From contig NZ_KI273144.1 in NCBI RefSeq assembly GCF_000469585.1, positions 1 through 43,182 on the forward strand: a stretch of DNA of 43,182 nt, written 5' to 3'. The DNA comes from Chrysiogenes arsenatis DSM 11915 (GTDB lineage Bacteria; Chrysiogenota; Chrysiogenetes; Chrysiogenales; Chrysiogenaceae). Under the pieces are notes generated by a model. The model was not told the origin of the DNA, made no database searches, and worked only from the letters and a program-made list of their open reading frames with translations. A program made the position numbers and the translations under genes. How positions within the stretch are numbered: the first letter of the stretch is position 1; each line of letters begins with the position of its first letter. Shown in pieces: positions 1 to 43,182 of the stretch.

Positions 1-296
1 CCAAGGTATTCCTGCAGTGATTCTTTGGCACGATCATACAAACCAGCCGCCTTGTAATCACGCGCCAGTTCCAGCAGTGAGCGGGCAAACACATCGCGAT
101 CCGTCCCGATTTGCAAAGTTTTGTGTATTTTGATGGCCTGCTCCAGCTCACCCCGTTCGCGCAGCAGTTGCCCGAGCGCGAGATAGGCGTACTTATCCTC
201 GCTGTCCATCGACAGCGCTTTGCGGATCCCTTCAAAAACGTAGTCTTTGCGGTGCCGCTCGCGCGTTACCGTCTTACCCCTGAATAGATTCAGCAT
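1..296 (-). CDS. lapB: LapB-like TPR protein, N-terminal part (cut by window edge)
   Basis: The visible 98 codons begin MLNLFRGKTVTRERHRKDY and run into helical repeats with TPR character (for example KYAYLALGQLLRERGELEQA, then FARSLLELARDYKAAGLYDRA). LapB (YciM) is a membrane-anchored TPR protein that in enterics works with FtsH to control LpxC and so lipopolysaccharide synthesis. I base the name on the TPR pattern and on the gene directly following a LapA-domain gene, the usual lapA-lapB order; the two overlap by 23 bases. The enteric N-terminal membrane helix is not obvious: the start region is basic and hydrophilic. The rest of the protein, including any rubredoxin-like C-terminal domain, lies outside the window, so another TPR protein is possible. 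Confidence 0.65.
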   Translation of the reverse strand, partial: MLNLFRGKTVTRERHRKDYVFEGIRKALSMDSEDKYAYLALGQLLRERGELEQAIKIHKTLQIGTDRDVFARSLLELARDYKAAGLYDRAKESLQEYL

Positions 297-615
297 GCGG
301 GAGGTGCTCCTTCGGAATCGTTACGGGGAGTTGTTCCACCGTCACTTCCTTCAGCTTTTGGTTCTCGTCTTCGAGTTTTTTAATCTGCTTCGCCTGTTTT
401 TTGATTTCGCTTTTCAGGCGAAATTTATCGAGTAACATTGTCAAGTAGACAACAATACCCCCAATCAAGATCGAGAATACCACCACCAGCAAAAGCGGCA
501 TCTGCTGTTCCAAGCCTGGGAAATAGTGGATAACCACTTCGCCCCGGTTAAAATAGGCAAAGTAAATCAGGGCGATCAGAACGGCAAAGCGGAGAATATT
601 CTTGAATGTGTCCAT
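274..615 (-). CDS. lapA: LapA-domain (DUF1049) membrane protein
   Basis: A 113-residue protein with two hydrophobic segments (about residues 7-24 and 40-62), followed by a charged coiled coil of KxxKQIKKLEDENQKLKE type (about 66-92). This is the usual LapA/DUF1049 layout: two inner-membrane helices with a cytoplasmic coiled coil. LapA accompanies LapB in lipopolysaccharide assembly in proteobacteria. Its ATG shares one base with the proS stop codon (TAATG), which implies translational coupling, and its 3' end overlaps lapB. The family is clear; the physiological role in this organism is inferred from enteric relatives. Confidence 0.8.
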   Translation of the reverse strand: MDTFKNILRFAVLIALIYFAYFNRGEVVIHYFPGLEQQMPLLLVVVFSILIGGIVVYLTMLLDKFRLKSEIKKQAKQIKKLEDENQKLKEVTVEQLPVTIPKEHLPHAESIQG

Positions 616-2327
616 TACACCTCCATGCCAGCGGCGATCAACCGCGCAATGGTTTCGGGAACTTCGGCAAGTGGGCAGAGGATTTTTTCCCCCGTCCGGC
701 GGACAACGATTTCAGCACTCTGTTCTTCGAGGGTATTTTTGCTCATGGTCACGCGCAGCGGAATACCGATCAACTCGCTATCTTTGAATTTCACCCCAGG
801 ACGTTCGTCGCGGTCGTCGTAGAGCACATCGTAGCGCACGCCGAGTTCCGCGTATAACTGGTCACACACCTCACGCACCGCTTCATCTTTTTTCGGATTC
901 ACGGAACAGATGACAAGTTGATACGGCGCAATCGCCATCGGCCAGATGATCCCGTTTTCATCGTGATTCTGCTCAATCGCGGCCGCTGCCGTCCGCCCGA
1001 CACCGATGCCGTAACATCCCATAATGATCAGTTGCGCTTTGCCGTTTTGATCAAGATACGTGGCTTTGAGTTTTTCCGAATAGACCGTGCCAAGCTTAAA
1101 GACATGGCCGACTTCGATACCGCGTACTACTTCCATTGTCCCTTGGCAGCGCGGGCAGGTGTCTCCGGCCTGCGCGACGGAAATATCAATAAACGGCACA
1201 GTAGGCAATTCGCCAAGGGAAATGCCCCGCAGGTGCCAGTCCGCTTCGTTCCCGCCGGTAATAATTTCACCCAGACTTTGCACACTGCTATCCATGTAAA
1301 GCGTTACTGATGCGGGAAGATCAAGCGGCGCAATGCTACCGGCTACCAGTCCTGCCTGCTGCAATGCCGCCGCGTCCGCCGGATGGAGTGTTTTGCCCGC
1401 AACCTTTTCCAGTTTGATCTGATTGATTTCACGATCACCACGGATGCACGCCAGCACGACCTTCCCCTCTTCGTCCATAAACACCACGCTTTTCAGCAGT
1501 GCACTGGCGGGAACACTCAAGAAGGCAGCAAGCTCTTCCATCGTGCGAACATTGGGGGTATGAATCCGCTCATGAGCACGCGCTTGTACGGCTGGAGCTG
1601 TATAGCGATTGCCTATTTCGGCTTTTTCCACATTGGCGGCATACTCGCAGGTCGTGCAGCTCGCAATCGCGTCTTCACCCGATTGCGCCAGCACCATAAA
1701 TTCGTGCGAATAGTTGCCACCAATCTGGCCGCTGTCAGCTTCAACGGCTTTAAACTGCAAGCCGCACCGCTTGAATATCTGTTGATACGCTTTGTACATC
1801 GCCTGATAGTTGGCATTTGCGCCAGCATCGTCAACGTCAAAACTGTAGGCATCTTTCATAATGAACTCGCGTCCGCGCATCAAGCCAAAACGGGGGCGGA
1901 TTTCATCACGAAATTTTGTTTGAATTTGGTAGAGATTTTTCGGCAAATGGCGATACGAACGGACTTCAGAGCGGACAATATCGGTGATGATCTCCTCATG
2001 TGTCGGCCCAATGCAGAAATCGCGCTTGTGACGATCCTGAAAACGGAGCAGCTCCGGCCCATATTTCTGCCATCTACCGGTTTCCTGCCACAACTCAGCC
2101 GGAAGCACCGCCGGCATCAGCAGCTCTTCTGCGCCAGCACGGTTCATCTCTTCGCGAATAATATTTTCTACCTTGCGGATCACACGCCAAGCGAGTGGCA
2201 GGTAACTGTACACCCCGGCAGCCAGCTTTTTGACATAACCACCGCGCAGCATCAGCTTATGGCTCATGACTTCGGCTTCGGCAGGAACTTCGCGAGCGGT
2301 AAAGATGAAACTCTGTGAATAGCGCAT
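615..2327 (-). CDS. proS: Prolyl-tRNA synthetase (bacterial type, with editing domain)
   Basis: Charges tRNA-Pro with proline. The 570-residue length is typical of the long bacterial form. Class II motifs are visible: motif 2 region KFRDEIRPRFGLMRGREFIMKD (about residues 136-157) and a C-terminal motif 3 GIGVGRTAAAAIEQ. The central stretch between them matches the INS/YbaK-like editing insertion that clears Ala-tRNA-Pro. I chose the ATG at 2327, giving MRYSQSFIFTAREVPAEAEV, because this matches the family N-terminus and has an AGAGGG-like ribosome binding site overlapping the end of hemE. The longer open frame to 2378 would add 17 unlikely residues inside hemE. Confidence 0.96.
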   Translation of the reverse strand: MRYSQSFIFTAREVPAEAEVMSHKLMLRGGYVKKLAAGVYSYLPLAWRVIRKVENIIREEMNRAGAEELLMPAVLPAELWQETGRWQKYGPELLRFQDRHKRDFCIGPTHEEIITDIVRSEVRSYRHLPKNLYQIQTKFRDEIRPRFGLMRGREFIMKDAYSFDVDDAGANANYQAMYKAYQQIFKRCGLQFKAVEADSGQIGGNYSHEFMVLAQSGEDAIASCTTCEYAANVEKAEIGNRYTAPAVQARAHERIHTPNVRTMEELAAFLSVPASALLKSVVFMDEEGKVVLACIRGDREINQIKLEKVAGKTLHPADAAALQQAGLVAGSIAPLDLPASVTLYMDSSVQSLGEIITGGNEADWHLRGISLGELPTVPFIDISVAQAGDTCPRCQGTMEVVRGIEVGHVFKLGTVYSEKLKATYLDQNGKAQLIIMGCYGIGVGRTAAAAIEQNHDENGIIWPMAIAPYQLVICSVNPKKDEAVREVCDQLYAELGVRYDVLYDDRDERPGVKFKDSELIGIPLRVTMSKNTLEEQSAEIVVRRTGEKILCPLAEVPETIARLIAAGMEV

Positions 2328-2334
2328 ACAATAC

Positions 2335-3354
2335 TTACCCTCTGAATTCGTGAACGGTTTCGACTGCCAAGCGGACATTATCCACTGGCGTTTCCGGTGT
2401 AATCCCGTGACCGAGGTTGAAGATATGGCCAGGACGACCCGCGTTGGCGCGGAGGATTTCCAGAATCCGCTCTTTCAGGAGCGCTGGACTGGCGTACAGG
2501 AACGTCGGGTCAAGGTTGCCCTGAACCGCGCGGTTCCCCATAAGGGTGCGCGCGGCAGCGAAATCGACACGCCAATCAAGTCCCATAACATCAGCGCCAG
2601 TAGAGAGTTGCGCTTCAAGCAAATGCGCGTTGTTGCCAATAAAGAAAATCACCGGAACCGTGCGATTGATTTGCATCATCAGCGCTTTCATATGCGGCAG
2701 CACGAATGTTTCGTAATCTTGCTTACTCAGAATGCCGCCCCAAGAATCGAAGATCTGAATAGCATCGGCACCCGCTGCTATCTGGCGGTTCAAGTAATCG
2801 GCGGTGACGATCACAAACTTATGCATCAATTCATTAAATAGCGGCGTATCGGCGTACATCATCCGCTTCAGTTGGGTGTAGCTTTTGGAGCCGCCACCTT
2901 CTACCGCGTAGCTCGCAAGGGTAAACGGAGCACCACTAAAACCGATAAGCGGCACTTTGCGGCTAACGAGTTCGCTTTTAATCAGTTTAATGGCATCGTA
3001 CACATACGTGGTTTCCTGCGCCGCGTCGGTGCGGAGCGCTTCAACCGCCGCGCGGGTGCGAACGGGATTCGATATAACTGGCGCTGGGTTAAAGTCAATA
3101 TCAAGACCCATTGGCGAAAACGGTACGAGAATGTCAGAGAAAAGAATCGCCGCATCAAAACCAAGCAGGTCGATTGGTTGCAGCGTTACTTCGCACGCTA
3201 CTTCCGGCTTCTGACACATTTCGAGGAAGGTATAATTCTTGCGCACCGCGCGGTATTCCGGCAGATAGCGACCGGCTTGACGCATGAACCACACGGGAGT
3301 GCGGGTTGTTTCTTCGCCACGGCAAGCCTTGATGAAATCGTACGATACTGTCAT
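2335..3354 (-). CDS. hemE: Uroporphyrinogen decarboxylase
   Basis: Removes the four acetate carboxyls of uroporphyrinogen III to give coproporphyrinogen III in the cytoplasm. The 339-residue protein carries the signature PVWFMRQAGRYLPEYR (residues 21-36), GFSGAPFTLASYAVEGGGS and a C-terminal FNLGHGITPETP, all standard for HemE. The ATG has AAGGAG six bases upstream. It lies 24 bases after a radical SAM gene of the AhbC/AhbD/NirJ group and 7 bases before proS, so all are probably cotranscribed. The pairing with a siroheme-route-type enzyme is unexpected and is listed as a finding. Confidence 0.97.
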   Translation of the reverse strand: MTVSYDFIKACRGEETTRTPVWFMRQAGRYLPEYRAVRKNYTFLEMCQKPEVACEVTLQPIDLLGFDAAILFSDILVPFSPMGLDIDFNPAPVISNPVRTRAAVEALRTDAAQETTYVYDAIKLIKSELVSRKVPLIGFSGAPFTLASYAVEGGGSKSYTQLKRMMYADTPLFNELMHKFVIVTADYLNRQIAAGADAIQIFDSWGGILSKQDYETFVLPHMKALMMQINRTVPVIFFIGNNAHLLEAQLSTGADVMGLDWRVDFAAARTLMGNRAVQGNLDPTFLYASPALLKERILEILRANAGRPGHIFNLGHGITPETPVDNVRLAVETVHEFRG

Positions 3355-3378
3355 TGAAACTCCTTAGTATTTTCTATT

Positions 3379-4446
3379 TTAGCTCTTTTGCTTTTGCATG
3401 CTCAGCGGAATATAATCGCAAAACGGTTCTTCTTCCATATAGTCGCCCGTCACGGAATACGCACGAGCGCGGCAGCCACCGCACACATTGACGTATTCGC
3501 ACGCGCCACACCGCCCTTTATAGGCTTTAAAGTCGCGCATATCTTGGAATAATTTCGAATTTTCCCACACATCGGCAAAGGTTTGTTCTATTAAATTGCC
3601 AGCGGAAAGTGGCAGATAGCTGCACGGCTTGGCATTGCCACGGGCGTCGATAAAGCAAATAGACTGCGCCGCGATGCACCCTTTTCCACCGCCCGTGGAA
3701 AACGTCAGCGAACGGCGCTTGAGTTTCTCTTCGTGCTTTTGGTTCAGCTGTGGCACAAGACGGTAGTAGTGCGGCGCACAGGTTGGACGCATCAGGATTT
3801 CGCTCTCTTCTTTTTCCTGATGGTAGTGCCATTCCAGAATTTCGTCGTAATCCTCTTTTTTGATAAGCTCCGCCATTACATCTTCGCCTCGTCCGGTCGG
3901 CACAATCATAAACATGTACCACGCGCTCGCACCCAGACTTTTGGCCATGCGGAACGTTGCGGCAATATCGTGTTGATTGCGTTGAGTGAACGACGAGTTG
4001 ATCAGGAATTTAATCCCGTGACGGCGGAAAAATTCTGTGGCGCGCACCACCCCTTCGAACGAGCCGTTGACTTTCCGGAAGTCGTCGTGAATTTCTGCGG
4101 TTGAGCCATCAAGGCTGAGAGAAACCATGCGGATATTCGTCCGTTTCATCTCTTCGCAAACGGCATCATTGACGAGCATCCCGTTGGTGGCCATGCAGAC
4201 ACGGAACCCTTTACCATCCGCATATTCGGCAATCTCAAAAATATCCTCGCGCATCAGCGGTTCGCCGCCGCTCAGTACAAACACCGGGGTGCAGTAGGAG
4301 GCAATCGTATCTACGAGTTTTTTCGCTTGAATCGTGTCGAGGTGAAAGCACTTGTCCATATCGGCCGACGCACGGCAATGGACACAGGCAAGATTGCACT
4401 TCTCCGTTGATTCCCAGGCGATCCATTTAGGGACGAATTCTGTCAT
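3379..4446 (-). CDS. Radical SAM/SPASM enzyme of the AhbC/AhbD/NirJ group, candidate haem b synthase
   Basis: A 355-residue radical SAM enzyme. The first cluster motif is CNLACVHC (C17, C21, C24), followed by the SAM-binding GGEP (LSGGEPL). The C-terminal SPASM domain has C313, C316, C322, C325 and C343 in a CxxCxxxxxCxxC spacing, with [14 protein letters not shown] and EEPFC, which I recognise from AhbD (Fe-coproporphyrin III oxidative decarboxylase), AhbC and NirJ. AhbD converts Fe-coproporphyrin III to haem b without oxygen. Location upstream of hemE supports a tetrapyrrole role. Which of the three activities it has cannot be decided by eye; another peptide-modifying SPASM enzyme is less likely. 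Confidence 0.72.
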
Positions 4447-4581
4447 AAAAAACCTTTACTGCTAAAGTGGTTTCGGGCAGGAGTTGCAAAAACACACAAC
4501 CCCAGACTGAAGGAACCGTAAGCATATCATGCGAGAAAGCTTGCCCCAAGTTAAAATTTCTGTGCTTTTTCTTAAAACTCA

Positions 4582-4610
4582 TTGACAACGCTCACCCCCT
4601 TCCCGTATTT
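4582..4610 (+). promoter_or_regulatory. Probable sigma-70 promoter for panBCD
   Basis: TTGACA at 4582-4587 and GTATTT at 4605-4610, 17 bases apart, sit about 80 bases upstream of the panB start in the divergent gap 4447-4690. The -35 box is perfect and the -10 box weak. I see no operator-like palindrome in the gap. A clear promoter for the leftward radical SAM-hemE operon was not found. Confidence 0.5.
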
Positions 4611-4690
4611 CAAGCGGAGTTCTTTACCGTTTTTGCGAACACATGGCTGGCACTGCTCACGCAGGTCAGACCAGAAAGGTTGTTTGTTGT

Positions 4691-5512
4691 ATGAGTAAGT
4701 TTGCTGAAATCAGCAAGATCACCTCTACCACGCTCACACAAATGAAGCGGGAGGGGGAACGGATCGCCATGCTGACGGCGTATGATTCCTGCTTTGCGCG
4801 CCTTGCCGACCAGGCGGGTGCCGAAATGCTCCTCGTGGGCGATAGCGTAGGTATGGTGTTTTCGGGTCACGAAAACACGCTTTCTGTCACACTTGACCAA
4901 ATGATTTACCACACGCAAGCGGTAGCCCGAGCGGCGCGGCGCGCCTTTGTCGTGACCGACATGCCATTTATGAGCTACCAAGTCACACCGGAGGAAGCCC
5001 TGCGCAATGCTGGACGACTCGTGCAAGAAGGGCGTGCCGAAGCGGTCAAACTCGAAGGTGGTGCCAGCATGGCGACAACCATCAGTCGCATCGTTACCGC
5101 AGGCATCCCAGTTGTCGGCCACGTTGGCTTAACCCCTCAATCAGTGCATATTTTTGGTGGATTTAAAGTGCAGGGTAAAGGAGAAATGGCCAGTCGCCGC
5201 GTCCTTGCCGATGCGCTTGCCGTCCAAGAAGCCGGCGCCTTCGCCGTGGTGCTGGAAGGAATTCCGGCAACGCTGGCCGCCGAAATCACCCGTACGCTCA
5301 CCATTCCAACCATTGGCATTGGCGCTGGTGGCGATTGTGACGGTCAAGTGCTCGTGATGCACGACTTACTCGGCCTGTTCGATGGCTTTACTCCCAAATT
5401 TGTCAAGCAATATGCCCAGCTCGGACGGGATGCTGAAGCAGCCTTTGGCGCCTATGTGCGCGAAGTCAAGCAACAGGATTTCCCCACCCTAGCCCATTCG
5501 TTCCAAGGATGA
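4691..5512 (+). CDS. panB: 3-methyl-2-oxobutanoate hydroxymethyltransferase
   Basis: First committed step of pantothenate (coenzyme A precursor) synthesis: adds a hydroxymethyl group from methylene-tetrahydrofolate to ketoisovalerate. The 273 residues show the family landmarks [17 protein letters not shown] (metal-binding Asp), [19 protein letters not shown] and [19 protein letters not shown]. The ATG at 4691 gives [15 protein letters not shown], with GAAAGG about 11 bases upstream; the frame stays open further upstream to 4643 but that extension looks non-coding. The stop lies 6 bases before the panC ATG, and the ribosome binding site of panC is inside the end of panB. Confidence 0.96.
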
Positions 5513-5518
5513 TATTTG

Positions 5519-6388
5519 ATGGAACTGATTAGTACCACCCGCCGTCTGATCGAAAAAGTCAGTGCGTTGCGCTACGACCAGAAAACAGTCGGCCTTGTCC
5601 CAACGATGGGGTACCTGCACGAAGGGCACCGCAGCCTTTTGCTGCGCAGTGTTGCCGAAAACGACATCACCATAATGACCCTTTTTGTTAACCCGACCCA
5701 GTTTGGCGCGAACGAAGATTTATCGACCTATCCACGTGACCTCGAGCGCGACTTGGAACTCGCGCGCCACGCCGGAGTCGATATTGTTTTCGCACCCGAC
5801 AATGACCAAATGTACCCCGATGGCAGCGCCACGTGGGTTGAGGTGGATTCACCCATCACCACGGTACTCTGCGGAGCCAGTCGTCCCGGCCATTTCCGCG
5901 GTGTGACCACCATCGTGACTAAACTCTTTGGCTTAGTCATGCCACGCCGCGCCTATTTCGGCGAAAAAGATTTTCAACAATTGGCCATTATCCGCCGCAT
6001 GACCGCCGATCTCTTTCTGCCGATTGAAATTATCGGCTGCCCAATCGTCCGCGAAAGTGATGGGCTGGCCATGAGTTCGCGCAACAGCTACTTGAACCCC
6101 ATTCAGCGCCGCAAAGGACTGTATCTTTCACGGGCGATTGCCCACGCGCAGGAATTGGTACGCCAAGGCGAGCGAAACGCGCACGCACTGCGCACAGCAC
6201 TCGTCGATATACTTCCCGATGACCCTGAAATGCGAATCGACTACATCGAATGCGTCGACACACTCACGCTCCAACCACTTGAAACCCTAACCTGCTCGTG
6301 CCGCCTGATTCTGGCGGTCTATGTCGACACAACCCGTCTCATCGATAACGCTCCACTGACCATCCCTACCACCGAAACCAAGGAGTAA
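5519..6388 (+). CDS. panC: Pantothenate synthetase (pantoate-beta-alanine ligase)
   Basis: Joins pantoate and beta-alanine using ATP. The 289-residue protein has the nucleotidyltransferase HIGH-type motif (GYLHEGHRSLL), FVNPTQFGANEDL, RPGHFRGVTTIVTKLF, YFGEKDFQQL and the KMSKS-like LAMSSRNSYL, in the right order. The ATG at 5519 is preferred over the TTG directly before it because AAGGA at 5505-5509 is well spaced. It sits between panB and panD, completing the pathway from ketoisovalerate and aspartate to pantothenate. Confidence 0.97.
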   Translation: MELISTTRRLIEKVSALRYDQKTVGLVPTMGYLHEGHRSLLLRSVAENDITIMTLFVNPTQFGANEDLSTYPRDLERDLELARHAGVDIVFAPDNDQMYPDGSATWVEVDSPITTVLCGASRPGHFRGVTTIVTKLFGLVMPRRAYFGEKDFQQLAIIRRMTADLFLPIEIIGCPIVRESDGLAMSSRNSYLNPIQRRKGLYLSRAIAHAQELVRQGERNAHALRTALVDILPDDPEMRIDYIECVDTLTLQPLETLTCSCRLILAVYVDTTRLIDNAPLTIPTTETKE

Positions 6389-6391
6389 GCT

Positions 6392-6790
6392 ATGTCCTTC
6401 AATCGCACTCTCTGCAAATCAAAAATTCATCGCGCCACCATTACCCAGGCTGATCTTCACTATGTTGGCAGCATTACCATTGACAAAGACCTGATGGAAG
6501 CCGCCGATCTGCTCGAATATGAAAAGGTGGCCGTTGTTGACATAAACAATGGCGCACGACTGGAAACCTATGTTATTGAAGGCGAACCCGGCAGTGGCGT
6601 TATTTGCATGAATGGTGCGGCCGCACGATTAGTGCAGCCTGGCGACTTGATTATCATCATTTCCTATGCCAGTATGCCCGACGCAATGGCGCGCACCTTT
6701 ACACCCCGCGTGGTGCATGTCGATGAACATAACCGTATCAATTGGTCGCTGACGCAGCTGCCACAGGAATTGACGGCAGCGGCGTTGTAA
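6392..6790 (+). CDS. panD: Aspartate 1-decarboxylase proenzyme
   Basis: Makes the beta-alanine used by PanC. It is a pyruvoyl enzyme that cuts itself between a Gly-Ser pair; here this is G26-S27 in [10 protein letters not shown]. Also visible are the N-terminal K(S)KIHRATIT, the [12 protein letters not shown] strand and [17 protein letters not shown]. Length (132 residues) is normal. The first residues (MSFNRTLC) differ slightly from the common MxRTML start. AAGGAG lies just upstream and the gap after panC is 3 bases, so the three pan genes form one transcription unit. Confidence 0.96.
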
Positions 6791-6800
6791 GCGAGACACC

Positions 6801-6877
6801 TAGATCTCTCACATCCGTTCGAGATGACAAGTGTTGAGCCTACGGAGGCAGTGTCATTTCGAGCGAAGCGAGAAATC
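6801..6877. repeat. Inverted repeat of the TCGAGCGAAGCGAGA family
   Basis: Between panD and nadA, AGATCTCTCACATCCGTTCG at 6801-6820 and TTTCGAGCGAAGCGAGAAAT near 6856-6875 are imperfect reverse complements with about 22 bases between them, able to form a long hairpin. The same core recurs at 8664-8700, 13185-13220 and 13258-13318. It behaves like a dispersed extragenic palindrome rather than a gene-specific terminator, as no U-run follows. Confidence 0.7.
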
Positions 6878-6998
6878 TCAGGTTTTTCACCTGCGTTTCA
6901 GGCAGCGGACACCGTTACCTTACCAACTTCACAACATTCGGCAGGCGACCGCACCACCGTTTCGTGCGCCTTTTTCGTCCGCCTGCAAGGAGATATAC

Positions 6999-7925
6999 AT
7001 GCTCACAACCGTTCAAGAAAAACAACAGCGAGTTCGCGAATTACTCGCCGAGCGCAAAGCAATTTTGCTGGCGCACAACTATCAACGTGCCGAAATACAG
7101 GAAATTGCGGATATTGTAGGCGACAGCCTTGGACTTTCGATAGAAGCCGCGAACAGTGACGCCGAAGTCATCGTTTTTGCTGGCGTCCATTTTATGGCAG
7201 AAAGCGTCTACATTCTTGCCCCACACAAAACCGTTATTCTCCCAGCACTCCAAGCCGGATGCCCGATGGCAAACATGATCAACCCCGAAAAGCTCCAAGC
7301 ATTACGCGACGAATACCCCGACTACACTGTCGTGTGCTATGTCAACAGTTCCGCCGCCGTCAAAGCGCTATCGGATATCTGCTGCACGTCGGGGAACGTT
7401 CTGAGCGTTGTCAAAGGGATTGAAAACGACAAAATCCTGATGGTGCCGGACAAAAACCTCGCCAAATTCGCCGCCGCCCACGTGCCAGAAAAAGATATCA
7501 AATGGTTTGACGGCTTCTGCCCGACCCACCACCGCCTGACCGCCGCCGACATCCGTCAGTCCAAAATCGACCATCCCGAAGCCATCGTCGTCGTGCACCC
7601 CGAATGCGACCCCGAAGTCACCGCACTGGCCGACCACGTCTGTTCCACCAGCGGCATGTATAGCTACGTCGAGCAGCACTCTGCCAAACAATTTATCATC
7701 GGCACCGAAAGCGGCATCCTCTTCCGCATGCGGCGCGAAAACCCCGACAAAGAGTTTTTCCTCGCGTCGCGCAAACTGCTCTGCCCCAATATGAAACTGA
7801 CCACACTTGATGACATTATCGACAGCCTTGAAACCATGTCGAATATCGTGACCGTTCCCGAGTCGGTTCGCCTGAAAGCCATCCAATCACTCGAAAAAAT
7901 GATTGCGGCACCACGGAACGAGTAG
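6999..7925 (+). CDS. nadA: Quinolinate synthase A
   Basis: Condenses iminoaspartate with dihydroxyacetone phosphate to quinolinate in NAD synthesis, using a 4Fe-4S cluster. The 308-residue protein has LLAHNYQRAEIQEIADIVGDS, the cluster cysteines in LQAGCPMA, ICCTSGN and a downstream Cys, and HPECDP and STSGM substrate motifs. I took ATG 6999 (MLTTVQEKQQRVRELLAERK) because AAGGAG is seven bases upstream; the open frame back to 6831 runs through the inverted repeat and is not coding. About 210 bases separate it from panD, so it may have its own promoter, though none is obvious. Confidence 0.96.
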   Translation: MLTTVQEKQQRVRELLAERKAILLAHNYQRAEIQEIADIVGDSLGLSIEAANSDAEVIVFAGVHFMAESVYILAPHKTVILPALQAGCPMANMINPEKLQALRDEYPDYTVVCYVNSSAAVKALSDICCTSGNVLSVVKGIENDKILMVPDKNLAKFAAAHVPEKDIKWFDGFCPTHHRLTAADIRQSKIDHPEAIVVVHPECDPEVTALADHVCSTSGMYSYVEQHSAKQFIIGTESGILFRMRRENPDKEFFLASRKLLCPNMKLTTLDDIIDSLETMSNIVTVPESVRLKAIQSLEKMIAAPRNE

Positions 7926-7926
7926 C

Positions 7927-8613
7927 GTGAGCGCCGCACCTTCCGTCAGCTTTCCCCTTACGCTGGTGCGCCGCCCGCAATCGCGCCGTATCCGGGCGAC
8001 CGTCAACCACGAAGGGGTGCGGATCAGTGCTCCTTCATCCTGTTCCGATCGCGAAATAGACGCCTTCTGCCGCCGCTACCAAAGTGAACTGGAAGCGGCG
8101 TGGGCGCGCGCCAGCAGCGCATCACAAACCATCGACTACACCCTCGGCGCTGCCATCCCCTACCTTGATCAAACACTCACCATCCATCTCTCGCAAGCCG
8201 CCACCTTGCGCGGCTGCATTGCCGCACAGGGCGACACGCTCTGCGTTGTCACCCCACTGAAATATCGCGGCGACCTGCGCTCACTGATCCTGGACTGGTA
8301 TCACAGCGAAGCACAACACCACCTCCATCAACGCGTGCTCCACTATGCCGCGCAGATGGGGCTGACCTTTGGTCATGTCAGAATCAAAGAACAACGCACC
8401 CGCTGGGGAAGCTGTTCCTCGCAGGGGAATCTCAATTTTAACTGGAAGCTGATCACCATGCCACGTCATGTAGTAGACTACGTCGTGGTGCATGAACTCG
8501 CCCACCTTGTCCACCTGGATCATAGCGCCCGCTTTTGGAAACTCGTGCAACAATTTGCTCCGCAATGGCAGCAAGCCGAGCGTTATTTGAAGCAGTTTCG
8601 GGTGGTGTTTTAG
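7927..8613 (+). CDS. YgjP-like (DUF45) metallopeptidase family protein
   Basis: A 228-residue protein of the YgjP/WSS1-like DUF45 family. The zinc motif HELAH (in VVHELAHLVHLDHSARFW) with the downstream HSxxFW is complete, and the family motif RTRWGSCSSQGNLNFNW precedes it. The N-terminal half (PLTLVRRPQSRRIRATVNHEGVRI) matches the family start. The GTG at 7927, one base after the nadA stop, gives the family-like start; the longer frame beginning at 7903 overlaps nadA. Members are predicted zinc metallopeptidases; the substrate is unknown. Confidence 0.88.
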   Translation: MSAAPSVSFPLTLVRRPQSRRIRATVNHEGVRISAPSSCSDREIDAFCRRYQSELEAAWARASSASQTIDYTLGAAIPYLDQTLTIHLSQAATLRGCIAAQGDTLCVVTPLKYRGDLRSLILDWYHSEAQHHLHQRVLHYAAQMGLTFGHVRIKEQRTRWGSCSSQGNLNFNWKLITMPRHVVDYVVVHELAHLVHLDHSARFWKLVQQFAPQWQQAERYLKQFRVVF

Positions 8614-8663
8614 GTTAAAGGGAGAGATCAGAAAAGCTCCATTTGAGCTGACAATTCGCAAGT

Positions 8664-8700
8664 CTTGCCATGCCGAACGAGCGCAGTGAGAACGATGCAC
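8664..8700. repeat. Dispersed repeat copy (single arm)
   Basis: GCCGAACGAGCGCAGTGAGA lies at 8671-8690 in the gap between the convergent genes ending at 8613 and 8800, and is close to the copy at 13185-13220. The rest of the gap (8614-8799) shows no coding or clear terminator signal. Confidence 0.55.
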
Positions 8701-8799
8701 ACTTTGGTGGGTTTTTCTTTGCTTGGAGCTGTCAGTGAGCGACTATGTCAAATCTGCGATCACTATAGAAGGCTTTCGCGCTGGGGATTTGTAGTGCTC

Positions 8800-9330
8800 T
8801 CACGAAGCAAAAGCATGCCTTAAACGTAGTCCAAGGGAAAACCCACCCATGTGCCCTACAAAAGCGCCAAGGAGCCAGAAAAACGAGGCCGCAAAATATG
8901 TTTCCGCCCCGAATACCATAAAAGCGCCATAGGCCAAAACGCTATACCCAGTAAAATAGAGATACTTGTAACTCCCTAAACGCTTCACATCACGCACTCC
9001 CGCTATGGCACCACTCAGCAATGCGCCGAAAAGGACAAAAAACACTCCGCATGAAAGATAGTAGAGTGATGGTAGTTCAAAGGTGTGCAGCGCATGCAAA
9101 ACGCCTCCGCCATACGATTCCACGCCGATACCGAACTGGGGACATACCAGAAGTGTCGCAACCCCGCTGGCTATTTGTATCAGCAAAAATCGCGCAAGTA
9201 TTTTCCTCGGCTCATGTCGTATGTTCTTTTCTACATGGTTCAAAATCGCCGCATCGACTTCCGCACGTGGCAACAGAGGAGTCGCGGCAAGAAACGCCTG
9301 CATATCGTCATTTTGTTGTTTCAAGCTCAT
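8800..9330 (-). CDS. Four-helix membrane protein, probable anti-sigma partner of the upstream ECF sigma factor
   Basis: A 176-residue protein with a soluble N-terminus (about 1-45) and four hydrophobic segments (roughly 46-67, 87-110, 121-141 and 143-165). The ATG at 9330 gives MSLKQQNDDMQAFL and comes one base after the sigma factor stop, so the two are coupled. A membrane protein placed immediately after an ECF sigma gene is very often its anti-sigma factor, with the cytoplasmic N-terminus binding sigma; that is inference here, because I see no classical zinc-binding anti-sigma motif (HxxxCxxC). No family name is recognised. Confidence 0.6.
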   Translation of the reverse strand: MSLKQQNDDMQAFLAATPLLPRAEVDAAILNHVEKNIRHEPRKILARFLLIQIASGVATLLVCPQFGIGVESYGGGVLHALHTFELPSLYYLSCGVFFVLFGALLSGAIAGVRDVKRLGSYKYLYFTGYSVLAYGAFMVFGAETYFAASFFWLLGAFVGHMGGFSLGLRLRHAFAS

Positions 9331-9331
9331 C

Positions 9332-9868
9332 TTACACCCCACTTTCTGTGATGCTCTTGCGCAAACGGCGAATGGCTCGACTCGCCAACTGCCGCGCATT
9401 TACCGCTGTCGTGTGCAGTTGATTGGCAATCTCGTCAAAAGAAAAATCGTGTTCAAACCGCAAATTGAGCACTTTTCGCTGGAGCGCATTCAGTGTCGAC
9501 ATGTTGGGCAGCTTCCCTTTTTCACGTTCCACTTGAGCCTGTGTATCAGGAAAAAGGTCGTATCCATCATCACCAAGGGCAACGTGTCGACGGTAATAGG
9601 TATGATTTTTGCGAACATGATCGATCATAGCATGCTTTGTGATGGTGAACATCCACGGCAAAAATGGAATTTCGGTGCAATACTTATCCCTTCTCGCATG
9701 TAATTTGGCAAACACGCCCTGAAACACCTCTTCCGCCTCATCGCGATCACCCAGCTTTCCGTATAAATATCCGAATATGCGTCCTTTATGGCGCGCATAG
9801 AGAATTTGGAATGCTTGCATATCACCATCCGTATAGGCCGCCATCAGCTCCTCATCGCTTCTTTGCAC
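9332..9868 (-). CDS. ECF-family RNA polymerase sigma factor
   Basis: A 178-residue group IV sigma factor. Region 2 is seen in YARHKGRIFGYLYGKLGDRDEAEEVFQ and WMFTITKHAMIDHVRK, region 4 in LNALQRKVLNLRFEHDFSFDEIANQLHTT followed by a basic recognition helix. I chose the GTG at 9868 because AAGGAGGT lies four bases upstream; the ATG at 9892 would place that site inside the gene. The partner membrane gene follows after one base. Target promoters are unknown; the secreted DUF6448-like gene directly upstream on the same strand is an obvious candidate. Confidence 0.9.
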   Translation of the reverse strand: MQRSDEELMAAYTDGDMQAFQILYARHKGRIFGYLYGKLGDRDEAEEVFQGVFAKLHARRDKYCTEIPFLPWMFTITKHAMIDHVRKNHTYYRRHVALGDDGYDLFPDTQAQVEREKGKLPNMSTLNALQRKVLNLRFEHDFSFDEIANQLHTTAVNARQLASRAIRRLRKSITESGV

Positions 9869-9904
9869 GTAACCTCCTTCTGCGAATTGCAATCACTCTC
9901 CCGT

Positions 9905-9946
9905 AAAGAAAAGAATCGGACAAAGGATGTATTTCCCCTTGTCCGA
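9905..9946 (-). terminator. Probable rho-independent terminator after the DUF6448-like gene
   Basis: An 11-base stem with one mismatch (TCGGACAAAGG at 9916-9926 against CCCTTGTCCGA at 9936-9946) is followed, reading leftward, by a T-rich tract at 9905-9915. It lies between the genes at 10021-10602 and 9332-9868, so sigma factor transcription may partly depend on read-through or a separate promoter. Confidence 0.55.
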
Positions 9947-10020
9947 CGTAGCGTATCTCTCGTGCGAGCGAAAAACCTTAACGTACCTCAAGTTTCGCCA
10001 GAGATTATTGAGGCAACCTG

Positions 10021-10602
10021 TCAGTGCGCATGATCGCCACGAACAATCCCGACGATCCCTTCAACAAAATGTACATACGCAACATACGCCGCAACATATT
10101 CGCGACCAGCGGCAACGCTCGTATGGGCTTGTTTCTGCTTGGCAAGGGCGCGCTCGAATCGGCTCTTCATCTCTTTAGCAACATGATCGGCAACGGCTTT
10201 TGAAAAAGCATCAACGTCCCCGTCAACCAAGGCTTGATCCGCTTTCGCCACTGGCCCAGAAATTTGCCCAGACGGTTTAATGCCCGTGTACGCGGCGCCT
10301 TCACCAGCACGATGAATCCGCACAAGCGTTTCAAAGAATGATCGGTCAGCCAAATCACGAGCCTCTTCACCAAGTCCACGAACCGCAACAGTTTGCTTAA
10401 AAGCGCTGGTAATAGCCGCTTCTTCCTCTGCTGGTACCCACTTGAGTATTGAGCTGACATCTTTTTTCGCCAAAGCCTGCTGCGCTTCCTTCAGCACCGG
10501 CCCATCAAGCGCATCACAATGGGCAAATGCCATCTGTGGAACACTCAATGCCGCAACCAATACAACCAATACCATTTTCTTAACCGACATCCATTGCATC
10601 AT
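10021..10602 (-). CDS. Secreted DUF6448-like protein
   Basis: A 193-residue protein with an N-terminal signal peptide (basic MSVKKMVL, hydrophobic VVLVAALSVPQ, cleavage probably after MAFA). The mature part starts HCDALDGPV and contains FFETLVRIHRAGEGAAYTG and a His-rich C-terminus (GDHAH). These motifs match what I remember of the DUF6448 family, periplasmic helical proteins of unknown function; the name is moderately secure. The conserved N-terminal and C-terminal histidines could bind metal, which is speculation. GGAG is suitably placed before the ATG at 10602; starts at 10599 or 10584 are alternatives. Confidence 0.72.
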   Translation of the reverse strand: MMQWMSVKKMVLVVLVAALSVPQMAFAHCDALDGPVLKEAQQALAKKDVSSILKWVPAEEEAAITSAFKQTVAVRGLGEEARDLADRSFFETLVRIHRAGEGAAYTGIKPSGQISGPVAKADQALVDGDVDAFSKAVADHVAKEMKSRFERALAKQKQAHTSVAAGREYVAAYVAYVHFVEGIVGIVRGDHAH

Positions 10603-10944
10603 ACTCAACTCCGCTCTACATACATCAAACGCTTCACATCATTGGTGCGCGGAGCAACCGCACAGAGCGTACTCGCAGCACTTTTGACAAACGCTTCACT
10701 GTGAATAACGTATGGAAATTGGAAAGTGTGACACGAGGGGAAAAATTAACTGAGAAAAACGGATACAAAATCAATCTTGTGTCACGCGTCTGGCAGAGCC
10801 ATCAACCCAGCCTGCTCCTGACTTGCCGAATGGTTTGTACATAATCCCGTTGGCAGGCCATTCCAAGGTATGATATGGGTACGGTTCTGGCAACCAAGCA
10901 GCGCAGAGGGGTTTCGCTCTTGTGCAGGAAATAGGGGGAAGAGG
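10603..10944. other. Intergenic region with a duplicated 12-base motif
   Basis: No gene is supported in this 342-base gap between divergent genes. The 12-mer CAAACGCTTCAC occurs twice exactly, at 10626-10637 and 10688-10699 (62 bases apart), both upstream of the leftward secreted-protein gene. In the leftward sense the motif reads GTGAAGCGTTTG. It could be an operator or sigma-factor recognition site. Confidence 0.5.
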
Positions 10945-11403
10945 ATGCGAGAGCCAGTCATTCAGGAAGAGGCAACAGGTTGCGGAATCGCATCTGTCGC
11001 CAACATTTTGGGAAAGACTTACTCGGAAATGAAAACCATAGCAAATGCGATGGGCATTTACGCTGAAGACAAATCCCTTTGGTCTGACACCCAATACGTC
11101 AGGAAGTTGTTGTCCAATGCGGGCGTAGAGACATTAGCCCATGAAGTTCCTTTTGAATCATGGAGCGGGTTGCCCGACCTCGCACTGCTGTCTATCAAAC
11201 ACCATCAGGAAGAGGGCAAAAATTTCTGGCATTGGGTTGTTTTCAAGCGAGTAGGAGGCCAAGAAGTGGTGCTGGATTCCGCAAGTTACCTGCCGTCCAA
11301 TATCCGAACGGACTTCGATGCAATGCAGCCAAAATGGTTTATCGAGATCAAGTTGAACTCGACTTACTCCCAACATTGGGACTCCGACAGGAGCACACCA
11401 TGA
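10945..11403 (+). CDS. C39-like cysteine peptidase domain protein
   Basis: A 152-residue single-domain protein resembling peptidase family C39 (bacteriocin-leader peptidase fold). The N-terminal QEEATGCGIASVANILG places the likely nucleophile at C13; WHWVVF supplies H96 and VVLDSA supplies D111, giving a plausible Cys-His-Asp triad. There is no transporter domain and no signal peptide, so it is probably a cytosolic stand-alone version. The ATG at 10945 follows an AGGGGGAAGAGG stretch. Its last four bases overlap the start of msrA (ATGA), a tight coupling that is unusual for this family. The substrate is unknown. Confidence 0.72.
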   Translation: MREPVIQEEATGCGIASVANILGKTYSEMKTIANAMGIYAEDKSLWSDTQYVRKLLSNAGVETLAHEVPFESWSGLPDLALLSIKHHQEEGKNFWHWVVFKRVGGQEVVLDSASYLPSNIRTDFDAMQPKWFIEIKLNSTYSQHWDSDRSTP

Positions 11404-11957
11404 CCACACATCAGCAAATAAACGAAGTCATCGTCTGCGGCATGGGCTGCTTTTGGGGCGCAGAAAAGCGGCTGGCCGCGCGTGCCGGAGTGCGACACAC
11501 CGAATGTGGCTACGCTGGGGGCGACTACGTGGCTACTGACGGATATGAACAGGTGCTCACCCACGAAAAAGCGCTTCACTACCGCCAGACTTCTGTCAGA
11601 AATCACGCTGAGGTCGTGCTGGTAACATTCGATCCCACCGTGCTTTCCCTGTTCGATCTGCTCAAAGTGTTCTGGGAAAATCACAACCCAACGCAGGGCG
11701 ACCGGCAGGGCAACGACATTGGCAGTAACTACCGCAGCGCACTTTACTTTACCCACCCAGACCAATGCGCCGTGATCAACGAATCAAAGGCACTGTACCA
11801 ACGCGCTTTACATCAAGCCGGTTATGGCGATATCACCACCGAAATTGCCCCGCTAAAAAACTACATGACCGCCGAAGAATATCACCAGCGCTACCTTCAG
11901 AAAAACCCCAACGGATACTGCGGGCTTGGCGGCACGGGCGTACGCTTTTTGCCATGA
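11400..11957 (+). CDS. msrA: Peptide methionine-S-sulfoxide reductase MsrA
   Basis: Reduces the S form of methionine sulfoxide in proteins. The catalytic motif GCFWG is at residues 16-20 (C17 nucleophile) and the family sequence continues with GYAGG, HAEVVLVTFDP, FWENHNPTQGDRQGNDIGSNYRSA and the C-terminal KNYMTAEEYHQRYLQKNPNGYC, which provides a candidate resolving cysteine. The 185-residue length is normal and no MsrB domain is fused. The start codon overlaps the stop of the C39-like gene. Confidence 0.95.
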   Translation: MTTHQQINEVIVCGMGCFWGAEKRLAARAGVRHTECGYAGGDYVATDGYEQVLTHEKALHYRQTSVRNHAEVVLVTFDPTVLSLFDLLKVFWENHNPTQGDRQGNDIGSNYRSALYFTHPDQCAVINESKALYQRALHQAGYGDITTEIAPLKNYMTAEEYHQRYLQKNPNGYCGLGGTGVRFLP

Positions 11958-11985
11958 AAATACGAATATAAGGAGGATTTCCACC

Positions 11986-12732
11986 TTGGACATTCCACGG
12001 ATATTTACCATTACCGAAAGCGCTCACCGCATCCATAACCCTTTCACACCCGAAAAACTTGCCACCCTTGGTGCCGTGCTGCGCCTTGAACCGGGAACTC
12101 GCATACTTGATCTTGGCAGCGGCTCAGGCGAAATGTTGTGCACATGGGCGCGCGATTACGGCATTACTGGCATTGGAGTTGACATGAGCCAACTCTTCAG
12201 CCAGCAAGCGCAACACCGCGCCGCAGAACTCGGCGTTGCCGATAAAGTCACATTCATTCATGGCGACGCGGCGGGCTATAGTGCCGATGAAAAATGCGGC
12301 GTGGCCGCGTGTGTCGGCGCAACATGGATTGGCGGCGGCGTGGCTGGCACCATTGAGCTTTTGGCACAAAGCCTTTGCGCCAACGGCATCATCCTGATTG
12401 GTGAACCCTACTGGCGCCAAGAGCCGCCGACAGAAGAAGTTGCCAAAAAGTGCTTTGCTAATTCGATTGCAAACCTCTGCTCACTTCCTGAACTGGTCGC
12501 CTCTTTTGGCGAACTCGGCTACGACGTTGTGGAAATGGTTCTGGCCGATCAGGAAGGCTGGGATCGCTACGAAGCCGCGAAATGGCTTACCATGCGCCGG
12601 TGGCTTGAAGCAAACCCCGAAGATGACTTTGCCAAAGAGATCCGAACCCAACTGAACGAAGCACCACAACGCCACGTAGCGTACACGCGCGAATACCTTG
12701 GATGGGGCGTATTTGCCCTGATGGCACGGTGA
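11986..12732 (+). CDS. Class I SAM-dependent methyltransferase
   Basis: A 248-residue methyltransferase. Motif I is ILDLGSGSGEM (about residues 37-47), preceded by RLEPGTR, with the acidic end of strand 2 in GIGVDMSQ and the motif II region in VTFIHGDAAGY. The start is TTG at 11986 (LDIPRIFTITESAHRIHNPF), chosen because AAGGAGG lies nine bases upstream; no ATG fits as well. It is 28 bases after msrA and probably cotranscribed. The family resembles small-molecule methyltransferases annotated UbiE/Cyclopropane-synthase-like; the substrate cannot be read from sequence. Confidence 0.83.
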   Translation: MDIPRIFTITESAHRIHNPFTPEKLATLGAVLRLEPGTRILDLGSGSGEMLCTWARDYGITGIGVDMSQLFSQQAQHRAAELGVADKVTFIHGDAAGYSADEKCGVAACVGATWIGGGVAGTIELLAQSLCANGIILIGEPYWRQEPPTEEVAKKCFANSIANLCSLPELVASFGELGYDVVEMVLADQEGWDRYEAAKWLTMRRWLEANPEDDFAKEIRTQLNEAPQRHVAYTREYLGWGVFALMAR

Positions 12733-12792
12733 AAGAAGCAGGTTTTTGCAAAAACGCATCGCGAACGAAACACCACATTACGAAAGGGAACC

Positions 12793-13146
12793 ATGGCAAA
12801 ATCAGTTTAAAACCTGCTGGAAGAGATTCAGCAATTCGGTGAACCGCAATTTTCCATCATGCAGGCCGTTCGTACGCTGATCAAAAGTCAGTTCCCGACC
12901 GCAGAGGAAGAAGTCAAGTACGGCGGCATACTGTTTTGCGCAGATGTGCAGTTTTGCGGCGTTTTCGCCTACAAAGCACACGTTTCTGTAGAGTTTAGCC
13001 ACGGCGCAAAAATCAATGACAGCGCAGGGCACCTGGAAGGTGCGGGAAAAGGTCGCCGCCACATCAAACTGCGGACAGTAGCAGATATCGAAGCCAAGCA
13101 ACTTGCCACATACCTGAGGTTGGCGCACGAGGCGGTTAGCGGCTGA
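12793..13146 (+). pseudogene. DUF1801-like gene interrupted by a stop at codon 6
   Basis: After ATG at 12793 (with AAAGGGA upstream) the frame reads MAKSV, then TAA at 12808-12810, then continues without another stop to 13146 as NLLEEIQQFGEPQFSIMQAV and on through EEVKYGGILFCADVQFCGVFAYKAHVSVEFSHGA, GAGKGRRHIKLR. The 111 residues after the stop form a normal DUF1801/YdhG-like domain. A single G-to-T change from GAA to TAA would explain it. It may be dead, restart at the ATG at 12859 and lose 22 residues, or be a sequencing error. DUF1801 proteins have a frataxin-like fold with no settled function. Confidence 0.75.
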
Positions 13147-13184
13147 TAAGTAAACAATTTTTCACTTCCCACAGGCAAAAGACC

Positions 13185-13220
13185 GTCATTCCGAACGAGC
13201 GCAGCGAGGAGGATGCAGCT
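13185..13220. repeat. Dispersed repeat copy
   Basis: GTCATTCCGAACGAGCGCAG begins at 13185 and is followed by a CGAGGAGGATGCAGCT tail. It is closely similar to the copy at 8664-8700. Confidence 0.6.
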
Positions 13221-13257
13221 CACTTCAAAGTTGCCGTAAGGCATTGCCGCTCTCACC

Positions 13258-13318
13258 TGTCATCTCGAACAGAGTGAGAGATCTGGATTTCTCCTCGCTG
13301 CGCTCGTCGAAATGGCAG
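13258..13318. repeat. Inverted repeat of the dispersed family
   Basis: TGTCATCTCGAACAGAGTGA (from 13258) and the opposite-strand arm ending GTCGAAATGGCAG (13286-13318) belong to the same family as 6801-6877 and sit head to head with almost no spacer. Confidence 0.65.
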
Positions 13319-13505
13319 GAGTTCGTGCCTATTTTTACCGCCTCAGGTGTCAGAGCGCTTATGTAGGTCTAAAAACAGTTACAGCAATTGCACTGCAAGG
13401 ACGTTTACCAGCTATTGACCCAAAAACGTAATGACAGAATGTATGCAATGTGTGATAAATGCTGAGTGGCAGGCGGGAAACGCAGGGAAAAGAGATGAAG
13501 AAAGC

Positions 13506-13643
13506 TGGCGCGGGTTTCGGTGTTTTCATCTGTAATATCAGAATACACGGAAAATGCAGCATCTTTGCAAGCCGGAAAAATAGGTTCGCGGATTTTCTGT
13601 GTTTTGCCCTTTAATATCAGGATAGGCGGAAAATTTTCCATAT
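13506..13643. repeat. Imperfect tandem repeat, 79-base period
   Basis: The segments starting at 13515 and 13594 align over about 48 bases at roughly three-quarters identity; both contain GTGTTTT, TAATATCAG and CGGAAAA blocks. A weaker related block (CAGGCGGGAAACGCAGG at 13470-13486, compare 13567-13584) hints at a longer decayed array. It ends about 40 bases before the first cassette boundary. Confidence 0.55.
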
Positions 13644-13684
13644 ATAGGGGTGTGATATGCAGAAAAAATTCCATTTATTGTACT

Positions 13685-13691
13685 GTTAGAA
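13685..13691 (+). other. Left boundary core site of cassette 1
   Basis: GTTAGAA fits the GTTRRRY-type integron core except for the last base, and is the exact reverse complement of the first core (TTCTAAC, 14366-14372) of the attC that ends this cassette. No attC-like second half lies upstream, so this may be the crossover point in an attI remnant. Confidence 0.6.
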
Positions 13692-13707
13692 CTCACAGGA
13701 GGCTTCG

Positions 13708-14364
13708 GTGACTTCGGAAGAGCAATACAAAGAATCGTTCGGTCTCGGCACGAAGCCAGATCCGAAGAAAACCGATAGCGCACTTCAGCACGCTCTCGAT
13801 ATCAGAAAATTTGAAATCACCCTGTACTGGCAACGCGCCACGTATTTCTGGACGCTCATAGCAGCCACGTTCGCAGGGTACTTCGCTGTGCTATCTGCCG
13901 AGCACATGAAAGACAAGGAATTTAATGCCTACGTACTCGCCTGCGTGGGCTTAATCTTCTCTCTTGCTTGGTTTCTTACCAACAGAGGAAGCAAGTACTG
14001 GCAAGAGAACTGGGAAAACCACGTTGACATGCTTGAGGACGGAACTACCGGCCCTCTGTATAAGACCGTTCTTCACAGGCCAAAAGCTAATGGCATCCTC
14101 TCAGTAATTGAAGGGCCAGCACCATTCTCTGTTTCCCAAATCAATCAATGGGTGAGCCTGTTCACTGTTGCCGTATGGCTTCCGCTGATAGTGACTGTTT
14201 TGCCCGAGTTTGACTTGAAGTCCTGTGTCTCCGCGAAACATGCTGTCATCGGCACCATCACATTGGTAGCAGTTGCCATGATGCTATTCCGAACAAGATC
14301 AAACATCGTCGAAGGGCACAAGCATTCAATGTCTGTGAAACGCACTGCGGTCATCGACGAATGA
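13708..14364 (+). CDS. Cassette 1: RipA-family membrane protein
   Basis: A 218-residue protein with four predicted membrane helices (about 45-63, 73-91, 147-166 and 178-195) and a conserved soluble loop reading FLTNRGSKYWQENWENHVDMLED then GPLYKTVLHR between helices 2 and 3. I recognise this loop from the group annotated as RipA-family octameric membrane protein, after Francisella RipA; the function outside Francisella is unknown. The start is GTG at 13708 with AGGAGG five bases upstream. The gene lies 17 bases after the cassette boundary and its stop is one base before the first attC, a typical cassette layout. Confidence 0.75.
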   Translation: MTSEEQYKESFGLGTKPDPKKTDSALQHALDIRKFEITLYWQRATYFWTLIAATFAGYFAVLSAEHMKDKEFNAYVLACVGLIFSLAWFLTNRGSKYWQENWENHVDMLEDGTTGPLYKTVLHRPKANGILSVIEGPAPFSVSQINQWVSLFTVAVWLPLIVTVLPEFDLKSCVSAKHAVIGTITLVAVAMMLFRTRSNIVEGHKHSMSVKRTAVIDE

Positions 14365-14365
14365 G

Positions 14366-14452
14366 TTCTAACATGGCGCTCAACCTCGCTCCCTTCGGTC
14401 GCTGGACGCTGCGCGATAAAGCCGCGCAGCGCCGGTTAGCTCTACGTTAAGA
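14366..14452 (+). other. Integron attC recombination site 1
   Basis: This 87-base site begins with R'' TTCTAAC (14366-14372) and ends with R' GTTAAGA (14446-14452). The inner boxes are L'' GCTCAACC and L' GGTTAGC, complementary apart from one extra C in L'', the extrahelical base that IntI uses to choose the bottom strand. Between them a variable stem contains CGCTGCGCG paired with CGCGCAGCG. All features of a folded attC are present. Confidence 0.88.
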
Positions 14453-14471
14453 GTATAAGGAGTTCTTTACT

Positions 14472-15005
14472 TTGATCTGGGAATCTTGCTACTGGAAAGA
14501 ACCTCTTTTAGAGAGTGCGTTAAGATTATCTGAATACTCAGGATCAGAATCTCTTGATGAATCTCAATTAGTTCAAATCGAAAAGGATATATTTGTTGGT
14601 TTTTATACTATAAGAAAACTAATGGATACTGTGAAGATTACGGATTCTACTAGGGATTTAAAAGTTCAGATAGACTGGAGTCCCAATATAAAGCAAGTCG
14701 ATCTGTTAAATAACCATAGGATCGATGAACTTTATGATCTTAATAAAGTAGGAAAAGAAGAACGCAAGCTGAAATTCATATGTGATCAAATTGTACATAG
14801 TTACATATTTATGCCTGAAGAAAATGAATATGGTGGGCTTGCAGGATTTTACTTTACATCAGATAAGGATCGACAAAAGAAAATATTCTATATTGCTGTA
14901 CAAGGTGTGATAGATATTTTTAACGTTGTGGGCAATGATTATCCATCAGGATCTGAATATATAAGAAATCCTGAAACAGGTGAGTTCTATACTAGGGTAT
15001 GGTAA
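14472..15005 (+). CDS. Cassette 2: AT-rich protein of unknown function
   Basis: A 177-residue soluble protein, no membrane segment or signal peptide. I do not recognise a named domain. Notable stretches are FVGFYTIRKLMD, NNHRIDELYDL, KLKFICDQIVHSYIFMPEE and the C-terminal YIRNPETGEFYTRVW. Base composition is strikingly AT-rich compared with every neighbour, indicating recent foreign origin. The start is TTG at 14472, with AAGGAG at 14457-14462 directly after the attC core. One gene, one attC and no promoter of its own fit a mobile cassette. It may belong to a group of uncharacterised proteins common in environmental integrons. Confidence 0.75.
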   Translation: MIWESCYWKEPLLESALRLSEYSGSESLDESQLVQIEKDIFVGFYTIRKLMDTVKITDSTRDLKVQIDWSPNIKQVDLLNNHRIDELYDLNKVGKEERKLKFICDQIVHSYIFMPEENEYGGLAGFYFTSDKDRQKKIFYIAVQGVIDIFNVVGNDYPSGSEYIRNPETGEFYTRVW

Positions 15006-15009
15006 GAGC

Positions 15010-15078
15010 TCTTAACAATCGTAAGCACTTGACCCAAAAAAGCTACGCTTTTCCGGTCAAGTGTTACAGGCGTTATAG
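15010..15078 (+). other. Integron attC recombination site 2
   Basis: This 69-base site runs from R'' TCTTAAC (15010-15016) to R' GTTATAG (15072-15078). The arms GTAAGCACTTGACC and GGTCAAGTGTTAC pair perfectly except for one extra G in the left arm, the expected extrahelical base. R'' is the exact reverse complement of GTTAAGA at the left end of this cassette. Confidence 0.92.
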
Positions 15079-15099
15079 GTAAAAAAAAGGGAGTAAGCC

Positions 15100-16017
15100 T
15101 TGGCTGTACCTGACTTTCAATCATTGATGTTGCCATTGCTCAAGTTTTCCGCTGATGGAGAAGAGCATACGATGCAAGAAGCTCGTGACAGGCTCGCCGA
15201 GATAATGGGACTTTCCGAAGAGGATCTACGGGAAAGGCTGCCAAGTGGTCGGCAAACAACATTTGCAAATCGCGTGGCATGGTCAAAGGTCTATCTCGCA
15301 CAGGCAGGAGTCCTAGAGTCACCAAAGCGGGGGCGCTTCCATATTTCTGAGCGAGGCCGAAAAATTCTCGCTGAAGCACCCGAAAAAATTGACATCAAGT
15401 ATCTGGAGCGGTTCAAAGAGTTTCAGGAATTTCGGCAGGCGAGCAGCACGAACAGAACCGAGAAGGTTACCCACACTACTGAGAGCGAGCCGTCATCCAC
15501 GACCCCTGAAGAAACATTAGAGCAAGCCTATCAGCAATTAAGAGATGAAGTGGCGAATGAGTTACTTCATCTGATCAAAGGCAACACGCCGGAATTCTTC
15601 GAGAAATTGGTCGTCCATCTCATTGTTGCAATGGGGTATGGCGGGTCTGTTAAAGAGGCTGGTAAAGCCACCAGAAAAACCGCAGATGAAGGTATTGATG
15701 GCGTCATCAAAGAAGATCGCCTGGGCTTGGATGCAATCTATTTACAGGCCAAACGATGGGAGGCCGTTGTCGGCAGACCAGAGATCCAAAAGTTCGTCGG
15801 TGCACTTCACGGGCAGCGTGCCAAAAAAGGAGTTTTCATTACTACCAGCCGGTTTTCAAAAGAAGCTTTAGACTATGTTGGGCAGATTGACCCCAAAGTG
15901 GTTTTGATCGACGGCACCGATTTAGTCCAGCTAATGATTGATCATGGTGTCGGCGTGAGTTCTGCGGCTGTGTACGAAGTCAAAAAAGTGGATACGGATT
16001 TCTTCATTGAAGATTGA
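15100..16017 (+). CDS. mrr: Cassette 3: Mrr-type restriction endonuclease
   Basis: A 305-residue protein with both Mrr modules. The N-terminal winged-helix domain (about 5-95) has SGRQTTFANRVAWSKVYLAQAGVLESPKRGRFHISERGR. The C-terminal PD-(D/E)xK nuclease (about 160-285) has FFEKLVVHLIVAMGYGG, the active site D200 in GIDGVI, and Q216-A217-K218 in YLQAKRW, the QxK variant typical of Mrr. Mrr enzymes cut methylated DNA and thus block modified phage or plasmid DNA. The start is TTG at 15100 with GGGAG upstream. It lies 21 bases after attC 2 and 9 bases before attC 3. A threonine-rich linker (115-137) separates the domains. Confidence 0.92.
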   Translation: MAVPDFQSLMLPLLKFSADGEEHTMQEARDRLAEIMGLSEEDLRERLPSGRQTTFANRVAWSKVYLAQAGVLESPKRGRFHISERGRKILAEAPEKIDIKYLERFKEFQEFRQASSTNRTEKVTHTTESEPSSTTPEETLEQAYQQLRDEVANELLHLIKGNTPEFFEKLVVHLIVAMGYGGSVKEAGKATRKTADEGIDGVIKEDRLGLDAIYLQAKRWEAVVGRPEIQKFVGALHGQRAKKGVFITTSRFSKEALDYVGQIDPKVVLIDGTDLVQLMIDHGVGVSSAAVYEVKKVDTDFFIED

Positions 16018-16026
16018 CCGGGAAAC

Positions 16027-16104
16027 CTATAACAATCGGCTGCGAAGCGACCGATTCTCCGCCGCTTCGCGGCTCCAAACCGGCGCGTGAGCAGGGCGTT
16101 AACT
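16027..16104 (+). other. Integron attC recombination site 3
   Basis: R'' CTATAAC (16027-16033) is the exact reverse complement of the cassette's left core GTTATAG, and R' GTTAACT (16098-16104) closes the site. The 78-base interval contains self-complementary segments (GCGAAGCG with CGCTTCGC). The L boxes pair less well than in sites 1 and 2. Confidence 0.82.
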
Positions 16105-16119
16105 TTAAGGAGGGCGCCT

Positions 16120-16230
16120 GTGGTGAAACTGCTAAGCCAGCAACTGACGCGCTATAAAGCAAGCAGACACACCTCTAAACCCGACTCACAAACGAGTATG
16201 AGAAGTCTTGCATGGCAATTGCCCGAATGA
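16120..16230 (+). CDS. Possible 36-codon small ORF at the head of cassette 4
   Basis: GTG at 16120 opens a 36-codon frame (VVKLLSQQLTRYKASRHTSK and on to WQLPE) with a strong AAGGAGGG at 16107-16114, only a few bases after the attC 3 core. The peptide is basic and not hydrophobic. Its stop overlaps an ATG (ATGA) that opens a 13-codon frame. It may be a leader that carries ribosomes to the kinase gene, since cassettes usually lack long 5' leaders. I recognise no homologue. Confidence 0.4.
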   Translation: MVKLLSQQLTRYKASRHTSKPDSQTSMRSLAWQLPE

Positions 16231-16268
16231 AGTACACGCAAGAGTTCAAGGAGATTGCAACGCAATGA
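16227..16268 (+). CDS. Possible 13-codon linking ORF
   Basis: ATG at 16227 overlaps the preceding stop, encodes MKYTQEFKEIATQ and stops at 16266-16268 overlapping the kinase ATG (again ATGA). The chain of two ATGA overlaps suggests translational coupling; alternatively it could be the residue of a longer gene. It also contains the AAGGAG that serves the kinase gene. Confidence 0.35.
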   Translation: MKYTQEFKEIATQ

Positions 16269-16750
16269 AAACAATACTGCTCGGCAATGCTGGTTCCGGC
16301 AAAAGCACACTTTCCAGAAAACTAATCGCTCGGCAACCCGCTGCGCGTTTGTCGTTGGATGAAGTAGCGTTTCAGGATGGTTCGGAACGGCGTTGCCTTC
16401 AAGAGAGCATTGCGGATGTAAAGCGTTTCATCGCGGAACATGAGAGCTGGATAATCGAGGGTTGTTACGCGGATATTATCGAACCGATTCTGGCGGATTG
16501 CGAAGAGCTTATCTTCCTGAATCCTGGTGTTGACGTGTGTGTTGCAAATTGCCGCGCACGGCCATGGGAGCCAGAAAAGTTCAGTTCGCAAGAGGAACAG
16601 GATGAAAACCTAAGCAATCTGATCGAGTGGGTGACGGCGTATGAAAGCCGTTCCGACGAGTATGGGCTTCGTTGGCATCGGGAGCTTTACGACTCTTTCA
16701 CCAAGGAAAAGCGCGAGCTCAATCATTTGCACGACTATGAATCAGTGTGA
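16265..16750 (+). CDS. Cassette 4: small P-loop kinase-like protein
   Basis: A 161-residue protein beginning MKTILLGNAGSGKSTLSRKL, with a perfect Walker A (GNAGSGKS, residues 8-15), then RLSLDEVAF (the LDxxx element of adenylate/shikimate-kinase-like folds), SWIIEGCYADII and EELIFLNPG. This layout matches FlaR/topology-modulation and adenylate-kinase-like proteins, probably nucleoside or small-molecule kinases; substrate unknown. AAGGAG lies 11 bases upstream. It is the fourth gene of the array, and the end of the gene runs into a degenerate attC. Confidence 0.72.
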   Translation: MKTILLGNAGSGKSTLSRKLIARQPAARLSLDEVAFQDGSERRCLQESIADVKRFIAEHESWIIEGCYADIIEPILADCEELIFLNPGVDVCVANCRARPWEPEKFSSQEEQDENLSNLIEWVTAYESRSDEYGLRWHRELYDSFTKEKRELNHLHDYESV

Positions 16751-16791
16751 CGTAGGCGCGGCAGCACGGCATGGCTTGCGGAGCGTTATAA
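16745..16791 (+). other. Degenerate attC or attC remnant 4
   Basis: The core GTTATAA (16785-16791) preceded by GGAGC looks like an R' site, but the expected R'' (AGTTAAC, matching the cassette's left core) is replaced by GTGTGAC at 16745-16751, inside the end of the kinase gene. Internal pairing is poor. This may be a short or decayed site marking the right end of the array. Confidence 0.4.
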
Positions 16792-16813
16792 TCTAATCTC
16801 GGGCATTTTCCAC

Positions 16814-16861
16814 TATAATAAAGTCGTTTTTTGTGTATTTTTAGCAATTAAGCTGTATATT
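16814..16861 (+). promoter_or_regulatory. Possible promoter for the rloA-rloB pair
   Basis: A perfect TATAAT at 16814-16819 and a second TATATT at 16856-16861, the latter 19 bases after TTGTGT (16831-16836), lie in an AT-rich leader upstream of rloA. Neither has a good -35 at ideal spacing. The leader suggests that these genes do not rely on the integron promoter. Confidence 0.35.
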
Positions 16862-16891
16862 GCCTGGAAATTAGTCAAGAATGAGGCTGTT

Positions 16892-18178
16892 ATGCTAATT
16901 CAATTTACTGTCGACAATTTCCGTTCCATAAAAGATTCTGTCACCTTCAGTATGATTTCTGGCTCTAACAACACGAAAAATGTTTTCCCCGCCCGTAACT
17001 ATTCTTTACTCTCGAGCGCTGTGCTCTATGGGGCAAATGCGAGTGGTAAATCCAACATAATAAAGGCATTCGGATTTATGAGAGCAATGGTTCTCAATAC
17101 GAAAAGAGTCCTCCAGTCCACGGATACATTATTTCATGAGCCTTTTCGGCTTTCAGTAGAAACGGAATCAGCTTCAAGTTCTTTTGAGGCAGTGTTTTTA
17201 GTGTCGTCCTCCGACAAAGTGATCAAATACCGATATGGATTCGAAGCGGACAATGCGACCATATTTTCCGAATGGCTTTTTGCTGATGAAAAGGGCAAAG
17301 AGGCTCGATTGTTTTATCGGGATGTCGAAGGCAAAGAATTTTACGTGAACCCGGAAAAATTCAAAGAGGGTCATGGGCTGAAAGATAAAGTATTACCAAA
17401 TAGTCTCTTTCTTTGGAAGTGCGACCAGGATGGTGGTGCTGTATCAAAAACCATTCTGACTTGGTTTAAAAATACCAATACGATAGATGGGGCAAAGTCT
17501 TCAGAATATGCAACGTACACATTGGATCAAATGAGTAGGGGTGACCATAAATCAGAAATAGTCAAAATGGTTTGCGTCGCTGATCTTGGGGTCAGCGATA
17601 TTTTATTGGAGGAAAATGAAGTTTCTCAGGCTGAGTTGGAAAAGCTGAACATTCCAGAAAAAATGTTATCTCAATTGCGAGCAGCAAAATCCCCTTTGAT
17701 CGAGATTGGCATTAAAACGGTGCATAACAAATACGATGAAAGCGACCAGTGCATCGGCATCGAAACATTTGACCTAGATAGCGACGAGTCAGAAGGTACG
17801 AAAAAATATTTCAGCCTTTCCGCTCCGTTCTTGGATACCTTAAAAAACGGAAAAATTCTTTTTGTTGACGAACTCGACAGCAGTCTCCACCCAATGCTCA
17901 CTATCTCTTTGATTTCGATGTTTAACAACCCGAAAATCAATACAAAAAATGCCCAATTGATTTTTACAACGCACGATACAAATCTGCTCAACCAACAACT
18001 TTTTCACAAGTCACAGATTTGGTTCACTGAAAAAGATAGCTATGGGGTTACACACCTTCATTCACTGGCGGAATATAAAAAGGTTCGCCCCACAGACAAT
18101 ATAGAAAAACATTACGTTCAAGGGAAATATGGGGCTATCCCCTATCTTGGCACCTTTACTTTTGCGGAGAAGTCGTAA
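16892..18178 (+). CDS. rloA: RloA/AbiLi-like AAA (ABC-class) ATPase
   Basis: A 428-residue ATPase beginning MLIQFTVDNFRSIKDSVTFS, the usual start of the RecF/OLD-like defence ATPases. Walker A is GANASGKS (47-54), the signature region is SEGTKKYFSLS (about 300-310), Walker B is ILFVDELDSSLHP (322-334), and the switch histidine is in TTHDTNLL (H361). RloA was named for its place in restriction loci, and RloA/RloB homologues AbiLi/AbiLii give abortive phage resistance in lactococci. The stop shares one base with the rloB ATG (TAATG). Codon use is more AT-rich than the core genes around. Biological target unknown. Confidence 0.85.
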   Translation: MLIQFTVDNFRSIKDSVTFSMISGSNNTKNVFPARNYSLLSSAVLYGANASGKSNIIKAFGFMRAMVLNTKRVLQSTDTLFHEPFRLSVETESASSSFEAVFLVSSSDKVIKYRYGFEADNATIFSEWLFADEKGKEARLFYRDVEGKEFYVNPEKFKEGHGLKDKVLPNSLFLWKCDQDGGAVSKTILTWFKNTNTIDGAKSSEYATYTLDQMSRGDHKSEIVKMVCVADLGVSDILLEENEVSQAELEKLNIPEKMLSQLRAAKSPLIEIGIKTVHNKYDESDQCIGIETFDLDSDESEGTKKYFSLSAPFLDTLKNGKILFVDELDSSLHPMLTISLISMFNNPKINTKNAQLIFTTHDTNLLNQQLFHKSQIWFTEKDSYGVTHLHSLAEYKKVRPTDNIEKHYVQGKYGAIPYLGTFTFAEKS

Positions 18179-18936
18179 TGGCGCGGAGAAAATCGAATCG
18201 AGAAAAACATTCCTCGCGCAACACTCCTGCAAAGTACACGAAACGGCGTGAAAACAAATTGGAACAGCGCCATCTTGTCATTCTCGCTTGTGAGGACAAA
18301 AAAAGTGCACGCCTTTACTTTGAGCGCTATTTTGAAATTCTGAGAAATGCCAGAAGGCTTTCTGGTTTGTCGTGCGTTGTTGCCAATCATCAGCACACTG
18401 ACCCGACAGGAGTGCTTCAAGATCTGCTTGCCTACGAAGGTGTCTATGGCAACACATACAAAGATTACGAACACCGCTGGATTGTCATCGATCGTGACGA
18501 GGAGCGTTGTGGTGGAGGCGGACATACTCGTCAGAACTTTGATCAGGCTTTAGAAAAAGCGTCAAAAAACCGCCCGGAGATTAAAGTTGCTTGGTCTAAC
18601 CCATGTTTTGAAATTTGGTATTTGTTGCATTTTCATTATCACAACACGGCTATTGACCGGGATCAGGTAATCGTAAAATTGGCACAGGCCATGCGTGCGC
18701 CATACGAAAAAAATGACCCGGATATGTTTTCTCAATTGTCAAACGTAGAGAAGCCACAAGGACGGGAATCTGCTATCCGAAACGCAAGACGGCTTCATGA
18801 TGACGCAAAGCAAGCTGGGTTTCAGCCAGCAGATACTAATCCCGGAACGTCGGTATATGAATTGGTGGAAGTTCTTCTGCAATTACAGTTTTCCACTCAA
18901 GATACCGCATCACTTCAATCTGCCATATCAGAGTGA
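18178..18936 (+). CDS. rloB: RloB/AbiLii-like TOPRIM-fold protein
   Basis: A 252-residue protein with a basic N-terminus (1-30), then HLVILACEDKKSARLYFERYF with the TOPRIM-type glutamate E39, and WIVIDRDEE with D105 and D107. NPCFEIWYLLHFHYH is the strongly conserved RloB block. A TOPRIM fold implies metal-dependent nucleic acid cleavage, as in OLD nucleases where ATPase and TOPRIM are one chain; here they are two coupled genes. Together with rloA it forms an AbiL-type phage defence candidate. Activity against phage is inferred from family membership. Confidence 0.84.
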   Translation: MARRKSNREKHSSRNTPAKYTKRRENKLEQRHLVILACEDKKSARLYFERYFEILRNARRLSGLSCVVANHQHTDPTGVLQDLLAYEGVYGNTYKDYEHRWIVIDRDEERCGGGGHTRQNFDQALEKASKNRPEIKVAWSNPCFEIWYLLHFHYHNTAIDRDQVIVKLAQAMRAPYEKNDPDMFSQLSNVEKPQGRESAIRNARRLHDDAKQAGFQPADTNPGTSVYELVEVLLQLQFSTQDTASLQSAISE

Positions 18937-19002
18937 ATCATAAATGTTTAATGGCAAGGTTCACACTTCTGGAATCGACATCAATCCAACCCGCACGGCT
19001 TT

Positions 19003-19028
19003 GTCCCTTTACTTTTAACGGGACTTTT
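19003..19028 (+). terminator. Weak terminator candidate after rloB
   Basis: GTCCC (19003-19007) pairs with GGGAC (19020-19024) and is followed by TTTTAT. The stem is only five base pairs, so the call is tentative. Confidence 0.3.
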
Positions 19029-19072
19029 ATACACTCGCAAACAAAAACCGTCCTTAAAAAGGAGTCAAATTC

Positions 19073-20134
19073 GTGACCTGTCAACTGTGCCAATCACTCC
19101 CAACGGTTGCCGCCACTCCCTGCACGTTAGTGCTGCATATTCGCATTGCACCAATTAAAGCAGCCGCACTCACATGGCTTCGCGAGCAATGTATCGAATT
19201 CGCCGAACACGGTAATGTGCTGGTGCTGAACAATCAATGTGTTGCCGCATTTATCCGCCGTTTTGTCGATGAGCTGCAACTCATCCGCATGCCCGAAATG
19301 CACTCCGTCACTGTTCAAATTATCGCAGCCAGAGCTTCGATAACGTATGCGACGCTGGAGCATGTTTACACACTGCATAAGCTCTACTACCTCATTCAAA
19401 GCAACGAAATCACGAGCCTACTCAGCGAAGGGCGCTTGACAACCCACTTCCAGCCGATAGTTTCGCTCCAAAGCCACAACACCCAAATTTACGCCTACGA
19501 ATGCCTTGCCCGTGGCAACGACAGCAGCGGCGCGCCACTGCGCCCCGACCGCATGTTTGATATTGCTAGGCATTCTGACCTTATATTCTACCTCGATCGC
19601 GAAGCGCGGGCTTCCGCCCTGCGTCATGCCGCGCACCATGCCATTGGCGAAAAACTTTTTATCAACTTCATCCCCACCACCATTTACAACCCGGAACACT
19701 GCCTGCGCGACACCTTCCGCTGGGTGCAGGAACTCGGCCTGAAGCCGCAGGACATCGTGTTTGAAGTGGTGGAAACCGAGCAAGTGCAAGATGTGGAACA
19801 CCTGAAAAACGTGCTGGCACATTATAAGGAACACGGCTATTCCGTCGCGCTGGACGACTTTGGCAGCGGGTATTCGTCGCTCCGACTGCTGGCCGCACTG
19901 CAACCTGATTATGTGAAAATCGATATGGATATCGTGCGCGATATTCATTGCAACTCACTAAAGCAAGCCATCCTCAAAGCTGTCATGCAAATGACCACCG
20001 ACCAAGGCATTACCGTACTTGCCGAAGGGATAGAAACCGAAGAAGAACACGCCTACTGCGTGGCGCAGGGCGTTGATCTGGCGCAGGGGTATTTCTACGC
20101 CAAACCTTCTGCCGTGCCGCTGAAGCGGGTGTAA
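19073..20134 (+). CDS. EAL-domain cyclic-di-GMP phosphodiesterase
   Basis: A 353-residue protein. The C-terminal EAL domain (about 115-350) hydrolyses the second messenger cyclic di-GMP. Catalytic and metal residues are all present: E143 (in ECLARG, so the EAL motif reads ECL), N198 (LFINFIP), E231 (FEVVE), D261-D262 (DDFGSGYSS), K282 (VKID), E318 (LAEGIE) and Q338 (AQGYFYAKP). It is therefore probably active. The N-terminal 110 residues, starting MTCQLCQSL with a CxxC, show no recognised sensor domain. GTG at 19073 has AAGGAG upstream. No GGDEF partner lies in the window. Confidence 0.9.
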   Translation: MTCQLCQSLPTVAATPCTLVLHIRIAPIKAAALTWLREQCIEFAEHGNVLVLNNQCVAAFIRRFVDELQLIRMPEMHSVTVQIIAARASITYATLEHVYTLHKLYYLIQSNEITSLLSEGRLTTHFQPIVSLQSHNTQIYAYECLARGNDSSGAPLRPDRMFDIARHSDLIFYLDREARASALRHAAHHAIGEKLFINFIPTTIYNPEHCLRDTFRWVQELGLKPQDIVFEVVETEQVQDVEHLKNVLAHYKEHGYSVALDDFGSGYSSLRLLAALQPDYVKIDMDIVRDIHCNSLKQAILKAVMQMTTDQGITVLAEGIETEEEHAYCVAQGVDLAQGYFYAKPSAVPLKRV

Positions 20135-20169
20135 GGGGAGCCAGAGATAGTGACAAGAGCTGATTGACG

Positions 20170-20283
20170 ATGCGCTGCGCGTTGCGTCAGCTTTATAAAC
20201 GGGAGATTATCGACAAAGAAGGCGACCGCTGGTTTATCCCAGACAGAACGTTAGAGTTGTGGGCGAAAAGGGTAGCGATTTGA
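20170..20283 (+). pseudogene. C-terminal remnant of an ATPase-like protein
   Basis: A 37-codon frame reads LRQLYKREIIDKEGDRWFIP and then DRTLELWAKRVAI before a stop. This looks like the winged-helix tail of archaeal-type AAA ATPases (a wHTH ending in a PDRTLELW-like strand). There is no start region, no ribosome binding site and no ATPase core upstream, only 35 bases to the EAL gene. I read it as a scar of a larger deleted gene. Confidence 0.45.
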
Positions 20284-20329
20284 TAGCAATTTTTTCACGG
20301 CTTTCACGGCAACACCTACAGGAGTCCCC

Positions 20330-21028
20330 ATGCCCGACCACATCATTGATACATGGCAGATGACTTCAACCGTCTCGACGCTGACGGTATGGCCGGATGG
20401 TTGCCGCGACATCATTGTGTGCTTTACCCCGGATGGCAGGCAGCAGATTGTTTGCACTGGCATAGATGCCGGTGTCAGGCCGGTGCAATGCCTGCCAGGG
20501 ACGCGTTATTATGGCATCCGGCTGGCTCCGGGAACTAATCTGCGACACGAGCTTTCCGCGAGTCATGGCAGATGGCGTGATATCACTATCAACCAGCACG
20601 ATGCGCAATACGGAGCCTGGGCGCGTGAAATCGCCCGCACTCCCGAGCGCGCTTCGGTATTGCTGCAGGAGTTTGCTTGGCGCTGGACGCGCAAACCCGC
20701 GCTATGGGTGGATGAATATTTGCAACAGGTTAGCACAAATAATATTCCCGCCACATCCCGCGAGCGCACGAGGCGGCGACAGATATTGATGGAAACCGGA
20801 GCAAACACGACCTACTGGCGCACGCTGGCACGGGCGCGGCGCTGTGCGTGTACCCTTGCTGGGCAACGCGTTTTGCTGGCGGATGTTGCGCTGGAATGCG
20901 GGTACAGCGATCAGGCACATATGAGCCGTGCTATGCGGCGCTGGTTCGGCTGCACTCCAAGCGAATTGCAGCGCGAACCTCTCCTTGCACAGCGTCATCT
21001 TACTGCGCCGGATGCGTTTATCCGGTAA
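20330..21028 (+). CDS. AraC-family transcriptional regulator
   Basis: A 232-residue regulator. The N-terminal half (TVWPDGCRDIIVCF, RYYGIRLAPG) resembles the DUF6597-type sensor domain found in AraC proteins. The C-terminal half holds the two helix-turn-helix units, of which LLADVALECGYSDQAHMSRAMRRWFGCTPSELQRE is the well-conserved second one; the first is less typical (RRQILMETGANTTYWRTLARARR). GGAG precedes the ATG. It converges with, and overlaps by 11 bases, a VOC-fold gene, a pairing often seen for this class. The effector is unknown. Confidence 0.85.
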   Translation: MPDHIIDTWQMTSTVSTLTVWPDGCRDIIVCFTPDGRQQIVCTGIDAGVRPVQCLPGTRYYGIRLAPGTNLRHELSASHGRWRDITINQHDAQYGAWAREIARTPERASVLLQEFAWRWTRKPALWVDEYLQQVSTNNIPATSRERTRRRQILMETGANTTYWRTLARARRCACTLAGQRVLLADVALECGYSDQAHMSRAMRRWFGCTPSELQREPLLAQRHLTAPDAFIR

Positions 21029-21416
21029 AATACTGCTGAAACTCCGGCGCAGGCGGGATGGGTTCGTAGCAGTACACCACAACCTGACTCGGGTCAATAA
21101 TTCCAAAACCGCGATCTCCCCACGGGTGATCTTCCAGCGGAATCACGGGGGTCAACCCGGCGGCACAACACTTTTGATGCCAAGCATCCACCCCATCCAC
21201 ACGGATATTCAAAAACACACCACCACTACACACGGCCATTCCGTCGCGCGGTGCCATCAGGCAGATTTCGGGCGCTGGTTCGCTGCTACCAAGGCGCAAG
21301 ACGGCATACCACCCACAATCAAAGTGGATGTGGGCGTCAAAATGGTTCAGGTAAAAAGCGCGGGCGGCCTCAATGTCGGCAGTAACAATGGTAGGACTGG
21401 CAGAAAGAATATTCAT
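21018..21416 (-). CDS. VOC (glyoxalase/bleomycin-resistance) family protein
   Basis: A 132-residue protein with the paired beta-alpha-beta-beta-beta pattern of the VOC fold: N-terminal SPTIVTADIEAARAFYLNHFDAHIHFDCGWYAVLRLG and C-terminal LTPVIPLEDHPWGDRGFGIIDPSQVVVYCYEP. VOC proteins include glyoxalases, dioxygenases and drug-binding resistance proteins; this one cannot be assigned further. The ATG is preceded by GGAGG. Its 3' end overlaps the AraC gene, so the two are likely functionally linked although convergent. Confidence 0.83.
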   Translation of the reverse strand: MNILSASPTIVTADIEAARAFYLNHFDAHIHFDCGWYAVLRLGSSEPAPEICLMAPRDGMAVCSGGVFLNIRVDGVDAWHQKCCAAGLTPVIPLEDHPWGDRGFGIIDPSQVVVYCYEPIPPAPEFQQYFTG

Positions 21417-21489
21417 CGTGATCCTCCGAAAGAGTTTTGCACGATGCTACCGCAGGAATGTCCGGCTTGTATTGAACGTTTTGGCCATA

Positions 21490-22182
21490 TTACGGCCAGC
21501 TTAATTTGCCACCATAATACGCCACGACAAACACCACGGGAACTTGCAGGAAAAAGAGGAAGTGATAAACCCACGCCAAAGTATCCGCATTGTAAGCCAC
21601 TTCCGGCACAAAAACCCGAATGGCCACCGTTGCGATTCCGCTCGCAAGCAAAATCATTGAACCCCAGAACTTGATGATAAAAATAACGGTCCAACGCAGG
21701 TCATAGTTAATCCACCAGCTCAGAAGCCCAGCAGCCACGGCCGGAATAGAAAAAAACGTTCCGCCCATAATGGCGTAATATGACGAAGCCTCATAGTGTG
21801 GGTTGCGCTCAACAAGGAACATGAACAACATGAAAGCCGCAAAGAACTTCAAGGCAATAGGGAAATGGACGAGTGCCGGATGGGGGTGAAAGCGGCTATA
21901 TAAACTTGCCAGAAATTCCTTGGTGGTCGATTCCCCTTTTTCTTCAAGAATCTTCGGCGCTGACTGCAAAGTGTCAATCTTTTGCAGCCGTTCCAGCACT
22001 TCAGCGCCATGTGGTGCCGCTTGCATGGCTGCGGTCAGGTCTTCTCCGGCGTAATGAATTTTCGCGTGGACACCATTGCGCCACATGCGGCTTGGGGTAG
22101 CATCGTACACTTGCCCTTTATAGCTGAAATACGCTGGCTGACCATCTTTTCCGCTGAACCGTTTGAGCTGTTCCGGCTTCAT
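21490..22182 (-). CDS. Cytochrome b5-like domain fused to a DUF2231-type membrane domain
   Basis: A 230-residue protein. Residues 1-75 (LKRFSGKDGQPAYFSYKGQVYDATPSR then HAKIHYAGEDLTAAMQAAPHGAEVL) look like a minimal cytochrome b5-type haem/steroid-binding domain. Residues about 95-230 (HPHPALVHFPIALKFFAAFMLF onwards) are a DUF2231-like membrane domain with four hydrophobic helices. This suggests an inner-membrane redox or haem-related protein. The ATG at 22182 has AAAGGAGGG directly upstream, preferred over ATG 22200. A diverged copy of codons 7-26 is found near 27100. Confidence 0.78.
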   Translation of the reverse strand: MKPEQLKRFSGKDGQPAYFSYKGQVYDATPSRMWRNGVHAKIHYAGEDLTAAMQAAPHGAEVLERLQKIDTLQSAPKILEEKGESTTKEFLASLYSRFHPHPALVHFPIALKFFAAFMLFMFLVERNPHYEASSYYAIMGGTFFSIPAVAAGLLSWWINYDLRWTVIFIIKFWGSMILLASGIATVAIRVFVPEVAYNADTLAWVYHFLFFLQVPVVFVVAYYGGKLSWP

Positions 22183-22260
22183 GACCCCTCCTTTTTCCAA
22201 AGTTTACGCAGAGCAAAATTGAGCGGTTTGGTGAAATAATCATCAAGCCCCTGAAGTTGA

Positions 22261-24003
22261 TCATTCTGGAATTTTTTCCATGGTTTCACCTGATAACCCC
22301 ATCACCCGTTTCATCTCAGCAACAAGCACCCTGGTAATAAGCGGCTTCGATACATACCCATCAAACCCTTCTTCCAGAAAACGCTCTCTATCACCACGCA
22401 TTGAGTGAGCCGTCACCGCAATAATCGGCAGGCGCAGGCCACTACTCTGCTCTTTTCTGCGGATTTCTTTCAGGGTTTCTTCACCGTTCATAACCGGCAT
22501 CTGGATATCCATCAAGACCAAGTCGAATGTGCCTTGCTCCAGAGCGGTAAGGCACTCTCTGCCATTCTCGACGACAACAATGTCAATCCCCAGTATTTCA
22601 AACAGTGAAGCCCCGAACTTTATGCTGATTTGATCATCTTCTGCATACAGTACCCGCAGCGCAGGCCCATCCCAGCCGGTTGCTGTTTGTGGTGTGGCAG
22701 CCTGAATGGTGACGATTTCTTTGGCAACAAAAAAAGGAAGCGTGACGCTGAAGCAACTACCGACACCCTGGGTACTTTCGACGGTTATCGTGCCACCCAT
22801 AAGTTCCGCCAGCGACCGGCTGATGGTCAGGCCGAGTCCTGTGCCGCCGTAATTGCGGGTCATCGAACCATCTTGCTGGGTAAAGGCTTTGAATATCTGC
22901 TCAATGGATTCTGCTGCGATACCGATGCCAGTGTCACGCACATCGATACGGATCAACACCGTGGCATCGTGCTTTTCCAGTAGGTGCACGGAGACGGTAA
23001 TGCTCCCCGTAGCCGTAAACTTGACAGCATTTCCCAGCAGGTTGAGGAGGATCTGTTTGATGCGGAGCTGGTCGCCCACCAGCAGATGAGGGATCTTTTC
23101 CGCGATTTCAACTTGAAGTTTGAGCCCTTTTTTGTGCGCGACGGCTTCCTGCAACAGGATGCTGTCATACATACACTGATTCAGGCTGAAAATGGCTGGC
23201 TCAACAATAATCTTCCCAGCTTCTATCTTGGATAGGTCAAGGATATCACTGAGGAGTGACAACAGGTTTTTACCGGAAAGCCTGAGGAGCTCGACATACT
23301 CGCGCTGTTTTGCGGTCAGTTCGGTCATCTCCAGAAGTTGGGCCATACCAAGTACGCTGTTCATCGGGGTGCGGATCTCATGGCTCATATTGGCCAGAAA
23401 CTGGCTTTTGGCTATATTAGCCGATTCGGCGGCGACTTTGGCTTGGAGTAAATCGGCTTCCGCTCGTTTACGTTCTGTAATATCGTTAATAATAAGCCAG
23501 TATTCTCCGTTCTGCCCCAGTGTAACCTGCAGATGCGCCCAGAAGAGTTCGCCACCGACACGCATCAGACGCATCTCCCACTCCTGCGCAGTGCTTGTTT
23601 CCATGCACTGTCTGAGATGTTGAGAGAAGGTGAGTTGGCTCTCTCTGAGCATTATCCGGCTGATCCCCTCATTGACAAGCAGGCTCCGGACGACGCCAAA
23701 CATGGTAGCTGCCGCAAGATTGACGTCTTGAATAATATTTTTCGCCGTGATGGTCACATAACATGCAGGAGCCAGATCATACAGGTCGAAGTAGCGTGCC
23801 TGTGAGGCATCCAGTTCCGCCTGCGCACGCCGCAGTTCCTCATTCTGCATCTCCAGCTCAATCTGATGCACCTGCAGTTCGTGGAATAATTGTTTCATTT
23901 CCTCCGGTGAAGTCGATGCAGGAATGAGGTTTTCGCTTGACCGGAATAACTCCTCGGCACGCTGTCGGAGATCCTGGGCGGTTACGGGTGGTATGGCTGC
24001 CAT
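22261..24003 (-). CDS. PAS-containing hybrid sensor histidine kinase
   Basis: A 580-residue cytoplasmic protein with no membrane helices. An N-terminal coiled coil (about 35-70, HELQVHQIELEMQNEELRRAQ) leads to a PAS domain (about 70-180, ending WLIINDITERKRAE). The kinase core follows: H208 in SHEIRTPMN, N box LLNLLGNAVKFT (N325), D357 in DTGIGI and GGTGLGLTI (386-394). A C-terminal receiver (about 448-565) has E455-D457 and phosphoacceptor D499 in VLMDIQMPVMNG. It follows the CheB-CheR-PAS gene after 14 bases, so the two probably work in one pathway. Confidence 0.93.
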   Translation of the reverse strand: MAAIPPVTAQDLRQRAEELFRSSENLIPASTSPEEMKQLFHELQVHQIELEMQNEELRRAQAELDASQARYFDLYDLAPACYVTITAKNIIQDVNLAAATMFGVVRSLLVNEGISRIMLRESQLTFSQHLRQCMETSTAQEWEMRLMRVGGELFWAHLQVTLGQNGEYWLIINDITERKRAEADLLQAKVAAESANIAKSQFLANMSHEIRTPMNSVLGMAQLLEMTELTAKQREYVELLRLSGKNLLSLLSDILDLSKIEAGKIIVEPAIFSLNQCMYDSILLQEAVAHKKGLKLQVEIAEKIPHLLVGDQLRIKQILLNLLGNAVKFTATGSITVSVHLLEKHDATVLIRIDVRDTGIGIAAESIEQIFKAFTQQDGSMTRNYGGTGLGLTISRSLAELMGGTITVESTQGVGSCFSVTLPFFVAKEIVTIQAATPQTATGWDGPALRVLYAEDDQISIKFGASLFEILGIDIVVVENGRECLTALEQGTFDLVLMDIQMPVMNGEETLKEIRRKEQSSGLRLPIIAVTAHSMRGDRERFLEEGFDGYVSKPLITRVLVAEMKRVMGLSGETMEKIPE

Positions 24004-24017
24004 GGTTGTGCTCCTTT

Positions 24018-27000
24018 TTATTCCTCGATAATGCTTGCCCGCTCAGTCGTTGCAATCGCATAGACTTCACCAACTTCATTCAACAGAGCGGTGGCGGTCA
24101 GCCACACGTCCAGTATCTTGCCATCTTTAGCGATCCGTTGGGTGCGATACGGCTCCAGAATATCTTTGCGGCTCAACTGCTTCAGCCGTTTTATCTCTTC
24201 CGTGCGGAGCTCTTCCGGGATCAGTTCGCGGATATGTCGCTTCAGCGCCTCTGCCTCGCTCCAACCGTACATCCTGACCGCCGCCGGATTCCATGACATG
24301 ATGTTCCCACCCATGTCCTGCATCACAACGGCATCGTGTGAATCGCGCACAACCACCGCCATACGGATCAGGTCGTTGGCTGTTTTGAGACGTTCCCTCG
24401 TTTGCACAATCTCGGTGATATTGACAAACGTGATGACCGCCCCTTCGATCACATTGTCTACGGTGCGGTAGGGGAGAATGCGCATCATGTAACTGACGCC
24501 ATCCGCTGTTTGTACCTCCACCTCTTTGGGAATCAGGGTACTCAGCACCGTCTGTATATCTGCCATAAAGCTGTTGTATCCAATCAGGTTAGAGGCGAAG
24601 TGCGCAATTGAGCGCCCGATATCGCTCAATATCAGATTGACGATCTGGGTTGCGCTGGGGGTAAAGCGGAGAATACGCAACTGGAAATCCACAAACACGG
24701 TACCGATACCGGTTCCTGCCAGCAGGTTGTTCATGTCATCATTGACTCGTGACAGATCCACCACCTTTGTCTGCAGTTCGGCGTTGATTGTCGCCAGTTC
24801 TTCGTTTACCGACTGTAGCTCTTCCTTAGAGGTTTCCAGCTCTTCATTGGTCGACTGCATCTCCTCGTTAATCGACTGCAGCTCCTCGTTGGCGGATTTA
24901 AGTTCCTCTTTGGAGGCGTCCATCTCCTCATTGGCGCTCCGGATGTATTCTTCCTTGGCTTGCAATTCCAATTGCAGAGCTGCCAGGCGGGAATCCGTAG
25001 TCGATGAGAGAACTCCCGTGCTGTCTGCCTCGACTGGGTTTTGCGCTAGGCCAGAACCACTACCAACCAGTTCGGGAAGCTGGGTAAGTGCCTCTTCCAA
25101 TACCACCAGAAACAAAGCCGGTTCCGAGACGGCCGGAATGCCCGGTCGCTTAACAGGGTCAGGGCGTGCAGCAACCGGACTGACGCTCAGGTTGACCGTG
25201 GTGAAATGACCGTTGGTTTTAACGCGCAGCCCCGAACGGCAGACGACCTCATTGCGTGTGGCAGCTTTGTGCAGGGCAATGGTTAAATCGCTCTGCAGTC
25301 CTTCTCGTGCCATCTTCAGGATGTTGTAGTTGTTCGCCCAGCCGGTTGCCGCTTCCAGATACATGCCGGTGCGACCATGCAGATAGAGAATATCGCCACT
25401 TCTGTTGACAAGGATACCAGCCTGGATTACCTGTTGCAGCAGCGCCTGTTCTGCCAGTTCCTGCAGCGGAACTTTTGCCGGGAAAGTCCTTCCGACGGCG
25501 GGCTGCCGGAGTTCCGCATCCGGATTTGTCATGGGGGGCAAAAACGTTGTTACCGGGATTCGCTTCTCTGAATACCCATTTTCTTTGCGCTGATACAGTT
25601 TCTGTTTGCGCTCCAGCGTGGTAAACAGAGTGCTGAATTCACCCACAGTCTCGGACGTGCCCAAAAAGAGAAAACCGCCCGGATTCAACGCATAATGAAA
25701 TAGTGGAATCACCTTCTTCTGCAACTCACCTCCCATATAGATAAGGAGATTGCGGCAACTGATCAAGTCGAGTTTGGAAAAAGGCGGATCTTTGATCACG
25801 TCCTGTTCAGAAAAAATCAGCATGTCGCGAATCCCTTTCTGGATACGATAGGTTTTACCATCAGCTTCCAGAGTGAAAAAGCGCGCCAGCCGTTCCGGTG
25901 TGATATCACTGGCAATACCAGCGGCGAAGTAACCTTTGCGCGCCTGGTCAATAGCCTGATTGTCGATGTCGGTCGCAAAGAGTTGTATCGTATACTGTTG
26001 CTTCAAGGTTTCCAGATGTTCCTGCAGTAAAATAGCGATGGAGTAGGCTTCTTCGCCGGTAGAACAGCCGCAGATCCAGACCCTGATGATACTGCCGAAC
26101 GGCTTGTCGGCAAATATGCGCGGGATGATCTTTTCTTTAAGCTCAGCAAAGGCGAGCGGGTCGCGGAAAAAGTTGGTGACGCCAATCAACAGATCACGAA
26201 AAAGCGCTTCCACCTCTAGCGGTGTCTGCTGAATATATTTGACATAGCCGTCCAACCTTGTGATCTGATGGACTGCCATACGCCGCTCGATGCGGCGGTT
26301 AATGGTGCTTGGCTTGTACAGGGAAAAATCATGTCCTGTCTGTGCACGCAGAATAACAAACACTTTTTTTAGTTCACTCTCAGTCTTGGGTTCCGCGACG
26401 GTTGCTGGTCGTGGCGGTTTGCCAAAGGCATGAGCGGCGTATGCTATAAGCTGTGCAGGCATTTCAGCCGCGGGCAGGATATAATCGACTAATCCTGTGT
26501 TAATGGCACTACGAGGCATACCGTCATACTCTGTGGATTCAGGAACCTGAACCATCGCCATGCCACCTTCGCCTTTGATCGAACGAAGACCCATCGTGCC
26601 ATCACTGCCGGTGCCAGAAAGTACGATGCAGATAGCTAACTCGTGCTGATCCTGCGCTAGGGAACGAAAGAAGAAGTCAATCGGCAGCCGATGCCCACGC
26701 GGCGCTGACGGTTCTAGCAGTTGCAACGTGCCGTTTAAAAAAGCCATGTCGCAGTTGGGCGGAATGATATAGGTACAATTCGGCTGCACCTCAACCCCAT
26801 CTACGACTTCAAAGACCTCCATACGGGTATAGCGCCGGATCAAATCTGTCAGGATGCTCTTGTGATCGGGTGCCAGATGCTGCACCAGTACAAAAGCCAT
26901 GCCGGGGTCTTTATCAGCAGGCATGCCGGAAAAGAAGGCTTCAAAAGCAGCGAGGCCACCGGCAGAAGCACCGATACCGACGATGGGGAAGTGTGGCCTG

Positions 27001-27068
27001 GATGGTGTTGTGACCATTTCGAGGGCTGTCTGCTCCGGTTCCGTTGCGACGGTTTTTTTTCTGGCCAT
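24018..27068 (-). CDS. CheB-CheR-PAS fusion protein
   Basis: A 1016-residue fusion. Residues about 25-210 are a CheB methylesterase with a full triad: S35 (GIGASAGGLAAFEAF), H64 (VLVQHLAPDH) and D156 (GTGSDGTMGL). Residues about 230-490 are a CheR methyltransferase, with RRIERRM, LLIGVTNFFRDP and the SAM motif VWICGCSTGEEAYSIA. A long Glu/Ser-rich coiled coil (about 690-765) and two PAS domains (about 775-885 and 905-1010) follow. There is no CheB receiver domain. Such fusions are common in environmental bacteria and probably methylate the cytosolic partner of the linked kinase. ATG at 27068 with GGAG upstream. Confidence 0.93.
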   Translation of the reverse strand: MARKKTVATEPEQTALEMVTTPSRPHFPIVGIGASAGGLAAFEAFFSGMPADKDPGMAFVLVQHLAPDHKSILTDLIRRYTRMEVFEVVDGVEVQPNCTYIIPPNCDMAFLNGTLQLLEPSAPRGHRLPIDFFFRSLAQDQHELAICIVLSGTGSDGTMGLRSIKGEGGMAMVQVPESTEYDGMPRSAINTGLVDYILPAAEMPAQLIAYAAHAFGKPPRPATVAEPKTESELKKVFVILRAQTGHDFSLYKPSTINRRIERRMAVHQITRLDGYVKYIQQTPLEVEALFRDLLIGVTNFFRDPLAFAELKEKIIPRIFADKPFGSIIRVWICGCSTGEEAYSIAILLQEHLETLKQQYTIQLFATDIDNQAIDQARKGYFAAGIASDITPERLARFFTLEADGKTYRIQKGIRDMLIFSEQDVIKDPPFSKLDLISCRNLLIYMGGELQKKVIPLFHYALNPGGFLFLGTSETVGEFSTLFTTLERKQKLYQRKENGYSEKRIPVTTFLPPMTNPDAELRQPAVGRTFPAKVPLQELAEQALLQQVIQAGILVNRSGDILYLHGRTGMYLEAATGWANNYNILKMAREGLQSDLTIALHKAATRNEVVCRSGLRVKTNGHFTTVNLSVSPVAARPDPVKRPGIPAVSEPALFLVVLEEALTQLPELVGSGSGLAQNPVEADSTGVLSSTTDSRLAALQLELQAKEEYIRSANEEMDASKEELKSANEELQSINEEMQSTNEELETSKEELQSVNEELATINAELQTKVVDLSRVNDDMNNLLAGTGIGTVFVDFQLRILRFTPSATQIVNLILSDIGRSIAHFASNLIGYNSFMADIQTVLSTLIPKEVEVQTADGVSYMMRILPYRTVDNVIEGAVITFVNITEIVQTRERLKTANDLIRMAVVVRDSHDAVVMQDMGGNIMSWNPAAVRMYGWSEAEALKRHIRELIPEELRTEEIKRLKQLSRKDILEPYRTQRIAKDGKILDVWLTATALLNEVGEVYAIATTERASIIEE

Positions 27069-27090
27069 GAGCTACTCCATTATTGAGAAT

Positions 27091-27156
27091 TCATTTGTAT
27101 ACTTGCCCTTCGTAACTGAAATACGCTGGCTGACCATCTTTTCCGCTGAACCGTTT
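27091..27156 (-). pseudogene. Fragment of a second b5-like/DUF2231 gene
   Basis: On the minus strand 27097-27156 matches 22105-22164 of the b5/DUF2231 gene base for base over most of 60 positions and encodes RFSGKDGQPAYFSYEGQVYK before a TGA at 27091-27093. The differences are mainly at third codon positions with one K-to-E change, so the fragment derives from a diverged functional paralogue, not from decay of the gene at 22182. It lies 23 bases upstream of the cheB-cheR start. Confidence 0.75.
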
Positions 27157-27315
27157 TCTATTCGCAGGATGAGCGTATGCAATGTGCTACTCTCCATTAC
27201 CATACACTGTCTGTTGCGGGGGAAAAAAATTGCATACCCTTGCTTGCCGATATCCATTCCATCGCGTAGCATACAGACAAAACAACCTTTAACACGCTTA
27301 AACTCTGGATATCCT

Positions 27316-28470
27316 ATGCTCCGATACATCTGGCTCCCGGCTTTACTGCTGGTTATCGTCGCTCTCTGGTTTGCCTTCGGGCGGAATTCCAACGCTTTGC
27401 GCTTGCAATCCAGTGGCGTCAACCGCAACTTTTCTTTTGAAGCGACCGTCCCTTTTGCAGACTATATCGCCGCTTCGGTCGCCATGATTCGTCACGTGCG
27501 CGAGCAGCAGCCGCATATTCCCGCCGAGTGGCGCGAGTTTTCAATTCAGGCCAATGCCCCGTTTGAACTGCGCCCGGCACAGGGCTGCCCCACTGGCGCG
27601 AACGGGCGCTATGCCAAAGGAATCCTGCTGTTACACGGCCTAAGCGATTCACCCTACAGCATGCGCGCACTCGGAGAGCATCTGGCACAGCGCTGTTTTC
27701 TGGTGCGAGCACTTTTACTGCCGGGGCATGGCACAGTACCTGGCGATTTGCGCGAGGCAGACATGACGCAATGGCTGGCCGCGCTGACATACGGCGTTAC
27801 ACAGATGGATGATGTCGACGAACTGTATCTCGGCGGCTTTTCCACCGGCGGCGCGCTGGCGGTACATCACGCCCTGCAAGGAACAACGAAAGTGCGCGGT
27901 TTGGTTTTAGTCGCTCCGGCACTGGCAATTAACACCCCATTCACGACGCTGCTGCCGCTGATCGCGCGCGTCTACCCGTGGCTGACTCGTGGCGCTGACC
28001 GTGATTTGGTCAAATATGAATCCTTCGCGCTGCGCGGTGCGGCAGAAGTGCAGCGATTGATAGAAACGAACGACGCCCTCATGCTCACACCAGGAAACTT
28101 GCGCCATCTTCCGGTATTCATTGCCGTTTCGCAAGACGATCCAGTGGTCAGCACCGCTCGGACTTCGCGCTTTTTCACCGAACAGGCACAGCACCCTGCC
28201 AGCCGTATGGTAATATTCGAACCAAGGGACAACGACGATTTCGACCCATCAAAACGCACCTATTTTCTGAACAGTTCCTTGCCGGAAAAAGGGATCACCT
28301 CCTTTTCGCACGTCAGTTTACCCTATCGCCCGGACGACCTCCACTACGGTGAGCAGGGCATTTACCGCGAGTGGCAGCAAGGGAAAAGGTTGACCTACAA
28401 CCCGCGATTTGACGATATGGTCACGTTGCTGGATGAGTGGCTGGCCAGCATCGACGCGCCGCTTCCGTGA
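27316..28470 (+). CDS. Membrane-anchored alpha/beta hydrolase
   Basis: A 384-residue protein. An N-terminal hydrophobic segment (residues 3-21, YIWLPALLLVIVALWFAF) is a signal anchor, placing the enzyme in the periplasm. The hydrolase core has GILLLHGLSDSPYSMR (oxyanion region), LLLPGHGTVPGDL, the nucleophile elbow GGFSTGG, and an aspartate in VSQDDPVV. The catalytic His is probably near the C-terminus, in SFSHVSLPY. This resembles serine aminopeptidase S33/lysophospholipase-like enzymes; the substrate is unknown. ATG 27316 is the natural start because the frame upstream crosses the b5 fragment. The ribosome binding site is weak. Confidence 0.82.
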   Translation: MLRYIWLPALLLVIVALWFAFGRNSNALRLQSSGVNRNFSFEATVPFADYIAASVAMIRHVREQQPHIPAEWREFSIQANAPFELRPAQGCPTGANGRYAKGILLLHGLSDSPYSMRALGEHLAQRCFLVRALLLPGHGTVPGDLREADMTQWLAALTYGVTQMDDVDELYLGGFSTGGALAVHHALQGTTKVRGLVLVAPALAINTPFTTLLPLIARVYPWLTRGADRDLVKYESFALRGAAEVQRLIETNDALMLTPGNLRHLPVFIAVSQDDPVVSTARTSRFFTEQAQHPASRMVIFEPRDNDDFDPSKRTYFLNSSLPEKGITSFSHVSLPYRPDDLHYGEQGIYREWQQGKRLTYNPRFDDMVTLLDEWLASIDAPLP

Positions 28471-28537
28471 TTCTTAATTTGCAGTCCCTACCCCCTTTCG
28501 CGTAACATGGGATCAAAAACTTTCGTACCGAAGGGTC

Positions 28538-29380
28538 ATGTATCCGATGCAACCGAATCCGCGCGCTGGCATTGTCAGCTATATCAATACCGCTCCGATG
28601 GTGAGCGCCATTCTCCAACAGATGCTTGACGTCACGCCGTGGAGTTTTCACGCGGCCACTCCGGCGGCCATTTTCAAGGGACTCACCACAAATTCCTATC
28701 AGGCAGGGCTGGTTTCCAGTTTTGCCTTCACGCAGGGCGGCGCGGAGCGCTTTGTGCTTCTGCCCGATATTTCCATTTCCAGCATCGGTCGCGTTCAGAG
28801 CGTGCTCCTCTTCCACAATAAGCCGTTACCCAAACTGCGCACCATTCACCTTTCGAACTCCAGCTTAACGAGTAGCAACCTCATGCGTCTGCTGATGGCG
28901 CTCGAAGGGGTCACCTGCGAGTTTATTGATATTGCTGGCGAAGAGTCGCCCCATGAACCGCAGGCGCTCGAAGGGCTAATGCTGATTGGCGACCAAGCAC
29001 TGCGCGAAGTTCGCCTTGGCCGTTTCGCCTACGTTTCCGATCTGGCGGCGCTCTGGTACGACCGCTTTGGTCTGCCATTCGTTTTTGCCCTGTGGGTCAT
29101 CAACCGTTCTTTGGCGGAGCACTCGCCGCAAGCGGTCAGCACACTGCACGATGTACTCCTGCAGTCCGTTGCCTATGGCCGCCAACATTTGGAGGCGATT
29201 GCCGCGCAATGCGCCACCACTATCGGCTACTCCGCCGCTGAAGCGGCCGCGTACCTTGCGCTCCTTTCCTACGATCTGGGTATTGAGCACCGCCAAGGAT
29301 TGGAACTCTTTTTTAGCTTACTGGAACGCTACCACATCATTGACCACGCACCGCCGCTGCACTTTTTTACGCCAGCATGA
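28538..29380 (+). CDS. mqnA: Chorismate dehydratase (futalosine pathway)
   Basis: Dehydrates chorismate to 3-enolpyruvylbenzoate, the first step of the futalosine route to menaquinone. The 280-residue protein shows AGIVSYINTAPMVSAI, ATPAAIFKGLTTNSYQAGLVSSFAF, ISSIGRVQSVLLFHNKP, LMLIGDQALR and YVSDLAALWYDRFGLPFVFALWV, all MqnA landmarks. It has no signal peptide, in contrast to the solute-binding proteins it resembles. AAGGG is near the ATG; ATG 28547 is an alternative. Its stop overlaps the next start (ATGA). No mqnB, C or D is in the window. It implies menaquinone-based respiration. Confidence 0.9.
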   Translation: MYPMQPNPRAGIVSYINTAPMVSAILQQMLDVTPWSFHAATPAAIFKGLTTNSYQAGLVSSFAFTQGGAERFVLLPDISISSIGRVQSVLLFHNKPLPKLRTIHLSNSSLTSSNLMRLLMALEGVTCEFIDIAGEESPHEPQALEGLMLIGDQALREVRLGRFAYVSDLAALWYDRFGLPFVFALWVINRSLAEHSPQAVSTLHDVLLQSVAYGRQHLEAIAAQCATTIGYSAAEAAAYLALLSYDLGIEHRQGLELFFSLLERYHIIDHAPPLHFFTPA

Positions 29381-31449
29381 CACTTTCACTCACCCCATTA
29401 GCAATTAACGATATTTTTGGCGACGAAGGGATGCTCTCGTTCGTGCTGCCGGGTTTTCAGCCGCGCGTTCCACAAGTGGAGATGGCACAAACGGTAGCAC
29501 ACGCCCTGCTGGCAGAAGAAAATGGGATTATCGAAGCGGGCACGGGCACAGGAAAATCACTGGCCTACCTCATTCCGGGAATTATCCACGCGCTGACCAC
29601 CAAAACACGCCTGCTGATTTCCACCAACACCATCAATCTACAAGAGCAAATTCTCGATAAAGATCTTCCGGTTGTCAAAGCGCTGGGGATCGAATTTCGC
29701 GCCATCTTGATCAAAGGGCGTGGCAACTACATTTGCTTACGCAAGCTTTCGATGCAGAATATTTCGCACGATTCGGCGTTGCTTACCGACGATCAGCGCG
29801 CCTTTGCTCGTCTCGCGCAGTGGATCGGCTTTACCAAAACCGGCTCGCGCAGCGACGTAGAGTTTCGCGTCGCGCCGGAAATGTGGGAAGAAGTGCAATC
29901 GGAAAGCGATACCTGCCAGAACCGCAAGTGTTCGTATTACCGCGACTGTTTTTTCTTTAAAAGCCGTAAAGATGCCAACGAGGCCGATGTGCTGGTGGTC
30001 AATCATGCGCTGCTCTGCACCGACCTCGCGATCCGCAGCATCAACGACGAAAGCAATGGATTGATTCCCGAATACGCGGTTGCCACCATCGATGAGGCGC
30101 ACAATTTGGAAACCGCCGCGACCAATCATATCGGCTTTAAATTTGCTCACCGCCAGTTTGTGAAAAACCTACAACGAATCTACACTTACACGAATAATCG
30201 GGAATACGGCAAACTCCCCATGCTGGCGCAGCGGGTGCAATTGATGCCGACGATCGGCAACTTGGCACAGCAGGATATTTTGAATCGGCTCGAAGGGGTA
30301 CGGCTGGAATTGATGAGCTTTACGGCGGAATATGCGGAGCTTGCCAATAAAGTGTTCCACGCGTTGGAATATCAAGAACGCAAGCGGATTCAGCACGGCG
30401 ATCAATGCCCTGTTGCTTTGCAGGAAATTATCCACTTCCTCCTGCAGCGTGGGCGTCAGATGCAGCAAATGACCGCCAGCGCCCTCAGTTTTACGGCCAT
30501 GTCACTGGAGGATGATGAGTACCTGAGTGAACTGCAAGCCTACGTGAATCGTTTTGCTGGCTACATCGATGCTATCGACCAATTCACCCTCTGGGAAAAT
30601 TCTACCCTCGTGCAGTGGTACGTGCTGGATCGCGAAAATTTCCAACTCGTGACGTCGCCGCTTGATGTGGCACCTATCCTGCGCGAAACACTCTTTAACC
30701 GCGTGAAAAGTGCGTTTCTGGTCAGCGCCACCCTCGCGGTTGGTGATTCCATGAAGTATGTGGAAAAACAACTTGGCTTCGTCCCGCAGCACGAACGGAT
30801 TCTTCCGAGTCCATTTGACTACGCGCGCAATGCCAACATCATCTTACCGCGCTTGCCGGAATTTGACGCGCGTCTGCCAAGTAATGATCAAAAAAACATT
30901 TCACGCCTGATTGCGCAGGTCGCACATGCCCTTGGCGGTGGCGTCTTTGTCTTGTTTACGTCGCAACTGCGACTCCGCAAAGTGGCTGAAGAGCTGCGCC
31001 CGAACAAACTCCCCTGCGAACTGTACGTGCAGGGTGAGCTGCCACGCCATGAACTGCTGCGCCGCTTTCGCGAAGGGACTCCGGCGGTGCTCCTCGGGCT
31101 GGCGTCATTTTGGGAAGGGGTCGACGTGAAGGGGGAAAACCTCCGCTGCGTGATGATTGAAAAACTCCCTTTTCCCGTGCCGGACGAACCACTGTTTGCG
31201 GCGCGTTGCGAAGCGGCCACGCGCGATGGAAAAAGCCCGTTTATGGAGCTCTCCATTCCGCAAGCGGTGATCCGCTTCAAGCAAGGGTTCGGACGTTTGA
31301 TTCGCGATGAGAATGATCGCGGGAGCTGTATTGTGTGCGATAGCCGCATCCTGAATCGGCGCTACGGCAAGATATTTCTCCGCTCGCTGCCGATACAGCA
31401 ACCGATCGCCTGTGAGCCGGACGAGGTCGTGCAGCATTTACTCCGTTAA
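29377..31449 (+). CDS. dinG: DinG/XPD-family ATP-dependent DNA helicase
   Basis: A 690-residue superfamily 2 helicase. Walker A is AGTGTGKSLAYL (from residue 54), motif II is TIDEAHNLE, and motif VI is QGFGRLIRDENDRG near the C-terminus. Cysteines in GNYICLRKL, ESDTCQNRKCSYYRDCFF match a 4Fe-4S cluster domain as in DinG, which repairs R-loops and stalled replication forks. The ATG overlaps the mqnA stop by ATGA, so the genes are cotranscribed, though functionally unrelated. YoaA-type helicases are the alternative within the family. Confidence 0.92.
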   Translation: MTLSLTPLAINDIFGDEGMLSFVLPGFQPRVPQVEMAQTVAHALLAEENGIIEAGTGTGKSLAYLIPGIIHALTTKTRLLISTNTINLQEQILDKDLPVVKALGIEFRAILIKGRGNYICLRKLSMQNISHDSALLTDDQRAFARLAQWIGFTKTGSRSDVEFRVAPEMWEEVQSESDTCQNRKCSYYRDCFFFKSRKDANEADVLVVNHALLCTDLAIRSINDESNGLIPEYAVATIDEAHNLETAATNHIGFKFAHRQFVKNLQRIYTYTNNREYGKLPMLAQRVQLMPTIGNLAQQDILNRLEGVRLELMSFTAEYAELANKVFHALEYQERKRIQHGDQCPVALQEIIHFLLQRGRQMQQMTASALSFTAMSLEDDEYLSELQAYVNRFAGYIDAIDQFTLWENSTLVQWYVLDRENFQLVTSPLDVAPILRETLFNRVKSAFLVSATLAVGDSMKYVEKQLGFVPQHERILPSPFDYARNANIILPRLPEFDARLPSNDQKNISRLIAQVAHALGGGVFVLFTSQLRLRKVAEELRPNKLPCELYVQGELPRHELLRRFREGTPAVLLGLASFWEGVDVKGENLRCVMIEKLPFPVPDEPLFAARCEAATRDGKSPFMELSIPQAVIRFKQGFGRLIRDENDRGSCIVCDSRILNRRYGKIFLRSLPIQQPIACEPDEVVQHLLR

Positions 31450-31457
31450 GCGTCAGC

Positions 31458-32060
31458 TTATTTTTTCGCCCCGCGCCATACCATTTTATTTTCTGTCCCC
31501 GCCCGTAAGCGACCGATATTTGCGCGATGCTTCGCGATCACTAACACCGCCGCCACCAGCGCAAAGCCAGCATACCAGAGCGGCGCAGGCATGATCAGTG
31601 TCGCCAGTGGAAGGGTAATGGCGGCCAGCACCGATCCCAAACTCACATACCCACTTACGAAGAGCGCGACGGCAAACACAACCGCCGCAATACCGATGTG
31701 CAGCGGGAGCAACGCCAGAAAAACACCCAGAGCCGTTGCCACCCCTTTGCCACCTTTGAATTTCAAAAACAGACTCAGCGTATGGCCAAGCAGCGCAATA
31801 AAGGCCACCGCCACATGAAGCCATTCGGTTTGCGGATACCACTGCTGCGCGATAAATACCGGCAAAAATCCTTTGGCCGCGTCAAGTAGAAGGGTAACGA
31901 TACCCGCAAAAGCGCCACCTACGCGAAACACATTGGTCGCGCCAATATTGCCGCTCCCATGCTGCCGCACATCAACCCCTTTGACCAGTTGCACCACCAA
32001 TAATCCGAATGGGATCGACGCGACTACATACGTTCCCAGGCACAAAAGAACGATCATCAT
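31458..32060 (-). CDS. plsY: Glycerol-3-phosphate acyltransferase PlsY
   Basis: Transfers an acyl group from acyl-phosphate to glycerol-3-phosphate at the inner membrane, the first step of phospholipid synthesis. The 200-residue protein has several hydrophobic helices and the three family motifs: SIPFGLLVVQLVKGVDVRQHGSGNIGATNVFR, GHTLSLFLKFKGGKGVATALG and the C-terminal KHRANIGRLRAGTENK. A start at 32057 is equally possible. It converges with dinG (8-base gap). It lies downstream of the rplS terminator, so it is probably transcribed separately. Confidence 0.94.
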   Translation of the reverse strand: MMIVLLCLGTYVVASIPFGLLVVQLVKGVDVRQHGSGNIGATNVFRVGGAFAGIVTLLLDAAKGFLPVFIAQQWYPQTEWLHVAVAFIALLGHTLSLFLKFKGGKGVATALGVFLALLPLHIGIAAVVFAVALFVSGYVSLGSVLAAITLPLATLIMPAPLWYAGFALVAAVLVIAKHRANIGRLRAGTENKMVWRGAKK

Positions 32061-32078
32061 CTTTCACACTCCCCCAAT

Positions 32079-32106
32079 AAAAAAAGGAGCATAACGCTCC
32101 TTTTTT
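32079..32106 (-). terminator. Rho-independent terminator of the rplS operon
   Basis: GGAGC and GCTCC (32086-32090 and 32096-32100) flank a five-base loop, with A/T runs of six or more on either side. In the leftward direction it sits 24 bases after the rplS stop and ends in a U-run. It may work in both directions. Confidence 0.85.
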
Positions 32107-32129
32107 CTCATTACCAGTATAACGGGCAA

Positions 32130-32495
32130 TTAAATTTGCTGATGCGGTTTCATGTTCCAGCTTTCCAAGCGTTTTACGCGGGCAGCTTTTCCACGAAGGT
32201 CGCGCAGATAGTAAAGACGTGCACGGCGGACACGGCCTACAGAGACAACTTCCAGCTTGGCAATTTTTGGTGAATCAAGCGGGAATATCCGCTCTACGCC
32301 AACACCAAAAGAGACTTTACGAACCGTAAAGGTCGGTACGCCACCCTCTTTTTTGCGGATGACAACCCCTTCAAAAATCTGAATCCGCTCTTTCGTTCCT
32401 TCAATAACCTTGTAGTGCACCTTTACCGTATCGCCAGCTTTAAACGCGGCGCGCTCTTGGTGCTGCTCTTTTTCGATAAACTCAACTGCATTCAT
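32130..32495 (-). CDS. rplS: 50S ribosomal protein L19
   Basis: A 121-residue ribosomal protein. The N-terminal [26 protein letters not shown], central [13 protein letters not shown] and C-terminal [20 protein letters not shown] are typical. ATG 32495 is chosen since GGAGG lies six bases upstream. It is the last gene of the ffh-to-rplS unit, closed by the terminator at 32079-32106. Confidence 0.97.
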
Positions 32496-32525
32496 GTAAG
32501 GCCTCCACATAGTATCGTAAAATTG

Positions 32526-33110
32526 TTAAATGGTTTCTGTCGTAAAAATCCGGTCCAGTATAATGGCTACCGCGCTCCGTACCGAAAGGTGGTTGTAATC
32601 ACCGTTCCCAAGAATCGGCGGGAGTACCACATCCGCACTTTGCATCACTTCCTCGGTTAATCCCCAGCCGGTTCCAAAAAGGATCAGGTAGTGGTCATCC
32701 GAATGTGTGGCTATTTCCCGTGCAAAATCACGATAGGGCACGGTGGCTCGTTTCGGATTGGCACTGGTGACGACGGTAATAACTTTGCCACAAGTTTCTT
32801 CGGCACACTTTTCTTGCACTTCGGCAAGCGTATGTACCATCTCGGTGCGTCCAAATGCCTCACGGCGATTGGGATTATACGTCGATCCCCACCCTTCTTT
32901 CCAGTGCTTCATGATTCTTCCGGCAAGCTCGTGTTGACTGAGCACCGGCGTTACCACAAAGTAACGAGAAAGATTAAAGGTTCGCGCAGTGCGAGAAATG
33001 TCGTGCAAGTCAAGATTCGTTACCGAAGTTGTTATAATTTCACCCTGTTTGTTGTACACCGGAAAGTGTACCAAGGCGATACTTACATTGGTTCCTGGTT
33101 GATGATTCAC
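32526..33110 (-). CDS. SAM-dependent RNA methyltransferase (Methyltrn_RNA_4/DUF2168 type)
   Basis: A 194-residue protein that I recognise as the family regularly found between trmD and rplS in deep-branching bacteria: [49 protein letters not shown] and [16 protein letters not shown] with [18 protein letters not shown], the last resembling the SPOUT knot that binds SAM. The target RNA is not established. GTG at 33110 overlaps the trmD stop (GTGA) and has AGGGG upstream; the longer frame to 33224 lies within trmD. Confidence 0.8.
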
Positions 33111-33835
33111 GTTTGCCCCTGTAGTCGCTTCAGTACTTGCTCTTGTTCGGGTGTCAGGGTGGCGTGCTCCAGTAAATCCGGCCGCCGTTCGAATGTCCGC
33201 TTGAGCATCTGTTCCTCGCGCCAAGACTCGATAGCCAGATGATTTCCACCCAAGAGTACCGCAGGAACATCATGTCCACGAAACGTTCGGGGGCGTGTGT
33301 AATGCGGTGCATCCAGCAAACCCGCGAAGAACGAATCTTCAGCCACACTTTCTACTTGCCCAACCACACCGGGTACGAGGCGCGAAACGGCGTCAATCAC
33401 GACCGCTGCGGCTAATTCACCGCCACTGATCACGTAGTCGCCAAGCGAAATTTCGCGGTCAACGCAGAGGTCGATGACTCGCTGATCAATCCCTTCGTAG
33501 CGACCACAAATCAGCACCAGCTGATCGTTCATGGCTAATTCGCGCACCAATGCTTGGTTGAGCCTTTCGCCTTGCGGAGAAAGGTAGACCACGCAGCGGC
33601 GCGGGTGTTGTGGAATCGATTCCAAAGCGGCACACAAAGGTTCCGCTTTCAGTAACATCCCACTGCCACCACCGTAGAGCGTGTCGTCAACAGTGCGATG
33701 AACGTCGTGCGTAAAGTCGCGCGGGTTGGTACACGCCAGGGAGAGAATCCCTTTTTCGACCGCTCGCCCGACAACCCCTTCACGGAAGCACGTGTGCACC
33801 ATATCGGGGAAGAGCGTGACAACATCAAACCTCAT
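33107..33835 (-). CDS. trmD: tRNA (guanine-N1)-methyltransferase TrmD
   Basis: Methylates G37 next to the anticodon and so prevents frameshifting. A 242-residue SPOUT enzyme: [71 protein letters not shown] and [21 protein letters not shown] are all diagnostic. It overlaps rimM by four bases at its start and the methyltransferase gene by four at its end. Confidence 0.97.
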
Positions 33836-34353
33836 TCGGCATCATCAATATTGATCATACCGGGTAGTGGTGCCACCACCACAATCCCCCGCTCAAGATC
33901 GATCACCGGCACAAAGTCATGCGTCGCCGGAATCATCCAGTTATGACCATCTTCGCCTGTTATTTCGTACACATCTTTCGCACCGGTATGCACTACCTGC
34001 GTAATGCGGCCAAGCTTCTGCCCAGCAGTATCCTGTACTTCCAAGCGCGTCAACTCAAAATCAAAGTATTCATCTTCGTAGCGCGGCAATTCGTCAAGCG
34101 GCAAAGAGACTTCTTTGCCAACCAGCAATTGCGCCGCGTCTATTGAATCAACACCCCGAAACTTTACGCGGAGGCGGTCAGCATCTGCCAGACGACACAG
34201 AGTGAGCGGAAACCGTTCACCTTCAATGATAAAGAACTTACTGCCTTCAAATCGCTCAGGAGCGTCAAAGAGAGAGTAGATTTGCAACTCTCCCTTGAGC
34301 CCTTTCGTTTTAGTGATTTTGCCTATTTCAATGAATTCATTCGACGATTTCAA
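33832..34353 (-). CDS. rimM: 16S rRNA processing protein RimM
   Basis: Aids 30S subunit maturation through binding S19 and the 16S head. The 173-residue protein has the N-terminal [18 protein letters not shown] domain and the PRC-barrel C-terminal domain ([12 protein letters not shown] onward to [22 protein letters not shown]). The start is TTG at 34353, which overlaps khpA by 17 bases. No ATG is available in frame near the conserved start, so a rare start codon seems real. Confidence 0.93.
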
Positions 34354-34567
34354 GGATGATCCGCTTCCCTTCTTTCGTCCCTACGGCAGCCAGAACTGTC
34401 CGCAATGCTTTGGCCATTTTCCCTTGCTTGCCGATAACTTTCCCCAAATCGCTCTGGGCAACGCCGAGCTCGATGACGGTTGTCCGTTCGGCTTCGACCA
34501 TCGTTACGGTTACTTGCTCAGGAAACTCGACAAGCCCTTTTACAATATACTCAATCATCTCTTTCAT
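34337..34567 (-). CDS. khpA: KH-domain RNA-binding protein KhpA
   Basis: A 76-residue single KH domain protein (YlqC/KhpA). The RNA-binding GxxG loop is GKQG in LGKVIGKQGKMAKALRTVL, and the start MKEMIEYIVKGLVEFPEQV is typical. KhpA binds RNA together with KhpB in many bacteria. Its place between rpsP and rimM is the conserved one. Confidence 0.92.
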   Translation of the reverse strand: MKEMIEYIVKGLVEFPEQVTVTMVEAERTTVIELGVAQSDLGKVIGKQGKMAKALRTVLAAVGTKEGKRIILEIVE

Positions 34568-34587
34568 GCGCGGTTAGCCTTTTTTAA

Positions 34588-34866
34588 TTACTCAGATTTC
34601 GCGAGCTTTTGTTCGTGGAATTTTTTCATTATCCCGTGCTTAGAAAGAAGATTACGCGCGGTGTCGCTCGGTTCAGCGCCAACGCCCAACCAGTAAAGTG
34701 CCCGCTCTTCGTTAATTTCTAGTTCGGCCGGGTCTTTAATTGGGTTGTAAGTACCAATAATCTGCAAAGATTCTCCATCACGCGGAGTGCGTGCATCCAT
34801 CGCAACGATACGGAAAAACGGACGCTTCTTTGAACCAAGTTTCTTGAGTCGAATTTTAACTGCCAC
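34588..34866 (-). CDS. rpsP: 30S ribosomal protein S16
   Basis: A 92-residue ribosomal protein: [31 protein letters not shown] and [13 protein letters not shown] are typical. The start is GTG at 34866, with GGAGG eight bases upstream; the in-frame ATG at 34881 would place that site inside the gene. It follows ffh by 47 bases. Confidence 0.96.
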
Positions 34867-34913
34867 TGTTAATGCCTCCAAAAATGTATTTTATTAAAAA
34901 ATTCATGCCAATG

Positions 34914-36281
34914 TTAACGGCGGAACGGCAATTTCGCCTGTCGCGCCTGCTGCATCAAACGACGCTGCATCTCTTTCCCTTTTTTCGCACCACCGGCGCC
35001 GGTGAACTGTTTCATCATCTTGCGCATTTGGTCGAACTGCTTCAGAAGCTTATTGATATCCTGAACGGTCGTTCCCGATCCTTTGGCAATGCGGCGGCGA
35101 CGATTGGCGTCGATCATGTCAGGTTTATTCCGTTCGGCGGGAGTCATCGAATCGATGATCGCCATCACCGGCTTAAACTGATCGTCGCTCACCTGCATGT
35201 CGCCCATTTTGCTCCCCATGCCGGGGATCATTTTGAGCAAAGAATCGAGAGGACCAAGTTTTTTTATCTGTAAAATTTGTTCGCGGAAGTCAACCAAGGT
35301 GAATTCATTCTTGCGAATCTTTTTTTCGAGCTCGCGCGCCGACTTTTCGTCGTACACACCCTCAGCCTTTTCAATCAGGCTCAGGACATCGCCCATCCCC
35401 AGGATACGCGAGGCGATACGGTCGGGATGGAACGGCTCAAGCGCCTCAAGCTTCTCCCCCATACCAACATATTTGATCGGTTTCCCCATCGTTGCGCGAA
35501 TGGAAAGTGCCGCACCGCCGCGCGCATCAGAATCCATTTTCGTCAGAATAATCCCAGTTAATCCAAGTTGCTCGTCAAAGGAAGCCGCCACATTAACTGC
35601 TTCTTGACCCGTCATGGCATCGGCAACGAAGAGGATTTCGTGCGGTTTAGAGCTCTCGCGGATATTGGCAAGTTCAGCCATCAGTTCGGTATCAATATGC
35701 AGACGACCAGCGGTGTCAAGAATGACCACGTCGATCTGGCGCGCATTGGCCTGTGCTACCCCATCACGGCAAATCGTGACGGGCGATTGATTCGTTCCGG
35801 GAGCGTAGACGTCAACACCCGCTTGTTCCGCAACCGTTATCAGCTGTTGTACGGCCGCGGGACGGTAGATATCAGCACCCACCAGCAAAACCTTGCGACC
35901 CTGTTTTTTGAGCGTGACGGCCAGTTTACCACACGTGGTGGTTTTCCCGCTCCCTTGCAAACCACACATCATAATGACGGTGGGTTCATTAGGAACGAGG
36001 CGCAGCTTGGTGTGGGTCTCGCCCATCAGCGTGGTGAGTTCACTATTGACAATTTTTATAAATTGTTGCCCTGGCGTTAAACTTCCCAGAACATCCTGCC
36101 CCAACGCCTTGACTTTCACATCAGCGATGAACTGCTTAACAACCTTCAAATTAACGTCAGCATCCAAAAGCGCCACGCGCACTTCGCGCAGAGCATCCTG
36201 AATATTGGTCTCAGTTACTTTGCCCTGACCACGCAGATCTTTAAAGATATGCTGAAATTTTTCCTGAAGATTTCCAAACAT
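34914..36281 (-). CDS. ffh: Signal recognition particle protein Ffh
   Basis: The 455-residue GTPase subunit of the SRP, which brings nascent inner-membrane proteins to FtsY. N domain MFGNLQEKFQHIFKDLRGQGKVT; G domain with MCGLQGSGKTTTCGKLA, DTAGRLHID and TKMDSDARGGAALS; C-terminal M domain with PGMGSKMGD and NRRRRIAKGSGTTVQDINKLLKQF. ATG at 36281 is the family start; the seven-residue extension to 36302 is unlikely. It has a strong promoter 36 bases upstream and heads the translation operon. Confidence 0.97.
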   Translation of the reverse strand: MFGNLQEKFQHIFKDLRGQGKVTETNIQDALREVRVALLDADVNLKVVKQFIADVKVKALGQDVLGSLTPGQQFIKIVNSELTTLMGETHTKLRLVPNEPTVIMMCGLQGSGKTTTCGKLAVTLKKQGRKVLLVGADIYRPAAVQQLITVAEQAGVDVYAPGTNQSPVTICRDGVAQANARQIDVVILDTAGRLHIDTELMAELANIRESSKPHEILFVADAMTGQEAVNVAASFDEQLGLTGIILTKMDSDARGGAALSIRATMGKPIKYVGMGEKLEALEPFHPDRIASRILGMGDVLSLIEKAEGVYDEKSARELEKKIRKNEFTLVDFREQILQIKKLGPLDSLLKMIPGMGSKMGDMQVSDDQFKPVMAIIDSMTPAERNKPDMIDANRRRRIAKGSGTTVQDINKLLKQFDQMRKMMKQFTGAGGAKKGKEMQRRLMQQARQAKLPFRR

Positions 36282-36316
36282 TACGGCTATCCAATCATGC
36301 AAAAAATTGACAGTGC

Positions 36317-36345
36317 ACTATACTGATGCGGTTTTCGGGTGTCAA
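36317..36345 (-). promoter_or_regulatory. Sigma-70 promoter of the ffh-rplS operon
   Basis: Reading leftward, TTGACA (36340-36345) and TATAGT (36317-36322) are 17 bases apart, a near-consensus promoter, with a leader of about 30 bases to the ffh ATG. It sits in the 122-base gap after selO. Confidence 0.8.
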
Positions 36346-36403
36346 GGAGAGAAAAGCACCCGTTTCATAGCAACCTTTGGTATTCCCTTGCGCAACAAAC
36401 CAC

Positions 36404-37843
36404 CTATGTTCCACAGAATGTCTGGCGCACCCGTTCCGTTTCGCACGGCGGGCGGGAATACTCATCATTCTCAGCCAGCAATTGGTAGGGTTGCGCAAGG
36501 ACGGTGATCAGGCGTTCCATCACGGAATAGTCGCCGCGATACGCGGATTGAATTGCTCTTTCTAACTGGTGGTTGCGCGGAATGACTCGCGGATTTGCCG
36601 CTCGCATCAGCTGGCGTGCCGCCCGCGCTCCACTTGGTTGCCTTGCCACACGTGCCCGCCACTGCGCCTCCCACAGCGAATCACTCGCAGCAAAAAGCGA
36701 AGCACCGTCCAGAGATGACTCCAACGCGGCAAACGTATTCGTGTAGTCCAACTGCTGTTGATGCATGTTTTTCAGAAATGCACGGCCAAGCTCATCATCG
36801 CCACTTTCGACGTTCCCGAAACCCAACTTCCGTTGCATGCCGGCACTCCAATGAGCCGCATAGCGACGGTCGAACGCTTCAAGCATCGCCCGTGCTTTCT
36901 CTCGTGCCTGTTTCGTTTCAGCATCTATCAGGGGTAATAGCGACTCTGCCAATACGGAAAGATTCCATTTCGCTATTGTCGGTTGATTGCAGTACGCGTA
37001 ACGGCCAGAGTGATCAATGGAGCTAAAGACCGCGTCTGGATCATAGGTATCTATAAAAGCGCATGGTCCGTAGTCGATGGTCTCGCCTGAAATTGCCATA
37101 TTATCGGTATTCATGACGCCATGAATAAAACCAACCAGCATCCACTGCGCAAGCAGGCGAGCTTGCCTTTCAATTGTTTTATCCAGCAACGCCAAAGCAG
37201 CGTTTCCCGCAAACTCTTCAGCGGGATAATGGCGTTTGAGGGTATAATCAACCAACAAACGCAACGCTTCGGTGTCGTTACGGGCGGCAAAATATTCGAA
37301 TGTCCCCACGCGGATATGACTTGCTGCCACGCGTGCTAGCACTGCACCAGCAAGGGGTTGCTCCCGAAAAACCTTTTCGCCAGTAGTCACAGCAGCTAAC
37401 GAACGTGTCGTTGGAATACCAAGGGCAAACATTGCCTCGCTGACGATATATTCGCGTATCACCGCCCCCAGAGGAGCAAGGCCATCGCCACGACGCGAAA
37501 ACGGTGTCATGCCGGAACCTTTGAGCTGAATATCCCGGCGAAGACCATTGCGGTCGATGATTTCACCCAACAAAACCGCCCGACCATCGCCCAGCTGTGG
37601 CACAAAATGACCAAACTGGTGTCCTGCGTAGGCCTGCGCAAGCATACAAGCACCGTCTGGAACAATATTTCCCGAAAAAACCTGCAACCCTTCGTGGGAC
37701 TGCAAGGCTGGCACGTCAAGACCCAGCTCACGCGCAAGTCCGCTATTGAAGTGTATCCACTGGGGATTACTTGCCCGCGCCGGCCGAACAATGCAAGCAA
37801 AACGCTTAGGCAGACCAGCATAAGTATTGTCAAAATCAAACAT
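36404..37843 (-). CDS. selO: Protein adenylyltransferase SelO (YdiU)
   Basis: A pseudokinase-fold enzyme that transfers AMP to Ser/Thr/Tyr of redox-related proteins. The 479-residue sequence has AYAGHQFGHFVPQLGDGRAVLLGE, LKGSGMTPFSRRGDGLAPLGAVIREYIVSEAM (K108) and GFIHGVMNTDNM with YGPCAFIDTYDPDAVF. The C-terminal tail ends in FCGT, with a cysteine where animal SelO has selenocysteine. It is the last gene of the apparent TRAP-usp operon, 12 bases after usp. Confidence 0.95.
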   Translation of the reverse strand: MFDFDNTYAGLPKRFACIVRPARASNPQWIHFNSGLARELGLDVPALQSHEGLQVFSGNIVPDGACMLAQAYAGHQFGHFVPQLGDGRAVLLGEIIDRNGLRRDIQLKGSGMTPFSRRGDGLAPLGAVIREYIVSEAMFALGIPTTRSLAAVTTGEKVFREQPLAGAVLARVAASHIRVGTFEYFAARNDTEALRLLVDYTLKRHYPAEEFAGNAALALLDKTIERQARLLAQWMLVGFIHGVMNTDNMAISGETIDYGPCAFIDTYDPDAVFSSIDHSGRYAYCNQPTIAKWNLSVLAESLLPLIDAETKQAREKARAMLEAFDRRYAAHWSAGMQRKLGFGNVESGDDELGRAFLKNMHQQQLDYTNTFAALESSLDGASLFAASDSLWEAQWRARVARQPSGARAARQLMRAANPRVIPRNHQLERAIQSAYRGDYSVMERLITVLAQPYQLLAENDEYSRPPCETERVRQTFCGT

Positions 37844-37855
37844 GCGCGTCTCTTT

Positions 37856-38284
37856 CTAGAACAACATAACCGGGCATTTCACATGATGAAAGACATAATT
37901 GGCGACTGAGCCAAACAAGACATCGCCCACCTCGCTGCCGCCATGACGGCCAATAATAACCATCTGAAACCCTTCTTCGTTGGCAATCTGGCAGATTTTT
38001 TCGCGCGGCGAGCCGAACTCGAGGCGCATCTCGGCAGTAATCCCGCTGCGGCTGAGGATATCAGCATAGCTTTTCAGCAGGATCTCGCCTGATTTGCGCG
38101 CATGTTCGCGAATCATATCGACCTGAAAGTCGGGAATCATCCGATACGTGAGTTTTTCCATATTAATGACGTAAACAAGGGTGAGCGTGTCGGGAAAGTG
38201 GTGCTTTTGCGCCAGAATCATACTGATAGTGCGCCGTGCGGTATCTGAATTATCCACCGGAACCAATATTTTGACATCTTTCAT
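37856..38284 (-). CDS. Universal stress protein (UspA family)
   Basis: A 142-residue single-domain protein. MKDVKILVPVDNSDTARRTI starts the fold, and the ATP-binding signature GRHGGSEVGDVLFGSVANYVFHHVKCPVM closes it, with the GxxGx9G(S) spacing intact, so it probably binds ATP. AAGGAG fits ATG 38284 (6 bases) better than ATG 38287 (3 bases). It follows dctM by 12 bases. An UspA protein encoded with a TRAP transporter has a precedent in TeaD of Halomonas, which regulates TeaABC. Confidence 0.92.
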   Translation of the reverse strand: MKDVKILVPVDNSDTARRTISMILAQKHHFPDTLTLVYVINMEKLTYRMIPDFQVDMIREHARKSGEILLKSYADILSRSGITAEMRLEFGSPREKICQIANEEGFQMVIIGRHGGSEVGDVLFGSVANYVFHHVKCPVMLF

Positions 38285-38296
38285 CATACGCTCCTT

Positions 38297-39595
38297 TTAT
38301 CCGCCGTAATCTGCCAGCCAACGTGGTAGCCAAAGAACAAGATCTGGCCAAAACGTGAGCAGCGCAAGGACGCCAACCTGAATCAGCAAAAACGGCATAA
38401 CGGCTCGCGTCACATATAGAATATTGCGATTGGCCACCGCACCGGCAATATACAAACTCACCCCGAGCGGGGGTGTCGCGTAGCCTATTCCAAGGTTGAC
38501 GGTCATGAGCAGACCAAAGTGCATGGGGTCGATGCCAAAGCGGTGTAGCATCGGGTAAAGAATCGGCGTCAGAATAATCGTAGCCGAAATAATATCCATA
38601 AACATGCCAATGACCAGCAGCAAGATGCCGGTTGCCAGCAAAAAGAGCCACTGCGCCTGAATATGGTCAACCACGGCATTGGTAATTTTTCCGGGAATCT
38701 GCTCAAAGGTAAGATATTCACCAAACACCGACGCACCGGCGACAATAATCAGCAGTGTGGCCGACGTCACGGCGGAAGAAACAATGACTTTTTTCACTTC
38801 GGCGAGCCGCATATCACGGTGAATCACAATTTCGACAAAAAAGGCGTAGAAACAGGCGACCACGGCTGCTTCATTTGCGGTAAACGTTCCCGAATAAATA
38901 CCACCGAAAATCAACACGGGGAGCATCAGCGCCCAGAAACTCTCGCGAAATGTTGCCAACACTTGCGGCAGCGTCGGCTTAGGCATCGTGATAATTTCCG
39001 GCTGCTGGCGACAGTACCACCACGCGTACAGTGACATCGCGGCCATAATCAAAATGCCGGGAATGAATCCAGTCAAAAAGAATGTTTCCAGCGGTACATT
39101 CGTCACCATCGCATAGAGAATCATGGAAATTGATGGGGGAATAACGACGCCAAGGATGGGGGCAGTGGTCATAATGCCCACCGTAAAGCGTTCTGGATAG
39201 CGATGTTCAAGTAAAGCGGGAATCATAAATCCGCCGATAGCCACAACCGTTGCAACCGTGGAGCCGGAAATGGCACCAAAAAACCCACACGCCAGCACAC
39301 CCGCCATCGCAAGGCCACCCGGCAGAAAACCAACCAGAACATTGGCGGTTTTAATTAATTTTTCGACAATTGTGCCCGTCGTCATAATGTTGCCACACAG
39401 GACAAAGAACAACACTACGATCAGCGAGAAGCGATCCATGCTGCGATACAGCACTTCGACAGTAATCATCGGATCAATACCGGTAAAAAATACCAATCCA
39501 ATCAGGCCAATCGCAAACAGCACAATAAAAACCGGCACGGTTGCTGCGAGTCCGCCAAGAAGGAGCGCAATAATCATCAGATAAGAGGTTTCCAT
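38297..39595 (-). CDS. dctM: TRAP transporter large membrane subunit DctM
   Basis: The 432-residue transport subunit, with about twelve or more hydrophobic helices. Recognisable parts are DRFSLIVVLFFVLCGNIMTTG, GFFGAISGSTVATVVAIGGFMIP and GIGYATPPLGVSLYIAGAVAN. It works with dctQ (four-helix partner) and the periplasmic dctP to import an organic acid by ion symport. The start is 3 bases downstream of the dctQ stop. Confidence 0.95.
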   Translation of the reverse strand: METSYLMIIALLLGGLAATVPVFIVLFAIGLIGLVFFTGIDPMITVEVLYRSMDRFSLIVVLFFVLCGNIMTTGTIVEKLIKTANVLVGFLPGGLAMAGVLACGFFGAISGSTVATVVAIGGFMIPALLEHRYPERFTVGIMTTAPILGVVIPPSISMILYAMVTNVPLETFFLTGFIPGILIMAAMSLYAWWYCRQQPEIITMPKPTLPQVLATFRESFWALMLPVLIFGGIYSGTFTANEAAVVACFYAFFVEIVIHRDMRLAEVKKVIVSSAVTSATLLIIVAGASVFGEYLTFEQIPGKITNAVVDHIQAQWLFLLATGILLLVIGMFMDIISATIILTPILYPMLHRFGIDPMHFGLLMTVNLGIGYATPPLGVSLYIAGAVANRNILYVTRAVMPFLLIQVGVLALLTFWPDLVLWLPRWLADYGG

Positions 39596-39598
39596 GCG

Positions 39599-40126
39599 TT
39601 AGCGCCCCTCTTCCGTCTGTTTGTCGTCACCATCAGTTTGTGGTGACGCATTATTCCATTCTTCGATCAGCTGCATGGTTGTCCGCACAAACATCATGAC
39701 GCCAACAAGCGGCAATACCGCATAAAAATACCATTCTGGAATTTGCAAAGTGGACGTCTTGGCAAAAGCATCACGGTAGGTAATTTGCGCCATACCATAG
39801 CCCAGCCATGTCATAACTGCGGCGAACACCATAACGCTCACATGACTCAGAATAGTGAGTGGCTTTTCAAAGAGTGGAAAGAGCTGCGGAAATGCGTCGA
39901 TACGGATTAACGAGCGGCGACGGATAGCGGCACTGGCTCCCATGAAAGTCGTGAAAAAGATCACCTTGCGTACAACTTCGTCTGACCAATACAGACTGTA
40001 ACTGGTCGTTTTACGCAACACAATATTGACCATTGCGGCTACTAGTGCCAGCACAACCGCCGTGAAGAGTGACCAATCTTCTATATGCCCTAACCATCGA
40101 TCAACCCGCCGGAAAATCCTTTTCAT
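39599..40126 (-). CDS. dctQ: TRAP transporter small membrane subunit DctQ
   Basis: A 175-residue, four-helix subunit: helices near 19-39, 55-70, 90-110 and 130-150, with YWSDEVVRKVIFFTTFMGASAAIRRRSLIRID being the conserved DctQ core. ATG 40126 (MKRIFRRVDRWLG) has GGAG about eight bases upstream. It is encoded between dctP and dctM, after the hairpin at 40145-40176. Confidence 0.92.
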   Translation of the reverse strand: MKRIFRRVDRWLGHIEDWSLFTAVVLALVAAMVNIVLRKTTSYSLYWSDEVVRKVIFFTTFMGASAAIRRRSLIRIDAFPQLFPLFEKPLTILSHVSVMVFAAVMTWLGYGMAQITYRDAFAKTSTLQIPEWYFYAVLPLVGVMMFVRTTMQLIEEWNNASPQTDGDDKQTEEGR

Positions 40127-40144
40127 ATCGCCGCACTCCATCAT

Positions 40145-40176
40145 AAAAACGGCTGGAGAGTGTTACCCTCCAGCCG
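40145..40176 (-). terminator. Terminator-like hairpin between dctP and dctQ
   Basis: CGGCTGGAG (40150-40158) and CTCCAGCCG (40168-40176) form a perfect nine-pair GC-rich stem with a nine-base loop; leftward it is followed by five T residues (40145-40149). It lies 28 bases after the dctP stop and 18 before the dctQ start. It should act as a partial terminator or mRNA stabiliser so that binding protein is made in excess. Confidence 0.75.
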
Positions 40177-40204
40177 AACGATCAATACCCGAAATCGGGA
40201 TTTT

Positions 40205-41254
40205 TTACCGTAATGTTGCTCTCACTTTTTGCAGGTATTCCGCGCCGATTTTCTCGCCCCATGCCTGATAGACAGGCGCAGCGAGATCAATCAAAGTCTG
40301 ACGGTCGGCATCGCTCAGCGAGATAAACTCAACCCCTTTCGCTTTGGCGTCCTCAATTTGCTTTTCATGCTGAACCCGAGCGAGTTCGCGCGAGAGAGCA
40401 CTTTCTTCCGCGATAACATCTAACAGCGCTTGACGGATCTCTTCCGGCAAACTATTGAGCCAGCGCTGATTGATCAAATGGACAAACAACCCTTGCGCAT
40501 AATTCACTTCGGTAAAGTATTTCGCAACTTCGAACTTTCCTGTGATATTGGAAACAGTTGGCGTGTGATCAAGCCCATCAATGACACCCGTTTGCAGCGC
40601 TTGCGGAACATCTGGCCATGGCATAACAGTAAACTTCATGCCCCAGCTTTTATAGATATCAATATTGACAGGTGCTTCAGCAATACGGAAGTTTACTTTT
40701 TTCGCATCTTCAAGGGTACGCACTGGCGTTTTAGTCGCCCAGCCATACGTGCCGTAACTGGTAATATCTACCGCTATTACCCCTTGCGGGCGTGGACTTT
40801 CGCGAAATTCATTAAAAAGTTGTTCGTCAGCGCGGAACTGTTCGAGCTTTTGAAAGGTATCAACGACATACGGGAGGTTCACAATCCCGAGTTTTTCCGC
40901 AACGTTGGCCGCAGCAACCGAGGAAGAGAGCATGCCATGGACAGCACCCATACGCAACTTACTGATAACATCGCGCTCGCCGCCAAGTTGCGCAAGCGGG
41001 CGGAAATCTACGAATAATTGGCCGTTCGTCCGCTCCCACACTTTGTCGCGAATGCGATAACCAACGCCAACCCCTTCAATGGCAGGGTGCGAAATGTTTG
41101 AAAGGATGTACGTGTACTTGGCTCCGCTTGGGTCAAATGATGGCTTCCATGCTGCGGTAGGATCGCTCTTCGCCGTAGCGGCGAGTGGGAAAAAAATTGT
41201 CCCTATCAACACAATACATGTTACCAGAAGGCTCAAACTCCAGCGTCGTGACAT
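40205..41254 (-). CDS. dctP: TRAP transporter periplasmic solute-binding protein DctP
   Basis: A 349-residue binding protein with a signal peptide (MSRRWSLSLLVTCIVLIG, cleavage probably after FPLAATA). The mature part has the DctP pattern: NISHPAIEGVGVGYRIRDKVWERTNGQLFVDFRP, LGGERDVISKLRMGAV, the ligand-carboxylate region KKVNFRIAEAPVNIDIYKSWG, and QALQTGVIDGLDHTPTVSN. The conserved Arg in FRIAE suggests a carboxylate ligand. ATG 41254 has AAGGGGGAG four bases upstream. It is the first gene of the operon. Confidence 0.93.
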   Translation of the reverse strand: MSRRWSLSLLVTCIVLIGTIFFPLAATAKSDPTAAWKPSFDPSGAKYTYILSNISHPAIEGVGVGYRIRDKVWERTNGQLFVDFRPLAQLGGERDVISKLRMGAVHGMLSSSVAAANVAEKLGIVNLPYVVDTFQKLEQFRADEQLFNEFRESPRPQGVIAVDITSYGTYGWATKTPVRTLEDAKKVNFRIAEAPVNIDIYKSWGMKFTVMPWPDVPQALQTGVIDGLDHTPTVSNITGKFEVAKYFTEVNYAQGLFVHLINQRWLNSLPEEIRQALLDVIAEESALSRELARVQHEKQIEDAKAKGVEFISLSDADRQTLIDLAAPVYQAWGEKIGAEYLQKVRATLR

Positions 41255-41281
41255 AGCTCCCCCTTGGAAAAAAGATGACGG

Positions 41282-41311
41282 ACTATAGCACAGGAAAACG
41301 CAAAAAGACAA
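41282..41311 (-). promoter_or_regulatory. Probable promoter of the dctP operon
   Basis: Leftward TTGTCT (41306-41311) and TATAGT (41282-41287), separated by 18 bases, lie 28 bases upstream of the dctP ATG, just downstream of thiL. Confidence 0.55.
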
Positions 41312-41315
41312 ATAG

Positions 41316-42254
41316 CTATGCGCGATGATCAAAGGAATTGCCCCGCACACCAGTCACAGGAGTCGTACCTTGCGCAACGACGTTTCCAACAACCAACACC
41401 AGATCAAGCTCTTTGCGTAACGCGTGAAGCACATCAGGTGCACACGTGAAAAGTAACTCATACTCTTCCCCGCCACGACACATAAACTCGAAAGGATCTA
41501 AATTCCATTGCGCACAATATGCGCCCAACTCAGGGTGGATATGCGTACCGTCAAGCGACGCCGCAATCGTAACCCGCGAAGCTACCGCAATCTTCGCCGC
41601 GTCTCCCGCTAACCCATCGCTCACATCCATTAGCGCGCCGACAGCGTGACGAGCGAGTACACGCGCTGCGTCAAAGCGGGCATGCGGTCGCAGGAAAGCC
41701 GTCCGAAGCGCCCCCGGCTCACTACGATTGTTTTGCAATGCATCAAGCCCAGCAGCGGCCAACCCCGGAAATCCTGTCATGCAAACGATATCGCCAACAC
41801 GAGCATATCCGCGCTGCGGCATCGCCCCATTCCCTTCGCCAATCGCAAAAAGATCAATCCCAAGACCGCCCAGAGAGCGCGTTACATTCCCGCCGGCCAA
41901 TACCGCTGGCGTTTCGCGCAACGCTTCGCCTATGCCAGCATACAGCTCAAGGAGAAATTCATCGGGAAAAGTTGCTGGGATGGAAAGATTCACAAACAAC
42001 GCGCGCGGCTCGCTCAAAGAAGCCGCCAAATCACTCAAACACGCCTGAACCGCTTTAAAGCCTACCTGAACACCGCTTTGCCAGTCGCGACGAAAATGGA
42101 CATTCTCGTAGTGCGCGTCGGTGGATATGATGGGATTTTGGAGCGCCGATAGCCACGCCGCATCATCGCCAATGCCGCAGCGCACAAATGGCGACTGTGT
42201 CGATGGGGCGACAGCCTGAGCCAGAGCCTCGATCAAGGCAAATTCTCCACGCAT
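41316..42254 (-). CDS. thiL: Thiamine-monophosphate kinase
   Basis: Phosphorylates thiamine monophosphate to the active diphosphate. The 312-residue protein has the AIR-synthase-like fold motifs: MRGEFALIEALA, CGIGDDAAWL, STDAHYENVHFRRDW, GFKAVQACLSDLAASLSEPRA, LAGGNVTRS, LMDVSDGLAGDAAKIA and CRGGEEYELLFT. ATG 42254 is preferred (GGGAG seven bases upstream); the frame extends to 42383 but this part overlaps the tRNA-Lys gene and terminator. No TPP riboswitch is visible upstream. Confidence 0.95.
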   Translation of the reverse strand: MRGEFALIEALAQAVAPSTQSPFVRCGIGDDAAWLSALQNPIISTDAHYENVHFRRDWQSGVQVGFKAVQACLSDLAASLSEPRALFVNLSIPATFPDEFLLELYAGIGEALRETPAVLAGGNVTRSLGGLGIDLFAIGEGNGAMPQRGYARVGDIVCMTGFPGLAAAGLDALQNNRSEPGALRTAFLRPHARFDAARVLARHAVGALMDVSDGLAGDAAKIAVASRVTIAASLDGTHIHPELGAYCAQWNLDPFEFMCRGGEEYELLFTCAPDVLHALRKELDLVLVVGNVVAQGTTPVTGVRGNSFDHRA

Positions 42255-42267
42255 CTCGCATCTCCCA

Positions 42268-42286
42268 GAAGAGCGGTAAGCTCTTC
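42268..42286 (-). promoter_or_regulatory. Hairpin in the thiL leader
   Basis: GAAGAGC (42268-42274) and GCTCTTC (42280-42286) form a seven-pair stem with a five-base loop directly upstream of the thiL ribosome binding site. Rightward it would be followed by CC-TTTTT, but no rightward gene needs terminating. It may influence thiL translation. Confidence 0.4.
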
Positions 42287-42314
42287 GCCTTTTTATTCTT
42301 TGACGGAAAATGCT

Positions 42315-42340
42315 AAAAAGCCACCAGAGTAACTGGTGGC
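42315..42340 (-). terminator. Terminator of the tRNA operon
   Basis: GCCACCAG (42320-42327) and CTGGTGGC (42333-42340) form a perfect eight-pair stem with a five-base loop, followed leftward by five T residues (42315-42319). It lies 17 bases after the tRNA-Lys 3' end. Confidence 0.88.
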
Positions 42341-42356
42341 TCAATGGCTGCATGAG

Positions 42357-42432
42357 TGGTGATCCCTGATGGGCTCGAACCATCGACCCTCTGATTAAAA
42401 GTCAGATGCTCTACCAACTGAGCTAAGGGATC
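42357..42432 (-). tRNA. tRNA-Lys (UUU)
   Basis: Acceptor arms GATCCCT and AGGGATC pair perfectly; the D arm has TAGCTCAGTTGGTAGAGC, the anticodon loop CTTTTAA (anticodon TTT), and the T arm GGTTCGAGCC. The encoded 3' end is ACCA. Fourth and last tRNA of the operon. Confidence 0.96.
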
Positions 42433-42456
42433 CCTTCAGATTTTAGACAAAAAAAA

Positions 42457-42533
<77 letters not shown>

Positions 42534-42545
42534 GCATTTTTTCAA

Positions 42546-42621
42546 TGGTGGGTGGTGCAGGGATCGAACCTGCGACCCTCGGCTTGTAAGGCCGATGCTC
42601 TCCCAGCTGAGCTAACCACCC
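42546..42621 (-). tRNA. tRNA-Val (UAC)
   Basis: Acceptor arms GGGTGGT and ACCACCC with ACCA; the anticodon loop CTTACAA gives anticodon TAC; the D arm has TAGCTCAGCTGGGAGAGC and the T arm GCAGGTTCGATCCCTGC. Confidence 0.97.
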
Positions 42622-42626
42622 ATATT

Positions 42627-42703
42627 TGGCATCCCGTAGGGGATTCGAACCCCTGTCGCCGCCGTGAAAGGGCGGTGTCCTAGGCCGTCTAGACGAACGG
42701 GAC
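42627..42703 (-). tRNA. tRNA-Glu (UUC)
   Basis: Acceptor arms GTCCCGT and ACGGGAT with GCCA; the anticodon loop CTTTCAC gives anticodon TTC; the T arm is AGGGGTTCGAATCCCCT. First tRNA of the operon. Confidence 0.96.
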
Positions 42704-42755
42704 CAAGTGGCGTCTAGAGTTACACCCCAGAGGGCTCTCTCTTCAACGAGGCGGG

Positions 42756-42784
42756 ATACTAACAAAGCGAACCCGACGTGTCAA
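42756..42784 (-). promoter_or_regulatory. Promoter of the tRNA operon
   Basis: Leftward TTGACA (42779-42784) and TAGTAT (42756-42761) at 17 bases, followed by the GC-rich discriminator CCCGCC, typical of stringently controlled stable-RNA promoters. It lies 53 bases before tRNA-Glu. Confidence 0.85.
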
Positions 42785-42807
42785 CCATATTTTTCAAAAA
42801 AAGCAAA

Positions 42808-43182
42808 TTATTGATGTTTTCCTAAAAGCGACTGCAACTCAGCCACACTTGTAACCGACAAAGCTCCAGCGACAAAGGGAGTCGCTTTGAGGAGCCGCGA
42901 TATCTTGGCGAGTATTTGTAAATGTTCACTGACACCATTTTCTGGGCTGATGATAACAAAGAAGAGATGCGTGCGCTTCCCTTCGGCAGCACCGAAGTCA
43001 ACCCCCTCGGGCACAAGGAAGAGCGCCAGAGATGCCGATTGCAGCCCAGGAATTTTGCAGTGCGGGATAGCAACATCAGGAGCGATGGCAGTGCTGCCTA
43101 ATCGCTCCCGTTCGGTGAGGTGGGCAAAAATCGTATCGGCAGATATTTCACCAGCCAAATGATCCGCTACCAGCCGCAAAAA
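42808..43182 (-). CDS. ptsN: PTS EIIA domain protein, PtsN-like (cut by window edge)
   Basis: The 124 visible residues are the C-terminal part of an EIIA of the fructose/nitrogen family. RERLGSTAIAPDVAIPHCK contains the phosphorylated histidine in the AIPH motif, and LFLVPEGVDFGAAEGKRTHLFFVIISPENGVSEHLQILAKISRLL matches the conserved core. About 25 N-terminal residues are missing beyond the edge. PtsN-type EIIA is usually regulatory (nitrogen, potassium, stress) and not a sugar carrier. A DNA-binding or permease fusion outside the window cannot be excluded. Confidence 0.85.
   Translation of the reverse strand, partial: FLRLVADHLAGEISADTIFAHLTERERLGSTAIAPDVAIPHCKIPGLQSASLALFLVPEGVDFGAAEGKRTHLFFVIISPENGVSEHLQILAKISRLLKATPFVAGALSVTSVAELQSLLGKHQ

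Follow-up and report, generated by a model that had tools for sequence, protein, structure and literature searches.

A three-cassette array at an attI region of Chrysiogenes arsenatis DSM 11915, probably the proximal part of a chromosomal integron that has lost intI

Introduction

What does an array of integron cassettes represent when no integrase gene lies near it? Clusters of attC sites lacking an integron-integrase form a class of their own, CALIN, in IntegronFinder (PMC9024848), and intI loss and off-target insertion are two proposed origins of CALINs (PMC8618304). Integrons have previously been reported from the phylum of Chrysiogenes arsenatis (PMC8618304), and both integron decay and the occurrence of more than one intI per genome have been described (Nemergut et al. 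2008, PMC2426708). Here, we analyze a 43,182-nucleotide stretch of C. arsenatis DSM 11915 contig NZ_KI273144.1 (hereafter the window), in which an earlier note had recognized a "CALIN-like" cassette array and had taken it for either an integrase-free cluster or a larger integron's distal end. Our results make it very probable that the window holds the attI-anchored proximal part of a chromosomal integron, whose three cassettes were loaded by IntI and whose intI was later lost, and that this is one of at least seven attI sites in the genome.

Results and discussion

Anatomy of the array

The three attC sites lie exactly where the earlier note had placed them (Table 1), and in all three cassettes the 7-bp start core is, as claimed there, the exact reverse complement of the cassette's own R''. 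With TAAC/GTTA taken as given, nine free positions agree, for which direct calculation gives a chance probability of about 4^-9. The L-box match is broken by one extrahelical base at every site, including the two for which complementary L boxes had been described, and is weak at attC3 (3+3 bp). The same note had carried the array on to 16791 (GTTATAA at 16785) by way of a fourth cassette; a cassette starting at 16098 has no AGTTAAC partner, and we end the array at attC3.

Table 1. Features of the cassette array, numbered from the first base of the window
Feature	Position	Strand	Details
attI region	13515..13688	+	E 5e-27 in an nhmmer search with intact integrons and the genome's own copies; profile matches 13591-13688; alignment with 13 attIs of intI-bearing integrons
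Crossover at attI/cassette 1 border	between G13685 and T13686 (G^TT)		
Cassette 1	13686..14446	+	core pair GTTAGAA (13685)/TTCTAAC (14366); gene 13708-14364
attC1	14366..14452	+	exact 83-bp match in L068; 93.5% identity over 46 bp to blaOXA-2-family attC; fold z -1.9
Cassette 2	14447..15072	+	core pair GTTAAGA (14446)/TCTTAAC (15010); gene 14472-15005
attC2	15010..15078	+	fold z -5.0; L boxes of 4+9 bp, one base extrahelical
Cassette 3	15073..16098	+	core pair GTTATAG (15072)/CTATAAC (16027); gene 15100-16017
attC3	16027..16104	+	87.5% identity over 72 bp to attC of class 1 integron; fold not significant
P-loop kinase-like gene past attC3	16208..16750	+	AAA_33/PRK07261-like; start at 16266 likelier than 16208; no matching R'' downstream

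When the bottom strands were folded and compared with shuffles, attC2 gave the strongest fold of the three sites, attC1 a moderate one and attC3 one no better than shuffles (z -0.4), so folding alone gives attC3 no support. A home-made attC covariance model, built from 16 sequences, proved weak, and inconsistent with its filters off: at default filters attC1 and attC3 were the only hits in the window, at poor E values of 0.18 and 1.5, respectively, and with filters off attC2 appeared at E 2.5 amid chance hits and the other two sites were unlisted. An Rfam search of the window returned tRNAs only. Sequence matches to known integrons support two of the sites. The exact counterpart of attC1 belongs to L068, a MAG integron from a genome with a full-length intI, and part of attC1 also resembles attCs of blaOXA-2-family cassettes; the attC3 homologue, from a class 1 integron, is flanked by a cupin cassette and blaGES-5 and lies beside IntI1. 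A sequence search among plasmids gave no match for attC2. We also observed that one attC body can accompany different genes, as for 14366-14452 and L068 or for L009:13771-13833 and L010:18823-18885, with the outer R'' bases fitting the start of each own cassette; such sharing may bear on cassette formation.

The cassette 1 gene encodes a member of the 8xMP membrane protein family (Pfam PF24838, E 9.7e-42), and no known family was found for the 177-aa product of cassette 2. Cassette 3 encodes an Mrr-type methyl-directed type IV restriction enzyme (PF04471, PF14338; PADLOC mREase_IV, 305.7 bits). As other arrays of the genome carry N6-methyltransferase, C5-methyltransferase and HNH nuclease genes, defence-like genes are common in these arrays; phage-defence cassettes are already known from integrons. 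Beyond attC3, the last supported attC, an AbiLi/AbiLii (RloAB-like) pair occupies 16892-18936. Elsewhere in the window, a 60-bp direct repeat is present at 22105-22164 and 27097-27156 (93% identical), and immediately left of the attI region, at 13195-13342, is a dispersed repeat whose inverted arms are 17 nt long, with relatives at other genome loci, several of them close to attI copies.

An attI region upstream of cassette 1

The 174 bp to the left of cassette 1 are the homologue of the whole intI-attI intergenic region found in intact integrons, most of which come from Desulfobacterota MAGs. The match of a whole-region model begins at about the intI start codon and ends at the G^TT crossover; 20 attIs can be aligned with the terminal GTT, including those from integrons with intI listed in Table 1, and a profile of the C. 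arsenatis stub plus leader matched 44 of 80 intI loci at E<1e-12, within the intI-attI intergenic region. Judged by these alignments, 13515-13688 is a genuine attI region, and intI is missing from roughly the start codon onwards: the expected place of the gene, left of 13515 on the minus strand, contains none of its coding sequence. Because attI homology directly precedes cassette 1, the array marks the proximal end of an intI-less integron and not, as had been suggested, the distal end of a larger one. Exact-pattern scans of genome and viral collections gave no match to the leader, and a profile search of 50 further genomes from the phylum found no copy of it. A promoter-like TTGyAA-17-TAyAnT at about -121 is conserved in five of the seven attIs of the genome and could be the cassette promoter Pc; it was not found in the window copy.

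attI copies and intI remnants across the genome

Genome-wide searches revealed further attI-anchored arrays with attCs. The 2.8-Mb genome contains seven full-length copies of the same attI, recovered as seven full hits of a profile built from seven copies, and at least two partial ones, at C22:158486 and at C8:195-281, a locus that also forms the start of C9. Homology among full copies ends at the GTTA core or no more than a few bases from it, and nearly every full copy opens a cassette whose R'' agrees exactly or with one mismatch. Exact agreement extends to 3/3 cassettes at C1:232k and 5/5 on C8 and to the first cassette (1/1) at C22:418k, C4:183k and C4:21k, with one mismatch at C1:205k and C3. 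With genome completeness of 100 and contamination of 0.26, the count of seven is more secure than the MAG counts given below.

Five full attI copies and the C8/C9 partial copy are accompanied by a divergently oriented intI 5' stub of about 25-68 residues, in the correct place and with the N-terminus MEKxHxxRPDPSxKLMDQVRAVLRY, and the stubs are cut at different points in most copies. The longest, on C1, has IntI proteins as its closest relatives, mostly from Desulfobacterota MAGs and with identity up to 75-78%. No intact intI was found: the window's contig has no TIGR02249 match, in agreement with the earlier note, and the genome has only fragments, none above the TIGR02249 cut-off, although this absence holds for an assembly of 22 contigs in which a gap could hide one copy. 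The best TIGR02249 match is a C-terminal fragment on C8 with an in-frame TGA. Compared with a complete integron, which has an intI with the IntI-specific domain and an attI adjoining the first cassette, the window retains the second component.

Other features are shared among the arrays. Four of them have a common 3' end, made up of one attC type and, after it, 124-339 bp of shared DNA, and a decayed copy of this end lies at C1:68481. An IS91-like transposase and tyrosine recombinase pair is bounded, as a cassette would be, by GTTGGAC and GTCCAAC, with an attC after the latter, at L009:13827-16282 and at C8:157085-157423 with C11:735-2211; homology between the two copies ends at GTCCAAC, and the attCs beyond are different. 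We considered possible dispersal by this IS91-like element; from what is known of IS91, the orientation of the element does not predict co-transfer of the array. Contigs C8 and C11 appear to be linked by an IS21-like element (C8:157423-158153, C11:1-734), and through this apparent join the C8 array continues into C11 with two more attCs, at 2205-2258 and 4137-4197. Positions 1-190 of C9 (L046) look like a cloning vector (polylinker, M13 primer site) and represent assembly contamination.

Of two family-mates, one carries an IntI-family gene of its own and the second (G002) an IntI1-like gene; in the latter, at L014:10612-12623, the IntI1-like gene adjoins an aadA-type attC, an arrangement like that of a class 1 integron. 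The flanks of the window array have no synteny to these two family-mates, and no empty site was demonstrable.

Origin of the array

The integron reading is supported by attI homology to intI-bearing integrons, core agreement in all three cassettes, and attC1 and attC3 homologues in integrons with intI. The other attI copies of the genome, most of them with core-matching cassettes, the intI stubs next to several of them and the lack of a TIGR02249 match above the cut-off also speak for it. In the sequence of events that we favor, an integron integrase would have recombined the attCs of the cassettes into the window attI, intI would then have been lost from about its start codon, and the array would probably have been fixed in place from that time on. 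The attI homology, the attCs, the core matches, the other copies and the absence of a full intI from the assembly are observed; that IntI made the insertions, that intI disappeared only later and that the array is now immobile we infer, the last of these on the strength of the intI loss.

A different course of events would leave the same anatomy. A single IntI encoded elsewhere could have loaded many intI-less attI platforms in trans, each an independent insertion point, with the last intact intI lost since and the genome frozen; we regard this as possible but doubtful. Here attI dispersal without intI would precede loading. About 300 bp, already devoid of intI, are shared between the attI of the window and the C3 copy, which implies at least one duplication of an intI-less module. 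Related MAGs point the same way: across 20 MAG genomes that have a related intI, full attIs outnumber intI matches in several (5/1, 4/1, 4/1 and 3/1), counts that are subject to possible mis-binning, and in two of the three MAGs whose loci were inspected, some of the extra attIs head cassettes and carry only intI stubs. The differing stub ends, by contrast, fit the separate decay of complete integrons. The attI sites may have dispersed through duplication, through repeated acquisition, or as platforms for in-trans loading by one integrase.

Insertion at a secondary, non-attI site by an integrase encoded elsewhere would produce a true CALIN and accords with a window that has no intI, but cassette 1 is immediately preceded by a full attI region that runs up to the crossover, making this origin very improbable. 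Still harder to credit is that the leader is an ordinary dispersed repeat followed by chance attC-like palindromes. The leader is indeed multi-copy, and attC3 by itself folds no better than shuffles, yet the cores agree in every cassette, two attCs have integron homologues, and the leader aligns with attIs of intact integrons, its full-copy homology stopping at or a few bases from the core; we rejected a generic dispersed repeat on these last grounds.

Relation to known systems

Placed among known systems, the integron remnant that we favor resembles a CALIN, for which at least two clustered attC sites and no nearby intI are expected, in having three in a row, with exact cores, and no intI nearby. 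It differs in keeping an attI region, repeated elsewhere in the genome, which the CALIN definition does not require. The description "CALIN-like" is right as to integron cassettes without an integrase, but it is incomplete, and the array is not an orphan attC cluster. Sedentary chromosomal integrons of Desulfobacterota MAGs (e.g. L068, L077, L116) have the same attI type, in L068 together with the exact attC1, and IntI proteins 75-78% identical to the C1 stub, but an intact intI adjoins their attI, whereas the window has none. As in decayed integrons with intI pseudogenes (PMC2426708), the integrase has been lost and cassettes kept; here, however, many attI copies of a single genome have intI cut near its start codon, and the assembly retains no full copy. 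A limited search of the open-access literature found no description of a single genome in which many attI sites accompany truncated intI.

Conclusions

These data imply that some CALINs are decapitated integrons in which attI can still be recognized, and attI profiles can therefore tell intI loss from off-target insertion. With seven attI sites lacking an intact intI in C. arsenatis, and relatives that have several attI per intI, in-trans action of an integrase on dispersed attI sites becomes testable.
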